A stretch of DNA of 64,000 nucleotides, taken from contig NZ_MCIF01000002.1 in NCBI RefSeq assembly GCF_003268475.1, forward strand, positions 5,741,644-5,805,643, in the 5' to 3' direction. A model generated the notes under the pieces. It had not been told where the DNA came from and did not search any database. It worked only from the letters and a program-made list of their open reading frames with translations. Positions 1-64,000 of this stretch are shown here, piece by piece. The stretch is from Thermogemmatispora tikiterensis (lineage in GTDB: Bacteria; Chloroflexota; Ktedonobacteria; Ktedonobacterales; Ktedonobacteraceae). The position numbers and the translations under genes were made by a program. Positions within the stretch are counted from its first letter, which is position 1. Each line of letters starts with the position of its first letter.

Positions 1-2
1 GC

Positions 3-239
3 GTGGCAGAGGTGAACCCGGCTTACACGAGCCAGCTCTGTTCACGCTGTGGCCAGCGAGGAACCCGTCGCCGGCATCGCTTCGCCTGCCCACACTGCGG
101 GGCCGAGGAGCATGCCGACATCAATGCAGCGCGCAACATTCGAGCGCGTGCACGCTGTACTGTCCTGCGGGGCAGTGGGCTGCTGTCAACCAGCCCCGAA
201 GCCCGGGCCGATGAGGCTACGGGCAAGCCCCTGGCTTGA
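3..239 (+). pseudogene. tnpB: TnpB (IS200/IS605 OrfB) C-terminal end, cut by window edge
   Basis: The 3' end of an RNA-guided TnpB nuclease; the frame is open to the left edge, so the rest may lie outside the window. It holds the C-terminal zinc ribbon (CSRC...CPHC) and the RuvC-III motif [10 protein letters not shown], whose Asp is catalytic in the family. It is nearly identical to the last 78 residues of the tnpB at 8278-9300 apart from a few substitutions and a 2-residue insertion (RARARC versus RDRC). Whether the full gene is intact cannot be judged here. The stop codon falls inside the right-end hairpin. Confidence 0.88.
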
Positions 240-963
240 AGCCAGGGGTCGTTGACTGTCCATTGGCGGCGTTGAAGGTGCAGGTGCTCAGTGAATAGTT
301 ATCCGAATAAATCAGCGTATAGAGCGTGCCGGTGCAGGCAGCGGCCAGGCCCCCGCTGGCTCCCAGCGGGGGCAGCGACCAGCTCTGCAGACTGGACCAG
401 CCAGCGCCGTTGAAAAAGGAGCAACCGAGGGCTTCGCCACCAATGACGTCGTAGAGAAAAAAGACATCGTTGGTGCCAGCGCAGGCAATACCTTTGATCA
501 GGGCGTTGCTCGGTGGGGAAAGCACAGTTGTCGGGCCGCTCCAGCTCAGACCGTTATTGGCTGAGGTCCAGACCCAGAGCTGGCTGCCGCTGCTGCCGCG
601 CTGAGCGAAAGCTCGCAGCAGACCACCACAGTTGGCAATGGCGCAACCACCGTCCTGATTCATAACCCCACTGGCACCCGGTAGCGTCACCCAGGCGCTG
701 GTGGCCCACTGGCTGGCCTGGGCAGGATCGCTGATGCGCTGGACCTGGAAAGTCCCGTTCAGAAAAGAGCTGGCCCCCGCCAGGCGGACGCGCACGATGC
801 TGCCATCGCTGGCAAGGCAGGCATCATGCCAGCTCTCGGGCGTGCCAGGGGTCTGGTAGGGAGCATAGTGCAGGACACGGTCGGCAACGCTGAGGACAAG
901 GGCGGGACGGCGCGTCAGGCTGCTGAGAGCCACGTTCAGGGGATTGGGAAGAGTACGAACCAT
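217..963 (-). pseudogene. Truncated propeller/BNR-like protein, 3' part lost to IS insertion
   Basis: Protein of about 248 aa from ATG at 963, which is preceded by AGGAGA at good spacing. The sequence is rich in S, G, W and N, with repeated stretches such as SGSQLWVWTSANNGLSWSG that resemble BNR/sialidase-type propeller blades; no catalytic motif is recognised. No signal peptide is evident. The genuine coding sequence stops at base 257: the last residues ([12 protein letters not shown]) are read from the IS right end, so the protein is cut short. The remainder would lie beyond the element, outside the window. Function unknown. Confidence 0.6.
228..256 (+). mobile_element. IS200/IS605 right end with subterminal hairpin, copy 1
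   Basis: A perfect 10-bp stem (CCCCTGGCTT / AAGCCAGGGG, 228-248) is followed by GTCGTTGAC. The sequence up to base 256 is shared with two other places (ends at 9316 and, reversed, 30258), after which all three diverge; this fixes the right end of the element at 256. In TnpB systems the omegaRNA scaffold ends at this boundary and the adjoining flank (257-276) serves as guide. That last point is family knowledge applied here, not seen directly. Confidence 0.8.
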
Positions 964-1514
964 CGTGAGATCTCCTGTTGCTTTGGGGAGGTCTTGGATT
1001 GGGGCCTGATGGGAAAGGAGGAGAACAACATACATGGGGCGGGAGGCGAAGCCGCTAACCCCTCTGGGGCGGAGGCAATGGCCTGACCACCTTCTACCAG
1101 TATAGCTGAGTGGCGAGCCGGAGGCAAGAGGCGATCTTGTTCATATAGACATAGGTCTATACAGTGTTGAAGGCGCGGACCGCGCCGTGAGGAAAATTGT
1201 ACACAGTGCCCAAATACTTAGGGATAGAATTAGATATTCTACTCATTTACAGGGAAAAAAGAAAGTGATACTGTATAACCAGAGAAACAAATTAGGCATA
1301 CTTCACAAGAGCGCCCACATTACTGACCATTGCAGCGCAGCGAGCGAGATCAACAAGCAAGGGTGCCAGGGGTCCTGCCTGTTGGCAGCGAACGTTCAAG
1401 CTGGCTGGGGAGAGCCGCAGAGTGGCGAGGTGAGCCAGAGTAGGGCACCATCAGTGCCGTACGCGGTGTGAAAGAAGGAAAGAGAGAGAAGAAAGGGAGA
1501 GAGGCGACGTCTTT
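964..1514. other. Intergenic region, AT-richer, divergent promoters
   Basis: 550 bases between the truncated propeller gene (leftward) and the globin gene (rightward). It contains one clear palindrome at 1144-1161. The purine-rich stretch just before the globin start (GAAAGGGAGAGAGG) probably supplies its ribosome binding site. Open frames in the region look non-coding. Confidence 0.5.
1144..1161. promoter_or_regulatory. Palindromic operator-like site upstream of globin
   Basis: Perfect 7-bp inverted repeat TATAGAC-ATAG-GTCTATA. It lies between two divergent genes, about 355 bases before the globin start. The symmetry suggests a dimeric regulator site; no regulator is identified. Confidence 0.4.
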
Positions 1515-1916
1515 ATGAATGCGCCCCTGCTCAAGGAAAGCTTTGAGCTAATTGCTCCTCAGAAAGAGGCTTTTGCGCGTCAGTTCTATGAGCGCCTTTT
1601 TACGACCTATCCCCAAACGCGCCCGCTCTTTGCCAGCACCGACATGCGGCGTCAGGAGAGCGCCCTCATGGCCACCCTTGCCGCAGTCGTCGCCGGCGTT
1701 GAGCGTGGAGAGAACCTTGTGCCGGTGCTGCGCAAGCTGGGTGAGCGCCATTACCGCTATGGTGTGCAGCCTGAGCACTATCCCCTGGTTGGGCAGGCCC
1801 TGCTCGCCACCTTTAGCGACTTTCTCGGGCCGCGTTTCACGCCGGCCATGCAAGATGCCTGGGTACAGGCTTTTGAGGTCATCAGCTCCCAGATGATCGC
1901 TGCTGGTGAACCATAG
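1515..1916 (+). CDS. Single-domain bacterial globin
   Basis: 133-aa haem protein of the flavohaemoglobin-type single-domain globin class (Vitreoscilla haemoglobin-like), cytosolic, expected to bind O2 or NO. Visible markers are FYERLF with Tyr25 at the B10 position, Phe39 (CD1), Gln47 (probable E7), and the F-helix GERHYRYGV with proximal His79, followed by HYPLVGQALL typical of this class. The reductase half of flavohaemoglobins is absent and no reductase gene is adjacent. The start ATG follows a purine-rich leader. The gene stands alone and runs toward folD on the other strand. Confidence 0.9.
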   Translation: MNAPLLKESFELIAPQKEAFARQFYERLFTTYPQTRPLFASTDMRRQESALMATLAAVVAGVERGENLVPVLRKLGERHYRYGVQPEHYPLVGQALLATFSDFLGPRFTPAMQDAWVQAFEVISSQMIAAGEP

Positions 1917-1978
1917 CACGTTGCGTGAGGGGCACCGCACTACTTATTTGCCCTCCTGGGTGCGGCTGCCCCTCCCCC

Positions 1979-2022
1979 CCTCTTCGCCGTACCGGGGTCC
2001 TGGGGGCCAGCAGGCGAAGAGG
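1979..2022. terminator. Stem-loop between convergent globin and folD
   Basis: Perfect 10-bp arms CCTCTTCGCC / GGCGAAGAGG with a 24-base loop, in the short space between two convergent genes. There is no T-run, so it is a candidate bidirectional terminator only. Confidence 0.35.
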
Positions 2023-2041
2023 CGAAGCAACGTTCCCCCAG

Positions 2042-2935
2042 CTAAAACTGAGGGATGGAGAGATCCGGCGCCTCTTCCGCCAGTCCGCTGGCCAGCCAGG
2101 CGGCGCGGACGCACTGTTTGAGCAGCATGACATTGGTCAACGGACCGACGCCACCCGGCGTTGGGGTGATGGCCGCAGCAACCTCACGTACTGCCTCAAA
2201 GTCCACATCGCCCACGATGCCCCCTTCCGGTAAGGCATTGATCCCTACATCGATGACCACCGCTCCCGGGCGCACCATCTCGGCAGTCACCAGGCGCGGG
2301 CGTCCGACGGCGGCGATCAACACATCGGCCTGGCGCGTCAGGGCTGTCAGATCGCGTGTACGCGAATGGCAGACACTTACCGTGGCATTACGCTGCAAGA
2401 GCATCAGCGCCAGCGGCTTGCCCACCACATTGCTGCGCCCCAAGATTACCACACGCTTGCCTGCCAGTGGTATCCGATGGCGATCGAGAATCTCCACGAC
2501 AGCGGCAGCGGTCGAAGGCAGGAAGCTGGGCAGGCCCAGGAAGAGATTGCCGGCGCTGCCAGGGCTGATGCCATCGATATCCTTCGCCGGTGCCACCGTA
2601 TCGGCGACCATCTTCTGCGAGAGGTGGGCAGGCAGGGGCATCTGCACAATGATGCCGTGGGTGCGCTGGTCCCCATTGAGCTGAAGCAGCAGGGCGCGCA
2701 GCTCGTCGGCGCTGGTCAGAGCAGGTAGCTCCTCTAGTCGTGCCTGCACACCGATCTCTCCGGCGATGCGCAGGATAGCCTTGGTATAAACTCCCGAGGC
2801 AGCATCGCCGCCCACACGCACAATCACCAGACCGGGTGGGTAGCCCTGCTGCTCACGGAAGCGAGCGACCTCAGTGCGCAGCTCGCCCCGAATCTCGGCA
2901 CTGAGGGCGCGCCCATCGAGAATTGTCGCACTCAC
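2042..2935 (-). CDS. folD: Methylene-THF dehydrogenase (FolD family), cyclohydrolase Lys absent
   Basis: 297-aa FolD-family enzyme of one-carbon metabolism. It starts at GTG 2935, behind AGGAGGGACTTT, and overlaps the stop of the upstream gene by GTGA. Conserved parts are GIIVQMPLP, KDIDG, the NADP-binding GRSNVVGKPLA, VDVGIN and TPGGVGPLT. The family's YxxxK catalytic motif reads Y50-T-K-A-I54 here: the lysine needed for cyclohydrolase activity is replaced by Ile, although Lys52 is close by. PCTP is also changed to PSTA. The dehydrogenase fold looks intact. The upstream partner could supply the missing step (see findings). Confidence 0.9.
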   Translation of the reverse strand: MSATILDGRALSAEIRGELRTEVARFREQQGYPPGLVIVRVGGDAASGVYTKAILRIAGEIGVQARLEELPALTSADELRALLLQLNGDQRTHGIIVQMPLPAHLSQKMVADTVAPAKDIDGISPGSAGNLFLGLPSFLPSTAAAVVEILDRHRIPLAGKRVVILGRSNVVGKPLALMLLQRNATVSVCHSRTRDLTALTRQADVLIAAVGRPRLVTAEMVRPGAVVIDVGINALPEGGIVGDVDFEAVREVAAAITPTPGGVGPLTNVMLLKQCVRAAWLASGLAEEAPDLSIPQF

Positions 2936-3555
2936 AAAGTCCCTCCTACCAGGCGCGCCACGTCGCTCTGGCCTGCCTCCACTTGCTGCAGGGCTGCCTC
3001 CAGGCGCCCTTGCAGCTGCTCGACCAGTTGCTGGTTTTTGAGAGAGCGCAGGTTGACGCGCACCATCCACGCTGCCCCCTGGGCCGCACTCATCACCAGG
3101 GCGGCCCCCGCGGCGATGTCGCTGCGGACATTCTTGTTGCCGATCTGGGCCAGGCGCACGCAGAAGTGCATCAGCTCCGCCGCTCGCTCGGCTACTTCCA
3201 GCGGCACCAGGGCCGCCTCATGAAGCCGCACCTGAATGGCACGGCTGCGAGCCTCGTTCTCTTCGCTGCTCCCCTTGGGAAGCCGGAAACTCATGGCAAG
3301 CCGCTCGTAGGCGTCAATATCCTCTTGTATGAGTTGTTGGAATCGCTCGCGCAATTCCTCAGTCTTTTGTAGAATCTCTTCAATCTCATCTTGTACGTCA
3401 GCGTAGCCGCTTTTGCCAATGGTGAGTCGAGTGACCATACTGGCAAGGGCCGCACCCATCGCTCCACTCAGCGCCGCAGCGGAGCCGCCCCCGGGTGTTG
3501 GTTGTGAGGAAGAGAGATCATTGAGATACTCCCGTAAGGATTGATCTAAATACAT
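2932..3555 (-). CDS. Cyclodeaminase/cyclohydrolase family protein (FtcD-C/FchA type)
   Basis: 207-aa protein of the formiminotransferase-cyclodeaminase C-terminal family, which also contains FchA, a methenyl-THF cyclohydrolase of almost the same length. The N-terminal signature TPGGGSAAALSGAMGAAL is characteristic; the rest is helical. ATG 3555 is preferred because AAGGA lies 7 bases before it; an ATG six bases earlier has no room for a ribosome binding site. It is translationally coupled to folD through a 4-base overlap. Without a formiminotransferase domain, a role as stand-alone cyclohydrolase is plausible; formimino-THF cyclodeaminase is the alternative. Confidence 0.85.
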   Translation of the reverse strand: MYLDQSLREYLNDLSSSQPTPGGGSAAALSGAMGAALASMVTRLTIGKSGYADVQDEIEEILQKTEELRERFQQLIQEDIDAYERLAMSFRLPKGSSEENEARSRAIQVRLHEAALVPLEVAERAAELMHFCVRLAQIGNKNVRSDIAAGAALVMSAAQGAAWMVRVNLRSLKNQQLVEQLQGRLEAALQQVEAGQSDVARLVGGTL

Positions 3556-4311
3556 GTACATGTCCTTGCAAAGAGCAGTAGCTGTTGGCTGTCTGCAGTA
3601 TCCCAGAGGGACAGGCATTTTGAGAGACATTATAGCACAGAACTGGTGATGCTGCGCGTGCTCTTACGCTGCAATGGCTGGCTGAGCCTTCCCCTGGGCA
3701 TAGCGTGAGGGTAGTCCCTGCCGGGGGCTTTGTGAACTGCGTCACTTTTCTCGTGTGAACTACGACCTGGCGAGATCGCCCTCTGGCAGCTACCTTTCGT
3801 ACAGGAAAAAGATCTAACTCCGATGTTTCTTCTTACAAACTCATTGCTGAGTCGGCGAAATAACCCTTTTTTAAGAAACTAATGAAAGATCGCATGGAGA
3901 GTCGAGTTCAATGAAAATGGCTACTCTTCCCCCTCTATCTCGCTTATGCGAGGGGAATGGTGCAGCCTCTGCCAGCCTCCCGGTGCACTGTGCAGACAGC
4001 CGCTGTTCTCTCATTCCACCTACCGCGATGCATGGCCTGGCCGGCGATGTGGATAGCGTTCCGCCCTGGGCGCTCCGAGAAGCCGCGGGTTGCGGGCCAG
4101 CGCTGGCTCTTCCTTCAACGGGCTGGGCCCGGTTACTGCAACCCTGGGCCAGACCAGGTCAACCGCTGACGTACCTCTACCACGAGTAATAGCCAAGCAA
4201 AGGGGCGGGTCTGACTGGTAGCTTCCCAGGGTCAGCCCGACGGGGCAGTTACCAGCGCAGCGACCCGACAGCGATTGCAACGCTTTCCTGTGTCCTGTGG
4301 AGGGTTCCCCT
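3556..4311. other. Long intergenic region before WD40 gene
   Basis: About 750 bases. Part is AT-rich (3790-3900, including a T6 run and AAGAAACTAATGAAAG), as expected of promoters. A 92-codon open frame at 3911-4189 has a weak ribosome binding site and no recognisable protein character, so I do not call it a gene. GTGAACT occurs twice near 3732 and 3755. Confidence 0.4.
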
Positions 4312-5499
4312 ATGAATAGCGGCAGCCTTTGCGTTGCCTGCGATGATCAGGGAATGAAGGGTACTCTGGCGGGGTCGACGCCATGGCGGGAGGGTGCTGG
4401 CATACGAGGCTGCCGGTGCCAGCCGGCGTCGGCTCCCGCTGGGGTAGATAGGGCGATAGCAATCATGACCCCTTCTTCGCTGGCTCGGCTCTCGATCACA
4501 TCAGAGGCAACGCTGGCGACCTTTCGGACCCCGGCAGGGGTGGCCGTCGCAGATCTGGCCTGGTCTCCTGACAATCGTCTGCTGGCTTACTGCACGGCGG
4601 GCGAAATTCCAGACCTGCGGGTCTGCGATATGAGCAGTCGCAAGACGCTTGTGCTCTACCAGAATAAGGCCGTTGATGCCATCAGCGTGTTTGGCTGGTT
4701 TGTCTCTGGCTCCTCTCTTGTAAGTTTCCTCGGGCTGTCGCGTGGCCTCCTGCAAGTGCTGCAGCTGACCAACGGTAGCTGCCTGGTCCACTGTGCTGCG
4801 AGTCTGGGCGCAGGGACCGCTATTTCTCATCACAGCTTTGCCTGGTCCCCGGATGGCTCTCGGTTGGCGGTGGCAGGCAAGGCCCAGGTGGTCGTGATTG
4901 AGCGGAGCAGCGGTCGGATGCTGGCGGCCTACCCACCGCAGCCGCTGCCGGGTGGTCAGCCCTCCTATATTGTGGCCTGGTCGCCGGACGGTCAGACGAT
5001 TGCCTCGGCGGGGCGCATGCATGCGGTGCAGTTCTGGGAGGCGGCCACGGGCCAATCCCGGCAGCATTTCCCTGAGCAGGGGCAGGCTATTGCGGCAGCC
5101 TGGTCGCCGGATGGTCGCGCTCTTGCCTATATGGTGGGGTGGGACATGGTCAGGTGCGCAGGCTCGGCCCTGCCCCTGCCGGTGCTGATCATCGTGCGTG
5201 AGGTTGAGACGGGGCGCCAGCTTCTGGAGCTGGAAGGGCGCTTTCTGGTGGACCTGGGCAGGTCAGGGCTGGTGGTCTATCCCCATAGCCTGGCGTGGTC
5301 GCCGGACAGCCGCTATCTGGTGACAGCCGGCCAGGGGGCGGAGGTGCAGGTCTGGGAGGTGGGGCGCCAGCGGCTGGCCCTGAGCTATCGAGGGCACCGC
5401 GATCTCGTCCAGGCGGTGGCCTGGGCGCCAAATGGCCAGTGGATCGCCTCCGGGGGGAGGGATGGCACAGTGCAGATCTGGCAGGCCCCGGGGCGCTGA
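4312..5499 (+). CDS. WD40 repeat protein
   Basis: 395-aa beta-propeller protein. At least six blades are marked by AWSPDG/AWSPDS/AWAPNG strings followed by IASAG- or IWE-type strands, ending in WIASGGRDGTVQIWQA; a seventh, degenerate blade may lie near VFGWFVSGSSLVSF. About 60 residues precede the first blade and have no recognised domain. No signal peptide, kinase or effector domain is fused. ATG 4312 is chosen because GGAGGG sits 7 bases upstream; a GTG 15 bases earlier overlaps that site. Such propellers are protein-interaction scaffolds; the partner is unknown. It converges on the Argonaute gene. Confidence 0.85.
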   Translation: MNSGSLCVACDDQGMKGTLAGSTPWREGAGIRGCRCQPASAPAGVDRAIAIMTPSSLARLSITSEATLATFRTPAGVAVADLAWSPDNRLLAYCTAGEIPDLRVCDMSSRKTLVLYQNKAVDAISVFGWFVSGSSLVSFLGLSRGLLQVLQLTNGSCLVHCAASLGAGTAISHHSFAWSPDGSRLAVAGKAQVVVIERSSGRMLAAYPPQPLPGGQPSYIVAWSPDGQTIASAGRMHAVQFWEAATGQSRQHFPEQGQAIAAAWSPDGRALAYMVGWDMVRCAGSALPLPVLIIVREVETGRQLLELEGRFLVDLGRSGLVVYPHSLAWSPDSRYLVTAGQGAEVQVWEVGRQRLALSYRGHRDLVQAVAWAPNGQWIASGGRDGTVQIWQAPGR

Positions 5500-5520
5500 C
5501 TGATCACAGCGTCCCTGCCT

Positions 5521-5565
5521 GCCAGGGAGGGTGTCCCTTCCCTACGAAGGGCCTGCCTCCCTGGC
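5521..5565. terminator. Stem-loop between WD40 gene and Argonaute gene
   Basis: Ten-base arms GCCAGGGAGG / CCTCCCTGGC enclose a second small stem (CCCTT...AAGGG). It lies between two convergent genes. There is no T-run; candidate terminator. Confidence 0.4.
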
Positions 5566-5604
5566 GCTCGTCCGTGTTGGCGGACACACCTGCCCGGCTC
5601 AGGT

Positions 5605-7854
5605 TCAAAGCCAGAAAGGCAACGTACCCTCAGCCCGCTGCGGACGAATGCCAACCAGTGCCAGCCCACCCAGCTCATCACTATAGTGAATGCTAATCGG
5701 CAGCCGTGGAGGACGTAGCGAGCCGGCGTGCAGTAAGGTCAAGGCGAGCACTGAATGCAGGGCCTCCTTGAGAGGGAAAGGCGGCTCGCTACGGATATGC
5801 AGCGGCTCCGGGGTGGCTGCCGACGAGGGTGGCAGGGTTGAAACAAGCAGGGCCTCGTAGTCGCTCAGGAGCATAGCGCTACCCTTTGAGGGCAAAGTAA
5901 TCCCCTCCAGTTGCTGACGAGAGGAAGAAGCTGGGCGATGGCTGCCTGATGGTGCCACGGCGGCTCGGCCTGGAGCCGGTTGGAAGCCATAGAGTCGCGG
6001 AGCTCCCTGCTTGATGACCTCGACCAGCAAGAACGTCGCTCCAATGCGTTGAGCCCACTCCTGAAGATCCTGTTTCTCGCGTCCGCGATAGGGACCATCG
6101 CGCTGGATCAGCACCCGCTTGCCAGCGAAGAGGGCCTTCGGAAAGAGCTGTTGCAAAACTTGACTGGGAATAGTCTCGCCATCGATGACCGCATCGGCGA
6201 TCCGGTACTGAAGCAGCTGGCCATCGTTTTGAAAAATTCTCGTCTGAGCTGTTAGGTTCACGCTGCCCGGCAGCGACGTTTTGAGGCGCCGAGCGATATC
6301 GATGCCAACGATGACATCGGCATAAGGGAGAGGCTCGGCAAGCACATAGGGGATGCCACCCATCTTGCTCAAGAGACCCAAAGCGATGTTAGCTGCGGCA
6401 AAGACCCGCTCTTTCAGAGTCGAGAAGAGAACCACCTGACTGGGGATGTCGTTGCCAACCGTGAGGGCCTTGAAATGGTGGTAGAGGGTCCAGGGCTTCT
6501 GGCTGGCTTCCTCTCGGGGCGAAGGCTGTGCCTCCCGATCGGGGAAGAAAGCCAGCAGCGCATCGACGGCGCGCTCCTCCCGAAGGGAGGCGATGACCTG
6601 CTCCAAGGCCTCCTTGCTGTTATGGGGGAGCCGCTTCAGAGAGAATTGCACGGGTGCCTGGAAGAGCTTGAAAGCCTTCCCCAGAAGCCGAGCAAAGCTC
6701 GCCGCCTCTTCTTTGCGTAGATCTCTTGTTGAGACAAGGCCAAGGCGCAGAGTTCTCCTGTCAGCCAGCGAGGGCGCTGGGCGATAGAAGCCGTAGCGCT
6801 TTAAGCCCGTTATGACTTCCCCGCTGTCCTTGTGCTCGATGATCTGATCCTGGCCAACGCGGAGCCGAGGAACAAAACCCAGGTCGGTACCATGCTGGAA
6901 GAGCCTCGGCGTCCGCTGCGTGCTGTAGGCCGCGGACTTGATCAGTTTGCGCTGCTGCAGAGGCTGCGACAGCGAGCGGATCATCGCAGCGCGCCTGGCG
7001 GGCGAGAGGTGCAGGCGGCTATGGACCTGGCAGCCGTTCAGGCCCAGGCGCTCATAATCTCCTGGCTGTACCACAATGCGCAGCCCGCTCAGCGGATATT
7101 CGTACCCTTTGCCGCTCGCCGTGGCTACTAAGACCACGGCCTCCTCATCTCTGGCTTGCTCTAGACGCCGCCGCGAAGGCTCTCGCGTCGCCAGGGCCAG
7201 CAGTCGCTGACGCTCCGTAGCGACCTTCCCTGTCACGCGAGCAATGGAGCCGCAGAGGTCTCCCTCTTTGGCCTTGACGCGCAGATCGCGAATGTGTTCC
7301 TCTAGCTCGCTCAGTGTTTGCCAGGAAAAGCTTTGACAGAACGACCACAGGTCCTGCTTCAGCACCGGCTGGGAACTGACCGAGAGCGAGATGGCTGGTT
7401 CCCCCTGGACCAGCCAGCCACGCAGGTGGTAGATACGCCAGATCTGAAGCGCCGGTGGCAGCTCCTCGTGGAAGGGCTGCAGGGCCTGTTTTAACTCTTC
7501 CGCCAGTTCGTCGGCTAGGCCAAGCGCTACATAGTCGGCTTGCTCGCCTGGCCCAGCCTGCCATTGCTCCTCGAGCTGGATCGTACGCAGGCCACCAAAA
7601 ACGCCGCTCGGCGTGGACCAGAGGTCTCGACAGAGCTGCTTCAGCTGCTCTGCAGTGCAGAGCTGGTCGCTGACCAGGTGCCGGCTGCTGCGACTCCAGA
7701 ACCAGTGGCCCCCGGTGCGCCGGCGCAGATCATAGGCCAGCTTGCCGCCAATCATGGCCGGGTCATCGTGGGTCGTCAGATCCAGCAGGTAACCAACAAG
7801 AGGAGGCAGAGCCTCCCTGTTAAGAGGGAAAATTTCAGAAATTAATGCTTCCAT
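5605..7854 (-). CDS. Prokaryotic Argonaute (long, PIWI catalytic tetrad complete)
   Basis: 749-aa guide-directed nuclease. The MID pocket residues for the guide 5' end are visible as Tyr458, Lys462 (YHHFK), Gln473 (IPSQ) and Lys497 (LLSKMGG). The PIWI domain (about 505-749) has the DEDD tetrad: Asp519 (VGIDIAR), Glu560 (DGET), Asp586 (IQRDG) and Asp726 (HYSDEL), so cleavage is expected. The first 350 residues would hold the N and PAZ regions, which are weakly conserved. No Shine-Dalgarno precedes ATG 7854; the upstream 30 bases are very AT-rich (AATAAAATATATAACG), so leaderless or poorly initiated translation is possible. No helicase or extra nuclease is in the same operon. DNA or RNA target is not decidable here. 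Confidence 0.93.
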   Translation of the reverse strand: MEALISEIFPLNREALPPLVGYLLDLTTHDDPAMIGGKLAYDLRRRTGGHWFWSRSSRHLVSDQLCTAEQLKQLCRDLWSTPSGVFGGLRTIQLEEQWQAGPGEQADYVALGLADELAEELKQALQPFHEELPPALQIWRIYHLRGWLVQGEPAISLSVSSQPVLKQDLWSFCQSFSWQTLSELEEHIRDLRVKAKEGDLCGSIARVTGKVATERQRLLALATREPSRRRLEQARDEEAVVLVATASGKGYEYPLSGLRIVVQPGDYERLGLNGCQVHSRLHLSPARRAAMIRSLSQPLQQRKLIKSAAYSTQRTPRLFQHGTDLGFVPRLRVGQDQIIEHKDSGEVITGLKRYGFYRPAPSLADRRTLRLGLVSTRDLRKEEAASFARLLGKAFKLFQAPVQFSLKRLPHNSKEALEQVIASLREERAVDALLAFFPDREAQPSPREEASQKPWTLYHHFKALTVGNDIPSQVVLFSTLKERVFAAANIALGLLSKMGGIPYVLAEPLPYADVIVGIDIARRLKTSLPGSVNLTAQTRIFQNDGQLLQYRIADAVIDGETIPSQVLQQLFPKALFAGKRVLIQRDGPYRGREKQDLQEWAQRIGATFLLVEVIKQGAPRLYGFQPAPGRAAVAPSGSHRPASSSRQQLEGITLPSKGSAMLLSDYEALLVSTLPPSSAATPEPLHIRSEPPFPLKEALHSVLALTLLHAGSLRPPRLPISIHYSDELGGLALVGIRPQRAEGTLPFWL

Positions 7855-8132
7855 ATCGTTATATATTTTATTGAGTTAATAGGAGAAGACTGCACTGCTG
7901 TGGTACAGCCGGGCTATCCCCGGCGAGGGCAGGTCTGCCACGGGGGACATCGCTCTCGTCCTTTCCTTCTCTTTTCTATGTTAAGGTGCTGGAGGCGGAA
8001 AAGCTCCCCCACAATGGGGGGGCTGGCAGAAAGGAGGCAGGGGCCTGACAGGCAGACAGGTATCTGGCGCGGTCTCAGGGCAAGGGTCCTGCAGGAGTGA
8101 CCAGATGGGTGCCCTGAGACCGTGCCAGCCGT
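7855..8132. other. Argonaute upstream region
   Basis: Contains the AT-rich stretch directly before the Argonaute start (7855-7890), likely the promoter, then GC-rich sequence with no gene and the stem-loop at 8067-8125. Confidence 0.4.
8067..8125. repeat. Long inverted repeat between Argonaute and tnpB relic
   Basis: Arms 8067-8082 (GCGCGGTCTCAGGGCA) and 8110-8125 pair at 15 of 16 positions around a 27-base loop. It follows the stop of the small leftward reading frame at 8133-8312, so it may end that transcript, but it lacks a T-run. Other roles are open. Confidence 0.5.
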
Positions 8133-8312
8133 TTAGCAAAGCTGCTGCATGATGGCGATATAGGCGTTCCAATCGGTGATCGTGGAGATGTCTTCAGTGA
8201 GGAGAGCGCAGTTGTTCACGATGGCGTATTGGGGCGCCGGCCAGGCCTGGCTGCTGATCAGCTGATCAAGCACTGTTTTGGCATGCGCTCCCGTGATGAC
8301 CTGTAGCGCCAT
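8133..8312 (-). CDS. Small protein or C-terminal gene remnant, 59 aa
   Basis: ATG at 8312, after AGGCGG, reads 59 codons beginning MALQVITGAHAKTVLDQLIS and ending IAIMQQLC. It looks like real protein (amphipathic helices, no low complexity) but matches no family I recognise. Its first codons overlap, on the opposite strand, the start of the truncated tnpB, so it could be the surviving tail of a gene cut by that element. It reads toward the Argonaute gene and could share its transcript. Low certainty. Confidence 0.4.
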   Translation of the reverse strand: MALQVITGAHAKTVLDQLISSQAWPAPQYAIVNNCALLTEDISTITDWNAYIAIMQQLC

Positions 8313-9300
8313 CCGCCTGGTGGCCGCCGCCTACCAGAGTGCCCAGAGCAACCGCCGTCCCCCACAGCATCCGTTCCAGTTTCGACGCCGACGGGCGCTG
8401 TTCCTGATCGGGCCACGAGGACGCGATGCCCGTCTGCGCCCCGATGGCTCTCTCTCGATCTGGACCGTCGCCGGACGCAAGCGTCTCCCGTACCAGGTCC
8501 CGGAGGCCTTTCAGCAGCGGCTGACGCAGGCGAAAACGATGGACAGCCTCACCGTGCTGGAACGAGGTGGGAAGCTGATCGGGCGACTCACCATCACGCT
8601 GGAGGTACCTGATCTCCCGATGGCATGCCCGAAGACCGAGGCCGTCGGGGGGATTGATCTGAACGAGACGAATGCGCTGGTGGCCGTGGATGGACAGGAG
8701 CGGGTCCTCTTTGTCAGCGGGAAAGCGGTGAAGGTACGCAATCGGCGCACGGCGAAGACGCGGACGCGGTTGCAGCGGAAGCTGGCGGCCCACAAGGCAC
8801 AGCACCGGGACACGAGAAGTGTCCGGCGGGTGCTGCAACGGCCTGGCCACCGGCAACGGCACCGCACCCAGACCTTTGCGCAGACAGTAGCGAAGCGCCT
8901 GGTGGAGTGGGCACCACCGCAGGCGGTACTGGTCTTTGAACGGCTGCAGGTCCCTCAGCCTCAGCAAGAACACATCCGGGGGCGAGCACTGCGGCGCCGG
9001 TTAGCACTCTGGCAGCGGGGACTGATCCGCCGCTGGACCGAGCAGCAGGCGCAGGAGAAGGGGTTGCGCGTGGCAGAGGTGAACCCGGCTTACACCAGCC
9101 AGCTCTGTTCCCACTGCGGCCAACGCGGAACGCGTCGCCGGCATCGCTTCACCTGTCCCCACTGTGGGTTCCAGGAGCATGCCGATATCAATGCGGCCCG
9201 TAATATTCGAGATCGCTGTCCTGTCCTGCGGGGCAGTGGGCTGCTGTCAACCAGCCCGGAAGCCCGGGCCGACGAGGCTGCGGGCAAGCCCCTGGCTTGA
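8278..9300 (+). CDS. tnpB: TnpB RNA-guided nuclease, N-terminally shortened
   Basis: 340 codons from TTG 8278; the true start is unclear. The RuvC catalytic residues are all present: Asp127 (GGIDLNE), Glu221 (VFERLQ) and Asp303 ([10 protein letters not shown]). The zinc ribbon uses Cys277, Cys280, Cys293 and Cys296. Typical TnpB proteins have 370-400 residues; here the first residues before AIRLVAAAYQSA do not look like family sequence, so the N-terminal wedge/REC region seems to have been lost. No tnpA lies next to it and no left end is visible. It may be inactive or may keep partial function. The 3' end overlaps the omegaRNA region of the right end. Confidence 0.85.
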   Translation: MACAPVMTCSAIRLVAAAYQSAQSNRRPPQHPFQFRRRRALFLIGPRGRDARLRPDGSLSIWTVAGRKRLPYQVPEAFQQRLTQAKTMDSLTVLERGGKLIGRLTITLEVPDLPMACPKTEAVGGIDLNETNALVAVDGQERVLFVSGKAVKVRNRRTAKTRTRLQRKLAAHKAQHRDTRSVRRVLQRPGHRQRHRTQTFAQTVAKRLVEWAPPQAVLVFERLQVPQPQQEHIRGRALRRRLALWQRGLIRRWTEQQAQEKGLRVAEVNPAYTSQLCSHCGQRGTRRRHRFTCPHCGFQEHADINAARNIRDRCPVLRGSGLLSTSPEARADEAAGKPLA

Positions 9301-9316
9301 GCCGGGGGTCGTTGAC
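9289..9316 (+). mobile_element. IS200/IS605 right end, copy 2 (omegaRNA 3' boundary)
   Basis: Stem CCCCTGGC / GCCGGGGG with loop TTGA, followed by GTCGTTGAC, the same end as at 256. Sequence after 9316 is unique; bases 9317-9336 are the predicted guide if an omegaRNA is made from the tnpB 3' end. Confidence 0.75.
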
Positions 9317-9706
9317 CTGGGAACCCTCCGTAACGATCTCAGTGCCAATGAAAGATAAGTAGTCTGGTCAGACATCAGGCATAGAGTGCAAGTGCATGCT
9401 GAGGCCCCTATGGGGCAAGTGTCTGGACCTATCCATGAAAAAAACGTTGCCAGAGGCACTTCTCGGTTGCTCTCTCTAATCTAAGGGAACCCTCGGAAGA
9501 AGGATGGCCATTGCCACAAAAAGGCGCTCCATACGCCGTGGCTGCCTGTTAGCGATCAGACAAGCAGCCACTTCGTATGGAGCGCCTCTACTCCCTTGTG
9601 AGGGAGAGGAAGGGGCCAGTAAGCTAGCTCACTGGCTCGATTCTTTCTTTCCTGCTATCCTCCCAGGAGCCTGAGAGCTGCTGGTCTCCCTTGATCCGAG
9701 GAGGCA
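9317..9706. other. Intergenic region after tnpB
   Basis: Nearly 400 bases without a gene. The only structure is the strong terminator at 9523-9586. Confidence 0.5.
9518..9586 (-). terminator. Strong rho-independent terminator of the SHOCT gene
   Basis: 23-bp arms (9523-9545 and 9564-9586) with two mismatches and an 18-base loop. On the minus strand the stem is followed directly by TTTTTGTGG. It lies about 120 bases beyond the SHOCT gene stop, in the right orientation. Confidence 0.75.
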
Positions 9707-10042
9707 TCAGTAGCCGCTCAGAATGCGCTGCTTCTCTGCCTCAAACTCGGCCTCTGTCAGAGCGCCCGAAGCGCGCAGTCGTTCCAACAACTGGAGCTGG
9801 GCCAGGCGGGCATCCGTCGGGGTGCCAGGATTCTGCGTCGGCGCCTGATAGGGTGGATAACCATAGCCCTGCTGATAGTATGGCGGGTAGCCCTGATACG
9901 GCTGATTGCGTCCCTGCCAGCGGCCAAGCATATAGCCCAGGCCGCCCGCTAGCAGGTCACCGAACAACCCACCGCCGAAACCGAAGCCGAAGGGGAAGAA
10001 GACGGGGCCACCCCAGCCCCAACCATGATGATGATGATGCAT
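9707..10042 (-). CDS. SHOCT domain small protein
   Basis: 111-aa protein. The C-terminal 30 residues (LQLLERLRASGALTEAEFEAEKQRIL) are a SHOCT domain, a short helical module often at the end of membrane-linked or oligomeric proteins. Before it comes a G/F/W-rich stretch (GWGWGGPVFFPFGFGFGGG), a possible membrane-associating segment, and a P/Y/Q-rich linker. The N-terminus has a natural run of five His. ATG 10042 is preferred, with GAGGAGG 9 bases upstream; the GTG at 10051 abuts that site. Role unknown. Confidence 0.8.
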   Translation of the reverse strand: MHHHHHGWGWGGPVFFPFGFGFGGGLFGDLLAGGLGYMLGRWQGRNQPYQGYPPYYQQGYGYPPYQAPTQNPGTPTDARLAQLQLLERLRASGALTEAEFEAEKQRILSGY

Positions 10043-10445
10043 ACTGTTCACCCTCCTCGCTGTGTAAGCGTCGCTTGCCTTTTTGTTCTACCCCGCCCTC
10101 TCGGGGTACTCGCGACGGCCAGCCTTTCTGTGGCTGTCGTGCCTCTTTCCTCCGACCAGCTAGAGGACCGGCAGGCAGACCAGGAGGCAATCAGCTAGCT
10201 GAAGACTCGCTCGGAGCTGCTGCTAGCGCCCGGCGGACGTTCCTCTGGCTAATCCACTCCTCTCTCCGGCTCACGTAGGTCGTCTGCCTGCCGGCCTTTT
10301 TCTCTCCTCCACTCAAGAGATACGCACGAGGAGTTCACAGGTTAAATGCTATGCAGGCAGTGTCTGGCTCTTGCCTGCAAGCCGTCGTCACTCGCTCCTC
10401 ATGCTGGCTCCGCTGTCTACCTGGTCTCTTTTCCCCTCCCCTTTT

Positions 10446-10688
10446 ATGAAACATCGTCGCCTGGCAATCTATTTCTTCGCCGGGCTCACAATCTCACCTC
10501 TGAACCGGAGGCTACCAGGTCGGGACACCACCTTCTTCGAACAGGTCTGGGATGAGCGGCAAGAACAGCAGGGCCAGCTGCTCACGGACCAGGACTTCAT
10601 CACGGAGCTAGAGCAGACCCTCCGCGAGGCCGAGGGCCTGGCCCTGGCAGAGCGGAAGGTAGCAGCTGGCCTGGAGCGCCGGCTATGA
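10446..10688 (+). CDS. Possible small protein, 80 aa
   Basis: Reads MKHRRLAIYFFAGLTISP... and ends in a charged helical part (QLLTDQDFITELEQTLREAEGLALAERKV) with GC-rich third positions, as in real genes here. No Shine-Dalgarno is evident and no family is recognised. It could equally be a chance frame; the last 45 codons are the most convincing part. Confidence 0.3.
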   Translation: MKHRRLAIYFFAGLTISPLNRRLPGRDTTFFEQVWDERQEQQGQLLTDQDFITELEQTLREAEGLALAERKVAAGLERRL

Positions 10689-10770
10689 TGACCTCTACCG
10701 CACGCAAGTGCCTCTCTTAGACGGTAGATCTCTTTAGTGACTGTTCAAGGGGAGAAAGGCTCTTTCTCGT

Positions 10771-11265
10771 TCAGTTTTCTGCTTCTTCACTTGTCCCTGC
10801 AAAGGCATCGTTCTCGCCACAGAGAGGGGCGGTGACGGACCTGCTGATGGGGGACTGGTCAGCGGATGCCGAGGATGAGGCGGAGCACAGTGTGCCGCAG
10901 GAAGAGGCTGGCAGAGGATCGGCGAGATTCTTGCGCGCGAACTCCTCAATCGCGGCAATGACCTGGCCGAACTCCTGGCCTGTGGGCGTCAGATGATATT
11001 CGACGCGCGGCGGAATCTCTAGGAAGGCGCGCCGCTCGACAAAGCCCAGTTCCTCTAGCAAGCGGAGGCGTTGGGTCAGGGTGCGCGAACTGATGTGGCC
11101 TAGCTGCTCCAGCAGCTCGCTGAAGCGCCGCGGCCCCGACAAGAGATTGATGATGATCAGCAGGATGCAGACATCGCCGACCAGGCGAATGGCTCGCCCC
11201 ATTGGGGTTGTTGCGTTACAGGCCTCCGGCCTCGCCGCCGGCTGTTCTCGCTCAGCTCTCTTCAT
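10771..11265 (-). CDS. HxlR-family winged-helix regulator
   Basis: 164-aa transcription factor. The HxlR domain spans about residues 20-110, with the SGPRRFSELLEQL...SSRTLTQRLRLLEELGFVERR winged helix and the following VEYHLTPTGQEF wing. The usual N-terminal Cys redox position before GGKW is not obvious. The C-terminal 45 residues are Ser/Ala-rich and unconserved. It is divergent from the DoxX gene with an operator-like palindrome between them, so regulation of doxX and itself is likely. Inducer unknown; relatives answer aldehydes, quinones or oxidants. Confidence 0.88.
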   Translation of the reverse strand: MKRAEREQPAARPEACNATTPMGRAIRLVGDVCILLIIINLLSGPRRFSELLEQLGHISSRTLTQRLRLLEELGFVERRAFLEIPPRVEYHLTPTGQEFGQVIAAIEEFARKNLADPLPASSCGTLCSASSSASADQSPISRSVTAPLCGENDAFAGTSEEAEN

Positions 11266-11271
11266 GGCTAC

Positions 11272-11286
11272 TAGTATATCATACTA
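11272..11286. promoter_or_regulatory. Operator-like palindrome between hxlR-type gene and doxX
   Basis: TAGTAT-ATC-ATACTA, perfect 6-bp arms, 7 bases before the regulator start codon on its strand and 150 before doxX. Probable autoregulatory site of the HxlR protein. Confidence 0.5.
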
Positions 11287-11435
11287 TAAATAGAAAAGCA
11301 ACATCCTTGACGATAGGAACTTTCTATGATACTCTTACTTTCATACAGAAAGAAAAGATAGGCATCGCTGCCGGGGAAGAGAGAAGCCTCTTCCCGGAGC
11401 GGGTCGGCAATAGAAAGGAAAGGAGTGGTCTTCTC

Positions 11436-11954
11436 ATGTCAACAACCCTGAGCCTGGGGCTGCTTATCCTGCGTCTCGGGGCTGGTTTAACGCTGACCGG
11501 GCATGGACTGCAGAAGCTTTTTGGCTGGTTTGGCGGGGCGGGACTGGCGCGCACGCGCGAGAACTTCGCGCGTCAGGGCCTGCAGCCGGCCTGGCTCTGG
11601 GTGACGCTCGCTATTCTGGGGGAAGTAGGGGGTGGTCTGGCGGTGGCGCTAGGTTTCCTCACTGCTGTAGGAGCGGCAGGCATGGCGGGCGCGATGGCAA
11701 TGGCGACCTTCAAGAGCCACTGGCGCAACGGCTTCTGGATGCAGCGCGGTGGCTATGAATATAGTCTACTTCTGATGCTGGTGAGCATCGTCATCGGTCT
11801 CACAGGGCCGGGCAACTATGCACTCGATGCCCTGCTTGGCATCGGCCAGCGAGAGACAGTGCTCTTTATTGGGCTGGCCCTGGCTGCACTCATCGTAGTG
11901 GCAATTGGTATTGTTATTAGTCGCAGGCCACAGACAGCCTCGCAGGATGCCTGA
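11436..11954 (+). CDS. DoxX family membrane protein
   Basis: 172-aa integral membrane protein with four hydrophobic segments (about 5-22, 50-72, 76-95, 105-125) plus a C-terminal hydrophobic stretch 135-155. The GLTLTGHGLQKLFGWFGG start is typical of DoxX/YphA proteins, which are linked to quinone or thiol redox balance. ATG 11436 begins the conserved part; upstream in-frame sequence is promoter DNA. GGAG lies about 11 bases upstream. Regulation by the divergent HxlR protein is inferred. Confidence 0.85.
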   Translation: MSTTLSLGLLILRLGAGLTLTGHGLQKLFGWFGGAGLARTRENFARQGLQPAWLWVTLAILGEVGGGLAVALGFLTAVGAAGMAGAMAMATFKSHWRNGFWMQRGGYEYSLLLMLVSIVIGLTGPGNYALDALLGIGQRETVLFIGLALAALIVVAIGIVISRRPQTASQDA

Positions 11955-12072
11955 GGATGCCTGAGTCTGTCCGCATAAAGCTAGCTGGCTGGCTCGCGGC
12001 GCCCTGTCGGTCAGTTCGCTCTGGGACGGGCGCTGGGGGTCCAGCTGGCCATCGCGGAGCGAGGCGAGTATC

Positions 12073-12825
12073 ATGGAGATTGAGATCTGGTCGGACCTTG
12101 TTTGTCCCTGGTGCTATATCGGCAAGCGGCGCCTGGAGAAAGCGCTGACAGACTTTCCCCAGCGCGAGCGTGTCAGGCTGGTCTGGCGTAGCTTTCAGCT
12201 TGATCCGCTGGCGCCGTATGAGGCCCGTGAGGGCGTCAGTGCGATGCTGGCGCGTAAGTATGGTGTCTCCCTGGCCGAGGCCGAGGCTATGAATGCGCGT
12301 GTCAGTGCCCTGGCTGCCCAGGAGGGCCTGACCTTCCGTCTGGAGCAGGCGCGTTATAGCAATACCTTCGATGCTCACCGCTTACTCCATCTGGCCGCTG
12401 CACACGGACGAACTCAGGAGCTGGCCGAGCGCCTCTTTCGCGCCTACTTCGGCGAGGGGGCAGCGTTGAGTGAGCCAGAGACGCTGCGGCGCCTGGCAAC
12501 GGAGGTGGGTCTGCCAGAGGAGGAGATAGAGCTTGTGTTGCAAAGCTCGGCCTATGCTGAGGCGGTGCGTGATGATGAGCGGCGCGCTCACGAGCTGGGC
12601 GTGCAGGGTGTGCCCTTCTTCCTCTTCGCTGGACGCTATGCGGTCTCGGGCGCACAGCCAGTCTCACTATTGCGTCAGGTGCTGGAACGGGCCTGGCGCG
12701 AGAGCGCTCGGGAACAGCCGCAGGTGGTGGCTGCTGCCAGCGCCGACGACGGGCAGAGCCTGGACCAAGAACAGCCTTGCGCCGACGGGAGCTGTGCCTT
12801 GCCGGGCAGCGAGCGCGCTGGCTGA
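12073..12825 (+). CDS. FrnE-like DsbA-family oxidoreductase
   Basis: 250-aa thioredoxin-fold protein of the DsbA/2-hydroxychromene-2-carboxylate isomerase family. The active site CPWC is at residues 11-14, just after the first strand, and the family's GVQGVPFFLF cis-Pro segment is near 178-187. No signal peptide, so it is cytosolic. The C-terminal tail carries a second cysteine pair, PCADGSC (CX4C), as described for the oxidative-stress protein FrnE of Deinococcus. It starts 118 bases after doxX and may share its transcript, which would fit a redox theme. Confidence 0.88.
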   Translation: MEIEIWSDLVCPWCYIGKRRLEKALTDFPQRERVRLVWRSFQLDPLAPYEAREGVSAMLARKYGVSLAEAEAMNARVSALAAQEGLTFRLEQARYSNTFDAHRLLHLAAAHGRTQELAERLFRAYFGEGAALSEPETLRRLATEVGLPEEEIELVLQSSAYAEAVRDDERRAHELGVQGVPFFLFAGRYAVSGAQPVSLLRQVLERAWRESAREQPQVVAAASADDGQSLDQEQPCADGSCALPGSERAG

Positions 12826-12894
12826 GGCTCTGGGGGCTGGGCCAGTCCATCCACAGTCGCCAGCGTGGCCCAGCTCCTGCCCGTCGGGAGGCGC

Positions 12895-13693
12895 CTAGCG
12901 CAGAATCAGGTAGCAGACAAGCCCAATCAGGGTGAGCAACGCCAGGAACTTCAGGATCAGCAGCGCAATCAAAAGGCGCTGCTGCCTGCTCCCCTTGAAA
13001 CCAGGCAGAGCACCAGAGAGGCGCCCAAGCTGGCGGCTGATCCTGCCGGCAAGCTCAGTCCCCCATGTCGTTGTTGCGCTCGTGACGAAAGGGTCCCTCG
13101 GCTGGAGGCCACTCGATGATCTCTATATCCTCGTGGATGACCCGTTCATACCAGTCCGCATTTCGATGAATTTGATCTAGCTGGTCATCAGATAGTTTTT
13201 GATCACATTTTGTTTGAAGAATCTGTAGTACTGCTATGACAGCCAGATCGCGTTGATAAGGATCTTTAGCAGCGCGGTAGCGATCTCTTTCCTCCTTGGC
13301 CCTCTTGGCCAGAGCATACTGCTCTTCATCGACAAATATTGCATTACGTCTCTCCGAGATCACACTGTTTGTGAATTCTTTGACGTAGAAATTCACGGCA
13401 CTCTCTTGCAGTTCCAGATAAGCCTTGGTGCTCAGCCTCGTTTCTGGTATAGATTTGCCGAGTTCTTCTGTCGCAATCTGATCAGCTTGCCGTCGGAGGG
13501 CTGAGCGATTGAGGTAAAAGTAATGATGACGGGTTGCGGTCTCTTGAGCCAATCGCCGCAACTCTTGTGCGGCGCGCAAACAAAGTCGGTTGTGAAGAGT
13601 GGGAGGAATGCCACTGTCAGAAATCCCTGGCAGGTGGGGCAAGTTGACAGGTTCCAGTGCTTCAGGTTCGTCCTGGAAGTTGAAGTCAATCAT
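12895..13693 (-). CDS. Uncharacterised helical protein; C-terminal TM tail in shifted frame
   Basis: Main frame 13055-13693 (ATG 13693, MIDFNFQDE...) encodes a charged helical protein with no recognised family; an upstream in-frame extension to 13906 is possible. The frame ends NNDMGD at 13055, directly after a run of five C (five G on the coding strand, 13060-13064). One base of slippage there continues into TELAGRISRQLG..., ending at 12895 with a single hydrophobic helix (LLIALLILKFLALLTLIGLVC) followed by a short cytosolic tail. The tail has no start codon of its own. A tail-anchored protein interrupted by a homopolymer error or by programmed frameshifting fits best. Confidence 0.6.
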
Positions 13694-14124
13694 GATGACG
13701 ATGATCCTTTCTGTGAGTTGCCAGACACGCACGTTGAGTCGCAGTGGCAGGATTGCTGGTAGGGCCTGTCTCTCCTCTCTGGCTGGCGTCGGCGGCGGGG
13801 GCCGCCAATAGCGACGCTGCCAGCGGCGTAACCAGGCTCGAGGGCCATGCCGTCCGTAATGGTACACCATTATTTCGCACTGAAAAATTGACCCGTCCCG
13901 ACACACTTGAAATTGATACTTTTCTATTGAGGAGTGTACAATTGTCTGCGCTTATTGTCAAGAGATTTCAAATAGTATCAGTGTGTCTCTCTATTGAAAA
14001 ATAGCGCCTGGTTGCTAACTCTCCCAGCCTCCGATCAGAAGGAGGCGAAGATAGCCTTGCCTGCTATCTCGCCGCGTGCTATAACTCGTAAGAGCACAGC
14101 TCTCCACTGTTCAGGAGCAGAACG
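13694..14124. other. Divergent promoter region
   Basis: AT-rich stretch 13870-14000 between two divergent genes, with TGATACT repeated in inverted orientation (13913-13919 and 13974-13980) and CTATTGA repeated directly (13924 and 13992). It may hold both promoters. A frame extending the leftward gene crosses part of it. Confidence 0.4.
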
Positions 14125-14643
14125 ATGCAACAAAAAAAAGAAGCGCCGCAGCAGCTTTCCACCCTGCCGTCTCACCCGCTGGGGGACGCGGCTGAGGAGA
14201 TCAAGAGAAAATTACGCATCTGCGGCTGCGTTGCCCATACCCTGGAGCTAGAGGTGGCGGACCTGGCCCATCTCCCTCGCCAGACCTGGCAAGCTCCTTT
14301 CTCGTGTGAGGAGGGCTGGACCGTGCCCGCCCTGACCTGGGAGGGCTGGCGTTTGTGCAGCCTGCTCGATCTGGCCCGGCCCTTGCCCACGGCGCGCGCA
14401 GTGGCCGTCTGCTCCGGTGGCTACACCGTCTGGCTAACTCTTGAAGAGGCCGGGCAGGCCCTGCTTTGCGATCGTCTCAATAGCGCCCCCCTCTCGCGCG
14501 AGCATGGGGCTCCGTGGCGGCTGCTCGTCCCTGGCGGCAAGTGCTATACAAGTGTGAAGTGGGTCGATACCTTGCTTATCAGCGAGACGGTGGGTGTATC
14601 CACTGCCGAGGAGATTGCTCGTCAGCGTTTGGAGGCTCGCTGA
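14125..14643 (+). CDS. Sulfite oxidase-fold molybdopterin protein, short
   Basis: 172-aa protein of the oxidoreductase molybdopterin-binding (sulfite oxidase/YedY) fold. The family path SCEEGWTVPALTWEGWRL, with Cys66 where the family places its molybdenum ligand, is followed by SGGYTVWLTLEEA, PLSREHGAPWRLLVPGGKCYTSVKWVDTL. It lacks a Tat signal and the dimerisation domain, so it is a compact, cytosolic version. Substrate unknown. It converges with the membrane protein gene after one intervening base. Confidence 0.82.
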   Translation: MQQKKEAPQQLSTLPSHPLGDAAEEIKRKLRICGCVAHTLELEVADLAHLPRQTWQAPFSCEEGWTVPALTWEGWRLCSLLDLARPLPTARAVAVCSGGYTVWLTLEEAGQALLCDRLNSAPLSREHGAPWRLLVPGGKCYTSVKWVDTLLISETVGVSTAEEIARQRLEAR

Positions 14644-14644
14644 G

Positions 14645-15157
14645 CTAGCTCCCTGATCCACGCTGTTGGCCGCCTGCTGTGCTGGGGTCTGGCGTGGTCG
14701 CCGCCGTCCGCGGGGGAGAGGTTCTCTCAATGAGCAGGATGATACAAATAATGGCCGGTAAAATGAGCATGGTGAGGGACATATTGGTTTCAATGCTCAT
14801 TTCTGCCTGATACCTTAGTAGAAAATTGATTATAAGAGGTATAAGAGCAATACAGACAATGAGAACCAGTCGTTGAGCGAAGAAGCGCCAAAGCAGTCGT
14901 TCGTTATAGCGGTCTGTAGCCAGGAAGCGGGCGCGCCGGCCATAGAGAAGGCGCCAGCCAGTGATCAGCCGGAGCAGCACCATAACCATGGCCAGCGCTA
15001 GAGCGAGGCCATAGGTCAGCACGGCGGTCGTAAAGAAGAAGAAGAAGGAGAAGAGGAGACTCAGTGACCGCTCCGGATTAAAGAGCGAGAGGCCGCCGGC
15101 GAGCAGATTCAAGGTCAGCCCCAGCACGAGAGCAATAAGGGTGATTCTCCTCAGCAT
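14645..15157 (-). CDS. Membrane protein, four TM helices
   Basis: 170-aa protein with hydrophobic segments near 5-22, 30-60, 90-110 and 122-142 and a basic loop (RLLYGRRARFLATDRYNERLLWR) between the second and third. The C-terminal 30 residues are polar. No family recognised. ATG 15157 has GGAGGA 10 bases upstream. Confidence 0.65.
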   Translation of the reverse strand: MLRRITLIALVLGLTLNLLAGGLSLFNPERSLSLLFSFFFFFTTAVLTYGLALALAMVMVLLRLITGWRLLYGRRARFLATDRYNERLLWRFFAQRLVLIVCIALIPLIINFLLRYQAEMSIETNMSLTMLILPAIICIILLIERTSPPRTAATTPDPSTAGGQQRGSGS

Positions 15158-15522
15158 GGCGTCGCATCCTCCGTTAACCTCTCTATCGGGGGTCCCGGCC
15201 AGGACGAAGTGACTCTCGCCTCATCCTTCATGAAGGACCGGCACCGACCAGACTCACCGCTAGTAGCCTGGTTCTTTCGTGCTGCTAACTATAGCACCTT
15301 TCTCTCAGAAAGCCAACCCTTAACGACATCCGGCCCTCCTTGAACGTCCCTCGGCTGTAGGAACACCTCATCATCAAAAATCTGCCGGCTCCTGCGTCTG
15401 CCTATGCAGAATGTCCAGTTTGCCAGGGTCGCTCTGCAAGCGGAACAGGGATGGCCCGGATCGCGGGCGGCTGGGCAGAAAGAAACCTATCACCTGGAGA
15501 GAGCAGAGCGGAGCTTCGTGCT
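15158..15522. other. Divergent intergenic region
   Basis: 365 bases between the membrane protein gene and the metallophosphatase-exonuclease gene. Nothing specific is recognised; it must carry both promoters. Confidence 0.4.
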
Positions 15523-17046
15523 ATGCGCATCTTCTTCTTCTCTGATTGGCGTATCCAGGAGCTGGAGCTGGCTGAGCAACTGCTACGCTCCGTAGCGCCC
15601 GTTGATGTGATCGTCTATGGCGGCGATGATGTGCGGCGTTTCCAGGTCTCTTCTGGGCGCAATTACTTCAGTCAGCTGGCCAGCTATGCCCGCTACGGCC
15701 TGCTGGGCGTCATCGGCAACGATTGCGGGCCGGAAGACCGCCTCGTGCTGCACGCACGCGGCGTGCATGATCTCCACGCCGAGCCACTCCTCATTGAAGA
15801 CGTTGGCTTTATCGGCATCGAAGGAGCCATTTGTGACGGAGAACGCAACAGCATCGGCAAGATTCTCCATCCCGAGAGCGAGGTGCGTGCTCACCTGGAT
15901 CAGGCGCGCCAGCGCCTGGGCGAGGCGGCGAGACGCCTGGTTGTAGTCTCGCACACCCCGCCGGCGGGCTGCCGTCTCGACATCGGTATTCGCTTCGGCT
16001 TCAGCCGTCTCGGCTCGGAGGCCCTCAAGGAGTTTGTCTTCACTCAGCAGCCGGCCCTGGTTCTCTGTGGACATTGCCACTCACGAGGCGGCAAGACGGC
16101 CCTCCTGGGCGAGGCGCTGGTGGTCAATGGGGCCTCAGATGACGTCAATCCCGAGCTGGCGCGCGCCGCTCTGATCGAGCTGGAGGCCACCGCGGCCCTG
16201 CCGACAGTGACCTGGCTGGAGCCACCCGCCCGTCTGCGCGGACCACATATCGGCCCCCGGCGCGCCGCGCGGTTAGCGGCCTACGGCATCACGCGCCTGG
16301 AAGAACTGCGTACGGCCCCGCTCGAAGTGCTCAAAGCCATCCAGTTCGGCCCTCAGCGTCGCCTGGTGCTGGACAGCTACCTGCGCGCTTGTCAGGAGAA
16401 CTGTGCCATCTGGCTGAAGGCGCCGCAGCTGCCCTCGCCGCTCCTCTTCTACGACGTTGAGACCGGCCTCGCCTCCTGTGATCCTCTTCAACTGGGAACC
16501 CCGGAGCCGTGGCTCATTGGCACCTTCGATGGCCAGACCCTGCGTCAGTGGGCCGTCCCCGAAGAGCATCCAGGCCGCCGTCAGGCTATGTACAGAGACT
16601 TCCTGGCTTATGTGGAGGCCCATCCAGGCGCGACGCTCTGCTCCTGGAGCGGTCGCCGCTTCGACGAACGCTCCATCGAGGCGGGCCTTGCCCGCTGGGC
16701 GCCATCGCTCCTGCCGCGCTGGAGATCTCTGCCCAAGCTCGACCTGTTGCAAGCGCTCAAAAAGATCCTGGTGCTTCCGCTGGCGAGCTGGTCGCTCAAG
16801 GAGGTCGCCGTCTGGTGCGGCTTCCGTTTCAGCGGCGATCTCGATGGCTTTGAGGCCGGCCTGCTCTATGAGGAATATCGGACCTACGGCGAACCTCTAC
16901 CAGTTGAGACGCTCATGGGTTACAATGCCGAGGACGTCCTGGCCCTGGCTCATGTCATGCAGTACCTGCTCGGCACTGTACCGACGACCTCTGGCTCGTC
17001 GATCTCGTCACCGTACCCTGGCCGAGGCCAGCCAGCTCCCAGCTAG
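15523..17046 (+). CDS. Metallophosphatase-HhH-exonuclease fusion protein
   Basis: 507-aa protein in three parts. Residues 1-220 form a calcineurin-like metallophosphatase (FFSD8, GGDD33-36, GND67, SH144TPP, GHCH183-186). Residues 240-290 look like helix-hairpin-helix DNA-binding motifs (HIGPRRAARLAAYGITRLEELRTAP). Residues 305-485 are a DEDD-type RNase H-like exonuclease of the YprB/RNase_H_2 class, with DVET311-314, Asp381 (RRFDERS) and YNAED467-471. All catalytic residues are present. ATG 15523 opens the phosphatase domain and has GGAG 9 bases upstream. A DNA repair or nucleic-acid processing role is likely. The fusion itself is unusual. Confidence 0.85.
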   Translation: MRIFFFSDWRIQELELAEQLLRSVAPVDVIVYGGDDVRRFQVSSGRNYFSQLASYARYGLLGVIGNDCGPEDRLVLHARGVHDLHAEPLLIEDVGFIGIEGAICDGERNSIGKILHPESEVRAHLDQARQRLGEAARRLVVVSHTPPAGCRLDIGIRFGFSRLGSEALKEFVFTQQPALVLCGHCHSRGGKTALLGEALVVNGASDDVNPELARAALIELEATAALPTVTWLEPPARLRGPHIGPRRAARLAAYGITRLEELRTAPLEVLKAIQFGPQRRLVLDSYLRACQENCAIWLKAPQLPSPLLFYDVETGLASCDPLQLGTPEPWLIGTFDGQTLRQWAVPEEHPGRRQAMYRDFLAYVEAHPGATLCSWSGRRFDERSIEAGLARWAPSLLPRWRSLPKLDLLQALKKILVLPLASWSLKEVAVWCGFRFSGDLDGFEAGLLYEEYRTYGEPLPVETLMGYNAEDVLALAHVMQYLLGTVPTTSGSSISSPYPGRGQPAPS

Positions 17047-17181
17047 AGCGGCCCTTTTTCCTCGCCTTCGTGACCTTGTAAGCAAGCTCTGGCCCAGGTC
17101 ACGGCGCTTCTTGTCGCACAGGCAGGAGAGCTGGCTATGCCCGTCCTGATTTAGCTTCTCTCGTCCGTGGCGCTGGCCCGT

Positions 17182-18135
17182 TTAGCCTTGTTCTGGTCCT
17201 GTCGCCCTGGTCTTGTCTTGTCTGCCTGACGACGACTGCTGGTCCGCACTGGGAGAGCCAGGTACGCCCGCCATATGGGCCAGCACATCGAAGAGTACCG
17301 CAAAATCCTCCTGGCCCAGACCCAAAGCCCGCGCCGCTGTCAGCAGCTCGTTGGCCAGGGCAACCGACGGCAGCGGCACATCGACCTCGCGACCCAGCTC
17401 CTGAGCCAGCAGCAGATCTTTCTGCATCATATTGACCGAAAAGAGCGCCTCCGCTGGACGCTCAAGCACAAACGGAGCGCGGTATTGCATCGCCGGCGAG
17501 GCCACGACGCTCTCCATCCAGACACGAAAAGCCGTCTCGCGTGGAATGCCCCCCTTCTCGGCCAGCAGCAAGCCCTCGCTGAAGGCCAGGAACTGCACCG
17601 GCAGGCTGAGATTGATGGCGATTTTCATCAGCACAGCCTGCCCGTTGGGACCAACATAGTTGACTTTCGGACCGATGTCGAGCAGCACCGGTCGAACCTG
17701 TTCGAAAACGGCCTGATCGCCACCGACCATGATCGCCAGCCGGCCCTGTTCGACCGTCACCGTGCTTCCTGAAACGGGAGCGTCGAGCATGTGGGCGCCA
17801 CGCTCAGCGACGCGGGCCGCCAGGGCGCGGCTGACCGAAGGGCTGACTGTGCTCATATCAACGTAGATCTTGCCAGGACCCAGGCCAGCCAACAGGCCCT
17901 GTGGCCCCTCGGTGATGGCCTGCAAGGCCGCTGTGTCTGCCACCATGCTGAAAATAATGTCGGCGGCCTGGGCCACCGCCGCCGGACTCTCTCCCCAGCG
18001 CATGCCGGCCTTCAGCAACCAGCGCGCCTTCTCGCGAGTGCGATTGTAGCCGGTGAGTATGTGCCCGGCTTGCAGCAAGCGGTAGGCAATGCGCCCACCC
18101 ATAGCTCCAAGACCAACGAAACCCAGATTTGCCAT
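17182..18135 (-). CDS. NAD(P)-dependent 3-hydroxyisobutyrate dehydrogenase-like enzyme
   Basis: 317-aa beta-hydroxyacid dehydrogenase. The Rossmann start is NLGFVGLGAMGGRIAYRLLQ, the substrate-binding DAPVSGSTVTVEQG follows near 120, and the catalytic Lys is in the segment GQAVLMKIAINLSL (position about 170). The last 25 residues are an unconserved polar tail. ATG 18135 is taken as start; a TTG nine bases earlier is possible. It is divergent from the FadR-type regulator and likely controlled by it. Relatives act in valine breakdown or on glyoxylate-type acids; the substrate here is not known. Confidence 0.88.
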   Translation of the reverse strand: MANLGFVGLGAMGGRIAYRLLQAGHILTGYNRTREKARWLLKAGMRWGESPAAVAQAADIIFSMVADTAALQAITEGPQGLLAGLGPGKIYVDMSTVSPSVSRALAARVAERGAHMLDAPVSGSTVTVEQGRLAIMVGGDQAVFEQVRPVLLDIGPKVNYVGPNGQAVLMKIAINLSLPVQFLAFSEGLLLAEKGGIPRETAFRVWMESVVASPAMQYRAPFVLERPAEALFSVNMMQKDLLLAQELGREVDVPLPSVALANELLTAARALGLGQEDFAVLFDVLAHMAGVPGSPSADQQSSSGRQDKTRATGPEQG

Positions 18136-18335
18136 CGCTGTCAATACCCTCCTCTACAGTAGAGTTGATAGAGCGCGCTCCGCGCCTTGCTGCTAGATAG
18201 TTCTACTCCAACCTGGCAACCCGGCGCTACTGTCTCTGCCAGCCAGCCAGCCAGTTCCCCTCTCTCACGACTTTCGCCAGGCCGTCTCGTCTTGGTGAAC
18301 TGGGGAGCGGCAAACAGAAGCACCGTGCCAAAGGG

Positions 18336-18364
18336 TTGTCAAAGACAGCCGGTCTGATTATACT
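18336..18364 (+). promoter_or_regulatory. Sigma70-type promoter of the FadR-type regulator
   Basis: TTGTCA (18336-18341), 17-base spacer, TATACT (18359-18364). The palindrome at 18373-18391 covers the expected transcription start. Confidence 0.65.
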
Positions 18365-18372
18365 ATAATCAT

Positions 18373-18391
18373 TGGTATGATAAACATACCA
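18373..18391. promoter_or_regulatory. Operator of GntR/FadR-type regulator
   Basis: Perfect inverted repeat TGGTATG-ATAAA-CATACCA just after the -10 box and 46 bases before the regulator start. GntR-family dimers bind such TGGT..ACCA palindromes, so autorepression and control of the divergent dehydrogenase are expected. Confidence 0.65.
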
Positions 18392-18437
18392 TCTGGTCTC
18401 TGACCAGGTAAAGATCCTGGCAGCAGCGGAGAAAGGA

Positions 18438-19136
18438 TTGTACACACCTATTCAATCCAGCAAGCTGTTCGAACAGATTGCGGAACAGATCGAGGAGCGT
18501 ATTCTGCGAGGCGAACTGCGCAGCGGCGATCGTCTACCGAGCGAGCGCGAACTAAGCGAGCAATTTGGGGCGAGCCGGACGGCGGTCCGAGAAGCCATGA
18601 AGACGCTGGCTCAACGGGGGCTGGTCGACATGCGACCGGGACGCGGCACCATCGTCATCAATGCCACCTCGCGCGCCATGCAGCAGACCTTAGAGCTAAT
18701 GGTGCGTGTTGGGCGCGAGGACGGTTATGCCAATCTGGTCGAGCTACGGGAGCTACTTGAGCCGGGCATTGCCGCCCTGGCGGCGGCACGGGCGAGCGAA
18801 GAGCATCTTGCGCGCCTGCGCGCGGTTGTTGAGCAGATGGATGCCAGTCTCCACGATGTCGAGGCCTACATTGCCGCCGACAACGACTTTCATCGCACGC
18901 TCGCCACAGCCTCGGGCAATCGCCTGATCCTGACCTTTGTCGACTCGATCGTCGATCTGCTCAGCGAGCAGCGCAAACATATCTCGCGCATCGGTGGAGC
19001 AATGGAGCGGGCCCAATATCATCACAAGCGCATTCTGGAAGCGGTGAGCCGCCGCGACGCCGAAGCCGCCCGCATTGCCATGCAGGAGCACCTGCACCAG
19101 GTCCGCCAGGATCTGGAGACGGCCAACCGCGGCTAG
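18438..19136 (+). CDS. GntR family regulator, FadR/FCD subfamily
   Basis: 232-aa repressor. The N-terminal winged helix (LFEQIAEQIEERILRGELRSGDRLPSERELSEQFGASRTAVREAMKTLAQRGLV) is followed by an FCD ligand domain with the metal-binding pattern D..FH (DNDFHRTL) and two later His (QYHHKRIL, EHLHQ). TTG 18438 is the only near start; AAAGGA touches it, so initiation may be weak or begin a little upstream. It lies next to a 2-oxoacid dehydrogenase and LIV transporter block and is the likely local regulator, answering a small carboxylate. Confidence 0.88.
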   Translation: MYTPIQSSKLFEQIAEQIEERILRGELRSGDRLPSERELSEQFGASRTAVREAMKTLAQRGLVDMRPGRGTIVINATSRAMQQTLELMVRVGREDGYANLVELRELLEPGIAALAAARASEEHLARLRAVVEQMDASLHDVEAYIAADNDFHRTLATASGNRLILTFVDSIVDLLSEQRKHISRIGGAMERAQYHHKRILEAVSRRDAEAARIAMQEHLHQVRQDLETANRG

Positions 19137-19265
19137 GCGCAGCAATTGATGAGCGCCTCTGCTGGGGTGACCCCCCTGGCAGTTTAGCGGGCCAAACGGC
19201 CTGGCCTGGCTGTCGAGGGGGGCGGGCCGTTGCTCCTCCCTGCGCTGAGACTGTTCGTCATCGCT

Positions 19266-19282
19266 GATGAGATATACTCATC
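19266..19282. promoter_or_regulatory. Palindrome upstream of E1alpha
   Basis: GATGAG-ATATA-CTCATC, perfect 6-bp arms, about 137 bases before the E1alpha start, in an AT-richer patch. Candidate operator; different in sequence from the site before the regulator. Confidence 0.35.
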
Positions 19283-19418
19283 CTATTGTCCTCTCATCAG
19301 GCTACAATGGCTGGCCGGGCAGCAATGTCCGGGGAGCCGCGTCGCCAGTGAGGCCCGCGGGCCAGCCGGGGCGCTGAGTGAGAACGCCGCATCAGTCAGG
19401 AGCGGGAGAAGCACAACG

Positions 19419-20444
19419 ATGGTCTCAGAGCACCTCACCTCATCCGAAGGGCGTCCGCTGGCGCTTGACGAAGCCAGCCGGGCGCGCGAGCGACAATTTT
19501 GGCTGAGTCTCTACGAGCAGATGCTCACCATACGCCTCTTTGAAGAGCAGGTGAACGAGCTATATATGAGCGCCAAAATGCCGGGCCTGGCCCACCTGTA
19601 CAGCGGCGAAGAGGCGGTGGCCGTTGGGGTCTGCGCGGCTCTGCGCCGCGACGACTACATCACCAGCACCCATCGTGGTCATGGGCACTGTCTCGCCAAG
19701 GGCGCCGCCGTCGACCGTATGTTTGCCGAGCTGCTCGGTAAGCAGCCCGGCTACTGTCGCGGCAAGGGCGGCTCTATGCACATTGCCGATCAGGAAAGCG
19801 GCAACCTGGGAGCCAATGCCATCGTCGGAGGCAGTGCTGGTATCGCCACCGGGGCTGCCCTCTCCTGCAAGCGGCGGGGCAGCGGTCAGGTTGTGGTCTG
19901 CTTCTTCGGCGATGGCGCCTTGGGGCAGGGCCTGCTCTACGAGGCCATGAACATGGCTGCGCTCTGGCAGCTGCCCGTCATCTATGTTTGCGAGAACAAT
20001 CTCTACAACGAGTACACGCCCAATCGCGAGACGACCGCCGGCGACATGCTGGCCCGCCCCCGGGCTTTCGGCATTCACACCGAGGAAGTCGATGGACAGG
20101 ACGTGCGCGCTGTCTACGCGGCTGCTGTGCGCCTCGTCGAGCGCGCGCGGCGCGGTGAAGGGCCGGCCTATCTCCAGTGCAACACCTACCGCTTCTACGG
20201 CCATCATGTCGGCGACATCCAGCGCAGCTACTACCGTTCCCGCGAAGAAGAAGAGTGGTGGAAGGCGCAGCGCGATCCCCTGAAGCTCCTCGGCTCCTGG
20301 CTGCGCGAGCAGGGACTGGCCGAGGACAGCCACTTTGCTGAGATCGAGCGCCGCGTGCGTGCCATGATCGAGGCAGGAGTGCGCTTTGCTCTGGAGGCTC
20401 CCTATCCTGATCCGCAAGAGGTGGCCCAGCATGTCTATGCCTAG
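19419..20444 (+). CDS. 2-oxoacid dehydrogenase E1 alpha subunit
   Basis: 341-aa thiamine diphosphate enzyme subunit of the pyruvate/acetoin dehydrogenase class. The ThDP motif GDGALGQGLLYEAMNMAALWQLPVIYVCENN is intact, and so are RGHGHCLAKGA, GRGKGGSMH-like CRGKGGSMH and the phosphorylation-loop type YRFYGHHVGD. ATG 19419 is chosen because conserved sequence begins after it and AGGAGCGGGAG precedes it. Start of an operon with E1beta (14-base overlap). Branched-chain, pyruvate or acetoin substrates cannot be separated by sequence alone; the LIV-type transporter nearby and lack of acetoin genes leave this open. Confidence 0.9.
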   Translation: MVSEHLTSSEGRPLALDEASRARERQFWLSLYEQMLTIRLFEEQVNELYMSAKMPGLAHLYSGEEAVAVGVCAALRRDDYITSTHRGHGHCLAKGAAVDRMFAELLGKQPGYCRGKGGSMHIADQESGNLGANAIVGGSAGIATGAALSCKRRGSGQVVVCFFGDGALGQGLLYEAMNMAALWQLPVIYVCENNLYNEYTPNRETTAGDMLARPRAFGIHTEEVDGQDVRAVYAAAVRLVERARRGEGPAYLQCNTYRFYGHHVGDIQRSYYRSREEEEWWKAQRDPLKLLGSWLREQGLAEDSHFAEIERRVRAMIEAGVRFALEAPYPDPQEVAQHVYA

Positions 20445-21474
20445 TGCCTCAAGCGCAGCAAGTGCGCCACAAGTGCCACAAGCGCCAGAGGGCTGGCGCG
20501 AGATCACGCTCGGGCAGGCCATTCGTGAGGCGCTCGCAGAGGAGATGCGCCGTGATCCGCGTATCCTCCTCTTAGGTGAAGACGTCGCCGAAGCCGGTAA
20601 TCCTTTCAAAGTACTCAGTGGCCTGGTCGAGGAGTTTGGACCGGAGCGAGTCATCGATACTCCCATCTCAGAGGCCGGCTTTACGGGTATCGGCGTGGGC
20701 CTGGCGATGACTGGCATGCGGCCCGTTGTTGACATCATGTTCGGGGACTTCCTGACGCTGGCGATGGACCAGATCGTCAATCAGGCGGCTAAGGTGCACT
20801 ACATGTCTGGCGGCAAGCTCAAGGTGCCGCTGGTAGTGCGCACAACGCTCGGGGCCACGCGCCGCTCGGCGGCCCAGCATAGCCAGAGCCTGCACGCCTG
20901 GTTTAGCCATATCCCCGGGCTGAAGGTCGTGCTGCCTTCAACGCCCTACGATGCCAAGGGCTTGTTGAAGACGGCCATTCGCGATGATAACCCGGTCCTC
21001 TTCTTTGAGGACAAGATGATGTACCAGCTCAAGGGGCTGGTGCCCGAGGGAGAGTACACCATTCCCTTCGGCGTGGCTGATATCAAGCGCGAGGGAAGCG
21101 ACCTGACCATTGTGGCCACGAGCAGCATGGTCCAGGTGGCCCTGGCCGCCGCCACTGAGCTGGAGCAGCTCGGCATCAGCGCTGAGGTCATTGATCCGCG
21201 CACAACCTCGCCCCTGGACAAGCAGACGCTGATCGAGTCAGCCAAGAAGACCAGCCGCGTGATCGTTGTCGACGAGGGCTATCAGAGCTACGGGGTGACC
21301 GCCGAGATTGCCGCCGTCATTAGCGAAGGCGCCTTCTACTATCTCGATGCCCCGGTCAAGCGCCTCGGGGCCCTCGATGTGCCAGTACCCTTCTCGCCTG
21401 TTCTGGAGGATCTGACCGTGCCGACGCCAGCCGCCGTCGTGGAGATGGCGAAAACCCTCTGTGGAAGAGCCTGA
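20431..21474 (+). CDS. 2-oxoacid dehydrogenase E1 beta subunit
   Basis: 347-aa partner of E1alpha. Typical segments: ITLGQAIREALAEEMRRDPRILLLGEDVAEAGNPFKVL, DTPISEAGFTGIGVGLA, MFGDFLTLAMDQIVNQAAKVHYMSGG, and the transketolase C-terminal domain with VIDPRTTSPLDKQTL. The ATG at 20431 overlaps the end of E1alpha by 14 bases with GAGGTGG upstream, so the subunits are translationally coupled. The first 20 residues are a Ser/Ala/Pro tail before the conserved domain. Confidence 0.92.
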   Translation: MSMPSASSAASAPQVPQAPEGWREITLGQAIREALAEEMRRDPRILLLGEDVAEAGNPFKVLSGLVEEFGPERVIDTPISEAGFTGIGVGLAMTGMRPVVDIMFGDFLTLAMDQIVNQAAKVHYMSGGKLKVPLVVRTTLGATRRSAAQHSQSLHAWFSHIPGLKVVLPSTPYDAKGLLKTAIRDDNPVLFFEDKMMYQLKGLVPEGEYTIPFGVADIKREGSDLTIVATSSMVQVALAAATELEQLGISAEVIDPRTTSPLDKQTLIESAKKTSRVIVVDEGYQSYGVTAEIAAVISEGAFYYLDAPVKRLGALDVPVPFSPVLEDLTVPTPAAVVEMAKTLCGRA

Positions 21475-21647
21475 GACTCTGCCAGCCCTCTCTCGCTCCT
21501 GCCTGCTCAGCGGGAATGAATAGGCTTGCGGCGAGATCCGCGGTCAACGGCAGGGAAGCGACCAGTCAAAGATGTTCTGCATCTCAGCATGACCGTTGTC
21601 GTTACAGCTTCTTGTCAGCGCGATCGACGTTGATCCGTAGGCGTGCG

Positions 21648-21672
21648 GCGCCAGGTGGGCAATACCTGGCGC
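21648..21672 (+). terminator. Intercistronic stem-loop before M24 gene
   Basis: Perfect 9-bp arms GCGCCAGGT / ACCTGGCGC with a 7-base loop, 34 bases before the M24 start. No T-run, so it is more likely an mRNA-stability or attenuation element than a full terminator. Confidence 0.4.
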
Positions 21673-21705
21673 GGCGCTGCGACTCTGAGGGAGGAGAAAC
21701 TCGCT

Positions 21706-23058
21706 ATGGCGATCAAGACGTATGGACCGATGGCCGTTGACTGGGAGGTGCGTGTCGACTACGAGCGGCTGCGCCGCGAGCGACTGGCGCGGGTGCAAAA
21801 ATTGCTCAGGGAGTCCGAGCTAGGGGCCTTGCTCTGCTTCGACATGAGCAACATTCGCTATATTACCTCGACCCACATCGGCACCTGGGCCATGGACAAG
21901 CTCTTCCGCTTTACGCTGCTGCCACGCGATGACGAGCCGATTCTGTGGACCTTCGGCTCGGCGGCGCGCCATGATCAGCTCTATGCGCCCTGGATGGGAG
22001 AGCGGGCGCGTGCGGGCATCTCGACGATGCGCGGGGCGATGGCGCCCGGCTCTGGACGTGCCGAGGATGTGGCGCGCAAGATCCGCAGCGAGCTGGAGGA
22101 GCGCGGCCTCCTGCATGAGCCGCTGGGGGTCGATGTCATTGAGCCGCAGGTCCTCTTTGCCCTCCAGAAAGAAGGGATTACCATCGCCGACGGGCAGAAT
22201 CTCATGCAGACGGCGCGCATGATCAAGACCCAGGATGAGATTACCCTCTTGACCACCGCCTGCATGATGGTTGATGCGGCCTACGAGGAGCTGTATCGCT
22301 GGATGCGCCCGGGTGTGCGCGAGAATGAGTGCGTGGCCCTGGTCAGCAAGGTCCTCTACGATCTCGGCTCGGAGCACGTCGAAGGAGTCAACGCCATTTC
22401 AGGCGAGCGTTGCAGTCCTCACCCGCATGTCTTTAGCGACCGCGTGCTGCGTCCGGGAGATCCCGCCTATTTTGACATTCTGCACAGCTTCAATGGCTAC
22501 CGCACCTGTTATTACCGCACCTTTGCCGTTGGCAGTGCCTCGCCAGCGATGGTGGACGCCTACAAGCGTTGCCGCGAGATCCTCGATGTGGCCATCAATG
22601 CCATTAAGCCGGGCGTGACCACTGCCGATGTCGTCAAGCTCTGGCCGCGCGCCGAGGAGTTCGGCTTCCCCAATGAGGAGGCGGCTTTCGCGCTGCAGTT
22701 CGGCCACGGCGTGGGCCTGACGATCTGGGAGAAGCCGGTGTTCAGTCGCCTGGTCTCCTTTGATCACCCCGAGGTCATCGAGGAGGGCATGGTCTTCGCG
22801 CTCGAGACCTTCTGGCCCGCCAGCGACGGCTGGACGGCGGCCCGCATTGAGGAGCAGCTTGTGGTGACGAAGGACGGCTGTGAAGTGATTACGCGCTTCC
22901 CCGCCGAAGAGCTACTTGTGGCCGGTACGCGCTACTACACCGTCAACGGGCCACTCTCCCCCATTCGTGAGGTGCAGTCGCATCTGAACACGGCTGCTGG
23001 CCAGGGTGGACCGCGGATGCCGGCGCCAGCAGCAACCTCAGCAGGTCATACACTCTAG
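21706..23058 (+). CDS. M24 family (Xaa-Pro peptidase/creatinase-like) protein
   Basis: 450-aa pita-bread fold protein: N-terminal creatinase-N domain (about 20-165), then the M24 domain. Of the usual five metal ligands, Asp (YFDILH), His (FGHGVG) and the two Glu (ALETFW, RIEEQL) are visible, but the second Asp of the DxTR motif is replaced (GYRTCYYRTF). It may bind a single metal or act, like creatinase, as a non-metal hydrolase. ATG 21706 has GGAGGAG 9 bases upstream. It sits between E1beta and E2, so its product may feed that complex; ectoine-, creatine- or peptide-type substrates are possible. Confidence 0.85.
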   Translation: MAIKTYGPMAVDWEVRVDYERLRRERLARVQKLLRESELGALLCFDMSNIRYITSTHIGTWAMDKLFRFTLLPRDDEPILWTFGSAARHDQLYAPWMGERARAGISTMRGAMAPGSGRAEDVARKIRSELEERGLLHEPLGVDVIEPQVLFALQKEGITIADGQNLMQTARMIKTQDEITLLTTACMMVDAAYEELYRWMRPGVRENECVALVSKVLYDLGSEHVEGVNAISGERCSPHPHVFSDRVLRPGDPAYFDILHSFNGYRTCYYRTFAVGSASPAMVDAYKRCREILDVAINAIKPGVTTADVVKLWPRAEEFGFPNEEAAFALQFGHGVGLTIWEKPVFSRLVSFDHPEVIEEGMVFALETFWPASDGWTAARIEEQLVVTKDGCEVITRFPAEELLVAGTRYYTVNGPLSPIREVQSHLNTAAGQGGPRMPAPAATSAGHTL

Positions 23059-23217
23059 CTCTTGCCCGCTGGTCCGTTCCGGTCTGGTCTGCTCGCCTGT
23101 TCTGCCGGCCCTGATCGTGCCAGGTTCCCCCAGACAGGGGGCAGGCCAGACCCTGGGTCACCGCGCCTGAGCTGAACACCGATTATCAGAGCAACAGAAG
23201 AGCAGAGGAGTGCACTG

Positions 23218-24705
23218 ATGGCGACCAGGGTCATCATGCCCGCGTTAGGAATGGCCCAGGAGACAGGGAAGATTCTGCGCTGGCTCAAGCGCGAGGGCGA
23301 GCCGGTGCACCAGGGCGAGCCGCTGGCTGAGATTGAGACAGATAAAGCGACCGTCGAGCTGGAGGCACCAGCTTCGGGTCTGCTGAGCGCGATCACGGCC
23401 AGAGAGGGGGAGGACATTCCTGTGGGGCAGCAGATTGCCCTGATTCTGGCTCCCAGTGAGCAGCCCCTGGCTGGGCCTGCCTCGACGGCAGCGGCAGCGC
23501 GCCAGCCGGCTGAGCGTGAGCAGCAGCATCGAGAAGAGAGGGACGCCGGCGAGGCGGTCAGGCCAGCGGCAGCTTCCAATCCGACCAGTACCAGCCCGCT
23601 CACAGTGGAACCCCCTTCCCCTGCGCTCACGGACGAGCATACGCGCGGCTCGGGGAGGCTGGTTTCTCCTCTGGCTGCGCGCATCGCTGCCGAGCATCAG
23701 GTCGATCTGCGTCAGCTCCAGCCCCAGGGGCGGCGCATTCAAAAGGCGGATGTCCTGGCCTATCTGGCCAGCCATCGCATACAAGAGCCGACAACGAGCG
23801 GGTCTGCTGCGCGCTCGTCCGGGCAAACGCGTCTGTTGGCGGCCTCGCCCAAGGCCAGGCGTCTGGCGGCTGAGCTGGGGCAGGATCTGGCGGCCCTTGC
23901 CCGCACTGGTCTCGGCAGTGGCCCCGAGGGGGCGATCCTGGCTGCTGACGTCCTGGCTGCCGCCTCCATCCAGGCAGAGCGGAGAGCGACTACTGTCGCC
24001 CCCCAGCCGACCCAGGTGAGCGAGGAGACAGCGGCGACAACGACGCTGAGCCAGGTCTGGCGCCTCATGGCCGAGCGCACTGTCCAGAGCTGGCAGCAGG
24101 TGCCGCATTTCTTCCTGCTGCGTGAGGTCCAGGCAGGGCGGCTGCTCGCCTGGCATCAAGCCATGCAGCGGCGCTGTTCGCCCGAGGTCACTTATACTGA
24201 TCTGCTCGTGCGTGTGGTGGCCGCCGCTCTGCGGACCCATCCCCAGATCAACGCCTCCTGGCAAGATGGGCGCCTGGTTCGTCATGAAGCAATCAATATC
24301 GGCCTGGCCGTCGCCACCGATGAAGGGCTGGTGGTGCCGGTCATCCACGAGGCTGATCGCTTGAGCCTGTCGGCCCTGGTGAATGCACGCAAGGATCTCG
24401 TCGAACGGGCGCGCAGCCGGCGCCTGCGTCCCCAGGATCTGCAGGGAGGGACCTTTACCATCAGCAACCTGGGAATGTATGGCGTCGACGCCTTCAACGC
24501 CATCATCAATGCGCCCCAGGCCGCCATCCTGGCTGTAGGGCGCATCAGCGAGCGCGTCATCGCCGTCGCCGGTCAGCCGGTGGTCGCGCCCACTATGCTG
24601 CTGAGCCTCTCCTGCGACCATCGCGTCATCGATGGGGCCCGCGGGGCTCAGTTCCTGGCTACCCTGGCCGAGCTGCTGGAGGAGCCGCTGGAGCTGCTGG
24701 CCTGA
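23218..24705 (+). CDS. Dihydrolipoamide acyltransferase E2 with two E3-binding domains
   Basis: 495-aa core enzyme of the 2-oxoacid dehydrogenase complex. Residues 1-78 are the lipoyl domain with Lys43 (ETDKA). A Pro/Ala linker leads to two peripheral subunit-binding-like domains, 150-184 (SPLAARIAAEHQVDL...IQKADVLAYL) and 210-250 (SPKARRLAAELGQDL...ILAADVLAAA). The catalytic domain ends with HRVIDG at 468-473 (His and Asp catalytic). Most bacterial E2 proteins have a single binding domain. No E3 (lipoamide dehydrogenase) is in the window, so E3 must come from elsewhere. Confidence 0.9.
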   Translation: MATRVIMPALGMAQETGKILRWLKREGEPVHQGEPLAEIETDKATVELEAPASGLLSAITAREGEDIPVGQQIALILAPSEQPLAGPASTAAAARQPAEREQQHREERDAGEAVRPAAASNPTSTSPLTVEPPSPALTDEHTRGSGRLVSPLAARIAAEHQVDLRQLQPQGRRIQKADVLAYLASHRIQEPTTSGSAARSSGQTRLLAASPKARRLAAELGQDLAALARTGLGSGPEGAILAADVLAAASIQAERRATTVAPQPTQVSEETAATTTLSQVWRLMAERTVQSWQQVPHFFLLREVQAGRLLAWHQAMQRRCSPEVTYTDLLVRVVAAALRTHPQINASWQDGRLVRHEAINIGLAVATDEGLVVPVIHEADRLSLSALVNARKDLVERARSRRLRPQDLQGGTFTISNLGMYGVDAFNAIINAPQAAILAVGRISERVIAVAGQPVVAPTMLLSLSCDHRVIDGARGAQFLATLAELLEEPLELLA

Positions 24706-25075
24706 AGCCGGCTCCTCGTCGCAAGGCCCCTCGCTTGGGCCGGCGATCTCACTCACATACGACAACTGCCAGGAGCGGAGGTCGATAGAAAGAAGAACAA
24801 ACTAAATACCGAGCAGGAGCTGTTTTTGTCTTCACTGGTGCCTTACTGAAGCAGAGCATTGCAGAGCAGCGACAAGAACAGCGTTGTTCTGTGGCAGGCC
24901 CTCAGTCGGGCAGAGCAGGATCGGGCGATTTATGGCGCGCAATCTATTTCGGGCCGTCCACGCGGACAGACATTATGGAGCAGAGGCGCCCACCTGCCCG
25001 GGGGGACGGTGACTTTCCGCCGGAGACGGGCAAGCCCGGCTGTTCTGTCGCGAGGCGTCGCGTAAGGAGGACGAC
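24706..25075. other. Intergenic region before LIV-type binding protein
   Basis: 370 bases. AT-richer patch at 24785-24835 (GAACAAACTAAATACC...GTTTTTGTCTTC) may hold a promoter for the transporter operon. No gene recognised. Confidence 0.4.
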
Positions 25076-26311
25076 ATGAAGTCTTTTCGTCTCTTCGTCA
25101 CGACAACCGTGCTGCTGGTTCTGATATTGACCGGTTGCAGCGCCGCCCAGAACGCTGGCAGCAGCACCAGCTCATCGAATGGGCTGCCGCCAGCGGGTCA
25201 GCCGATCGTCATCGGTGGCACCCTCGGCCTGACCGGAGCCTATGCCGGCCCCTCAGCTGACTACAAGGCCACTTATGATTACTGGCTCCAGCAGGTCAAC
25301 AGCCACGGCGGCCTGCTTGGCCATCCCGTCAAAATGATTATTTACGACGACGAGAGCAATCCGGCCACCGCTCAGAGCCTCTACCAGCGGCTCATTCACC
25401 AGGACAAGGTCAACCTTCTGCTCTCGCCCTATACGACGGCCATTGGTGGGGCCGTGCTGCCGATTGCCGCCGCCAACCACATGATCCTCTGGAATGGCGG
25501 TTTTGTGGGCATCAAGCTTTTCAAGAGCAGCCAATGGATGATTGGCTCCTATACCTACCAGGAGCCTGACTACAGTCGCGGCGTCTTCGAGATGATCGAC
25601 TCCCTGCCGGCCAGCGAGCGACCCACGCGCGTGGGTATCGTTACCGAGCAGAATCCCTTTACCCTGGCCGTGCGTGATGGCTACCAGGGCCAGGGTGGGG
25701 TCATCAACTTCGCCAAGCAGCGCGGAATGCAGATCGTCCTCAATGAAGAGTATCCGCCCACGGCCACCGACGTCAGCGGCCTCATCCAGCGGGCCAAAGC
25801 GGCCAAGGTCGATCTCTTCTTCGCCCTCTCGCTGCCCAACCCGGCGGCCCTCATCGCGCGTACCGCCTACTCGCTCGGCTTCAAGCCAAAGATCTACTGC
25901 GCCTGCGGCTCGCTGGTGACCTCGCTGCCCTACTGGGCCCAGTTGGGGCCTGCAGGTGAGGGCATTTTCTCCACGGCGATGGCTGTGCCTAGCGACAGCT
26001 ACGACGGCATCAACGACCTCTTTACCATGCTGCAGCAGGTGCGGCACGAAACCGTCTTCAGCCAGTACGCCGCCGTCGCCATGACCATTCTGCAGGTCAT
26101 GCAGCAAGCGGTTGAGGGAGCACGCACACTTGATCAGCAGCAGCTGCGGGCCTATGTCCTGAGCCATCGCTTCAACACCGTCAATGGTCCGCTGACCTTC
26201 GATCAGTACGGCATGCCTCGCTACAATGCTGTGCTGGTGCAGTATCTCAACGGCAAGAACGAGGTAGTCTGGCCACCCAGTCGGGCTACTGCCAAGCCAC
26301 AACTGCAGTAG
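25076..26311 (+). CDS. ABC transporter substrate-binding lipoprotein, LIV type
   Basis: 411-aa extracellular solute-binding protein of the branched-chain amino acid/amide (HAAT) family. A hydrophobic signal ends in the lipobox LTGC with Cys21, followed by a Ser/Ala linker. The periplasmic-binding fold opens IVIGGTLGLTGAYAGPSADYK and shows the family's two Rossmann lobes. GTAAGGAGG lies 5-10 bases before the ATG. It begins a five-gene transporter operon; the strong hairpin after it probably keeps its level above that of the membrane parts. Ligand (amino acid, urea, amide, carboxylate) unknown. Confidence 0.9.
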   Translation: MKSFRLFVTTTVLLVLILTGCSAAQNAGSSTSSSNGLPPAGQPIVIGGTLGLTGAYAGPSADYKATYDYWLQQVNSHGGLLGHPVKMIIYDDESNPATAQSLYQRLIHQDKVNLLLSPYTTAIGGAVLPIAAANHMILWNGGFVGIKLFKSSQWMIGSYTYQEPDYSRGVFEMIDSLPASERPTRVGIVTEQNPFTLAVRDGYQGQGGVINFAKQRGMQIVLNEEYPPTATDVSGLIQRAKAAKVDLFFALSLPNPAALIARTAYSLGFKPKIYCACGSLVTSLPYWAQLGPAGEGIFSTAMAVPSDSYDGINDLFTMLQQVRHETVFSQYAAVAMTILQVMQQAVEGARTLDQQQLRAYVLSHRFNTVNGPLTFDQYGMPRYNAVLVQYLNGKNEVVWPPSRATAKPQLQ

Positions 26312-26325
26312 CGACGCCTATGGCG

Positions 26326-26374
26326 GGAGGGCCTGTCTCCTGGCCTGGGACTGACGCCAGGAGACAGGCCCTCC
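26326..26374 (+). terminator. Perfect 19-bp intercistronic hairpin
   Basis: Arms 26326-26344 and 26356-26374 are perfectly complementary (19 bp) around an 11-base loop, in the gap between the binding protein and the first ATPase gene. No T-run. Such hairpins protect the 5' message and lower downstream expression in ABC operons. Confidence 0.7.
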
Positions 26375-26411
26375 CTCTGGCACGCTGTCGAGTCGAAACG
26401 GGAGAGCAACG

Positions 26412-27215
26412 ATGGAACCTGTCTTGCAGGTCGACTCCCTCTCGAAACGCTTCGGGAGCATTGTGGCGCTGGAACGCGTCTCATTTGCGCTGGAGGCTGG
26501 CACCATTCTGGGGCTGATTGGACCAAATGGCTCCGGCAAGACCACCTTGCTTAATACGCTGAATGGCCTCTATCGACCCGATAGCGGCGAGATCCGCTAT
26601 CTGGGCCGCCCAACGCGCAACCTGCGTCCCCATCAACTAGCCTTGTTAGGGATCAGCCGCACCTTTCAGAATGCGCGCGTCTTCCACACGCTCACCGTCA
26701 CCCAGAATATGCTGGTGTCGCTGGTGCATGCCCGCGTACATAGTGCCGAGGCCCAGGAGCGAGCGCGCCAGCTGCTAACCTTTGTCGGCCTGGAGCGCTA
26801 TCAGGCTCTGCCGGCCAGCGAGCTGTCGGGCGGCCAGCAGAAGCTGTTAGAGTTCGCTCGGGCTTTGATGACAGAGCCGCGGCTCGTGCTGATGGACGAA
26901 CCGTTTGGTGGCGTCCATCCCGAGATCAAGGCCCTGCTGCTGGAGCGCATCCGCGAGGCGCAGCAAGAGCGCCAGGTCTCCTTTATTATTGTCAGCCACG
27001 AGATCCCCGACCTGCTGAGCCTGGCGCGGACCATCATCTGCATGAGCTATGGGCGAATCATCGCCCGCGGTAGCCCGCAGGAGGTCAGCGAGCACCCCGA
27101 TGTGATCGCGGCCTATCTGGGCCATGCCGGGGGGCAGGCCCAGATCCAGACCTCGCCCTCGTCGCCAGTTTCGTCTTCTTCCTATTTTGAACAGGCAGGA
27201 GGGCATCCGTCATGA
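26412..27215 (+). CDS. livG: LIV-type ABC transporter ATPase (LivG-like)
   Basis: 267-aa nucleotide-binding subunit. Walker A GPNGSGKT (37-44), signature LSGGQQKLLEFARAL, Walker B LVLMDEPFGG and the H-loop SHE are intact. The RTFQNARVF segment after the Q-loop is typical of LivG. The C-terminal 25 residues are a Ser/Pro-rich tail. It overlaps the LivF-like gene by ATGA. Confidence 0.9.
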   Translation: MEPVLQVDSLSKRFGSIVALERVSFALEAGTILGLIGPNGSGKTTLLNTLNGLYRPDSGEIRYLGRPTRNLRPHQLALLGISRTFQNARVFHTLTVTQNMLVSLVHARVHSAEAQERARQLLTFVGLERYQALPASELSGGQQKLLEFARALMTEPRLVLMDEPFGGVHPEIKALLLERIREAQQERQVSFIIVSHEIPDLLSLARTIICMSYGRIIARGSPQEVSEHPDVIAAYLGHAGGQAQIQTSPSSPVSSSSYFEQAGGHPS

Positions 27216-28003
27216 TGAGGCACGCCGCCGACGTGCCGGCAGGCTCTGGCGCGCCCTCGCCCAATGGACTGGCGTCGAACGCCAACGCTGGCTTGAGCAT
27301 GCGCGGAGTCACTGCCGGCTACTATAGTCACGACCTGGTCTTGAACAACGTCAGCCTTAATGCGCGTCCGGGGAAAGTGACCGTGCTGCTGGGGCCAAAT
27401 GGCTCAGGCAAGTCGACAGCTTTGCGCGTTCTCTATGGCCTGCTCAGGCCGCGCAGCGGGCAAATCCTGCTCGACGGACGTGAGATCACCACGGTGCCGC
27501 CTCAGCGACGCCTGGCTCTGGGTATGGCTCTGCTGCCGCAGGGACGCTCGGTCTTTCCTGAGCTGACTGTGCAGGAGAACCTGGAGATCGGCGGCTGGCT
27601 CCTGGGGCGCGATCGCCGCCGCCTGGCCGCTGCGCTGGAGGCGGTCTACGCGCGCTATCCTTTGCTCAAGGAGTGGCGCCAGAAGCAGGCTGGCAGTCTG
27701 AGCGGTGGTCAGCAACGCCTGGTTGAAATTGGGCGCATGATGGTGGCCGATCCGCGTGTCATCCTGATCGATGAGCCTTCGGTGGGCCTGGCGCCTGTCA
27801 TCGTCGATCAGGTCTATGAGGAGATTGCCCGCCTTAAGGAAGAGCAGCGTACCATTCTCCTGGTCGATCAGAACGTGCGTGCCGCCGTGGCCCTGGCCGA
27901 TTATATCTACACGCTGGAATATGGTCGCAACAATCTGGAGGGCGAGCGCGGTGCCTTTGAGGACCGACTGGAGGCCCTGATCAAGAGCTGGCTGCGCTTT
28001 TAG
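27212..28003 (+). CDS. livF: LIV-type ABC transporter ATPase (LivF-like)
   Basis: 263-aa second nucleotide-binding subunit. Walker A GPNGSGKST begins at 61, LLPQGRSVFPELTVQENL is the LivF-type Q-loop region, followed by LSGGQQRLVEIGRMM and VILIDEPSVGLAP. The first 28 residues form an extra polar leader. Start overlaps LivG stop by 4 bases, so translation is coupled. The LivF-type H-loop position reads DQN, as in many LivF proteins. Confidence 0.9.
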   Translation: MMRHAADVPAGSGAPSPNGLASNANAGLSMRGVTAGYYSHDLVLNNVSLNARPGKVTVLLGPNGSGKSTALRVLYGLLRPRSGQILLDGREITTVPPQRRLALGMALLPQGRSVFPELTVQENLEIGGWLLGRDRRRLAAALEAVYARYPLLKEWRQKQAGSLSGGQQRLVEIGRMMVADPRVILIDEPSVGLAPVIVDQVYEEIARLKEEQRTILLVDQNVRAAVALADYIYTLEYGRNNLEGERGAFEDRLEALIKSWLRF

Positions 28004-28035
28004 TGCGGGAAGAGCAGAAGAGAAGGAGAAGCGCT

Positions 28036-28926
28036 ATGCTGACAACGATCAGCCTGTCGCTGCTGGTGCAGGCGCTGATCAATGGCCTGCTGCTCGGCCT
28101 AGTCTATACTCTGATTTCGCTCGGCCTGAGTCTGACGCTGGGCATTATGGGCGTGGTCAACGTCGCTCACAGCACGCTCATCATGCTTGGCTCCTATCTG
28201 GCCTTAGAGCTGCTGCAGCGCCTGGGCCTTGACCCCATCATCAGCGCCGTCATTGCTGTGCCAGTCTTTTTCCTGATCGGGGTTCTCTTAGAGCGGCTAC
28301 TGATCAGCCGTGTGGCGCGTACCTCGCAGACGACGGGCTTGCTGGTGCTCTTTGGGGTCCTGGTGGTTATCGAAGGGGCGGCGATCCTGCGCTGGACGAC
28401 CGATACGCAGGTGCTCTCGGTGAGCTATACCAATGCCTCCCTGACCCTCGCTGGCATTGCCATCGCTGTGCCACGACTGATTGCCGCCGCCATTGCTCTG
28501 GTCCTCGTCTGGCTCCTCGATACCTTTCTGCGCTCGACGCTCTACGGCAAGGCCATCCGCGCCATGGCCCAGAATCGCGATGCGGCCCGCATCTCGGGCA
28601 TTGATACCGATCGCCTCTCCTTGCTGGTCTTTGGTCTGGCTACGGCGACCGCCGGCGTTGGAGGCGTAGTACTGGCGATGATCTTTCCTTTTGATCCGCA
28701 GGACCACTATCGCTGGCTGGCCTGGGCCTTTCTGGTGGTGGTCATCGGCGGCCTGGGTAGCATCCGCAATACGCTGCTGGCCGGCCTGCTGATCGGTCTG
28801 ATCGAGACCGTGAGCAGCGTCCTCTTCCCTTTCCAGTATGTCTACTTCATTGTCTACCTGCTGCTGGTGGTCGCGCTGCTGGTGCGTGGCCAGGGCCTGG
28901 CTGGGAGCCAGAGTCGCGCGCTGTGA
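28036..28926 (+). CDS. livH: LIV-type ABC transporter permease (LivH-like)
   Basis: 296-aa integral membrane subunit with about eight hydrophobic segments. The start LVQALINGLLLGLVYTLISLGLSLTLGIMGVVNVAHS and the late GGLGSIRNTLLAGLLIGLIE are LivH hallmarks; the EAA-like loop GKAIRAMAQNRDAARISGID contacts the ATPases. ATG 28036 has AGAAGGAGA 7 bases upstream. Confidence 0.9.
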   Translation: MLTTISLSLLVQALINGLLLGLVYTLISLGLSLTLGIMGVVNVAHSTLIMLGSYLALELLQRLGLDPIISAVIAVPVFFLIGVLLERLLISRVARTSQTTGLLVLFGVLVVIEGAAILRWTTDTQVLSVSYTNASLTLAGIAIAVPRLIAAAIALVLVWLLDTFLRSTLYGKAIRAMAQNRDAARISGIDTDRLSLLVFGLATATAGVGGVVLAMIFPFDPQDHYRWLAWAFLVVVIGGLGSIRNTLLAGLLIGLIETVSSVLFPFQYVYFIVYLLLVVALLVRGQGLAGSQSRAL

Positions 28927-29012
28927 GGCAGACAGAGAGGCAGAGGTAAGGCGCCAGGAAGCGCCCTCTCAGGAGAGAGGACAAAACGAGAGCGAGCGGG
29001 AGGATGATTACT

Positions 29013-30026
29013 ATGAGTAGCGCGCTGCTTGAACAGGTGACGGCGAGGACACGCTGGCGGCGCTGGCTCTATCGCGGACTGGGTGCGGCGGCGGCAGTGG
29101 GTCTGCTGGCGGTGCTGGGCGTCTTGATCCCTTTGGACTGGGTGACGACCCTCTCTGCGGTCTTTATGTATATCTTGCTGGCGGAGAGCTGGAATATTCT
29201 GGGAGGCTACGCCGGCTATCTCAATTTCGGGATGGTGACCTTTTTTGGCGTTGGCGCCTATACCGCCGGGGTCCTCTGCACGCAGTACAATGTCCATCCT
29301 TTGCTGACCATTCCTTTGGCAGGAGTGATGGCGACAGTGGTGGCGCTGCTGGTGGGTGTGCCGGCGCTGCGCCTGCGTGGGGTCTACTTTGCGATCCTGA
29401 CTCTCATTATCAGCTTCCTGACCCAGGTGCTGGTCACGAACCTGGACATTACGGGCGGCGCCAGCGGAATCTATATGCCATCGCTGCCTTTCGACCCCTT
29501 TACAAACGAGCAGATCTTCTACTACGCCTTTCTGGGCCTGATGCTGCTGGCGGTGCTGCTGGCCTTCATCATCGAACGCTCGCGCTTTGGCTACGCCCTG
29601 GTGGCCATCCGTGAAGATGAGGACCCGGCGGAGATCCTGGGAGTGCATACGACCTGGCTGAAGACGCAGGCCCTGCTGCTGGGGGCCTTTCTGGCTGGCG
29701 TTGCCGGGGCGATCTATGCCTTCCATACGAGCTATATTGAGCCGCAAGGGACCTTTAGTCTGGACATTTCCATCGATGTGGTGCTGATGAGTCTGGTCGG
29801 AGGTCTGGGCACCTGGCAGGGGCCGGTGATTGGGGTACCGCTGATGCTGGTGACGGCTCAGGTACTGCGCATTCTGGCCGGGGAACTGCCATTTCTCGGG
29901 TCCACCATCCCACCGGAGTTTGACCGGGTGGTCTTTGGAATCATCCTGATTCTGGTGGCACTCCTGGCCCCCTATGGCGTCATGGGCCTGGTGCGTCGCG
30001 TGCGGGGACGCCGCTTGACAGTCTAG
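29013..30026 (+). CDS. livM: LIV-type ABC transporter permease (LivM-like)
   Basis: 337-aa second permease with about nine hydrophobic segments. LAESWNILGGYAGYLNFGMVTFFGVGAYT and GGLGTWQGPVIGVPLML are family motifs, and the cytosolic EAA-like loop is GYALVAIREDEDPAEILGVHTT. ATG 29013 is favoured over 29004 because GGGAGG is then 9 bases upstream. Last gene of the operon; the ADH pseudogene follows after 90 bases. Confidence 0.9.
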   Translation: MSSALLEQVTARTRWRRWLYRGLGAAAAVGLLAVLGVLIPLDWVTTLSAVFMYILLAESWNILGGYAGYLNFGMVTFFGVGAYTAGVLCTQYNVHPLLTIPLAGVMATVVALLVGVPALRLRGVYFAILTLIISFLTQVLVTNLDITGGASGIYMPSLPFDPFTNEQIFYYAFLGLMLLAVLLAFIIERSRFGYALVAIREDEDPAEILGVHTTWLKTQALLLGAFLAGVAGAIYAFHTSYIEPQGTFSLDISIDVVLMSLVGGLGTWQGPVIGVPLMLVTAQVLRILAGELPFLGSTIPPEFDRVVFGIILILVALLAPYGVMGLVRRVRGRRLTV

Positions 30027-30118
30027 GTTAGGTCTCTCTTCGGGGTTGGGGCTATGAGGCGATAAAGGCAAGAAAAAGGATAGGAATAGATAAAGAGCGG
30101 GAGAGGAGGTCGGCAGCC

Positions 30119-31201
30119 ATGAAGGCAGCGAGCTATTATGATCGTGGGGATGTGCGCATTGAAGAGGTCCCCGAACCGGGAACGCCGGGCGAGGGCGAGG
30201 TCTTATTGCAGGTGCTGCGTGCGGGCATCTGTGGCACCGACGTGGCAGAGTTCTTACGTCAACGACCCCTGGCTCAAGCCAGGGGCTTGCCCGCAGCCTC
30301 GTCGGCCCGGGCTTCGGGGCTGGTTGACGGCAGCCCACTGCCCCGTAGGACAGGACAGCACTGCGGCTGGGTTGACCCGCCTGTCCCCCGCCGGGTGAGG
30401 TGAAGCCGTTGCTGACTCACAGGTCAGTGCCTTGAGGCCTCGCAAGGCGAGGATAGCATGAGAGAGACTGCCATGTCAACCGCCGGCAGAGAGCCAGAGG
30501 AGGCGGCACACCTTTATGGACCACATTTTGCGCCTCTGCAGGAGCGCCATCCCTTCAGCGGCCATCAGGGACCGCTGATTCTGGGCCATGAGTTCATGGG
30601 GCGCGTTGTGGCCCTCGGCCCTGGAGTGGTAGAGCTGGCTGTTGGTCAGCGGGTAGCGGTCGGCGCAGGGATGTGCTATCCGGTGCCAGAGGGCTGTAGC
30701 GATGAGGCGGCGGCTCGCGCCCTGGAACCTGCCCTGCTGATCGCTGTCGATGTTGATGCCCGACGACTGGAGCGGGCGGCTGTACTTGGGGCCAGCCAGC
30801 TGGTCCAGGCCGGTGCCGAGGATGTGCTGCAGGCGCTGAGACAGTTGACCGACGGCGAAGGCCCGGAGCTGGTGATCGAAGCCTCGGGGGCTGCCTCGGC
30901 CCCAGCGCTGGCCCTGGCTGCAGCCCAGCGCGGTGGGCGTGTCTTACTCGTGGGCCTTCAGGCCGAGCCACGGGCTCTGGATCTGCATGCAGCGGTCGTG
31001 CGCGAGATAGAGCTGCTCACGACCAACGCCCATGTCAGCCCCGTCGATCTGCCCGAAGCCCTGGCCCTTCTGAGTCGGGAGGAGCTGGCAAAGCAGGTCA
31101 TCGATCGTGTGATTCCGCTGGAGCGCCTCGTTCCTGATGGCTTGCTGGCTCTGGCGGAAGGGCAGGCCCACGGCAAGATTTTGCTCGATCCCCAGAGCTG
31201 A
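30119..31201 (+). pseudogene. Zn-dependent alcohol dehydrogenase, IS-interrupted and internally deleted
   Basis: MDR-family dehydrogenase (threonine/butanediol dehydrogenase type). The 5' part (30119-30257) reads MKAASYYDRGDVRIEEVPEPG...GICGTDVAEFL, and the rest resumes at about 30515 with YGPHFAPLQERHPFSGHQGPLILGHEF. The two are separated by a roughly 257-base IS200/IS605 derivative; removing it restores EFL-YGPHF in frame. Even so the gene is dead: the structural zinc lobe is missing after RVAVGAG, and the glycine-rich part of the Rossmann fold is missing before LIAVDVDARRLE. The 3' part alone is open from 30458. Confidence 0.88.
30258..30514 (-). mobile_element. Non-autonomous IS200/IS605 derivative (palindrome-ended, about 257 bp)
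   Basis: On the minus strand the last about 100 bases (30359-30258) match the tnpB 3' end and right end of the copies at 9200-9316 and 1-256, including hairpin CCCCTGGCT / AGCCAGGGG (30266-30285). The other side has its own hairpin CCTCGC-AAG-GCGAGG (30438-30452), a candidate left end. Nearly all of tnpB is deleted. The left-hand flank in the gene is TTAC (30254-30257). The outer boundary at 30514 is inferred from restoration of the dehydrogenase frame, not from a second copy. Confidence 0.75.
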
Positions 31202-31454
31202 GTGGCTGGCCCGCCGCTTCTGCTGCCCGGCTCAAGATCCAGACCCAGGCCAGACTGGGCTGAGACTTGCCAGGCACGACCTTGCTCTGCTATCCTGAAG
31301 CAAAGAGGCAAAACAGGCGGGACCGCCCAGCAGACAGGCTCTGAAGAGATCTTGGGCAGCATAGCACGAAATTGGTGGCGTTGCTACCGCTGCGGAGGGT
31401 GGTCTCATCATCTGAGCGAAATGCTGTCATTGCAGCGAAGAGGAGAGCAAAGTC
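31202..31454. other. Intergenic region before methyltransferase
   Basis: 250 bases with no recognised element. GCAGCGAAGAGGAGAGC just before 31455 supplies the ribosome binding site. Confidence 0.4.
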
Positions 31455-32339
31455 ATGGCTTCCCCTGATGAGCAGGACGTGGCCGGGCAAGAGGCCGGCG
31501 CAGGCTCAACCTATCATATTGATACCGAGCAGGCCGCCGAGCTGGCGCGCCTCATGCAGCAGAATCGTCTGGCGATCGAGGCAATGGGGGGCATCTTCCC
31601 CGAAGAGCTGGCTCTCCCGCAGGGGGGGCGTGTCCTCGACCTGGCCTGTGGACCTGGGGGCTGGGTCCTGGAGGGGGCCTTTCTCTATCCCCAGGCTGAC
31701 TTCATCGGAGTCGATATCAGCGCGAGCATGATCGAATATGCGCGCGCCCAGGCCCAATCGCGGCGTCTGGAGAACGCCAGCTTCCTGGTGATGGATGTCA
31801 TGAAGCCGATGTCTTTCCCCGACGCCTCCTTTGATGTCATCAACGGTCGTCTGCTAAGCAGCTTCATGCTGCCAGCGGCCTGGCCTGAGCTGCTCAAAGA
31901 GTGCTGGCGCCTGCTCAAACCTGGCGGCGTTCTCTGTCTCACAGACACCGAGGGGCCGCTGACCAACAGCGAGGCGACCGAGCGCTTTTTCGCCTTAGGC
32001 TTTCAGGCCCTCAAACGCGCCGGCCAGAGCTTTTCCCCGGACGGGCGTCATATTGGCATCACCCCACAACTGGCACCTTTCCTGCGCCAGGCTGGCTTCG
32101 AGCAGGTGCGTCTGCGGGCCAGTGCCCTGGACTGGTCCAGCGAATCGCCGGCTCACTACAGCTTCTTCAAGGACGTCATGATTTTGCTCGAGGTCTCGCG
32201 CCCCTTTCTGATTCAGATGGGCCTGGCTACCGCAGAAGAGCTAGAGCGTCTGGCCCAGCAGGCCCTGGCAGAGATGCAGGCCGACGATTTCCGCGGCCTG
32301 GTGGTGGCCGTGGTGGCCTGGGGGCGCAAGCCGGCCTGA
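31455..32339 (+). CDS. Class I SAM-dependent methyltransferase, paralogue 1
   Basis: 294-aa methyltransferase. Motif I is VLDLACGPGGWVLE, followed by GVDISASMIEYARAQA (acidic loop), MDVMKPMSFPDASFDVINGR and the post-motif LLKECWRLLKPGGVLCLTDTE. It starts with a short leader containing STYHIDTEQAAELARLMQQNRL. About 60% of positions look shared with the two genes at 50002-50898 and 50998-51891, with identical architecture. Substrate unknown; small-molecule or quinone-type methylation are options. Confidence 0.9.
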   Translation: MASPDEQDVAGQEAGAGSTYHIDTEQAAELARLMQQNRLAIEAMGGIFPEELALPQGGRVLDLACGPGGWVLEGAFLYPQADFIGVDISASMIEYARAQAQSRRLENASFLVMDVMKPMSFPDASFDVINGRLLSSFMLPAAWPELLKECWRLLKPGGVLCLTDTEGPLTNSEATERFFALGFQALKRAGQSFSPDGRHIGITPQLAPFLRQAGFEQVRLRASALDWSSESPAHYSFFKDVMILLEVSRPFLIQMGLATAEELERLAQQALAEMQADDFRGLVVAVVAWGRKPA

Positions 32340-32387
32340 TCTGAATACGCCCACCCTGAGCGAGCTGGGTCAGGCAGACCAGGCCAG

Positions 32388-33887
32388 TCACGGCCCCAGG
32401 GGGGTACCCGTCTCACGCCCGCGCGCCAGCAGCTCCAGATAGCGTGCATAGAGCGCAGCACAGCGGGCCTGTTGCTCGCCTGGTGTCGTAACCACACTGC
32501 GGGCCGGAGCCAGCCGGGCCAGCTCCTGGCCCTCGCTCCAGACGCCGGCAGCCAGGCCACCCAGGAGAGCCGCCCCCCGAGCGGTAGTCTCTGCCGCCTC
32601 CAACGACAGCAGAGGGCGACCCAGAAGATCGGCGAGCAGCTGGCGCCAGGCTGGGTGCAGGCTGCCGCCACCAGCAACCAGGAGGCTGCTGACCTCACCG
32701 GCTCCGGGAAGACGCTCCAGGGCCAGACGGATACCGCAGGCTACTCCCTCCAGAGCGGAGCGCAGCAGGTGAGCGCGACTGTGCTCCAGGCGTAGCCCCA
32801 CAAAGGCCCCTGTCTGCGGCCCGTTGTAGTGGGGACGCTCGGGGGTCAGCGTGGGCAGAAAGGTCAGGCCCTCGGCCCCTGGCGGGACCTGCTCCAGGCT
32901 GGCATAGACCTCCGACCACTCGGCGTGCAGTTGACGCCGCAGCCAGTCGAGGACCAGCCCGGCATTCTGGACTGCCGCCATCCGGTACCAGTGACGTCCG
33001 TCGGCAGCGCGATAGAGGTGGGTACGCAGGGTAGGATCGGGCTGCGGCTCCTCGCAGAGCAGCACTAGCTGCGCTCCCGTTCCCAGGCTTAGCAAGAGCG
33101 TGCCCGGCGCCAGGACCCCCGCGCCCAGCAGAGCGGCGGCCACATCGGCGGCTCCAGTGGCGACGGGGAGGCCGCTGGGCAGCTCCAAAGCCGCCGCCGC
33201 CTCCGAAGAGAGGGTACCGGCCTGAGCCGCCGAAGGAAGCAGCGGGGGCAGCAGGTCGAAGCGCAAGCCCAGAGCGGCAATGACCTCCTCGGCCCAGCGA
33301 TCAGCCGGCAGGTCGTAGAGCAGCGTCGCCGAGGCATCGCTGGCCTCCGTTACCAGGCCGCTTGTCACCTCTGTCGTCGAGCGGCGCGCCGTCAGACGCA
33401 GGCGCAGCCAGTCTTTAGGTAAGAGCGCCCGCGCAGAGCGCGCGTAGCAGGCTGGCTCATGCTCGGCAAGCCAGCAGAGTAGAGGGCCGGCCATGCCCGG
33501 CACGAGCGGGTTGGCCAGGCGCTGCCGCAAGGCGCTGGGCAGAGCGCGAAACCGGGCGAGGACCTTCTCGGCGCGACGGTCGGGCCAGAGCATGGCAGCG
33601 CGCGTTGGCTGCCCATCGGCTGCCACCATGACAACGCCGTGCATCTGGCCGGCCAGGCCCACACCTGCGATCCGGCACTGCGGCGCTCGCTCGCGCGCCT
33701 CGCGCACGGCCAGCCGGGTCGCGCGCCACCAGTCGGCGGGGATGCTCTCGGCCCAGCCTGGCCGCCGCGTCAACAGGGCGTACTCAGCCCGACCCTCGCC
33801 CAGCAGGCGCCCCTCCAGGTCGAGGATGACCGCTTTGACGGCACTCGTGCCCAGGTCGATCCCGAGTAATGCGGTCGTTGCTCCCAT
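32388..33887 (-). CDS. xylB: FGGY sugar kinase, xylulokinase-like
   Basis: 499-aa carbohydrate kinase. The N-terminal phosphate-binding LLGIDLGTSAVKAVILD, substrate-domain GLAGQMHGVV and the C-terminal ATP-binding LLVAGGGSLHPAWRQLLADLLGRPL are intact. The MHG motif favours xylulokinase. ATG 33887 has AAGGA 7 bases upstream. It lies just downstream of iolB on the same strand (97-base gap), suggesting a small pentose/inositol operon; other FGGY substrates are possible. Confidence 0.88.
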   Translation of the reverse strand: MGATTALLGIDLGTSAVKAVILDLEGRLLGEGRAEYALLTRRPGWAESIPADWWRATRLAVREARERAPQCRIAGVGLAGQMHGVVMVAADGQPTRAAMLWPDRRAEKVLARFRALPSALRQRLANPLVPGMAGPLLCWLAEHEPACYARSARALLPKDWLRLRLTARRSTTEVTSGLVTEASDASATLLYDLPADRWAEEVIAALGLRFDLLPPLLPSAAQAGTLSSEAAAALELPSGLPVATGAADVAAALLGAGVLAPGTLLLSLGTGAQLVLLCEEPQPDPTLRTHLYRAADGRHWYRMAAVQNAGLVLDWLRRQLHAEWSEVYASLEQVPPGAEGLTFLPTLTPERPHYNGPQTGAFVGLRLEHSRAHLLRSALEGVACGIRLALERLPGAGEVSSLLVAGGGSLHPAWRQLLADLLGRPLLSLEAAETTARGAALLGGLAAGVWSEGQELARLAPARSVVTTPGEQQARCAALYARYLELLARGRETGTPLGP

Positions 33888-33984
33888 CGTGGCATCCTTT
33901 CCTGTCACTTACTCTTCCTTTCCCACTTTCCGAGCTGGCTGGCCCCAGCCTGGCACCTGGTTGCCAGACCCTCTGGTGCCGGCC

Positions 33985-34860
33985 TCAGCTGCTGCGAACC
34001 GAGGTCCCCGAACCCGGGCGCAGCACAGTGCCCATAATCGAGCCAGAGGGAGGCAGCAGACGCCGAAAAGCCGCATCGACCTGGTACTGCCAGACGCGAC
34101 GTGGCCCGGCCATGACGTTGAGATAGTACAGGTCACAGCCCGGCACCGCCGCCACCGTATGGTAGCCGCGCGGCACCAGCACCAGCTCGCCGTCGTGTAC
34201 CGTCATGGTCTCGTCCAGCCCGTCGTAGGTGTAGACACGCTGAATGGCAAAGCCGTCCGCCGGCTGGATATGGTGATAATAGGTCTCCTCAAGATAGGAC
34301 TCGTGCGGCGGATTCTCGCTATCGTGCTTGTGGGGGGGAAACGATGACCAGTTGCCGCCCGGAGTAATCACCTCGACGGCGATCAGCCGCTCAGCCTCCT
34401 GGTCGGTGTCCAGAATATGACGAATGCGGCGCTCGGTCTGACCGGAGCCACGAATCTCCAGGCTGATATCGGCAGGCCCGATCAGCCGCGCCGGCAGATG
34501 CTGCTCGGTTGCAGGCGCCGCGGCAACGGCGATCTCCATCGCCTCGGAGCGACAGATGATCTCGTAATGCCCATCGACAGAGAGATAAAGGGCGTAGGGA
34601 GAGCGGTCGTCAAAGACGCTCAGGCGCTCGCCTACTTCCCCCAGCGCCTGGCCGTTCAGCCAGGCTGCGCCTACGCCCGTCAGAATCAGCACCAGAGTCT
34701 CCTGACCTTCTGCTGTCCCACGGAGGCGCTGGCCCGAGCGCAGGTGGTAAACCGTAAACGATACATACTGCCAGCCAGCCGAGGCAGGGGTCACGGCTAA
34801 CCGGGCCTGCGGCTCCTCAGCCTGGGCCAGCCTTGATGTTGGACGAATAAGCAAACCCAT
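33985..34860 (-). CDS. iolB: 5-deoxy-glucuronate isomerase (IolB)
   Basis: 291-aa cupin enzyme of myo-inositol breakdown. Metal-binding cupin stretch FPPHKHDSENPPHESYLEETYYHHI and the later VPRGYHTVAAVPGCDLYYLNVMAG are characteristic of IolB/KduI. ATG 34860 follows GAGGGAG with 6-base spacing. No other iol genes (iolG, iolE, iolD, iolC) are in the window, so the pathway must be completed elsewhere or the enzyme is used differently. Confidence 0.9.
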   Translation of the reverse strand: MGLLIRPTSRLAQAEEPQARLAVTPASAGWQYVSFTVYHLRSGQRLRGTAEGQETLVLILTGVGAAWLNGQALGEVGERLSVFDDRSPYALYLSVDGHYEIICRSEAMEIAVAAAPATEQHLPARLIGPADISLEIRGSGQTERRIRHILDTDQEAERLIAVEVITPGGNWSSFPPHKHDSENPPHESYLEETYYHHIQPADGFAIQRVYTYDGLDETMTVHDGELVLVPRGYHTVAAVPGCDLYYLNVMAGPRRVWQYQVDAAFRRLLPPSGSIMGTVLRPGSGTSVRSS

Positions 34861-35620
34861 ACCAGACTCCCTCGTAACTATTGCCCTGACAGACCTGCAA
34901 TGCTGAGAGCGCTTCCCGATCGGCCAGTCCGCCCTTTTACTCGTGGGCGCCTTTACCAACCTGCCGGTCGCGCTCTCTGCTGCTCATTCTCCTAACATGA
35001 TAATCGAGGGCCGTGGCTCTTGAGTAGGGGCAAGATGAGTAAGCAGGAAGCGCTCTCGCCCCACCTTGGATTGGGCTGGAGCTGATACTGCCGACGCGCA
35101 AGCAGAGGGGGAGTCAGACGACAACTCCTTGCGCTTGCGCTTCTCGGCACAGCAGCTGTCTGTGCCGCGCCGCAAGCACTGCAGTTGGTTGGTACACTTG
35201 ACTATCTTACCGGGGCAGTGTATCATTACTCCTGTGGGAGTAAGATAGTCAAATGTACCAATTAGCTCGGGAAGTGCCAGCCGGGGAAGAAGCGGCCTCA
35301 GCGACAGGCCTGGCTGGCGGGGTGCCCTTCCCGCAGACAACCGCTGCCATGTCGACAGGGCCAGCTGGGGGAGCGTGGCCCGGAGATAGCCTTTCACCAC
35401 CGTTGACCAGGTTTGAAGCGTTGCAATTGCTGCTCCGTTGTTGTGGCAGCGTGTGGCTCACGATGCCCACTCTGTGCTGTTGGGCCATAGCGCTGTAATC
35501 GTGTTTGCTCACAAGGGCAGCGCGGCGCAGCCAGTCAGCCGAAGCCTTGTCTCCTGGTCGGCGGTCTGTCGCAGAATGACATGGCTGCCGCGCGATAAAA
35601 GAGATGAGGAGAATGCCACG
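34861..35620. other. Divergent regulatory region between iolB and GH92 gene
   Basis: 760 bases. The prominent element is the 22-bp inverted repeat at 35189-35261. In-frame sequence upstream of the GH92 start (35438-35620) is read as non-coding because it lacks protein character. Confidence 0.5.
35189..35261. promoter_or_regulatory. 22-bp inverted repeat overlapping divergent promoters
   Basis: Arms 35189-35210 and 35240-35261 pair at 21 of 22 positions across 29 bases. Each arm carries TTGACTATCTTAC. Rightward, TTGACT (35198-35203) is followed after 17 bases by TATCAT (35221-35226), a good sigma70-type promoter. Leftward, the mirror TTGACT has only a weak -10 (TAATGA at 18 bases). The symmetry suggests one regulator acting on iolB-xylB and the GH92 gene. 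Confidence 0.6.
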
Positions 35621-38600
35621 ATGAGGTACGTCACGAGCGCAAGATTCTGGCTCTTTCCTATCATCATCTTGACCATACTACTCATCATCCCATTGACCGG
35701 CTTAGAGAGGCCAGTGCTGGCAGCGCAGCGGCTGGCGGCCCCGGCGCGGGCGACAGACCTGGCAAGCCTGGTTGATCCCTTCACCGGGACTGGTATCCAG
35801 CAAGGGGCGCCTTTCGGCGGCGGCGATACCTTTCCCGGGGCTGATCTCCCCTTCGGCATGGTGCAGTGGAGTCCCGACACCGTCAGCTACGTCCCGGGCG
35901 GCTATTGGTACAACGACAACCGCTTGCGCGGCTTCAGCCTGACTCATCTCAGCGGCGCTGGCTGTAGCGCCTATGGCGATATTCCGTTCATGCCCTACCT
36001 TGGCGCGGTCAGCGACTCGCCAGCAGCTGACCCCATGCGCTACATCGCTACCTTCTCCCACAGCAACGAGCAAGCCAGCGCTGGCTACTATGCCGTCACC
36101 CTTGACAGCGGTGTCAAAGTGGAGCTGAGCGTTACCCAGCGCAGCGGTATTGGCCGCTTCACCTATCCGCGCGGGCAGACAGCGACCATGCTGGTCAACG
36201 TCTCCGGCTCGGCCAACGGGGCCTTAGACGCCGAGGCTACCATCGATCCAGTGAGCCGCACCATCTCAGGCTGGGTCAGCAGCGGTCACTTCTGCGGCGC
36301 CAGCGACGTCTACCGCCTCTACTTCTGGGCCAGCTTCAGCCAGCCCTTTGCCAGCATTGGAACCTGGCATAACAACGCCGTCAGCACGGGTAGCCGCAGC
36401 GTGCGCGGTGGCAGTCAAGTGGCTTCCCTGGTTAGCAAAGTCCAATTGGCCCAGGCCCAGCTGGCGCGCGGTGCCCGACCCACGCCCGCCCTTGTCCAGG
36501 CGGCCCATCAGCACCCGGACGTCACCGTCTCCGGCCCCGGCTCTGGCGCCTTTGTCACCTTTGACACGGCACGCGATAACGTGGTCACTGTGCGTGTCGG
36601 CCTCTCCTTCGTCAGCAGTGACAATGCTCGCCTCAACGTCGACAGCGAGGACCCCGATGGCAACTTCGACCAGGTATGCCAGCAGGCTCAGGCAACCTGG
36701 AATCGCTGGCTGGGCGAGGTTCAGGTCAGCGGCGGTACCTCTACCCAGCTCACCACCTTCTACACCGCGCTCTACCATGTCCTGCTGCAGCCCAACGTCT
36801 TTTCGGATATCAACGGGCAATACATCGGCTTCGACGGCCAGGTTCACACACTACCACGCGGTCATGCTTTCTATGCGAACTACTCAGGCTGGGACATCTA
36901 CCGTTCGGAGATCCAGCTGCTGGCCTTGCTGGCTCCCCAGGAGACCAGCGACATCATTCAGTCGATGGTGCTGGCTTATCAGCAAAGCGGCCAGTTGCCC
37001 AAGTGGAGCCTGGCCAATGGCGAGACCTATGTGATGGTTGGTGATCCTGCCGATCCGATCATCGCTGGCGCCTACGCCTTCGGGGCCCACGACTTCGACA
37101 CGCGGGCCGCCCTGGAGGCTATGATGCAGGAGGCCACGCAGCCGAACAATATTCGTCCTGGCCTGCGCTACCTGGAGGAGCTGGGCTACTTGCCCCAGGA
37201 CGGCGGCTATGGCTGCTGCAACTTCTATGGCTCGGCGGCGACGCAGCTCGAATACGACAGCGCCGATTTCGCCATTGGGGCCTTCGCTCAGGCCCTGGGC
37301 GATCAGGCCGATGCGCAGAAGTTCATGGCTCGGGCTCAGGACTGGGAGAATCTGCTCAATCCTGCCGACGGCTACCTGGAGCCGCGCAACGCCGATGGCA
37401 CCTTCCCCACAGCCTACGATCCGGCCAGTCAGGCCGGCTGGGTCGAGGGCAACGGAGCGCAATATAACTGGATGGTGCCCTTCAACCTGCGTGGTCTCTT
37501 CGACGCCCTCGGCGGCAATGCTAAAGTGCTACCGCGTCTGGACACCTTCTTCACCCAGCTCAACGCCGGGCCGGACCAGCCCTACGCCTTTCTCGGCAAT
37601 GAGCCGACGCTTGAAACGCCCTGGGAGTATGACTACGCCGGCGCTCCCTACAAGACCCAGCAGGTGGTACGCCAGGCGGTCAACACGCTCTACGCGCCCG
37701 GTCCGGGCGGCCTGGCCGGCAATGACGATCTCGGAGAAATGTCCTCCTGGTACGTCTTTGCGGCTCTGGGCTTCTTCCCCATCGTACCCGGCACCGCCGA
37801 TCTGGTGCTGGCCAGTCCCCTCTTCCCGAGCATCAAAGTGACGCGCCCCAGCGGCCAGGTCATCCAGATCAACGCGCCCCAGGCCGCCGAGAGCGCGCCC
37901 TACGTGCAGAGCCTGCGCGTCAACGGCCAGACTACGACACGGCCCTGGCTGCCGCCCTCCTTCATCGCCCAGGGGGGCACCCTCGACTTTGTGCTGGATA
38001 CAGCGCCCAATGCCGCCTGGGGCAGCGATCCTGCTGATGCTCCGCCTTCCTATGCTACCGGTCAGATGGAGGCCCGCATCAGCTTCTCACCTGCACGGGC
38101 CAGCCTGGCCCCTGGGGCCAGCACACAGGTCAGCCTGGTCGCTCGTGACCTGCTCGGGAAGACGCAGAGCATCAGCTGGAGCGCCCATCCCTCAGCCGGT
38201 CTGAGCGTCTCGCCAACCAGCGGCAGTTTCAGCGTGCCGACCTATGGCTCTGCCAGCCAGACGCTCACCGTCAGTGCGGCCTCCGGGCAGCCAGAGGGCT
38301 ATGCCACCATCACTTTCAGCGTGCAGACCGCCGACGGCTCGACGCTACCCACCGTCACCTTGCCGGTGCTGGTCGCTCCTGCGGGCAGCCTGCTGCCACT
38401 TGTCAATAACATTGGCATCTCGAACGATAATACGCCAACCATCGCCGACTTCGATGGCTCGCACTTCAGCTACTCGGCTCAGCTCCTGGCCAGCCTGGGC
38501 TACAAGCCTGGCGCCACAGTCACCGTCGACGGCGTCAGTTACACCTGGCCCAACGTCCCGGTTGAAACGCAGGATAATGTCCAGTGCTCTGGCCAGACTA

Positions 38601-38956
38601 TCCAGGTCGTGCCCAAACCCGGTGCCACACAGCTGACCTTCCTGGGCAGCGCTACCAATGGTCCATCGGTCGGCACGCTGACCATCACCTATACCGATGG
38701 GAGCACGCAGACAGCCCAGCTTGGCTTCAGCGATTGGACACTCAATGCCGGCGTCAGCTCGCCCGCCTATGGCAATGTGGTGGCCGCCCAGATGCCCTAT
38801 CGCAATAGCGGCTCGGGAACGCCGCAGGAAGTTGAGACCTACCTCTTCGCCAGCGCCCCCATTGCTCTGGAGGCTGGTAAGACCGTGGCCAGCATTACGC
38901 TGCCTGCGACGGTCAGCCAGGGCCACTTGCATCTCTTTGCCTATGCGCTGAGCTAG
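35621..38956 (+). CDS. GH92 family alpha-mannosidase, secreted
   Basis: 1111-aa glycosidase. An N-terminal hydrophobic signal or anchor (FWLFPIIILTILLIIPLTGL) precedes the GH92 domain: VDPFTGTGIQQGAPFGGGDTFPG, PFGMVQWSPDT, GGYWYNDNRLRGFSLTHLSGAGC and the late LAGNDDLGEMSSWYVFAALGFFPIVPG. These enzymes are calcium-dependent exo-alpha-mannosidases. The last about 300 residues add Ig/bacterial-type beta domains, the final one ending TVASITLPATVSQGHLHLFAYALS, probably carbohydrate-binding. ATG 35621 has GAGGAG 9 bases upstream. Substrates could be yeast mannan or N-glycans. Confidence 0.9.
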   Translation: MRYVTSARFWLFPIIILTILLIIPLTGLERPVLAAQRLAAPARATDLASLVDPFTGTGIQQGAPFGGGDTFPGADLPFGMVQWSPDTVSYVPGGYWYNDNRLRGFSLTHLSGAGCSAYGDIPFMPYLGAVSDSPAADPMRYIATFSHSNEQASAGYYAVTLDSGVKVELSVTQRSGIGRFTYPRGQTATMLVNVSGSANGALDAEATIDPVSRTISGWVSSGHFCGASDVYRLYFWASFSQPFASIGTWHNNAVSTGSRSVRGGSQVASLVSKVQLAQAQLARGARPTPALVQAAHQHPDVTVSGPGSGAFVTFDTARDNVVTVRVGLSFVSSDNARLNVDSEDPDGNFDQVCQQAQATWNRWLGEVQVSGGTSTQLTTFYTALYHVLLQPNVFSDINGQYIGFDGQVHTLPRGHAFYANYSGWDIYRSEIQLLALLAPQETSDIIQSMVLAYQQSGQLPKWSLANGETYVMVGDPADPIIAGAYAFGAHDFDTRAALEAMMQEATQPNNIRPGLRYLEELGYLPQDGGYGCCNFYGSAATQLEYDSADFAIGAFAQALGDQADAQKFMARAQDWENLLNPADGYLEPRNADGTFPTAYDPASQAGWVEGNGAQYNWMVPFNLRGLFDALGGNAKVLPRLDTFFTQLNAGPDQPYAFLGNEPTLETPWEYDYAGAPYKTQQVVRQAVNTLYAPGPGGLAGNDDLGEMSSWYVFAALGFFPIVPGTADLVLASPLFPSIKVTRPSGQVIQINAPQAAESAPYVQSLRVNGQTTTRPWLPPSFIAQGGTLDFVLDTAPNAAWGSDPADAPPSYATGQMEARISFSPARASLAPGASTQVSLVARDLLGKTQSISWSAHPSAGLSVSPTSGSFSVPTYGSASQTLTVSAASGQPEGYATITFSVQTADGSTLPTVTLPVLVAPAGSLLPLVNNIGISNDNTPTIADFDGSHFSYSAQLLASLGYKPGATVTVDGVSYTWPNVPVETQDNVQCSGQTIQVVPKPGATQLTFLGSATNGPSVGTLTITYTDGSTQTAQLGFSDWTLNAGVSSPAYGNVVAAQMPYRNSGSGTPQEVETYLFASAPIALEAGKTVASITLPATVSQGHLHLFAYALS

Positions 38957-38982
38957 GCCGCTTCTCTCTGTCGGCTCACCTT

Positions 38983-39027
38983 GCGGGGAGACCCTGGCCC
39001 GCAGGCGCCAGGATCTCCCCGCTTCTT
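38983..39027 (+). terminator. Rho-independent terminator after GH92 gene
   Basis: Stem GCGGGGAGA.CCTGG / CCAGG.TCTCCCCGC (one mismatch) followed by TTCTTCT, 27 bases after the stop. Confidence 0.75.
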
Positions 39028-39043
39028 CTGGACTCCGGTCGGG

Positions 39044-39087
39044 CTTAGTTGCGACGCTTGACAAACTAAGATGGCGGGTGCTACAAT
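39044..39087 (+). promoter_or_regulatory. Promoter and operator of ROK gene
   Basis: TTGACA (39058-39063), 18-base spacer, TACAAT (39082-39087). Inverted repeat CTTAGTT (39044-39050) / AACTAAG (39064-39070) straddles the -35 box, fitting ROK-type autorepression. Confidence 0.6.
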
Positions 39088-39202
39088 CCTCACCATCATA
39101 GCGTGGAGGATTCCCTGCTTGCCTGTGGCTGTCACTAGTGGCCGCGGGTGGGTAGGGGAGGGGAGCAAGGGCAAGGAAGGCGCCGACAAGAAGGACGTAT
39201 CT

Positions 39203-40639
39203 GTGGAGCGAGCTATTCATTCACTGTTGGCAGACATGCGCGCCCGGGAGGGTCGCCTGGAAGAGGGAGCTGGTGCGCCGGCGCTGCGCGGAGCTGATCT
39301 GCATCGCATTCGTCAATTCAATCGCCTGCTGGTGCTCAACTATATTCGTGAGCATGGGCCGCTGGCGCGCGTCATGTTGGCGCAGCGTCTTGGGCTGTCG
39401 CGCACGACCGTGAGCAGCATTGTCGATGCTCTGCTGCGGGAGGGGCTGGTGCGCGAGGGGCATCTGCTCGACGCGACGCCGCGTGGAGGCCGGCGTGCCA
39501 TTCTGGTGCATTTTAATACGGACGCGGGCCGCATTCTTGGTCTTGACGTAGGCCGTACTCATGTGAAGATGATCCTGACCAACCTGGCCCCCGAGGTGCT
39601 GGCTCAGCGCTCGCTGCCTTTCGATACCGAGCGTGGGCCGGAGGAATGTCTGGCGCTCCTGGTGGCCGAGGTGCGGCGTTTTCTCGCGGAGCAGGGGGTT
39701 GGCTGGCAGTCGCTGCTTGGTATAGGACTGGGCATTCCGGGGCCGCTCTCGCCGGACCTGCGTCGCCTCAGCTCGCCGCCCCATATGCCCGGCTGGGATA
39801 ATCTCGATCTCTGGCAGCGGCTGCAGGCTGAGTTTCCCTGTCCCCTGTATATCGATAATGATGCGAACATGGGGGCGCTCGGCGAGAGCCGCTGTGGGGC
39901 CGGGCGCAGCGTTGGCCAGATGGCCTACATCAAGGTTGGCACGGGCGTTGGGGGTGGTCTGATCATCGATGGGCGCATCTATCGTGGCCATACTGGCAGC
40001 GCTGGAGAGCTGGGCCACCTGAGTATCGATGAGAACGGCCCACCCTGCGTCTGCGGCAATCGCGGCTGCCTGGAGACATTGGCGGGGGCGCGCGCCATCG
40101 TCGCCGATGCCTGTCGTGGGGAGTCGCTGCGGCGCAAGCTGGCGCTGGAAGGTCAGGAGATGGCTCTGCCCGAGCCAGCGCTGGCAGCCCGCGCGGCAAC
40201 TGGAGCCGTCGATATTGCCGATGTGATCGAGGCGGCCCGCCAGGGGGACGCAGCCAGCATCGCCGCCATTGAGCGGGCGGGTGAGCGTCTCGGTTTGGCC
40301 CTGGCTGGTCTCGTGAACCTGCTCAATCCCGCAGTCATTGTGCTGGATGGCGGGGTGGCGCGTGCCGGCGAGCTGTTGCTGACGCCGCTGCGTCGGGTGG
40401 CCGCGACGGTCAGTCTGCCTGCCGCCTGGAAAGGCACGCAGATTCTACCGAGCGCTCTGGAGGGCAATGCCATTGCCCTCGGCGCCGTTCTTACTGTGCT
40501 GGATGCCGCTTTCTCTCTGCCTGCCTCGGCCTTCTTTGCCTCGCCGGCTGTCGCGCTGCCGGGGCTGGGAGGAAGGGCGGGGGGAGAGGAGGCGCTTCCG
40601 TCCTATCCGGCCCAGCCGTCAGACGCAAGCCGGGGATGA
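39203..40639 (+). CDS. ROK family transcriptional regulator (NagC/XylR type)
   Basis: 478-aa regulator. A winged helix (about 40-100, FNRLLVLNYIREHGPLARVMLAQRLGLSRTTVSSIVDALLREGLV) precedes the ROK sugar-kinase-like domain with GLDVGRTHVK, GVGGGLIIDG, and the zinc motif CVCGNRGCLE after GELGHLSIDE. GTG 39203 is preferred: AAGGA lies 7 bases upstream. The last 45 residues are unconserved. It precedes a ribose-type ABC operon and follows a mannosidase, so it likely responds to a sugar from that pathway. Confidence 0.9.
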   Translation: MERAIHSLLADMRAREGRLEEGAGAPALRGADLHRIRQFNRLLVLNYIREHGPLARVMLAQRLGLSRTTVSSIVDALLREGLVREGHLLDATPRGGRRAILVHFNTDAGRILGLDVGRTHVKMILTNLAPEVLAQRSLPFDTERGPEECLALLVAEVRRFLAEQGVGWQSLLGIGLGIPGPLSPDLRRLSSPPHMPGWDNLDLWQRLQAEFPCPLYIDNDANMGALGESRCGAGRSVGQMAYIKVGTGVGGGLIIDGRIYRGHTGSAGELGHLSIDENGPPCVCGNRGCLETLAGARAIVADACRGESLRRKLALEGQEMALPEPALAARAATGAVDIADVIEAARQGDAASIAAIERAGERLGLALAGLVNLLNPAVIVLDGGVARAGELLLTPLRRVAATVSLPAAWKGTQILPSALEGNAIALGAVLTVLDAAFSLPASAFFASPAVALPGLGGRAGGEEALPSYPAQPSDASRG

Positions 40640-40806
40640 GTCTCGCGGTGCCCTCCGCTGAGGGAGCGGGCCGGGGCAGGCCGGGCCGGGCTGGAAACTC
40701 TGCAAATCGTGCTCGTTCGTTGGGCTGTCATCTCCCCTCGCAGTCTTTGAGGGGATAAGGCAACGGAAGCATGCTGACAGTCAGGCCAGCAAAGGAGCGA
40801 AACGCT

Positions 40807-41850
40807 ATGCGGATGCGCGACTTCACGGCAGAGCAGTATCGTCTGAGCCGGCGAGCTTTCTTGAGCGCTAGCCTGGCCACGGCTGGCGGGCTGATGCTGG
40901 CGGCCTGTGGCGGCAGCGCCGCGACCAGCGGAGGTGCTGGCAGCAGCAACTATACGCTGGCCCTCATTGTAGGCGTCAAAGGTGACCCTTTCTACATCAC
41001 CATGCAGAAAGGGGCTGAGGCCAAAGCCAAAGAGCTGGGCGTGACCCTGCTCGTTGATGGCCCCTCGCAGTGGAGCGCTACCCTCCAGACTCCCATCGTC
41101 AGCGCCTATATGGCCCGCAAAGTTGATGCCATCATCATTGCCCCTTGTGATAAGCAGGCCATGATTGCCCCGCTGCAGCAGGCCAGCAACGCGGGCATCA
41201 AAGTCATCACCGTCGACACCTATATTGGCGATGGCGATTATGTGCATGGGCCGGTGACTTTCCCGCTCTCGTACATTGGCTCCGATAACGTTCAGGGTGG
41301 CAAGATCGCCGGCGAGGCCCTCATCAAGGCCATCGGCGGTCATGGCAAAGTCTACATCCAGAATACGGTTCCTGGCACAAGCACCACCGACCAGCGCGAG
41401 CAAGGCTGCAAGGAGGCCATTGAGGCGACGCATGGGGCTGTCACCCTGGTTGGCGTCGATTTCAATGGCGACAGCGCCGCCAAGGCCGCCGAACAGACGA
41501 CGGCCATGCTGCAGCGCGTCCCCGATTTGGCCGGTATCTTCGGCACCAATATTTATGGCTCGGAAGGCGCGGCCCAGGCGGTCAAAAATGCCCACAAGCA
41601 GGGCCAGGTCAAGATCGCCAATTTCGATGCCCCCGAGCAGGCCATCGTCGACCTGAAGAACAACGTCGTCGACATCGTCATCGCCCAGAAGCCCGCCGAC
41701 ATGGGCAGCATCGGCGTCCAGTATGCCGTTGATGCGCTCAAGGGCAACATGGGCGCCATTCAGAAACGAGTCCCCACCGGCTACGTGATCATTACTCGCG
41801 ATAACGTCGATACGCCCGAGGCCCAGGCGGCTATCTACAAGAGTAGCTAG
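40807..41850 (+). CDS. Sugar ABC transporter substrate-binding lipoprotein (RbsB-like)
   Basis: 347-aa binding protein of the ribose/autoinducer family. The signal SRRAFLSASLATAGGLMLAACGG has a twin-arginine motif and a lipobox (LAAC), so Tat export and lipid anchoring are expected. The mature fold shows ALIVGVKGDPFYITMQKGAEAKAKELG and DAIIIAPCDKQAMIAPLQQASNAGI. ATG 40807 follows AAAGGAG by 9 bases. First gene of an RbsB-RbsC-RbsA operon behind the ROK regulator; sugar unknown. Confidence 0.9.
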   Translation: MRMRDFTAEQYRLSRRAFLSASLATAGGLMLAACGGSAATSGGAGSSNYTLALIVGVKGDPFYITMQKGAEAKAKELGVTLLVDGPSQWSATLQTPIVSAYMARKVDAIIIAPCDKQAMIAPLQQASNAGIKVITVDTYIGDGDYVHGPVTFPLSYIGSDNVQGGKIAGEALIKAIGGHGKVYIQNTVPGTSTTDQREQGCKEAIEATHGAVTLVGVDFNGDSAAKAAEQTTAMLQRVPDLAGIFGTNIYGSEGAAQAVKNAHKQGQVKIANFDAPEQAIVDLKNNVVDIVIAQKPADMGSIGVQYAVDALKGNMGAIQKRVPTGYVIITRDNVDTPEAQAAIYKSS

Positions 41851-42069
41851 ACAGGCCGGGAAAGGCAGGGGCGCAATGGTGCCGGCGAGACGGGTGGGCT
41901 GACCTGACGGGCCGGCCTGCGCGCTCGCGCCGGCGCCTTCCTCGACCCTCTCCCCGTGGGCCGGGCGGGCGCAGGTAGCTCGCGCGGGCTGGCTTCCCGG
42001 GAGAGAGATTGCGATCCAGCTGTCCTATCTGCTTGCTCAGCCGCACAGTACCGAAAGGAGGGGAACCCG

Positions 42070-43167
42070 ATGGCGAAGATGGTCCAGCAGCTGGCTCTGC
42101 CTGCGGCCAGGGTCAAGAGCCGTCCGTTAGAGATTGTCAGCCGCTTCTGGTCCTGGCTGTTTCTGCTGCTGCTCCTCCTCTTTTTCTCGCTGACTGGTCC
42201 TGGCTTCTTTAGCTTCCTCAATCTGCAGTCCATCGCCAACGATATGGCGCTGGCGCTGCTGATGTCGCTGGGACAGACCTTTGTCATCATCGCGGCGGGG
42301 ATCGATCTCTCGACCGGCTTTACGATGGGCTTTGCGGCAGTCATTGAGGCGGTAGTGCTCAATGCGCTTGTAGGCCGGTTGCCGCTGGGTCTGGGGCTGG
42401 CGCTGCCACTGAGCATCCTGATCGCCCTCGGCGTTGGCACCCTGCCCGGGCTGGTCAACGGCATCCTGATTGGGCGCCTGCGCGTGCCGCCCTTTATCGC
42501 CACTCTCGGCATGTATGGCATCGCGCGCGGCCTGGGCTTTATCTTCTCAGGCGGCGGGCAGCCGGTGAGTGTGCAGACCCCCGGGGTGGGCGACATCGGC
42601 AATGGCTATCTGCTCTACTATCACCCGGCGGTGGGCTTCTCCTGGCTCCATGCGCCGCTGCTGCCGCCGGGGGCCAGGCCGCGCGATCTCATCTCCATCC
42701 TGCCTTTTCCTTTGATCGTGGCCATCGTGGCCTTTCTTCTCTGTTACTGGCTGCTGAGCCGCACGCGCTTTGGCCGTCATACCTATGCTCTGGGGGGCGC
42801 GCCGGAGGCCGCGCGCCGCGCTGGTATCCCGGTGGCCCGGCAGACGCTCAAGCTCTATATGCTCTCGGCTTTCCTGGCCTCGGTGGCTGGCGTGCTCTAC
42901 GTGCTGCGCTTCACTAACGGTGATGCCAACGCCGGCGATCCTCTCCTGCTCGATTCGATCGCGGCGGTCGTTATCGGTGGCGCCTCGCTCTTTGGAGGCG
43001 AGGGCACGATGGTGGGGACGCTGATCGGCACCCTGATCATCTATGTCATTCAGAACGGGCTGGTGATCATTGGCATCGATCCCTACTGGCAATTCGTGGC
43101 GATCGGGGCCGTCATCATCCTGGCGGTTCTCATGGATCAGGCCAAGGCGCGCGTTCTCAATCGCTAG
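42070..43167 (+). CDS. Sugar ABC transporter permease (RbsC-like)
   Basis: 365-aa membrane subunit with about eight to ten hydrophobic segments. MSLGQTFVIIAAGIDLSTGFTMGF and PPFIATLGMYGIARGLGFIFSGG are RbsC/XylH hallmarks; the ATPase-contact loop is GGAPEAARRAGIPVARQTLKLYMLSA. A polar insert (42,640-42,690; HAPLLPPGARPRDL) lies in the middle. ATG 42070 has AAAGGAGG upstream. Forms the transporter with the genes on both sides. Confidence 0.9.
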   Translation: MAKMVQQLALPAARVKSRPLEIVSRFWSWLFLLLLLLFFSLTGPGFFSFLNLQSIANDMALALLMSLGQTFVIIAAGIDLSTGFTMGFAAVIEAVVLNALVGRLPLGLGLALPLSILIALGVGTLPGLVNGILIGRLRVPPFIATLGMYGIARGLGFIFSGGGQPVSVQTPGVGDIGNGYLLYYHPAVGFSWLHAPLLPPGARPRDLISILPFPLIVAIVAFLLCYWLLSRTRFGRHTYALGGAPEAARRAGIPVARQTLKLYMLSAFLASVAGVLYVLRFTNGDANAGDPLLLDSIAAVVIGGASLFGGEGTMVGTLIGTLIIYVIQNGLVIIGIDPYWQFVAIGAVIILAVLMDQAKARVLNR

Positions 43168-43264
43168 TACGGCGCGGCCTGGGGCGTCTTGTCTCTGTCT
43201 GCCCAGGCGATGCCGTTCCGCCTGGCTCTCTCGGTGTTGCTTCAGAGTGTGAGGAGTGAGTGCC

Positions 43265-44080
43265 ATGCTTGAAGAGAAAGCGCAGCTGCCCAAGGCTGAA
43301 ATCGAGCAGGCTGGACTGGGGAGCGCTGCCGACGCGCGGCCCGTGCTGGAGGTGCGCGATCTGGTCAAGCGCTTTGGGGGCCTGGTCGCTGTCGATCATG
43401 TCAGCCTGGTGGTCTGGCCCGGCGAGGTCGTGGGCCTGCTCGGCGACAATGGCGCAGGGAAGTCGACGCTGATCAAGGTCATTTCCGGCGTCTATCGTCC
43501 AGATGGCGGCCAGTTGCTCTTTGAGGGGCAAGAGGTGAGTTTTGCCTCGCCGATGGAGGCGCGTCGACGCGGGATCGAGACCATCTATCAGGATCTGGCT
43601 CTCTGTGAGAATCTCGATGCCCCAGCTAATATCTTCCTGGGGCGCGAGCCAGTGCGGCGCCGCTGGGGTTTCCTGAAGGAGCTGGATGATCGCTATATGC
43701 TACAAGAAACGCAGCACGTGCTGGAACAGCTCGACATTCATATCCCCGATCTGCGCCAGCCCATTCGCCAGCTCTCGGGCGGCCAGCGGCAGTCGGTGGC
43801 CATTGCGCGGGCTATCTACTGGAATGCGCGCCTGATGATCATGGATGAGCCGACTGCGGCCCTGGGGGTAGCGGAGCAGCAGAAGGTGCTGGAGCTGGTG
43901 CGCACGCTGCGGGCCCGCGGCGTGCCGGTCATCTTGATTAGTCACAACATGCAGGATGTTTTCGCGGTGGCCGATCGTGTGGTAGTCATGCGCCGTGGCC
44001 AGAAGGTGGGCGAGCGCCGTGTGGCCGAGACCACGACCAACGAGCTGGTTGGTCTGATGGTGGGGGCCGAGCGTGCCTGA
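43265..44080 (+). CDS. Sugar ABC transporter ATPase, single domain (FrcA-like)
   Basis: 271-aa nucleotide-binding subunit. Walker A GDNGAGKST, LSGGQRQSVAIARAI, Walker B LMIMDEPTAALG and H-loop SHNM are intact. It has one ATPase domain, unlike RbsA with two, so it should act as a homodimer, as in fructose-type systems. ATG 43265 follows GGAG by 8 bases. Confidence 0.9.
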   Translation: MLEEKAQLPKAEIEQAGLGSAADARPVLEVRDLVKRFGGLVAVDHVSLVVWPGEVVGLLGDNGAGKSTLIKVISGVYRPDGGQLLFEGQEVSFASPMEARRRGIETIYQDLALCENLDAPANIFLGREPVRRRWGFLKELDDRYMLQETQHVLEQLDIHIPDLRQPIRQLSGGQRQSVAIARAIYWNARLMIMDEPTAALGVAEQQKVLELVRTLRARGVPVILISHNMQDVFAVADRVVVMRRGQKVGERRVAETTTNELVGLMVGAERA

Positions 44081-44836
44081 GATCGGGCTTTAGAGGCTTG
44101 CTGATCCAGCGGCTAACCTGGACGGCAGGCAGATAGGGAACGATCGACGGATATGCTGATCTCTTGAAGAAGGTGCATTGTCCTAAAAAAGTATAAGCTG
44201 ACTGAAACTGGCTCTGTAGATGTGAAGGGTAAATCCTCTGGACAACTGGATCTGGCTATGGTATCCTCATTCTCGTGAAGAGAGGGGAACAAGGGGAGAA
44301 GCGGGGTATATCCTGGCTTTAAAGCCATCAGTGGGCGGGGAAGAGAGAGCACGCGCCCTGTTTCACGAGATGTGGCCAAGGAGAAGCGAGCGCCCTTCGC
44401 AGCTGGTCGCCATTGTCTTGTCTGTCTGATTGCCAGGCCAGGTAAGACAGCGCCTTTGGACGGAACCCTATCTGCAGGCTGTGCCTCCCCTGCTGGTCCT
44501 TCACTTCTGGCCAGTCGCAGCAAGAGAGCTGACCTCGCACGGCAGTAGGGCAGCAGTGGGGGGAGCTTTACGGCTGCGGTCCGGGGTGGTCGAGTCAGTT
44601 GATCTCTTCTTGTCCGCTACTCATTGGAGAGCATGCCCTTTGCGAGCCGACCGGCGAGCGAGGAGAAACTGCGGCGTGCCGGTCCGCTCTGGCTCTGGAG
44701 AGAGATGGCCAGACCGGTGCGAGGCCAGCTAGCGAGCGGGTGCAGAGGCTTATCACGCTGCCAACGCCGACAGGGTAGCGGCGGAGCTTCTCTGTGGTTG
44801 CGCTATACTCCTGCAGCACGAGGAGGTCGGTGAGTG
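44081..44836. other. Long intergenic region between two sugar ABC operons
   Basis: 755 bases with no recognised gene. AT-richer sequence near 44160-44280 may hold a promoter, but no box pair is convincing. AGGAGG at 44821-44826 is the ribosome binding site for the next gene. Confidence 0.5.
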
Positions 44837-46243
44837 ATGAACATCTATGATCGGCGTGCACGAAAGGAGTTAGATCAGCTCGTCGAGGAGTACCTGACCA
44901 CCAGCAACATCAATCGGCGCCAGTTTCTGCAGCGGGCGACAGCGGCGGGGCTGAGCCTGAGCGCGGCGACGGCGCTTCTGGCGGCCTGCGGCGGCACGAA
45001 CACGGGTACGTTGAACACGAGCAGTGGCAATGTGCCCAAGGTCAGCTCGATCGATGTGCTCACCCAGCTCAGTGGCGCAGAGCTGGCGGCCTTCAATGCC
45101 ATCAACACAGCTTTCACCCAGAAGACGGGCATCAAGGTCAATGTTGAGCCGACCAGCGATCTGCGGGCCGTGCTCAGCACGCGTGTGCGTGGCAACAATC
45201 CCCCCGATGTGGCCGGTATGTCGAGCGTGCCCGAGTTCCAGCAGTACGCCGCTCAGGGCAAGCTGCTCCAGCTTGACAGATTTTTCAATATGAGCCAGAT
45301 AGAGCAGCAATACGCGCGCATCTGGATCGATACGGCCTCGTACAACGGGCACCTCTACGCGGTCATCCCGCGTGTCAACACCAAGAGCACGGTCTGGTAC
45401 AGTCCCAAGCAGTTCAAGGCCAATGGCTACACGCCGCCCAAGACCTGGGACGAAATGATCGCCCTCTCGAACAAGATCGCCAGCAGCGGCAAGTATCCCT
45501 GGTCGCTGGGCGTTGAAGGCGGCTCCTCCACTGGCTGGCCGGCGGCGGACTGGGTGGACCAGATCTATCTGAGCCTCAACGGCCCCGATCTGTCGCAGCA
45601 GTGGGTCAATCATAAGATCCCCTGGACTCATCCGAGCGTCAAGCAGGCGTTCCAGCTCTTTGGCGAGATCGTCAATGGTAAGCACTATATCAGCGGGGCG
45701 CCGCAGTCGATTCTGGCCACCAATTTCCAGGATGCCGCCTATCTGCCCTTTGAGAATCCGCCAAAGGCCTATATGTACTTCCTTGGCGACTTCACAGCGA
45801 GCTTCCTCAAGACGCAGTTCCCCGGCATCCAGCCGGGCGTTGACTTCGACTTTTTCCCGTTCCCGACGATTAATCCGCAGTATGCGAACGCGGTGACTGG
45901 CATTGTCAATATCTTGTCCGCTTTCCGCGACAACGAGGGGACGCGCCAGTATATGGAGTTTCTGGCCTCGCCCGAGGGCCAGAGCATCTGGCCGAAGCAG
46001 GGTGGTGCTGTCTCAGTGAACAATCAGGTGCCACTCAGCGTCTACCCTGATCCGGTTTCTCGTCGCACCGCTGAGCTGCTGCTCAATGCGAAGTACTTCA
46101 GTGTGGGCCAGGATGACCTGCTGCCCTCGACGATGGAGCAGGAGTATTGGAAAGGGCTGCTGGCCTATATTCAGAATCCCTCGCAGCTCGATAGCATCCT
46201 CCGCTCGCTAGAGGATGCTGCAACGCGCCTCTACCCCTCCTGA
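44837..46243 (+). CDS. Extracellular solute-binding protein family 1 (UgpB-like)
   Basis: 468-aa sugar/oligosaccharide-binding lipoprotein. After a 27-residue polar leader comes the Tat-type signal NRRQFLQRATAAGLSLSAATALLAACGG with lipobox. The mature part is family-1 (MalE/UgpB) type: IDVLTQLSGAELAAFNAINTAFTQKTGIKV, NPPDVAGMSSVPEFQQYAAQGKLLQLD. AGGAGG is 10 bases before ATG 44837 (7 before GTG 44834, an equal possibility). The two permeases follow; no ATPase is adjacent, so a shared MsmX/UgpC-type ATPase is expected. Confidence 0.9.
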   Translation: MNIYDRRARKELDQLVEEYLTTSNINRRQFLQRATAAGLSLSAATALLAACGGTNTGTLNTSSGNVPKVSSIDVLTQLSGAELAAFNAINTAFTQKTGIKVNVEPTSDLRAVLSTRVRGNNPPDVAGMSSVPEFQQYAAQGKLLQLDRFFNMSQIEQQYARIWIDTASYNGHLYAVIPRVNTKSTVWYSPKQFKANGYTPPKTWDEMIALSNKIASSGKYPWSLGVEGGSSTGWPAADWVDQIYLSLNGPDLSQQWVNHKIPWTHPSVKQAFQLFGEIVNGKHYISGAPQSILATNFQDAAYLPFENPPKAYMYFLGDFTASFLKTQFPGIQPGVDFDFFPFPTINPQYANAVTGIVNILSAFRDNEGTRQYMEFLASPEGQSIWPKQGGAVSVNNQVPLSVYPDPVSRRTAELLLNAKYFSVGQDDLLPSTMEQEYWKGLLAYIQNPSQLDSILRSLEDAATRLYPS

Positions 46244-46346
46244 CTGGGGGATGCCGATTGCGGCTGACCGACTGGCCCCGAGCTTCAGCTATGGCAGGCA
46301 GAGGTCGCTTGAAGGAAAGCGTGCAGCGCTGAAGTCGAAGCAGCCG

Positions 46347-46405
46347 AAAAGGAGAGGGATCGCTCTCTGCATCGCCACTGCAGGGGATCGGTCCCTCTCG
46401 CCTTT
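46347..46405 (+). terminator. Intercistronic stem-loop after UgpB-like gene
   Basis: AAAGGAGAGGGATC pairs imperfectly with GGTCCCTCTCGCCTTT around an inner stem, about 105 bases after the stop. The gap 46244-46625 holds no gene. Probable expression-balancing hairpin. Confidence 0.45.
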
Positions 46406-46625
46406 GCTGGCTATCTGACTGCCTTGTTCGTCTTGTTTGGCGGCTTTGCTCGCGGTGACTCGCTCCGACCCGCTCGGGCGTCTCCTTCTCTGCAGGGGGG
46501 AAGGGGGGCTGATTGCGCGGGAAAGCCGGGTCCACGCTCCGCCTGGGTTGGGTGACTGCGCCGGGTTGGTTGTCTTGTCGTCTGGTTTTGTTAGCAGCAT
46601 GGGACGAAGGGAGTGAGCGACTGCT

Positions 46626-47550
46626 ATGGATCTCTCCATTGAGAAAGCTGTTCCACTGACGATGCGCCCGCGCCGGCGCCGGCTGCAACTGCCGCTGGAG
46701 GCGTGGGCCTGGATTGCTCCAGCAGTCTTGTTGTTGCTTACTTTTTTTCATCTACCCCTTCATCAACACCGTTCAGCTCAGCTTCGAGAACGCCGATTCG
46801 ACCCGCTTCGTTGGTTTCAAAAACTATCAGGCCATCTTTACCGATCCCGATATGTTGAGTGTGCTCAAGAACAACCTGCTCTGGTTGGTCTTCGGCACCC
46901 TGTTGACGGTTGGGCTGGGCCTGGTCATTGCTGTTCTGGTGGATCGCCTCAAAGTCGAAGGTCTGGTCAAGTCAGCGCTCTTTATCCCGATGGCGATCTC
47001 GATGGTGAGCGCCAGTATCATCTGGCGCCTGGTCTACCTCTATCGCCCTCCTGATCAGACGCAGGTTGGGCTGCTGAATGCCATTCTCGTCTTCTTCAAG
47101 CTGCCTCCGCAACCCTGGCTGGTCAACACCAGTGTCAATACCTTTGCCTTGATCGCTGTCTATGTATGGATGTGGACCGGCTTCTGTGTGGTGGTCTTCT
47201 CGGCGGCGCTCAAGGGAATTCCCGATGAGATTGTGGAGGCGGCGCGCATCGATGGGGCCAATCGCTGGGTCCTCTTCTGGCGGGTGATCGTGCCAATGAT
47301 TAGCCCGACCATCGGCGTAGTGACCACCACCATGATCATCAACATTTTGAAGACCTTCGATATCGTCTATGTGATGACAGGTGGTAACTACAATACCGAT
47401 GTAGTGGCGGTCGAGTTCTATCGCCAGCTCTTTACCTTTGGCGACTATGGGTTGGCCAGTGCCCTGGCGGTTTTGCTGACGCTGGCGATTCTGCCAGTGA
47501 TGTACCTCAATATTCGCCGTATCCAGCTGGAGGAAGGGGGCCAGGCATGA
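46626..47550 (+). CDS. Sugar ABC permease, UgpA/MalF-type, frameshifted in a T7 run
   Basis: The N-terminal part is read from 46626 (MDLSIEKAV...WAWIAPAVLLLLTFF) and the remainder in another frame from about 46747 (FIYPFINTVQLSFENADSTRFVGFKNYQ) to 47550. The switch lies in seven T at 46742-46748; one T fewer or two more would join LLLTFF to IYPFIN, the normal family order. The rest is intact, with six TM segments and the EAA loop EIVEAARIDGANRWVLFWRVIVP. It ends in an ATGA overlap with the next permease. Sequencing error, natural mutation or slippage are possible. Confidence 0.85.
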
Positions 47551-48467
47551 TCGGAGAGCAGGTACAGCAGCCGCTGATCCCAGCTCTGGCGACAGCCCGT
47601 CGCCGCCCGCGGTCCAGGCGCCGGGCCTGGCTGCGCCGCCTGAGCGAGCAGGTCATTACGGTGATCGCCCTGCTGATCGCTGTCGTTTGGTCGCTGCCGA
47701 CGCTGGGCTTGCTAATTAGCTCGTTCCGCCCTCCCAGCTTGATTTCGACGACGGGCTGGTGGACGGCGCTTCTGCCGCCGTGGCAGTTCACGCTGCAGAA
47801 CTATGTCCAGGTGATCACGGCCCAGGGCCTGGGCCGCGCCTTTATCAATAGCGTGATTATCGCGGTGCCGAGTACCATCCTGCCGGCGCTGATTGGCTCC
47901 TTTGCCGCCTTCGCTTTCGCCTGGATGCGTTTTCCGGCACGCAATACTATCTTTTTCTTGATCATCAGTTTGCAGATCATTCCTCTGCAGATTGCTCTGG
48001 TACCGCTGTTGCAGATCTTTACCAACATTGGGCTGACGGGGCAATATGCAGCGGTCTGGCTGGCTCATACGGCCTTTGGGCTGCCTTTTGCCATTTTCTT
48101 GCTGCGCAATTTCTTCGCCGCTTTGCCGCGGGATCTGTTGGAGGCGGCCTATGTCGACGGAGCCTCGAATTTCCGCCTCTTCTGGACCATTGTCTTACCG
48201 CTCTCGCTGCCGGCGCTGGCCTCGCTGGTGATCTTTCAATTCCTGTGGGTCTGGAACGATCTGTTGGTGGCCTTGATTTTCCTGGGAGGCAATCCGCAGA
48301 ATGCGCCGATGACCCTGACCATAGCCAGCCTGGTTGGCTCCTATGGCGAGAACGACCAGGTGCTGACGGCGGCGGCCTTCCTGTCGATGGCGCTGCCGCT
48401 GGTGATCTTCTTCGCGCTGCAGCGCTACTTTATCCGTGGCATTCTGGCTGGCTCGGTCAAGGGCTAG
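47547..48467 (+). CDS. Sugar ABC permease, UgpE/MalG-type
   Basis: 306-aa membrane subunit with six TM segments after a basic leader. The EAA motif LLEAAYVDGASNFRLFWTIVLPLSLPALAS is complete, and the C-terminus RYFIRGILAGSVKG is family-typical. Translationally coupled to the frameshifted UgpA-type gene. Confidence 0.9.
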   Translation: MIGEQVQQPLIPALATARRRPRSRRRAWLRRLSEQVITVIALLIAVVWSLPTLGLLISSFRPPSLISTTGWWTALLPPWQFTLQNYVQVITAQGLGRAFINSVIIAVPSTILPALIGSFAAFAFAWMRFPARNTIFFLIISLQIIPLQIALVPLLQIFTNIGLTGQYAAVWLAHTAFGLPFAIFLLRNFFAALPRDLLEAAYVDGASNFRLFWTIVLPLSLPALASLVIFQFLWVWNDLLVALIFLGGNPQNAPMTLTIASLVGSYGENDQVLTAAAFLSMALPLVIFFALQRYFIRGILAGSVKG

Positions 48468-48838
48468 TCTGAGGTGTCTGCCCGGCAAGAAGAGGGATGA
48501 GGGCAGGCGAGAGCTGTGGCTACGGCAGCTCTCGGCCTGCTCTCGTCTCTTGTCTTGTTGTCTGGGCGGCTGTGGGTGGGTGCAAAGCCTGGCTGGAAGG
48601 GGAGGGCTTTTTCTCTAGGATTCTCTGCTGGCGCTATGGGAAACGCTGCAGAATCCGCTAATAAATGGCCACGATTGGCCTGGTGCCTGTGGTCTGGATG
48701 GGTGTATAGTGAAACGTCGGCGACGGCCAGGATGGCTTGCTTGAGTGCAGCGGCGGCTTCCTTGGTCGGTGAGGCAAGGCTGCGCTGCATCGTGGACTGT
48801 TATCCTGTTAGAGAGAGTAGCTCTCAGGAGGTTTTTTG
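48468..48838. other. Intergenic region before LLM oxidoreductase
   Basis: 370 bases, no gene recognised. AGGAGG at 48826-48831 is the ribosome binding site of the next gene. Confidence 0.4.
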
Positions 48839-49723
48839 ATGTACGTTGGACTCCAGATTCCGTCGTTCAAGTGTCCTGGTGGTGCGGCTGCGATCCGGTC
48901 CAGGTTGAAGGAAGTGGTGACGAGGGCGGAGGAGGCGGGTTTCTATAGCTTCTGGGTGATGGATCATTTCTATCAGATTGAAGGTTTGTTCGGCGAGACG
49001 TATACCGATCCCATGATGGAGTGCTATACCACGCTCGGTTATTTAGCCGGGCTGACTGAGCGGGCCTATCTTGGGGTGTTGGTCACGGGGGTCATTTATC
49101 GCTACCCCTCGATTTTGCTCAAGACGGTGAATACGCTTGATATTCTCTCTGGTGGACGGGCCTATTTCGGCATCGGGGCGGCCTGGTACGAGCAGGAGGC
49201 CCGCGGCTTTGGTGTGCCCTTCCCCGCGCTGGCGGAGCGTTTTACGCTGCTGGAGGAGACGCTGAGGCTGGCGAAGACGCTCTGGGCGAGTGATCAGGCC
49301 TCGTTTGAGGGGAAGCATGTGGTCGCTCCGGCCATTACCAATAATCCCCGCCCGCTTTCTCAGCCGCATCCGCGCATTCTGGTCGGTGGTTCTGGTCCCA
49401 AGAAGACAATGCGCCTGGTGGCTCAGTATGCCGATGCCTGTAATATCAGTGAGCGCTTCGGTCGTGAGAGGATGCAGCAGACCCTCGATGCGCTTAAGAG
49501 GCATTGCGAGTCCGTGGGTCGCGACTATGCCACGATTGAGAAAACTTCCCTGTCGACCGTCCATCTGGCGGGCGGCGATACTGCGGCGGGCGTACTCGAG
49601 CGGCTGAGGGAGCTTGCGGCGATGGGCTTCACTCATGCCATTGTCAATCTACCGGATTTGTACGAGCTGAGGTCGCTGGAGGTTTTTGCCAGGGAGATTA
49701 TTCCGGCGGCTGCTGAACTCTAG
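48839..49723 (+). CDS. LLM class F420-dependent oxidoreductase
   Basis: 294-aa luciferase-like TIM-barrel flavin/F420 enzyme. Family features: RAEEAGFYSFWVMDHFYQ, GVLVTGVIYRYPSILLKTVNTLDILSGGRAYFGIGAAWYEQEARGFG and PRILVGGSGPKKTMRLVAQYADACN. ATG 48839 has AGGAGG 7 bases upstream. Cofactor F420 is likely but FMN cannot be excluded; substrate unknown. No clear operon partner. Confidence 0.88.
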   Translation: MYVGLQIPSFKCPGGAAAIRSRLKEVVTRAEEAGFYSFWVMDHFYQIEGLFGETYTDPMMECYTTLGYLAGLTERAYLGVLVTGVIYRYPSILLKTVNTLDILSGGRAYFGIGAAWYEQEARGFGVPFPALAERFTLLEETLRLAKTLWASDQASFEGKHVVAPAITNNPRPLSQPHPRILVGGSGPKKTMRLVAQYADACNISERFGRERMQQTLDALKRHCESVGRDYATIEKTSLSTVHLAGGDTAAGVLERLRELAAMGFTHAIVNLPDLYELRSLEVFAREIIPAAAEL

Positions 49724-50001
49724 GGACGTGGAGAGAAATTTGTTGGTTGGTTGATCGGTTGGCTGGGTGAGGAGAGAGGAAAGGAAAACCATTCGCTCCC
49801 TGGTGATGGGAGGCATGAGGCTCCGACAGGTGCAAGGGCGAAGAAGATGCCGCTTGATCGTACGGCTGGCCTTGGTTCTCCTTTCCTCTCTCTGCATGAG
49901 AGGCTCACTGCTGCTCATCCTGGCGATGAGGTAGACAGTTGCTCTGTCTGGTCCGGCTGGGCCATCTATCTCGTGGATGGAAGGATCGTGCCGGGGCCTG
50001 C

Positions 50002-50898
50002 TTAAGCGGTGGTGGGCTTCTGTCCCCAGACGGTGATCAAGGTCGAGATGGCGCAGAAGTCCTCGGCCTGCATTTCGGCGACGGCTTGCTGATAGAGTGG
50101 CTCCAGCTCCTCGCGACTGATGACACCGGTCTTGAGAAGGAAGGGTTTGATCACTTCGAAGAGGATAAACATATCCTTGAAGGAGGGATAGTGTAGGGGG
50201 CTGTCGCTGGACCAGTCGGCGGCGCTGGCCCGCAGGCGCACGTCGGTGAAGCCGGCCCGGCGCAGCAGGCGGGGCAGGACGGGGGTGATGCCGACGTGGC
50301 GCCCGTCGGGCGAGAAGCTCTGACCAGCCTGCTTGAGGGCAGCGGCGATGAGGGAGAAGTAGCGTTCAGTGGCTGGGCTGGTGGTCAGGCCGAATTCGGT
50401 TTCGGTGAGGCGGATCACGCCGCCGGGCTTGAGGAGACGGAGGCATTCGGCCAGCAGGCGTGGCCAGGCCTCGGGGAGCATGAAGCTGAAAAGCGACCGC
50501 CCATTGATGAGGTCGAAGGTGGCATCTGGAAAGGCGAGGGGTTGCATGATATTCATAATCTGGAACTGCACGTTGGTGAGGCCGCGAGAACGGGCGTAGG
50601 TGTTGGCGTACTCGACGATGCTGGGGTTGATATCGATGCCGACGACTTCGACAGAGGGGTAGTGGAAGGCGACCTCGGTGGCCCAGCCGCCGGGGCCGCA
50701 GGCCAGGTCGAGAATGCACCCACCCTCGGGCAGGGTCTGGCCTTCAGGGAAGAGGCCGCCCATCGCTTCCGTGATCAGGCGATCCTGTTGGATGAGGCGG
50801 GCCAGCTCATCGGCTTGCTCGGCGTCAATAGGGTAGGTAGAGTCAGTCGCCGCTGGTTGGGCTTCTGGAACAGGCCGGTTTGCCTGCGGCTCGCTCAT
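50002..50898 (-). CDS. Class I SAM-dependent methyltransferase, paralogue 2
   Basis: 298-aa methyltransferase. Motif I ILDLACGPGGWATE, GIDINPSIVEYANTYARSRGL, QPLAFPDATFDLINGRSLFSFM and LKPGGVIRLTETEFGLTTSPATERYF. The leader TYPIDAEQADELARLIQQDRLITEAMGGLFPE is shared with the paralogues. Follows paralogue 3 by 99 bases on the same strand; AGAGGACC is before ATG 50898. Substrate unknown. Confidence 0.9.
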   Translation of the reverse strand: MSEPQANRPVPEAQPAATDSTYPIDAEQADELARLIQQDRLITEAMGGLFPEGQTLPEGGCILDLACGPGGWATEVAFHYPSVEVVGIDINPSIVEYANTYARSRGLTNVQFQIMNIMQPLAFPDATFDLINGRSLFSFMLPEAWPRLLAECLRLLKPGGVIRLTETEFGLTTSPATERYFSLIAAALKQAGQSFSPDGRHVGITPVLPRLLRRAGFTDVRLRASAADWSSDSPLHYPSFKDMFILFEVIKPFLLKTGVISREELEPLYQQAVAEMQAEDFCAISTLITVWGQKPTTA

Positions 50899-50997
50899 GG
50901 TCCTCTGCGTTCCTTTCTTTTCTTGTAGTTTGGCTCGACTGACAAATGATGGGTGACTCGATAATAGCTTGCGCCAGCTGCTTTTAGCTCTTTCCCT

Positions 50998-51882
50998 TCA
51001 TGGCTGACGCCCCCAGGCTGTCAGCCAGAACCACACGGCAAAGAAGTCAGGGGCCTGCATTTCGGCGACGGCTTGCTGATAGAGCGGCTCCACTTCCTCT
51101 GCGCTGGCAACCCCTGTCCTTACAAGGAAAGGTTTCAGTAGATCGAACATGACGAATATATTTTTGAAGGTGCTGTAGTGCTGGGGGGTACCGCTGGACC
51201 ACTCCAGCGCGCCACCGCGCAGGCGGACGTCCTCAAAGCCGGCCTGGCGCAGCAGCGGGGCGAGCATAGGTGTAATGCCCAGATGGTGCCCATCGGGCGA
51301 GAAGCTTTGACCTGCGCGCTTGAGAGCCTCTGAGCAGAGCGCGTAGTAGCGTTGAGTGGCTGGGCTGGTGGTCAGGCCCCATTCGCTTTCGGTGAGGCGG
51401 ATCACGCCGCCGGGCTTGAGCAGGCGGCGGCACTCGGTCAGCAGGCGTGGCCAATCCTGGGGCCGCATGAAGCCCGCCAGGAAGCGAGCGTTGATCAGAT
51501 CGAAAGAGGCGTCGGCGAAAGCGAGGGGCTGCGTGATGTTCATTGCGGCGAACTGGACGTTGCTGAGGCCGCGCGAACGAGCCTGAGCATTGGCGTAGTC
51601 GACGATGCTGGGGCTGAGATCGACGCCGATGACCTCGGCTTTGGGATAGCGAAAGGCCATTTCGAGGGCCCAGCCGCCGGGGCCGCAGGCCAGATCGAGC
51701 ACCTGGGCTGCGCTTGGCAGTGCCTCCAGCTCGGGCAGCAAGCCGCCCATTGCCTCCGTCACCAGGCGGTCTTGTTGCATGAGGCGCGCCAACTCAGCGG
51801 CCTCTTCGGCATCGATAAAATAGGTGCGCTCCCCAGCGGGCTGACTATCGCCGCCTGGCGCTTCGGCTTCAGCTGCAGTCAT
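50998..51882 (-). CDS. Class I SAM-dependent methyltransferase, paralogue 3
   Basis: 294-aa methyltransferase, closest to paralogue 2: VLDLACGPGGWALE, GVDLSPSIVDYANAQARSRGL, QPLAFADASFDLINARFL, LKPGGVIRLTESEWGLTTSPATQRYY. ATG 51882 is preferred over TTG 51891, which would be only 3 bases from AAGGAG. The tandem of paralogues 3 and 2 suggests local duplication, with the third copy 19 kb away. Confidence 0.9.
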   Translation of the reverse strand: MTAAEAEAPGGDSQPAGERTYFIDAEEAAELARLMQQDRLVTEAMGGLLPELEALPSAAQVLDLACGPGGWALEMAFRYPKAEVIGVDLSPSIVDYANAQARSRGLSNVQFAAMNITQPLAFADASFDLINARFLAGFMRPQDWPRLLTECRRLLKPGGVIRLTESEWGLTTSPATQRYYALCSEALKRAGQSFSPDGHHLGITPMLAPLLRQAGFEDVRLRGGALEWSSGTPQHYSTFKNIFVMFDLLKPFLVRTGVASAEEVEPLYQQAVAEMQAPDFFAVWFWLTAWGRQP

Positions 51883-52069
51883 AGCTTGCAAGATCTCCTT
51901 TGCTCAGCTTCTGATCCCTGGATGGGTCAAAGTGTGGGCGGCCTGCTTGCCCGCAGAGCCTGCTCAAATCTGCCCGAGCCTGCGGGAGAAGATGCTGCCC
52001 ATCTTGCCCTTTTCTTTAGAAAGCATACCAGCCTATATCACAATTCGCAAGGTTGTTTCTTTCTTCCGC

Positions 52070-55000
52070 TTAGGACGCTTCGCCTTCGCCGCTCTTGGCC
52101 AGGAGCATGTTGATGATATTGAGTTCGTGGGACATAAAGAGGTAATGGTCGAGGAAGATCTTGCGCCGCGCCTCGGGCAGGTTGTAACTGCGAAAGAGCA
52201 GGAACGGAAAGTGTTCGTAGTGGCGGCCCAGCGGCAGAACGCTGTCGATGGGATAGAGCGTGCGCAGATAGCTTTCGAGGAGGCGGCGAAAACTCCAGTA
52301 GGAGCCGAAGGCGTCCTCAGCGCCGCTCTGAAAGTAGCTCTGAAAGACCTTGCTGACCAGCAGGACATGCAGGGGAATGGCGTAGTGCTGGTCGGCGTGC
52401 TGTGTCTCCTGCCCGAAATGAGGAATGACCATGTTCCCACGGGCGATACGGCCCAGCTCTCTGATGAGCGCGATGCCATCCTTGAGGAGCAGACGGATCT
52501 CATCGTTGCAGTACGGGTGGCGCCGGAGCGTCTCCATCCGGCTGAGCAGCAGCTGCCCGCGCCGGTTGACCTGCAAGAGCTTCATCAGGCTGATCCAGTA
52601 TTCTTCCCTCAGATGCCGCTCGCCCAGTGGCACAATGAGCAGGCTGCCGGCGATGTAGGCCCGCTCCAGGGGAGGGAGGGTCAGCAGGTGGTCAAAGCCG
52701 TGGATGGCGGCCTCCTCAAACCTGTCGGCCAGTTGATCCAGCTCAATCAAATAGGGACGAGGATGACGCTGGTCCCCGTCCTGCCGGGCCTGTCCCCTCG
52801 GACTGCCATGAGCCCGTCGGCCCGACTCCGACGCCGGCGGATTCAGCTCTAGACGGGCCTCGCTGAGGAGGCTGATCAGATCCTCGGCGACCTCACGGAA
52901 GTCCGGGGTCTCCGGGTGCTGATCGCGCAGATCATCGAGCTGCTCGACCAGGCGCCCCAGACGCGAGGTCAGGCTCTCGCCAGCGGAGAGCACGGCCTTA
53001 CCGCCAATGGGGATCATCAGATAGCGCCCGTGACCGATCTGCCCCTCGCCCTTGATGCGCGTGAGCAGAGCGGTCTTAAGGATGAGCAGGATGTTGAGCA
53101 AGGCGAGCAGGCTCTCGCGCAGGGCTGAGTCGCGCTCTTCGGCCCGGCTGTAAAAGAAGCGGTCGGAGAGGTAGAAGGTGATGGCTTTCTCTGTATTGTC
53201 GAGGTCGCCGCCGCGCCCACGGTAGATAACCTGCAGGATCTCCATCAGGTTCTGCTCGATGGCGAAGCGTGGCACGTCAACCAGGATCGCGCGGGCGCGC
53301 TTGAAGGAGAGGCCACGGCTGGCCGAGGCGGTCATGAAGACAACGCGCACCTTGTCCTGATAGTCTCTTACCTTCTTCTTCTCCTCCTCGGAAATGTTGG
53401 CATGGATGGCCAGGTAGTCCTCGTAGAGCTGGAATTGCCCCAGGCTCCGCCGTAGCTCGGCGATCAGTTCGGCCAGGCGCTGCTTGTCCTGAATGTAAAC
53501 CAGCACCTGTGGAGCTTCGGGCTGTCGAAGGACGGTCAGCAGGTCTGTCAGCAGCTCCTGCTGAAGGCCGCTTTTGAGCTGCTGGCTGATGGCGCGCAGC
53601 GCGGTTATGTCTTCGTAGCTCTCGATCTCCAGGCCAACGTGATAGCGCAGGCGCAGGGCGCTGGCTGGATAGGCGTTCGCGTTGATCCCAACCGCGTTCA
53701 GACGCTTGAAGCCGAAGGCGCTGCGGCTCAGGGGCTGCGGCGGCTGGCTAGCGCGCCGGAAGTAGATCTTATCTGGTTCGTAGGAGCTGTCTTCAAGGTG
53801 GCGCTGAATGAGTTGCGGGTCGACGATCGAGGCGTCGGCCACAATGACTTTGCAGCGAATGGCCGGGTGGTTGAAGAGCTGGCACTGATGGAGCAGTCTG
53901 TGAACGCCCTCGACGAAGGCGGCGCCGCTCTCGTCGCCGGTGACCTCGTCGATCATGAAGAAGATGTATTTGATGCGTCGGCTGAGCTGTTCCAGGGCTT
54001 CCTGTTGTACCAGTCCCTGACTGAGCAGGCTCTGGAACAGGCTCTTGAGGTGTCGCAGGGTGGTGGCCTGGTCGTGACTGGTGCGCCTGAGCGATTGCAC
54101 AGCGACGGTGGCGACGATGGTGTTGGAGAGCTGTTCTGTCAGGGCGGCGTCAATCGCCGAGCAGAGGCTGTCGAGGACGCCGCTGACGTTCTGGCCGCGG
54201 TCGATGAGCAGCCCCTCCTCGACTTCCTCTAGCCGGCGCTCGCGGGGACGTTGCTGCTGGGCGTCGGGGCCTTCGGCGGGCAGAAAGTCGATGCCGTGCA
54301 GTGAGAAGCGGTCGTTGCGCTGGGACGAGTAGTAGTGGACGGTGCGCTTGCCGCCGTTGGCCCGGATCTGGGCGGAGTTGGTTGTGAGAGCCAGCAGGGT
54401 ATCGCAGCGCAGGTCGAATTCTGAGCTGCGGAACTTGTCGATGATGTCCAGGTTGACCTGCTTGCGGGGGCTGACGTAGACGAACAGGAAGCCCTCGCCC
54501 TGCATCGCGCGCTCTTTGAGAAAGTTGACGATGGCGGTGGTTTTGCCGATGCCGGGCGTACCGGTCAGAAAGAGGTAGGGGGTAGGTTGCTCCAGTTCGC
54601 GGAGCACAAGCTCGGCGTGCAGCTCGCGCAGTTTGCGCCCGGCACATGGCTGGTCGGGGAAAAGGGCCTGCAGCTCGGGCGTGACCTGTTCGGGGGTCAG
54701 CGGGCTGTCCATGCCGACGAAGTCGGTCAGCAGCTCCTCGTGAGAGACCCAGTGCAGGCCGTCGCCCCGCTCTGCCTCTTCCCGGAGCTGTTTGACGAAC
54801 GATTTGCCCTGCTGAAAGCAGCGCGCCACGTAGCGGCTGATGGTCTCAAGGAGCTGCTCGCGGCTGGCCTCGATCTCCTGCCCGGGAATCAGGTGCTCCT
54901 CGCGCTCACGGTAGATCTCGGCGCAGGCTTCGAGAACGGGGAGCTGATCGCGGCGCAGGGTCATGCTATTGCTGCCACGGTCGGTGTAGCCAATGATGTG

Positions 55001-55927
55001 AAAGACAATGGAGTCCTGGGGGGTGAGGATGCCGTGGCGCGTGAGAAACTGGTAGAAGCTGCAGGCATAGCTACCTGCCTGGATGAGTTTGTAGCTCTCT
55101 TTGTCCTGGCGGCTGAAGGCGCGGAAGTAGCGTTTGAGGCCGGTGGCCAGTAGCTCCTGTCCGCTGAGCAGGGCGGCGTCGGTGTCGATGCTCAGGTTGG
55201 AGAAAACGCTGCGAGTGCGCATGTAGCGCAGCTCGCGCAGCAGCAGGCCGCGGATCTGGTCGACTGAGGTGAGACTGGCGGCGTCGCTGAGGCTGCGGAC
55301 GCTGAAGACCGAAAGGTCGATGCAGAGGAGACGCCAGTCCTTTCCCTGCTGCAGCAAGAGCAACAGGTCGGCCTGGGGAAATTGGCCGCGTCCGCAGTAT
55401 TGCTCGTAGATCTGCTCGCTGGCTGGCAGTGAGTAGTCGCGCTGACGCAGTTGCTCCAGTAACTCGGCGAAGGCCAGGCTTTCTTTTTTGGTGTAGGTCT
55501 CCAGACTGTTGGGACCGTGAAAGCGACATTGCAGGTAGACGATGTCAATCTGCCCGTTGTGGGCGGCCATGAGGGCCTCCAGCAGTTCCTGAAGGAAGGT
55601 ACGCCCGCCCAGGTAGCCGCGTAGCAAGATGAAGATGGCCCAGTGGCGCAGCAGGTCGCGGTCCCAGCTGCTGAAGACGCAGTTGCGCCTGCTGAGCTTG
55701 CTGTAGAGCGGCTCAAAGTGGAGCTGGGCCAGCTCGCGCCGATAGTAATCGGAGATGGAGGGGGGGCAGTGGATGCGCGGCTCCTGGCCAAGGGCCGTGA
55801 GCAGGCCGGTGGCGAAGCCGATTTCAAAGAGACGGCCCATGTCTTCGCCGAAATGCTGGTTGCTGCTGGCTGGCTCTGGCTGCCTGGTCTGGACGCTTTG
55901 GCCAGATGGCTCTGGCATGGCTGACAT
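52070..55927 (-). CDS. Very large SF2-type helicase/ATPase of a two-gene operon
   Basis: 1285-aa protein. Walker A is LTGTPGIGKTTA (456-463), Walker B FFMIDEVTG (Asp660-Glu661) after an unusually long 200-residue insert, then HANISEEEKKKV (about 842), motif V TASASRGLSFKRARAILV (866-883) and motif VI QVIYRGRG (899-906). Residues 1-430 are a separate region; ADLLLLL...WRLLCIDLS (186-206) resembles a nuclease-type core but lacks a clear E-x-K. Residues 930-1285 are helical and unrecognised, with a Gly/Arg-rich linker near 1020-1045. It is the second gene, 42 bases after the 1121-aa protein gene. Family not known to me. Confidence 0.8.
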   Translation of the reverse strand: MSAMPEPSGQSVQTRQPEPASSNQHFGEDMGRLFEIGFATGLLTALGQEPRIHCPPSISDYYRRELAQLHFEPLYSKLSRRNCVFSSWDRDLLRHWAIFILLRGYLGGRTFLQELLEALMAAHNGQIDIVYLQCRFHGPNSLETYTKKESLAFAELLEQLRQRDYSLPASEQIYEQYCGRGQFPQADLLLLLQQGKDWRLLCIDLSVFSVRSLSDAASLTSVDQIRGLLLRELRYMRTRSVFSNLSIDTDAALLSGQELLATGLKRYFRAFSRQDKESYKLIQAGSYACSFYQFLTRHGILTPQDSIVFHIIGYTDRGSNSMTLRRDQLPVLEACAEIYREREEHLIPGQEIEASREQLLETISRYVARCFQQGKSFVKQLREEAERGDGLHWVSHEELLTDFVGMDSPLTPEQVTPELQALFPDQPCAGRKLRELHAELVLRELEQPTPYLFLTGTPGIGKTTAIVNFLKERAMQGEGFLFVYVSPRKQVNLDIIDKFRSSEFDLRCDTLLALTTNSAQIRANGGKRTVHYYSSQRNDRFSLHGIDFLPAEGPDAQQQRPRERRLEEVEEGLLIDRGQNVSGVLDSLCSAIDAALTEQLSNTIVATVAVQSLRRTSHDQATTLRHLKSLFQSLLSQGLVQQEALEQLSRRIKYIFFMIDEVTGDESGAAFVEGVHRLLHQCQLFNHPAIRCKVIVADASIVDPQLIQRHLEDSSYEPDKIYFRRASQPPQPLSRSAFGFKRLNAVGINANAYPASALRLRYHVGLEIESYEDITALRAISQQLKSGLQQELLTDLLTVLRQPEAPQVLVYIQDKQRLAELIAELRRSLGQFQLYEDYLAIHANISEEEKKKVRDYQDKVRVVFMTASASRGLSFKRARAILVDVPRFAIEQNLMEILQVIYRGRGGDLDNTEKAITFYLSDRFFYSRAEERDSALRESLLALLNILLILKTALLTRIKGEGQIGHGRYLMIPIGGKAVLSAGESLTSRLGRLVEQLDDLRDQHPETPDFREVAEDLISLLSEARLELNPPASESGRRAHGSPRGQARQDGDQRHPRPYLIELDQLADRFEEAAIHGFDHLLTLPPLERAYIAGSLLIVPLGERHLREEYWISLMKLLQVNRRGQLLLSRMETLRRHPYCNDEIRLLLKDGIALIRELGRIARGNMVIPHFGQETQHADQHYAIPLHVLLVSKVFQSYFQSGAEDAFGSYWSFRRLLESYLRTLYPIDSVLPLGRHYEHFPFLLFRSYNLPEARRKIFLDHYLFMSHELNIINMLLAKSGEGEAS

Positions 55928-55969
55928 GGCGCTGGTGATCCTCCTTGTTCCTCTTCCGTCGTATCCAGC

Positions 55970-58900
55970 TCAGGACGCGGTGGATGACGGCGGCTCCGGG
56001 TGCTGATGGTTGCCGCCGCCTTGCTTCAGCTCCAGGGTGCGCAGCACTGAGCGCACGTGTGTCAGGCAGGCCAGCATGTTGAAACGCTGTTGGCCTTTCA
56101 TGTGAGGAATGATGGCCTGGGCACCGGTGCTGCGGTCCCCGATGGTGCGCTTGTAGGGATCAAGCTTCATCATGGGGCTGGACGGTCTTTCAAAGCGCAT
56201 GAAGTGCAGCAGGGTGATGGCCTCGATCAGGCCGTGCTTGATGGTGCCTGGCTGGTCAGGGGCCAGCAGGTCGGACCAGATGTACTGCTCGTAGCTGGGG
56301 TCCTGGTCGTAGACATGGGTGACGGTGGAGTAGGCCATGATGCCGTTGTAGACGCGCTCCTGCGCCTCGGGGGAACCAGAAGGGATATAGTAGCCATTGT
56401 AGAGATTGAGAAACATGACGGTACGTTTGCTGGGATCGTTGACGACGTCGGCCAGTTCGCGCAGCTCGTCAATGTAGAGTGACTCTTGATCGTGCCTGGC
56501 AGAGCTGGCCTTGAGATCGAGGACGTAGTAGAGGTCGCAGAAGATGGGGTAGACGCGGAAGTCGCTGGCAACCTCGCGCATGGCCTGGATGACGTCCTGG
56601 CTCATGAAAAACAGCTCGCGGGCGCCGCCTTTGGTGAGGCCCAGGGTGCGGCTGTAGGGAGCGTGGGCGACGTAGAGCAGGTGACGATAGCCCTGCTGGG
56701 CGCAGTAGCGGGCCTGTTCGATGATGATGTCGGGCCGCGTGTGCATGCTTTCGGAGGGGTGATTGTCGGCGAAGGTTCTCAGGCGACGCAGCAGGAGTTC
56801 GTTGCCCTGCCGCTCCAGGCCAAGCACTTCGCCGTAGATGACGGCCAGGTAGTGATCGCGGGCCTGGGTAGTGTAGTCGCATTTGCGGCTGGAGACGACC
56901 AGGATGGCCACTTTGTCAAGGCGCGCGGGCTGGGACTGGTCGGCGTCGGTGGCGGCGGCGGGCGCCGGCTGGAGGGCCGCGCTCCGATGGGCGGACGTGA
57001 CCCGTGCTGGCTGACGGGCTGCTTGACGGGCTGCCGCGCGCCCGCTGTTGGTCTGCTCCGACTGCGGCTTGAAGCGATGCGGCAGGTTCGAGTAGAGCGA
57101 GCAGAGGGCGCTTCTAAGCAGGTAGACGTTTTTGCCTTCCTCTTTCAGGGTCTCCAGGTGCATGCCTTGCGAGCTGGTCGGGTAGTCGGCTCCTAGCAGG
57201 TGCTCCAACACCTTGGTGATGCCGTGCAGGACGCTTTCATCGTCGTAGTGCTCCTGGCCGGCCTCTTCTTTCTTGATGTGGATGCAGATGAGCGGAATGA
57301 AGCGCCTGGCTGGCTCAATAGCGGTGGCGCTGTCGACGACCAGTTTGATGAAGAGGTAGGCGAGAAGGAGGTAGGTGAAGCGGTAGACAAAGGCGGCCTC
57401 GGAACGGACGGCTAGCCCCTGGTGGTGGTAGCCGTAGCCCAGGGCGATGTGTTTGAAGCCACCAAAGCACTGCTGGAAGAGCTTTTTGCACTCTGCTTGT
57501 TTCTGCTTATCCGCCTCTATGGGAAGCAGGATAACGGGCAGGGCCTGCAGGTGCCCAAGCTCGTAGCTCATGGCATAGCTGCCGATAGTCTCCTCGCTGC
57601 CATGCTCCTTACTGAGGAAGTAGAGCGGCTCAATCTGAAGGCTAACGGCGAGTTTGCAGAGGACATTGCTGCTGATGCTGGCCTCCTCGATGCTGATGTA
57701 CTTGAGCAGCTCGCGCCGGTGGTCTTCCTGGAATGAGAGGTCGTCGCTGAAAAAGTGGTGCTGGATGAAAAGTTGTTCGGGATCTTTCGAGAGGATGCCG
57801 GCGCTCAGGGAGATCACCAGGTCGGCCCGGTAGGGGCGCGACTGGTGGGCTGGCTTTTTGAGCGAGGCGACCAGGGCGGTCCGTACATCCTGGAGAAGCT
57901 CCGAGGTCTTTTTCGAGGTCTTCTGTGCGCCTGTGGACTGCTCCGGCTCCAGCTCCTCGGCCAGCCGCCGCAGGGCGGCCTCCTTCTCCTCTTGGGTGCC
58001 GGCTCGCAGGACGGGCAATAGCTCTTGCTCAAAGTCGGCCTCGGGCTGATAGCTGGGGTCTTCCCAGTGCTTGAAGGCGAAGAAGTAGAGCACGGCTACG
58101 CGGACGATGCGCGTGTAGAAGGCTTCAAGGGTGCCGTTGCTTTCAGCCTCCTGCCGGCGCTCGTCAAAGGAAGGTTTGTCCGGTTGGAGCAGGGCCAGAT
58201 GGAATTTAAAGGATTCCTCGCCCTTGCCCCCGTGGACGTGCACTTTGCCGTTGAGCTTGAGGCGCAGGCCGTGGATGAAGCGCTTGACCCCTTGCTGCTC
58301 GTTGATGATCTCTCCGAGCTGACCAGCGACCTCGCCGAAGATGGGCAGGGGATCGAAGGCGTCGGCCCGTGAGAAGAGGTCGCGCAAGTTGAGGCGCTCC
58401 GACTGGCCATAGGAGACGATGTAGTGGCTATCGGGATAGCGCTGGATGTAGGCTTCAAGCTGGCGCAGGCGCTCGCTCAGGGTCTGGAGCAGGCGCTCGG
58501 CCCGGCGTTCCTGATCGCTGGCCCTGGAATCGCTGATGAGGCTTTGCCTGATGTAGGTCAGGTAGTGGAGGCGGGCGGTGCGCTGGATGCGGGCCAGGCC
58601 CTCATCGGTGATGGTCCCGCAGAGGATGTTGATCCGCTCGGCAGCCTGGCTTGTTGGTTGCTCAAGCTGGGTCTCCGCCTCTTTCAGCTCTTCTGCATCG
58701 GCCTGCCCGGTCTCCTGGTAGGTCTTCAGGTGGGCTTTGATGCCCTCGATCAGCTCCTTTCTCAGTTCGCCGATCCCCTGAACGTCGATGGTGAGTTTAT
58801 GGCCCTTCAGCCGCGTCTGGTCGGTGGTGCCTGGCTGCCTCTGAAAGTGCAGTTGACGCCGCCGGACGATGGCGGACTTCGAGAGAGGATAGCACAGATA

Positions 58901-59335
58901 ATTGCCTTTCTGCTTGCTCTGGGCGGCAAAAGCCTGGAGCGGCTGAAAGAAGCTGCTGACGAGCTGCTCGGGAGTCTGACCGCGCAGGCGGCAGACTTCG
59001 CTCAAGGCCTGCTGCAACGGGTGCAGGATGTGTTGCTCCAGGTCCCTGCTGAACTGGCTGCGCCCTTTGTCGTCGGCAAAGTGGACACTGGCGTAGCGCG
59101 TGCCGTGGACGTTCTCAACAGGGTTGGCCAGCCTGTGAGCCTCTCTGGCTACGGCCAGGGCGATTTCGTCAAGATTGAGGCTGAGCCGCTGCTCTTCGAC
59201 CCGTAGAATAGTGCCCACCAGTCGGTTTTCTTGCTGCAAGCGCTTCAATTGCTGGCCAATGGCTTCAAAGAGGGGGCCGTAATTGACGGCGGCCAGATGA
59301 TGCTCGCGTTGATGCAGTGTGCTCATGGATGTCAT
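55970..59335 (-). CDS. 1121-aa protein of unknown family, helicase partner
   Basis: Large cytosolic protein with no signal or TM helix strong enough to call. Residues 1-760 are mostly helical with a charged middle (440-500); 502-605 includes ADLVISLSAGILS and YELGHLQALPVILLPIE. An Ala/Arg/Gln-rich linker (755-805) precedes a distinct C-terminal domain (806-1110) that starts VAILVVSSRKCDYTTQARDHY and contains RHLLYVAHAP, RVYPIFCDLYYVLDL and RTVMFLNLYNGYYIPSG. I recognise no catalytic family. ATG 59335 or 59326 are possible starts. Operon with the helicase suggests a joint nucleic-acid or defence function. Confidence 0.75.
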   Translation of the reverse strand: MTSMSTLHQREHHLAAVNYGPLFEAIGQQLKRLQQENRLVGTILRVEEQRLSLNLDEIALAVAREAHRLANPVENVHGTRYASVHFADDKGRSQFSRDLEQHILHPLQQALSEVCRLRGQTPEQLVSSFFQPLQAFAAQSKQKGNYLCYPLSKSAIVRRRQLHFQRQPGTTDQTRLKGHKLTIDVQGIGELRKELIEGIKAHLKTYQETGQADAEELKEAETQLEQPTSQAAERINILCGTITDEGLARIQRTARLHYLTYIRQSLISDSRASDQERRAERLLQTLSERLRQLEAYIQRYPDSHYIVSYGQSERLNLRDLFSRADAFDPLPIFGEVAGQLGEIINEQQGVKRFIHGLRLKLNGKVHVHGGKGEESFKFHLALLQPDKPSFDERRQEAESNGTLEAFYTRIVRVAVLYFFAFKHWEDPSYQPEADFEQELLPVLRAGTQEEKEAALRRLAEELEPEQSTGAQKTSKKTSELLQDVRTALVASLKKPAHQSRPYRADLVISLSAGILSKDPEQLFIQHHFFSDDLSFQEDHRRELLKYISIEEASISSNVLCKLAVSLQIEPLYFLSKEHGSEETIGSYAMSYELGHLQALPVILLPIEADKQKQAECKKLFQQCFGGFKHIALGYGYHHQGLAVRSEAAFVYRFTYLLLAYLFIKLVVDSATAIEPARRFIPLICIHIKKEEAGQEHYDDESVLHGITKVLEHLLGADYPTSSQGMHLETLKEEGKNVYLLRSALCSLYSNLPHRFKPQSEQTNSGRAAARQAARQPARVTSAHRSAALQPAPAAATDADQSQPARLDKVAILVVSSRKCDYTTQARDHYLAVIYGEVLGLERQGNELLLRRLRTFADNHPSESMHTRPDIIIEQARYCAQQGYRHLLYVAHAPYSRTLGLTKGGARELFFMSQDVIQAMREVASDFRVYPIFCDLYYVLDLKASSARHDQESLYIDELRELADVVNDPSKRTVMFLNLYNGYYIPSGSPEAQERVYNGIMAYSTVTHVYDQDPSYEQYIWSDLLAPDQPGTIKHGLIEAITLLHFMRFERPSSPMMKLDPYKRTIGDRSTGAQAIIPHMKGQQRFNMLACLTHVRSVLRTLELKQGGGNHQHPEPPSSTAS

Positions 59336-59754
59336 CGCCCTCCACGTTCCTGCGCTGGGTTCAATGCGACGTGTGCCTGTTGGATTGACTGCCTGGCCGG
59401 TTGGGCTGCGCTGCCCTGGCTACCTGCTCCCCCTGGGCGCAGGGCTACAGCCCGGCCTTTTTCTAAGTGAAACGCTGGCAGGATCTCTTTTTTGTAGGGA
59501 AAGATGTTGGTCACGGAGAGCGGCGGCGGAAGCCAGGGCGATCTGCCCGCTGGGCCGAGCCGGGTCAGCAAGGGTCTTTTTGGCAGTCGTGAAAGAAGCG
59601 TTCACGCTGGGGGCTGATGTTTGTTGAGCGATGGACGCGCCCCACCAGCGCGAGGAGCGGGGGCTGCCTGGGCGGTCGTGAGGCAACGCATGGAGAGCGG
59701 GCTGTGATTCCTTCACAGGCCCCGCCCGAATGCACAAGGCTGTCTCATCTTGGA
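59336..59754. other. Upstream region of the two-gene helicase operon
   Basis: 420 bases between the 1121-aa protein gene and the HTH gene, both leftward. No convincing sigma70 boxes. Small palindrome GGGCTACAGCCC near 59445-59456. Confidence 0.4.
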
Positions 59755-60048
59755 CTAGCGGCCCGGCTTGGGGTGGTCCCGATCCCCAGCCTTGAGGATC
59801 TGCAGCTCAGAGGGGCATTGCTCCCAGGGAATGCGCTGCAGAAGTTCGGCGCGGCTGGCGATGCCCAGGCGCTCGCGCAGGCGGTAGATGTGGCCGCGTA
59901 CGGTGCTGGGAGTGATGCCCAGGCGCTCGGCAATGGCTTCGTCCTCCAGTCCCTGACGAAGGAGGAGCAGGACCTCCCATTCGCGCGGGCGCGGTGGACC
60001 GGGTTCCCGGGGTCCAAGTTTGCGGTGGAAGCCACGACGCTGACTCAT
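59755..60048 (-). CDS. LuxR-type HTH protein, split response-regulator output
   Basis: 97-aa protein whose residues 20-80 form a LuxR/GerE HTH: REWEVLLLLRQGLEDEAIAERLGITPSTVRGHIYRLRERLGIASRAELL. It has no receiver domain; ATG 60048 overlaps the stop of the receiver gene by ATGA. The pair thus forms a response regulator split into two chains. It may activate the helicase operon just downstream on the same strand. Confidence 0.85.
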   Translation of the reverse strand: MSQRRGFHRKLGPREPGPPRPREWEVLLLLRQGLEDEAIAERLGITPSTVRGHIYRLRERLGIASRAELLQRIPWEQCPSELQILKAGDRDHPKPGR

Positions 60049-60593
60049 AGGCGGCTTGCCCCTTTCTGGTCCTGCTGAAAGCTGGCTGCTCCTGATGGGG
60101 GAATGGTGGGCAGAAGGGTTTCGCCACCGATGAAGAAAGACCCGGGCAGGATGGCCAGCGGAACGGGTGGAGAGAATGGGGGAGTCACTGGGGTGGCTGG
60201 GGGTGGCGTCGGGTTGGGGCTGGCTCTGGTGAGGCGACGAACGAGGGCGACAAGCTGGTCGATGAAAAAGGGCTTGCCTACGAAGGCGCTGGCTCCGACC
60301 AGCCGCGCCCGCAGGCGCTCACGCCAGCCCTGTTGCGCGCTCATGAGCACGATGGGTATGGCGCTGAGCCGCGGCTGCTGGCGCAATAGCCGGATCAGCT
60401 CGTAGCCGTCCAGGCGCGCTACCCCGGGGTCGACTAGCAGCAGGGCCGGTGGCTCCGGGCTGCGTGCCAGCTCTTGAAGTGCACTCAGGCCGTCGCGATG
60501 GCAGCAGACGCCGAAGCCGGCGCGTTGCAGGGCCAGGGCTACGATGAGGCGACAGATCGCTGAGTCGTCGACAATGTGCACAGTTCCTGGCAT
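60045..60593 (-). CDS. Response regulator receiver protein
   Basis: 182-aa protein. Residues 4-120 are a CheY-like receiver with Asp9/Asp10 (VDDS), phosphoacceptor Asp55 (LLVDPG), Ser85 (LMSAQ) and Lys107 (VGKPF), all intact. A Pro-rich tail of 60 residues follows and ends at the HTH gene. ATG 60593 has GGAG 8 bases upstream. No histidine kinase is nearby, so the partner is encoded elsewhere. Confidence 0.88.
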   Translation of the reverse strand: MPGTVHIVDDSAICRLIVALALQRAGFGVCCHRDGLSALQELARSPEPPALLLVDPGVARLDGYELIRLLRQQPRLSAIPIVLMSAQQGWRERLRARLVGASAFVGKPFFIDQLVALVRRLTRASPNPTPPPATPVTPPFSPPVPLAILPGSFFIGGETLLPTIPPSGAASFQQDQKGASRL

Positions 60594-60716
60594 AGCAATG
60601 GCTCCTTTCAGATGATGGGTTGCCTGTCGGTCTCTGTTGGGTCTACATGCCGTGCGTTTCCCTATCCCCTCGCCTGGCAGCTCGTCCCGCTGCAAAGCTG
60701 CCCTCTATGCTATGGA

Positions 60717-60738
60717 TCAGTCAGTCAGTCAGTCAGTC
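60717..60738. repeat. Tetranucleotide repeat (TCAG)5
   Basis: Five uninterrupted TCAG units plus TC. It lies 125 bases upstream of the receiver gene start and so is outside coding sequence. Confidence 0.85.
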
Positions 60739-60980
60739 GCGAGTGGGTGCCCGCCGAGTCATTACCCGGGGAGAGGCGAGGAGCCTGCGGGCCTCCTGCG
60801 GGCGGACACCCCTTCGCTGCTATTGCTATAGCCGGATGGGCTTGCAACAAAAGTAGTGGTTGGACTCCTGACGTCGATGCAAGCGATGCCGCTTCTTCCT
60901 GCCCAAGAAAAATAGCTCGCTCGCTTCACTCTTTTCTTGTGTAATTTATCCGACCAATAAGAAAAACTACTTTTCTATTT

Positions 60981-61000
60981 GCAGATGTATCTGCTATAAT
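60981..61000 (+). promoter_or_regulatory. Palindrome and -10 box of BTAD regulator promoter
   Basis: GCAGAT-GT-ATCTGC, a perfect palindrome, ends immediately before TATAAT (60995-61000). The -35 would be TTTCTA (17-base spacer), which is weak, so an activator binding the palindrome is plausible. Confidence 0.5.
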
Positions 61001-61168
61001 CAAAGCACCACGGTGCCAGACAGTGCATGTCGTAGACGCTACGGCGATGGTGCCGCGCGATTTGATATGTGGTGCTTATGGTCGGCCTGGCCTGGGCGTA
61101 TGCTGGGCTGCCAGCCGCTGGTTGTGGGCCAGGGCGCCGGCTGAGAAGAAGAAAGCGGTGAGAGGACT

Positions 61169-63325
61169 ATGGCCGGAAAAGAGCAGCTTGTCGAGACGGG
61201 CGATCCTCTGGTGCGGGTGTGGATGCTGGGGCCGTTTGTGGTAGAGCTGCGGCAGGCCGATGGGTCGTGGCAGGCGCTGCCGGGCGGGATCTGGCGAACG
61301 TATTTCTATGGGCGCCCGCTGCTGCAGCGCCTGCTGTGTGCTCACGGGCGCCGGCTGGAGCGGCAGCAGTTGCAGATGGATCTGTGGCCGAGGGAGGAGC
61401 CGAGCGAGGCGATGGAGCGCTATCCGCTGACGGCGGCGGGCCAGGTGCGGAAGCTGTTGGGAAAGAGGGAGTTGCTCAAGACGTGCGGGCAGGGCTATCA
61501 GTTGGCCGATCAGCGCTGGATCTGGGCCGATGTGGATGAGGCGCTGTGGTGGCTGGGGGAGGCGCGCCGGCGGGGACTGGAGACGCTGGCGGCGCTGCCG
61601 GCGCTGCAGGGAGCGGAGCGGCTCTTTCGGCGGGGGCGCCTGCTGGAAGAGCAGGCGGCGGTGTGGGCGGTGGCGTATCGGGAGTGGGTGGCGGGCGAGC
61701 GGTGGAAGGCGGGGCTGGCCCTGGCGCGGCTCTACGAGCGAGAGGGGATGCTGAGCGAGGCGGGGGAGCAGTATCGGCAGTTGTATGAGGAGCATCCGTA
61801 CAGGGAGGAGGCGCTGTTAGAGGTGTATGGGTGGTGGCTGCGACAGGGGGAGCGAGAGCGGGCGGAGCGGGTGCTGACGGCTGGCCTCCAGCGGCTGGAA
61901 CAGGAGGGGTTGCCGCTGTCAGAAGAGGCGCAGGAGTGGGTGAGGCGGCTCAGGCGGATGCAAGAGAGAGACAGGCTTGCCCGGGTGCAGGGGAAGACTG
62001 TGGTATACTGGGAAGGAAGCAAGGGAGCGTTGAGGGAGGAGAGAGGAGGAAGCGCGCTTCTGCAGGCGCTGCCCGCGCCGGGGATGAGGTTGTTGCCGGC
62101 GGGGTCGGAGGAGGAAGAGGAGAGGGAGGAGGAGGCGAAGCAGGGGGACTGTGGGACGAGCGTGTTGCTCTGGCCGCTGACGTGGGGAAGGCGGGGGCAA
62201 GGGAGCCTGCGCGAGATGGAGCAATTGATTCAACAGGAGCTTTGTATGAGCGAGCGCACGAGAGAACCGGCAGAGGGAAGGACTGCGATGGAGCAGCGAC
62301 TACCGCGGCGGACGGCGCTGCTGGTGCTGGCGGGCTTGCCGCAGGTGCTGTTTGGACTGGGGAGCGTGGGAGCGGGTTGGGAGTGGGCAGGTGGCGGCAG
62401 GAGAGGGGAGGGAAGGCTGAGAGAGGAGGTGCTGCCGGTGGTGGCAGGGAGCATCACGGCCTGCTGGCACCTGCTCAACGAGGGAGAATTTGAGACGGTG
62501 GAGCGGACGGTCAGCAGCTACTTGCCGCTGTTGTGTCAGTGGGCTAAAGAACCATCAGCAGGTCAAACCGCTGCCGCTGCTCTTGCTGCTCAAGGATACT
62601 TTTTTCTGCGCCAAAGTGCCTATCACCGCCTCCAGTTCCGGCAAGAGCTGGCCTACAGTCAGGCGGCAGTAGCACTAAGTCGTTTGGCAGGTGAGCCAGC
62701 GTTATTGGTCAAAGCGCTCACTAAGATCAGCTTGGACTACTATCACCTATCGGACTATAGACAAGCATTCCTGGCTCTGGAAGAAGCTCGCGCTTTACTG
62801 CCGCAAACTCCGCGGATTCTGGAAGAGACAGTCTATACAGGGCTGGCGCTGATTTCTGCTAAGCAGGGGAGGGCCAGAGAAGCGCTGGATAATCTGAGCC
62901 GGGCCAGGGAGGGAGATGCCTCTGTTCAAGGTGAGCTGCCTGTGTACTTGCAAGCGGACGAAGGGCCGTGGAGGCTGATCTTGCGAGAAGGGTGGGTTCG
63001 TCTAGAGCTGAACCGGCATGAGGGGAAGAGAGAGCATGCGTTAGCGGCGGAGCGGGCGCTAGCGCAGATAGAGAGCCTGGCAGGCCGGGGGATGGTGCCG
63101 GAGCGGATTCGCCTGGAGATTCTGAACCGGAGGGGGGAGGCGGCGATCGGAAGGGGAGAGCTGGAGGAGTATGTGAGCTACACGGTGCAGGGGGCGGAAG
63201 GAGCCAGGAGATTGGGGAGTAGTAAGAGGAGGCAGGAGCTGGTGAGCAATTGGAGGAGGGCGTTGGAGCGCTGGCCGGGGGAGAAGCGGGTGAGGGAGCT
63301 GGGGGAGCTGGTGCTGTGGACGTAG
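61169..63325 (+). CDS. BTAD/SARP-type regulator with C-terminal TPR-like region
   Basis: 718-aa protein. Residues 10-105 resemble the winged OmpR-like DNA-binding part of SARP regulators (VWMLGPFVVELRQADGSW..., ...LLQRLLCAHGRRLERQQLQMDLWP), and 115-260 the helical BTAD (ADVDEALWW..., ...EEHPYREEALLEVYGWWLRQGE). After a low-complexity acidic stretch (310-365), a new start-like segment, MEQRLPRRTALLVLAGLPQVLFGLG (from 374), begins a TPR-like region to the end. That half is paralogous to the next gene, so this may be a fusion of two proteins or use an internal start at 62288. GAGAGGAC precedes ATG 61169. Confidence 0.8.
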   Translation: MAGKEQLVETGDPLVRVWMLGPFVVELRQADGSWQALPGGIWRTYFYGRPLLQRLLCAHGRRLERQQLQMDLWPREEPSEAMERYPLTAAGQVRKLLGKRELLKTCGQGYQLADQRWIWADVDEALWWLGEARRRGLETLAALPALQGAERLFRRGRLLEEQAAVWAVAYREWVAGERWKAGLALARLYEREGMLSEAGEQYRQLYEEHPYREEALLEVYGWWLRQGERERAERVLTAGLQRLEQEGLPLSEEAQEWVRRLRRMQERDRLARVQGKTVVYWEGSKGALREERGGSALLQALPAPGMRLLPAGSEEEEEREEEAKQGDCGTSVLLWPLTWGRRGQGSLREMEQLIQQELCMSERTREPAEGRTAMEQRLPRRTALLVLAGLPQVLFGLGSVGAGWEWAGGGRRGEGRLREEVLPVVAGSITACWHLLNEGEFETVERTVSSYLPLLCQWAKEPSAGQTAAAALAAQGYFFLRQSAYHRLQFRQELAYSQAAVALSRLAGEPALLVKALTKISLDYYHLSDYRQAFLALEEARALLPQTPRILEETVYTGLALISAKQGRAREALDNLSRAREGDASVQGELPVYLQADEGPWRLILREGWVRLELNRHEGKREHALAAERALAQIESLAGRGMVPERIRLEILNRRGEAAIGRGELEEYVSYTVQGAEGARRLGSSKRRQELVSNWRRALERWPGEKRVRELGELVLWT
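62331..62479 (+). repeat. Near-identical direct repeat, copy A
   Basis: About 150 bases nearly identical to 63435-63583 (offset 1104 bases), with weaker similarity on both sides to about 62513. Only a handful of differences are visible, far fewer than in the flanks. Codes for the GLPQVLFGLGSVGAG...ITACWHLLNEGE part of both proteins. Confidence 0.85.
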
Positions 63326-63370
63326 AGGCAGAGAGAGGCAGGCGAGCGGGAAGAGAGAGGAGAGCGAGTG

Positions 63371-64000
63371 ATGAAGGAAGACGAGGGAGAAGGAGGCAGG
63401 AAGCTACCGAGGAGGCAAGCGCTCTTGCTGCTGGCGGGCTTGCCGCAGGTGCTGTTTGGACTGGGGAGCGTGGGAGCGAGTTGGGAGTGGGCAGGTGGCG
63501 GCAGGAGAGGGGAGGGAAGGCTGAGAGAGGAGGTGCTGCCGGTGGTGGCGGGAAGCATCACGGCCTGCTGGCACCTGCTCAATGAGGGAGAGTTTGAGAC
63601 AGTCGAGAGGACGGTGGGGGACTATCTGCCGCTGCTGAGGCGATGGGCGTATGAGCCATCGGGGGTGCAGCAGGAAGCAGCCTATCTGGGGGCGCAGGCG
63701 TGCCTGCTGCAGGGCTTGATTGCCTACCATCGGCTGCAGTTCCAGCGAAAAAAGTACCTTTGTGAAGAAGCAGTCAGTTTAAGCCGTCTTGCCGGTGAGC
63801 CTGTGTTGCTTGTGAAAGCGCTGATCGACCGAGGGAGGGCTTGCTACTGGCTTGGCCAGAGTGAGTCGACGCTGGAGAGCTTTCAGGAGGCGTGTAGTCT
63901 GGCCGGGACTGTGCCCGCTCCTTTGCAAGGGAGGGCTTTCATGAGCCTGGCGCGGGCCTATGCAGATCGGGGGATGGCTGGAGAAGCTTTGAAGGCTTTC
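63371..64000 (+). CDS. TPR-like protein, paralogue of the BTAD gene's second half; runs off the window
   Basis: ATG 63371 opens a frame that stays open to the right edge (210 codons). It begins MKEDEGEGGRKLPRRQALLLLAGLPQVLFGLG and continues with an ITACWHLLNEGEFETVERTVGDYLPLLRRW region and TPR-like helices. It has no BTAD domain in the visible part. It lies 45 bases after the BTAD gene and is likely co-transcribed. The C-terminus is unknown. Confidence 0.75.
   Translation, partial: MKEDEGEGGRKLPRRQALLLLAGLPQVLFGLGSVGASWEWAGGGRRGEGRLREEVLPVVAGSITACWHLLNEGEFETVERTVGDYLPLLRRWAYEPSGVQQEAAYLGAQACLLQGLIAYHRLQFQRKKYLCEEAVSLSRLAGEPVLLVKALIDRGRACYWLGQSESTLESFQEACSLAGTVPAPLQGRAFMSLARAYADRGMAGEALKAF
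63435..63583 (+). repeat. Near-identical direct repeat, copy B
   Basis: Second copy of the repeat at 62331-62479, in the same frame within the next gene. The high identity against divergent flanks suggests recent duplication or gene conversion. Confidence 0.85.

Follow-up and report, generated by a model that had tools for sequence, protein, structure and literature searches.

We describe a two-gene operon that encodes an apparently Argonaute/PIWI-like protein (gene A) and an SF2 helicase with a nuclease-like domain (gene B), lies in the window (the whole 64,000-nucleotide stretch of the Thermogemmatispora tikiterensis genome that was analyzed) and is a so far undescribed, probable guided system for the destruction of invading DNA. 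By analogy with DdmDE, ApsAB and pPIWI-RE, we consider it fairly likely that the pair is a mobile two-gene system that works against foreign DNA in a similar manner. The gene A protein would be a catalytically dead Argonaute-like protein whose MID pocket probably accommodates a short guide of nucleic acid. It would locate DNA of matching sequence in an invader, be it a plasmid, a conjugative element or a phage, and then load or activate the gene B protein, which would unwind the target and either cut it or pass it to other nucleases. Within this scheme the conserved pairing, its gene order and its mobility, the SF2 core of gene B and the invariant nuclease-like motif are observed, the PIWI-like fold of gene A and the loss of its catalytic residues are predicted, and we infer guide binding, physical association of the two proteins, nuclease activity and the defense role. 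None of the papers listed in searches of the open-licence PMC literature describes the pair, and a search by protein accession yielded no papers.

The preliminary description had proposed two large co-directional genes with a 42-base gap, and both open reading frames are indeed present (Table 1). When the pair's 7266 bases were shuffled 100 times as mononucleotides, no open frame exceeded 359 codons. The GC3 values of the two genes are 0.80 and 0.82, and GGAGG stands ahead of the start codon in both.

Table 1. Coordinates of the gene pair and of its observed and predicted parts, as positions in the window.
Feature	Position	Strand	Basis
Gene A, 1121 aa, Argonaute/PIWI-like protein, first in operon	55970..59335	(-)	ORF list, Foldseek fold match, homologues
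Gene A residues 1-596, helices and beta-hairpins, where Argonautes have N/PAZ/linker domains	57548..59335	(-)	Model secondary structure
Gene A residues about 597-757, MID-like domain	57065..57547	(-)	Alternating strand/helix order, pLDDT, column counts
Gene A residues 761-803, disordered linker	56927..57055	(-)	pLDDT <50; mostly gaps in other sequences
Gene A residues 806-1110, predicted PIWI (RNase H-like) domain	56006..56920	(-)	Strand/helix order, Foldseek, alignment columns
Intergenic, 42 bases, GGAGG ahead of gene B start	55928..55969	(-)	
Gene B, 1285 aa, SF2 helicase and extra domains, second in operon	52070..55927	(-)	ORF, Pfam, Foldseek
Gene B residues about 27-430, N-terminal region with restriction-endonuclease-like domain	54638..55849	(-)	Fischerella homologue model, alignment
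Gene B residues 187-287, motif D187...(D/E)204-x-S206...K276...K280-x2-Q283-x3-Y287	55067..55369	(-)	Alignment
Gene B residues 450-985, SF2 helicase core	52973..54580	(-)	Pfam, Foldseek, motifs
Gene B residues 986-1285, C-terminal region including an insert of low conservation at roughly 1040-1105	52073..52972	(-)	Alignment, Fischerella model

The C-terminal domain of gene A, previously singled out as separable and of no recognized family, is confirmed as a separate domain; no Pfam, NCBIfam or PADLOC sequence model recognizes the protein as a family, and PF02171 matched neither the window gene A nor 15 members nor three further partners, but by Foldseek the domain looks PIWI-like. On the basis of one predicted model (mean pLDDT 70.7, with blocks of 77-94 over residues 591-730, except 62 at 691-700, lower values beyond 730, and blocks of 31-86 in the PIWI domain), gene A appears to have an Argonaute/PIWI-like MID-PIWI fold: of the 27 PDB chains that match it best, 26 belong to Argonaute-type structures and the other is Med13, and 20 chains reach E <= 0.001 at probabilities of 0.99-1.00 (best E 1.2e-5), namely 16 of Thermus Argonaute, 1 of Marinitoga Argonaute, 2 of the SPARDA complex and 1 of Med13. 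A single protein makes up 17 of the 27 best matches, and their superpositions are poor (TM-score 0.14-0.20 by query and 0.21-0.34 by target, rmsd 9-23). Profile-profile comparison of gene A with pAgo or pPIWI-RE gave no match and speaks neither for nor against the assignment, because a helicase decoy scored equally and even the control comparison between pPIWI-RE and pAgo produced no match. Matches to PRTase_III-A (E 0.024, in one of 15 members), ten weak Pfam matches among the 15 members (best 0.0062), and Syn-F4-Link (E 0.0023) with two weaker PDB sequence matches of the gene A profile were dismissed as chance.

Active PIWI members carry catalytic aspartates in beta-1 and beta-4, which are missing in inactive members. 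Across 39 gene A sequences, columns 808-817 hold a total of one D and one E, and columns 886-894 a single D; the RNase H-like core seems, as modeled, to be devoid of recognizable catalytic aspartates and catalytically dead. Because Asp 820 (34/39) sits just beyond strand 1, we infer rather than assert this predicted loss. In short-pAgo systems, whose pAgos are catalytically dead as gene A seems to be, indiscriminate destruction kills the cell, and the SPARDA chains retrieved by Foldseek (at ranks 8 and 20, a match to the complex that could lie in either subunit) would likewise suit an abortive defense in which gene A senses invader nucleic acid, gene B destroys DNA or RNA indiscriminately and the cell dies. 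We regard this as unlikely, however, given the length of the gene A protein and of its N-terminal region; moreover, gene A is paired with a helicase and not with an APAZ effector, and coupling to a helicase suggests processive action on the target.

In gene B, the Walker A (GTPGIGKT, residues 456-463), Walker B (DEVT, 660-663) and motif VI (QVIYRGRG, 899-906) elements named in the preliminary description proved real and nearly invariant among homologues, and a motif III-like ADAS occupies residues 697-700. The SF2 core is supported by Pfam (Helicase_C, E 6.3e-5) and by Foldseek, in which it resembles UvrB, MrfA, RecQ-like and Brr2 helicases. The flanking regions had been considered beyond assignment, which no longer holds for the N-terminal one: its motif and the strand/helix order in a model of the Fischerella homologue, which fits alpha-beta-beta-beta-alpha-beta, point to a restriction-endonuclease-like domain ahead of the SF2 core. 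The motif D...(D/E)xS...K...K...Q...Y is present in all 48 complete rows of the 49-row alignment (47 distinct genes, one being entered twice; the remaining row is a fragment from the end of a contig). PD-(D/E)XK nucleases have the active site D...(D/E)xK, and the lysine of this family is not present in gene B, where (D/E)xS stands in 48/48 complete rows; the invariant K276 and K280 could substitute for it, or the domain may be inactive owing to the serine.

Two other identities of gene B were rejected. The cysteine cluster of DinG/XPD helicases is missing, as only one position between residues 464 and 659 has Cys in at least 25 of the 49 rows (589, 32/49), and the match to PADLOC MADS8 (E 1.4e-5 over residues 449-663, and likewise seen in 13 of 14 relatives, with a best E of 5.2e-6) is confined to the surroundings of the P-loop. 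A phage or viral origin of the pair was likewise rejected: gene B queries had no match in phage records, the gene A alignment none in viral contigs and the gene A model none at E <= 0.001 in a library of viral structures, whose noise included RuvC- and RNase H-like folds.

The pair is conserved as a unit. Gene A and gene B are adjacent, with gene A first, at 49 of the 52 helicase places fetched (Chloroflexota, Cyanobacteriota, Pseudomonadota), they overlap by 4 bases at 11 of these 49, and the divergence of one protein over 37 loci correlates with that of the other (Spearman 0.92; 0/999 permutations). E. coli had no match to the DNA of the Acinetobacter helicase (gene B) at distant sensitivity. 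The new defense or genome-maintenance system envisaged in the preliminary description is upheld insofar as the genes stay together in other genomes and neither has a match to a characterized housekeeping system in the libraries searched, with defense as the presumed activity. If the pair served genome maintenance or recombination instead, the helicase and its RNase H-fold partner would act on host R-loops or stalled forks with no guide and no invader, in keeping with the likeness of the SF2 core to repair and RNA helicases, the frequency of housekeeping families among the neighbors scanned and the synteny of the locus in most Thermogemmatispora genomes examined. Against this explanation, which we find improbable, gene B is patchily distributed, occurring in 13 of the 47 genomes from the host's class and in 50 of 386 cyanobacteria (not found in 34 and 336, respectively, several of which are incomplete drafts), a Thermogemmatispora congener lacks the pair as a unit at the same site, and conjugative plasmids carry it.

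The pair resides on six cyanobacterial plasmids typed as conjugative, five of which bear copies that share 97-99% identity across four genera and Fischerella, and integrase and transposase genes lie close to the pair on plasmid C of the cultured cyanobacterium Trichormus variabilis ATCC 29413. This carriage would also fit a function that a plasmid or integrative element bears for itself and not for the host, such as excluding competing plasmids or its own maintenance, which we judge quite improbable: the window copy lies within a 5.96 Mb contig and several others within contigs of 4 to 11 Mb, and chromosomal copies are therefore common. Mechanistically, a function serving the element overlaps with mobile defense.

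Two regulator-like ORFs (59755-60048 and 60045-60695) do exist upstream of the pair, as had been noted, but were rejected as members of the system: no regulator homologue stands beside a complete pair in any region retrieved for other genera, and the congener without the pair retains the HTH ORF together with DNA similar to the regulator stretch. In one genome of another genus, a similar response-regulator ORF lies near remnants of a gene A homologue. Some copies of the pair adjoin Type I R-M, Hma, DRT or Type IIG genes, and many neighbors, including those within the window, are non-defense genes. In all, 144 PADLOC models matched among 133 flanking ORFs (18 of the 52 places) versus 54 among 140 ORFs of 18 random same-contig regions, counts that provide no test because the models are redundant (62 match one and the same Type I specificity subunit), the listing of matches extends to the first 25 and the ORFs were picked mechanically.

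Among known systems, DdmDE comprises two genes, for a catalytically inactive Argonaute-like protein and an SF2 helicase-nuclease (as outlined in PMC12409362), a composition that the present pair appears to share, its nuclease being assigned by motif and secondary structure. DdmD, however, has an N-terminal helicase and a C-terminal PD-(D/E)XK nuclease, whereas the nuclease-like domain of gene B is N-terminal and has serine for lysine. No chain named DdmD was among the PDB matches of the gene B profile at E <= 1, and none named DdmE among those of the gene A profile at E <= 10, in a PDB copy that may lack such entries. ApsAB, which is also reported from cyanobacteria, similarly joins an SF2 helicase and PD-(D/E)XK protein with an inactive Argonaute-like protein, whose MID motif is given as Y-x3-K-xn-QG-xn-K (PMC11096173). 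Gene A has its QG in common (Q723 and G724 each in 38/39 sequences, both in 37/39); position 708 is Lys in 18/39 and Gln in 10/39, position 704 is Tyr in 14/39, and the exact Y, K, Q and G occur in 1/39. In ApsA, helicase motifs span 218-1147 and the nuclease lies C-terminally at 1420-1435 in the account of PMC11096173, whereas the conserved nuclease-like motif of gene B precedes the helicase core and is not C-terminal, the last 300 residues having been examined within the longer protein. The pair is thus set apart from DdmDE and ApsAB by domain order in their published descriptions rather than by direct alignment.

The pPIWI-RE system also co-encodes a PIWI module, a helicase and a restriction-endonuclease fold, for which restriction of invading DNA has been inferred, but as described it has three genes (REase, DinG helicase, pPIWI-RE) as against two here with the PIWI-like gene first (PMC3702460), and its DinG-type cysteine-rich iron site has no counterpart in gene B. 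No pPIWI_RE Pfam model matched the window gene A or 15 members at E <= 1, or three further partners at E <= 0.5, whereas PF13032 has matches in 6 of 194 cyanobacteria; no residue-level alignment with pPIWI-RE was reliable enough to place the absolutely conserved Arg and Glu of its PIWI sheet extension. We regard it as quite possible, if a little short of probable, that the pair makes up a third family of bacterial immunity, independent of the others, in which a guide-dependent Argonaute acts together with a helicase-nuclease, here a giant dead PIWI protein and a helicase whose nuclease has a rearranged PD-(D/E)XS...K active site, spread by plasmids over three phyla. If so, another bacterial Argonaute family would have been missed by the sequence models tried (Pfam, NCBIfam, PADLOC), the pairing of a dead Argonaute with a helicase-nuclease would seem to have originated more than once, and an unusual nuclease motif in need of explanation would be added. 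Given the compact two-gene layout and the presence in cultured cyanobacteria, guide use and helicase recruitment are directly testable.

Med13 (MedPIWI), a PIWI protein that has diverged and whose binding channel is altered (as summarized in PMC12477606), matches the gene A model (7kpv_D, E 1.8e-4), but is a eukaryotic transcription regulator with no helicase partner. Long prokaryotic Argonautes (PF02171) share the MID-PIWI fold predicted for gene A, which differs from them in the missing PF02171 match, in having no recognizable catalytic residues and in size, its family measuring about 1000-1200 aa versus 700-778 codons in the 12 cyanobacterial pAgo frames found.

The gene pair in the window, which had been described as two co-oriented genes 42 bases apart, was confirmed by ORF positions on the minus strand: gene A, encoding a predicted Argonaute/PIWI-like protein, is transcribed first and is followed by gene B, encoding an SF2 helicase. 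Because both frames exceed the maximum open frame of 359 codons found in 100 mononucleotide shuffles of the A+B stretch, GC3 is 0.80 and 0.82 for the two genes, and a GGAGG stands upstream of each start, we regard A and B as genuine genes. The contig on which the window lies makes up 5.96 Mb of a genome of 5.97 Mb, and a contig of the metagenome-assembled genome HOG59 carries the pair at 99-100% identity, with A cut by the contig end.

Features of the window at and around the gene pair
Feature	Coordinates	Strand	Length
Gene A, Argonaute/PIWI-like protein	55970-59335	minus	1121 aa
Gene B, SF2 helicase	52070-55927	minus	1285 aa
Tandem of two methyltransferase-like genes (by eye), immediately downstream of gene B	50002-51891		
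LuxR-like HTH ORF (by eye) and response-regulator-like ORF, 4-base overlap	59755-60695	minus	
BTAD-type transcriptional regulator by eye	61169-63325 and beyond		718 aa

Sequence libraries gave little on A: no Pfam or NCBIfam model matched it at E <= 1 (the NCBIfam scan covered the window's A and B), its one PADLOC model was at chance level, and scans of 15 A and 14 B relatives added nothing decisive. Against solved structures, A and B profiles found no relative besides P-loop noise and designed proteins, and profile-profile comparison detected no relation for A, with the control of pPIWI-RE against pAgo failing likewise. An AlphaFold2 model of A built from 15 sequences (mean pLDDT 70.7) matched 20 PDB chains in Foldseek at E <= 0.001 (best E = 1.2e-5, probability 1.00): 16 belong to Thermus Argonaute, two to the SPARDA complex, and one each to Marinitoga Argonaute and Med13. 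Ranks 21-27 comprised Thermus Argonaute, Archaeoglobus Piwi and five budding-yeast Argonaute chains, and small ribosomal chains came next. The low TM-scores of the best 27 (0.14-0.20 by query, 0.21-0.34 by target), together with a large rmsd, indicate that the match is local and the overall superposition not good. In the model, a Rossmann-like MID at about 597-757 is followed by strands 808-818, 831-843 and 846-854, helix 869-880, strand 885-891, helix 913-920 and strand 927-941, an order that suits a MID and then a predicted RNase H-like PIWI domain; the separable C-terminal domain noticed earlier in this protein corresponds to the latter.

The MID Gln-Gly (723-724) is retained in 37 of 39 A sequences, and position 708, the site of Lys in guide-binding MID domains, carries Lys in 18 of the 39 and Gln in another 10. 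Across the same sequences the expected beta-1 (808-817) holds one Asp and one Glu, and beta-4 (886-894) one Asp; Asp 820, present in 34 of 39 just beyond strand 1, was left out as a catalytic residue on topology alone. The MID and PIWI motif names follow in part the ApsB (PMC11096173) and pPIWI-RE (PMC3702460) papers.

The SF2 identity proposed for B in the preliminary description was borne out by Pfam Helicase_C (E 6.3e-5, besides weak P-loop models) and by Foldseek matches to Brr2, UvrB, HrpA, MrfA and RecQ-type proteins, obtained with a model that spans residues 1-1200 of the 1223-residue Fischerella homologue (pLDDT 73.1). A DinG-like helicase was ruled out, there being a single common cysteine position between Walker A and B. 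In the modelled N-terminal part of this homologue, a helix, strand 100-106, helices, strands 153-159 and 162-171, helices including 241-262 and strand 272-280 follow in the element order of the restriction-endonuclease fold, predicting such a domain. The motif D187, (D/E)204-x-S206, K276, K280, Q283 and Y287 is invariant in all 48 alignment rows that cover it in full; as L071 and L131 are one and the same gene, these rows represent 47 distinct genes. Its Q-x3-Y is the element that follows the active site in RecB-type nucleases. Serine replaces the canonical lysine throughout, so that a conserved lysine of the following helix may substitute for it, or the domain may bind without cutting; the strict conservation of the motif favours a function for the domain.

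Within the class Ktedonobacteria, A was matched in 15 of 47 genomes, including one marginal match (E 7.7e-4, 97 residues) and one genome with remnants only, and B in 13 of 47. A phylum sample of 201 genomes, at least 24 of them own to same-order kin, yielded B in six, all kin of the window's genome. A pattern scan of an 84,980-species collection found 15 A loci in Chloroflexota and three cyanobacteria (the latter at 29-34% identity), and is insensitive, since a profile search found B in 50 of 386 cyanobacteria, fragments and many-stop copies such as that of G277 included. Some of these genomes hold a divergent subfamily in which A shares just 16-18% identity with the A of the window. Plasmid records placed the pair on conjugative cyanobacterial plasmids and, in Pseudomonadota, in Acinetobacter (two), Cupriavidus and Acetobacter. 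In each of these A lies immediately upstream of B, and an A profile detects it at E 3.6e-30 to 1.7e-130.

That A and B stay together in relatives was upheld: A is adjacent, upstream and on the same strand at 49 of 52 distinct B places (Chloroflexota 13/13, cyanobacterial genomes 30/32, plasmids 6/7), several genes being cut by contig ends. Of these places, 29 come from 28 genomes among the 50 cyanobacteria with B, three from the genomes to which L068, L073 and L130 belong, 13 from Chloroflexota and seven from plasmids. With frames drawn from the first start codon, 11 pairs show a 4-base A/B overlap. The exceptions are L168, where a truncated B adjoins a transposase; L132, where B stands without an adjoining A; and the cyanobacterial locus L124, where roughly 7 kb of inserted DNA with a Type IIG enzyme splits the pair. 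Beside this restriction-modification gene, the insertion (L124:11456-18924) contains ORFs judged by eye to be PIN-like, HicB-like and DUF559-like; the L132 gene (8143-11796) belongs to cyanobacterial genome G357, which has a pPIWI_RE gene on another contig. No B was found in the regions fetched around a second A copy of Thermosporothrix hazakensis (L053:7296-10574, equal to L069 in the named record) or around the A remnants of L056, from another genus (G027); response-regulator-like and methyltransferase-like ORFs in L056 resemble those flanking the window's pair. Across 37 loci, the pairwise distances among the A proteins correlated with those among the B proteins at a Spearman coefficient of 0.92, reached in 0 of 999 permutations. 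We conclude that A and B form an evolutionary unit.

The pair is also mobile. No A or B turned up in the whole genome of the congener G040, which does retain the genes on either side of the pair's site in the window: homology ends at window position 52070, the end of B, and picks up at 59804, these points being separated by about 190 bases in G040 versus 7.7 kb in the window, and tblastn at this empty site returned chance matches only (best E 0.40). The copies on five plasmids, from Microchaete, Tolypothrix, Aulosira and two Trichormus strains, share 97-99% identity with the Fischerella copy, and a Nostoc plasmid carries a divergent pair; all six were typed conjugative, and on one plasmid an integrase and a transposase lie close to the pair.

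The most economical reading, by analogy, is that A, a presumably dead Argonaute, would find its target by a guide, and that B, a helicase with a nuclease-like domain, would destroy it; guide binding, complex formation, cleavage and a role in defence would all be part of this scheme. Dead-Argonaute target finding with helicase-nuclease destruction is reported for DdmDE (PMC12409362), has genetic support for ApsAB (PMC11096173) and was proposed for pPIWI-RE (PMC3702460). The pair departs from pPIWI-RE in model match, gene order and the DinG site, A differs from PF02171 Argonautes by sequence, and the nuclease-like domain of B lies at the opposite helicase end from that of DdmD/ApsA; we therefore consider the pair new within the Argonaute-helicase-nuclease kind. 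A distant common origin with ApsAB or DdmDE is possible.

As to the possible new defence system raised in the preliminary description, the pair's neighbours in the window (by eye a sugar-transport operon, an oxidoreductase, tandem methyltransferases and regulators) do not look like a defence island. Some copies in relatives lie beside clear defence genes. In a scan of ten chosen flanking proteins (three without a match, one with a TPR match only), Type I restriction and specificity subunits were found at L047, HmaB and HmaC at L048, and an RT_UG35 (DRT) reverse transcriptase at L124, on the other side from the Type IIG insertion. An HNH endonuclease, a methyltransferase and a WYL regulator lie near an Acinetobacter copy, and 133 flanking ORFs at 18 places gave, among the first 25 of 109 Pfam families, Uma2 (4), PIN (3), GmrSD (2) and housekeeping families. 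In bulk, 144 PADLOC models matched these 133 ORFs, against 54 for 140 ORFs of 18 random regions on the same contigs, a comparison blurred by redundant models, 62 of which match a single Type I specificity subunit. In Acinetobacter sp. PK01 (L164:11706-16862), a gene with a DUF4011 domain and a toxin-antitoxin pair of HigB type come after A and B.

At the place corresponding to the window's methyltransferase-like genes, a relative (locus L044) has five similar ORFs in tandem, and the G039 and G040 genomes hold further similar stretches. The HTH stretch is kept in the congener that lacks the pair, and 355-aa and 831-aa ORFs grouped by similarity with the 718-aa protein lie next in the same genome.
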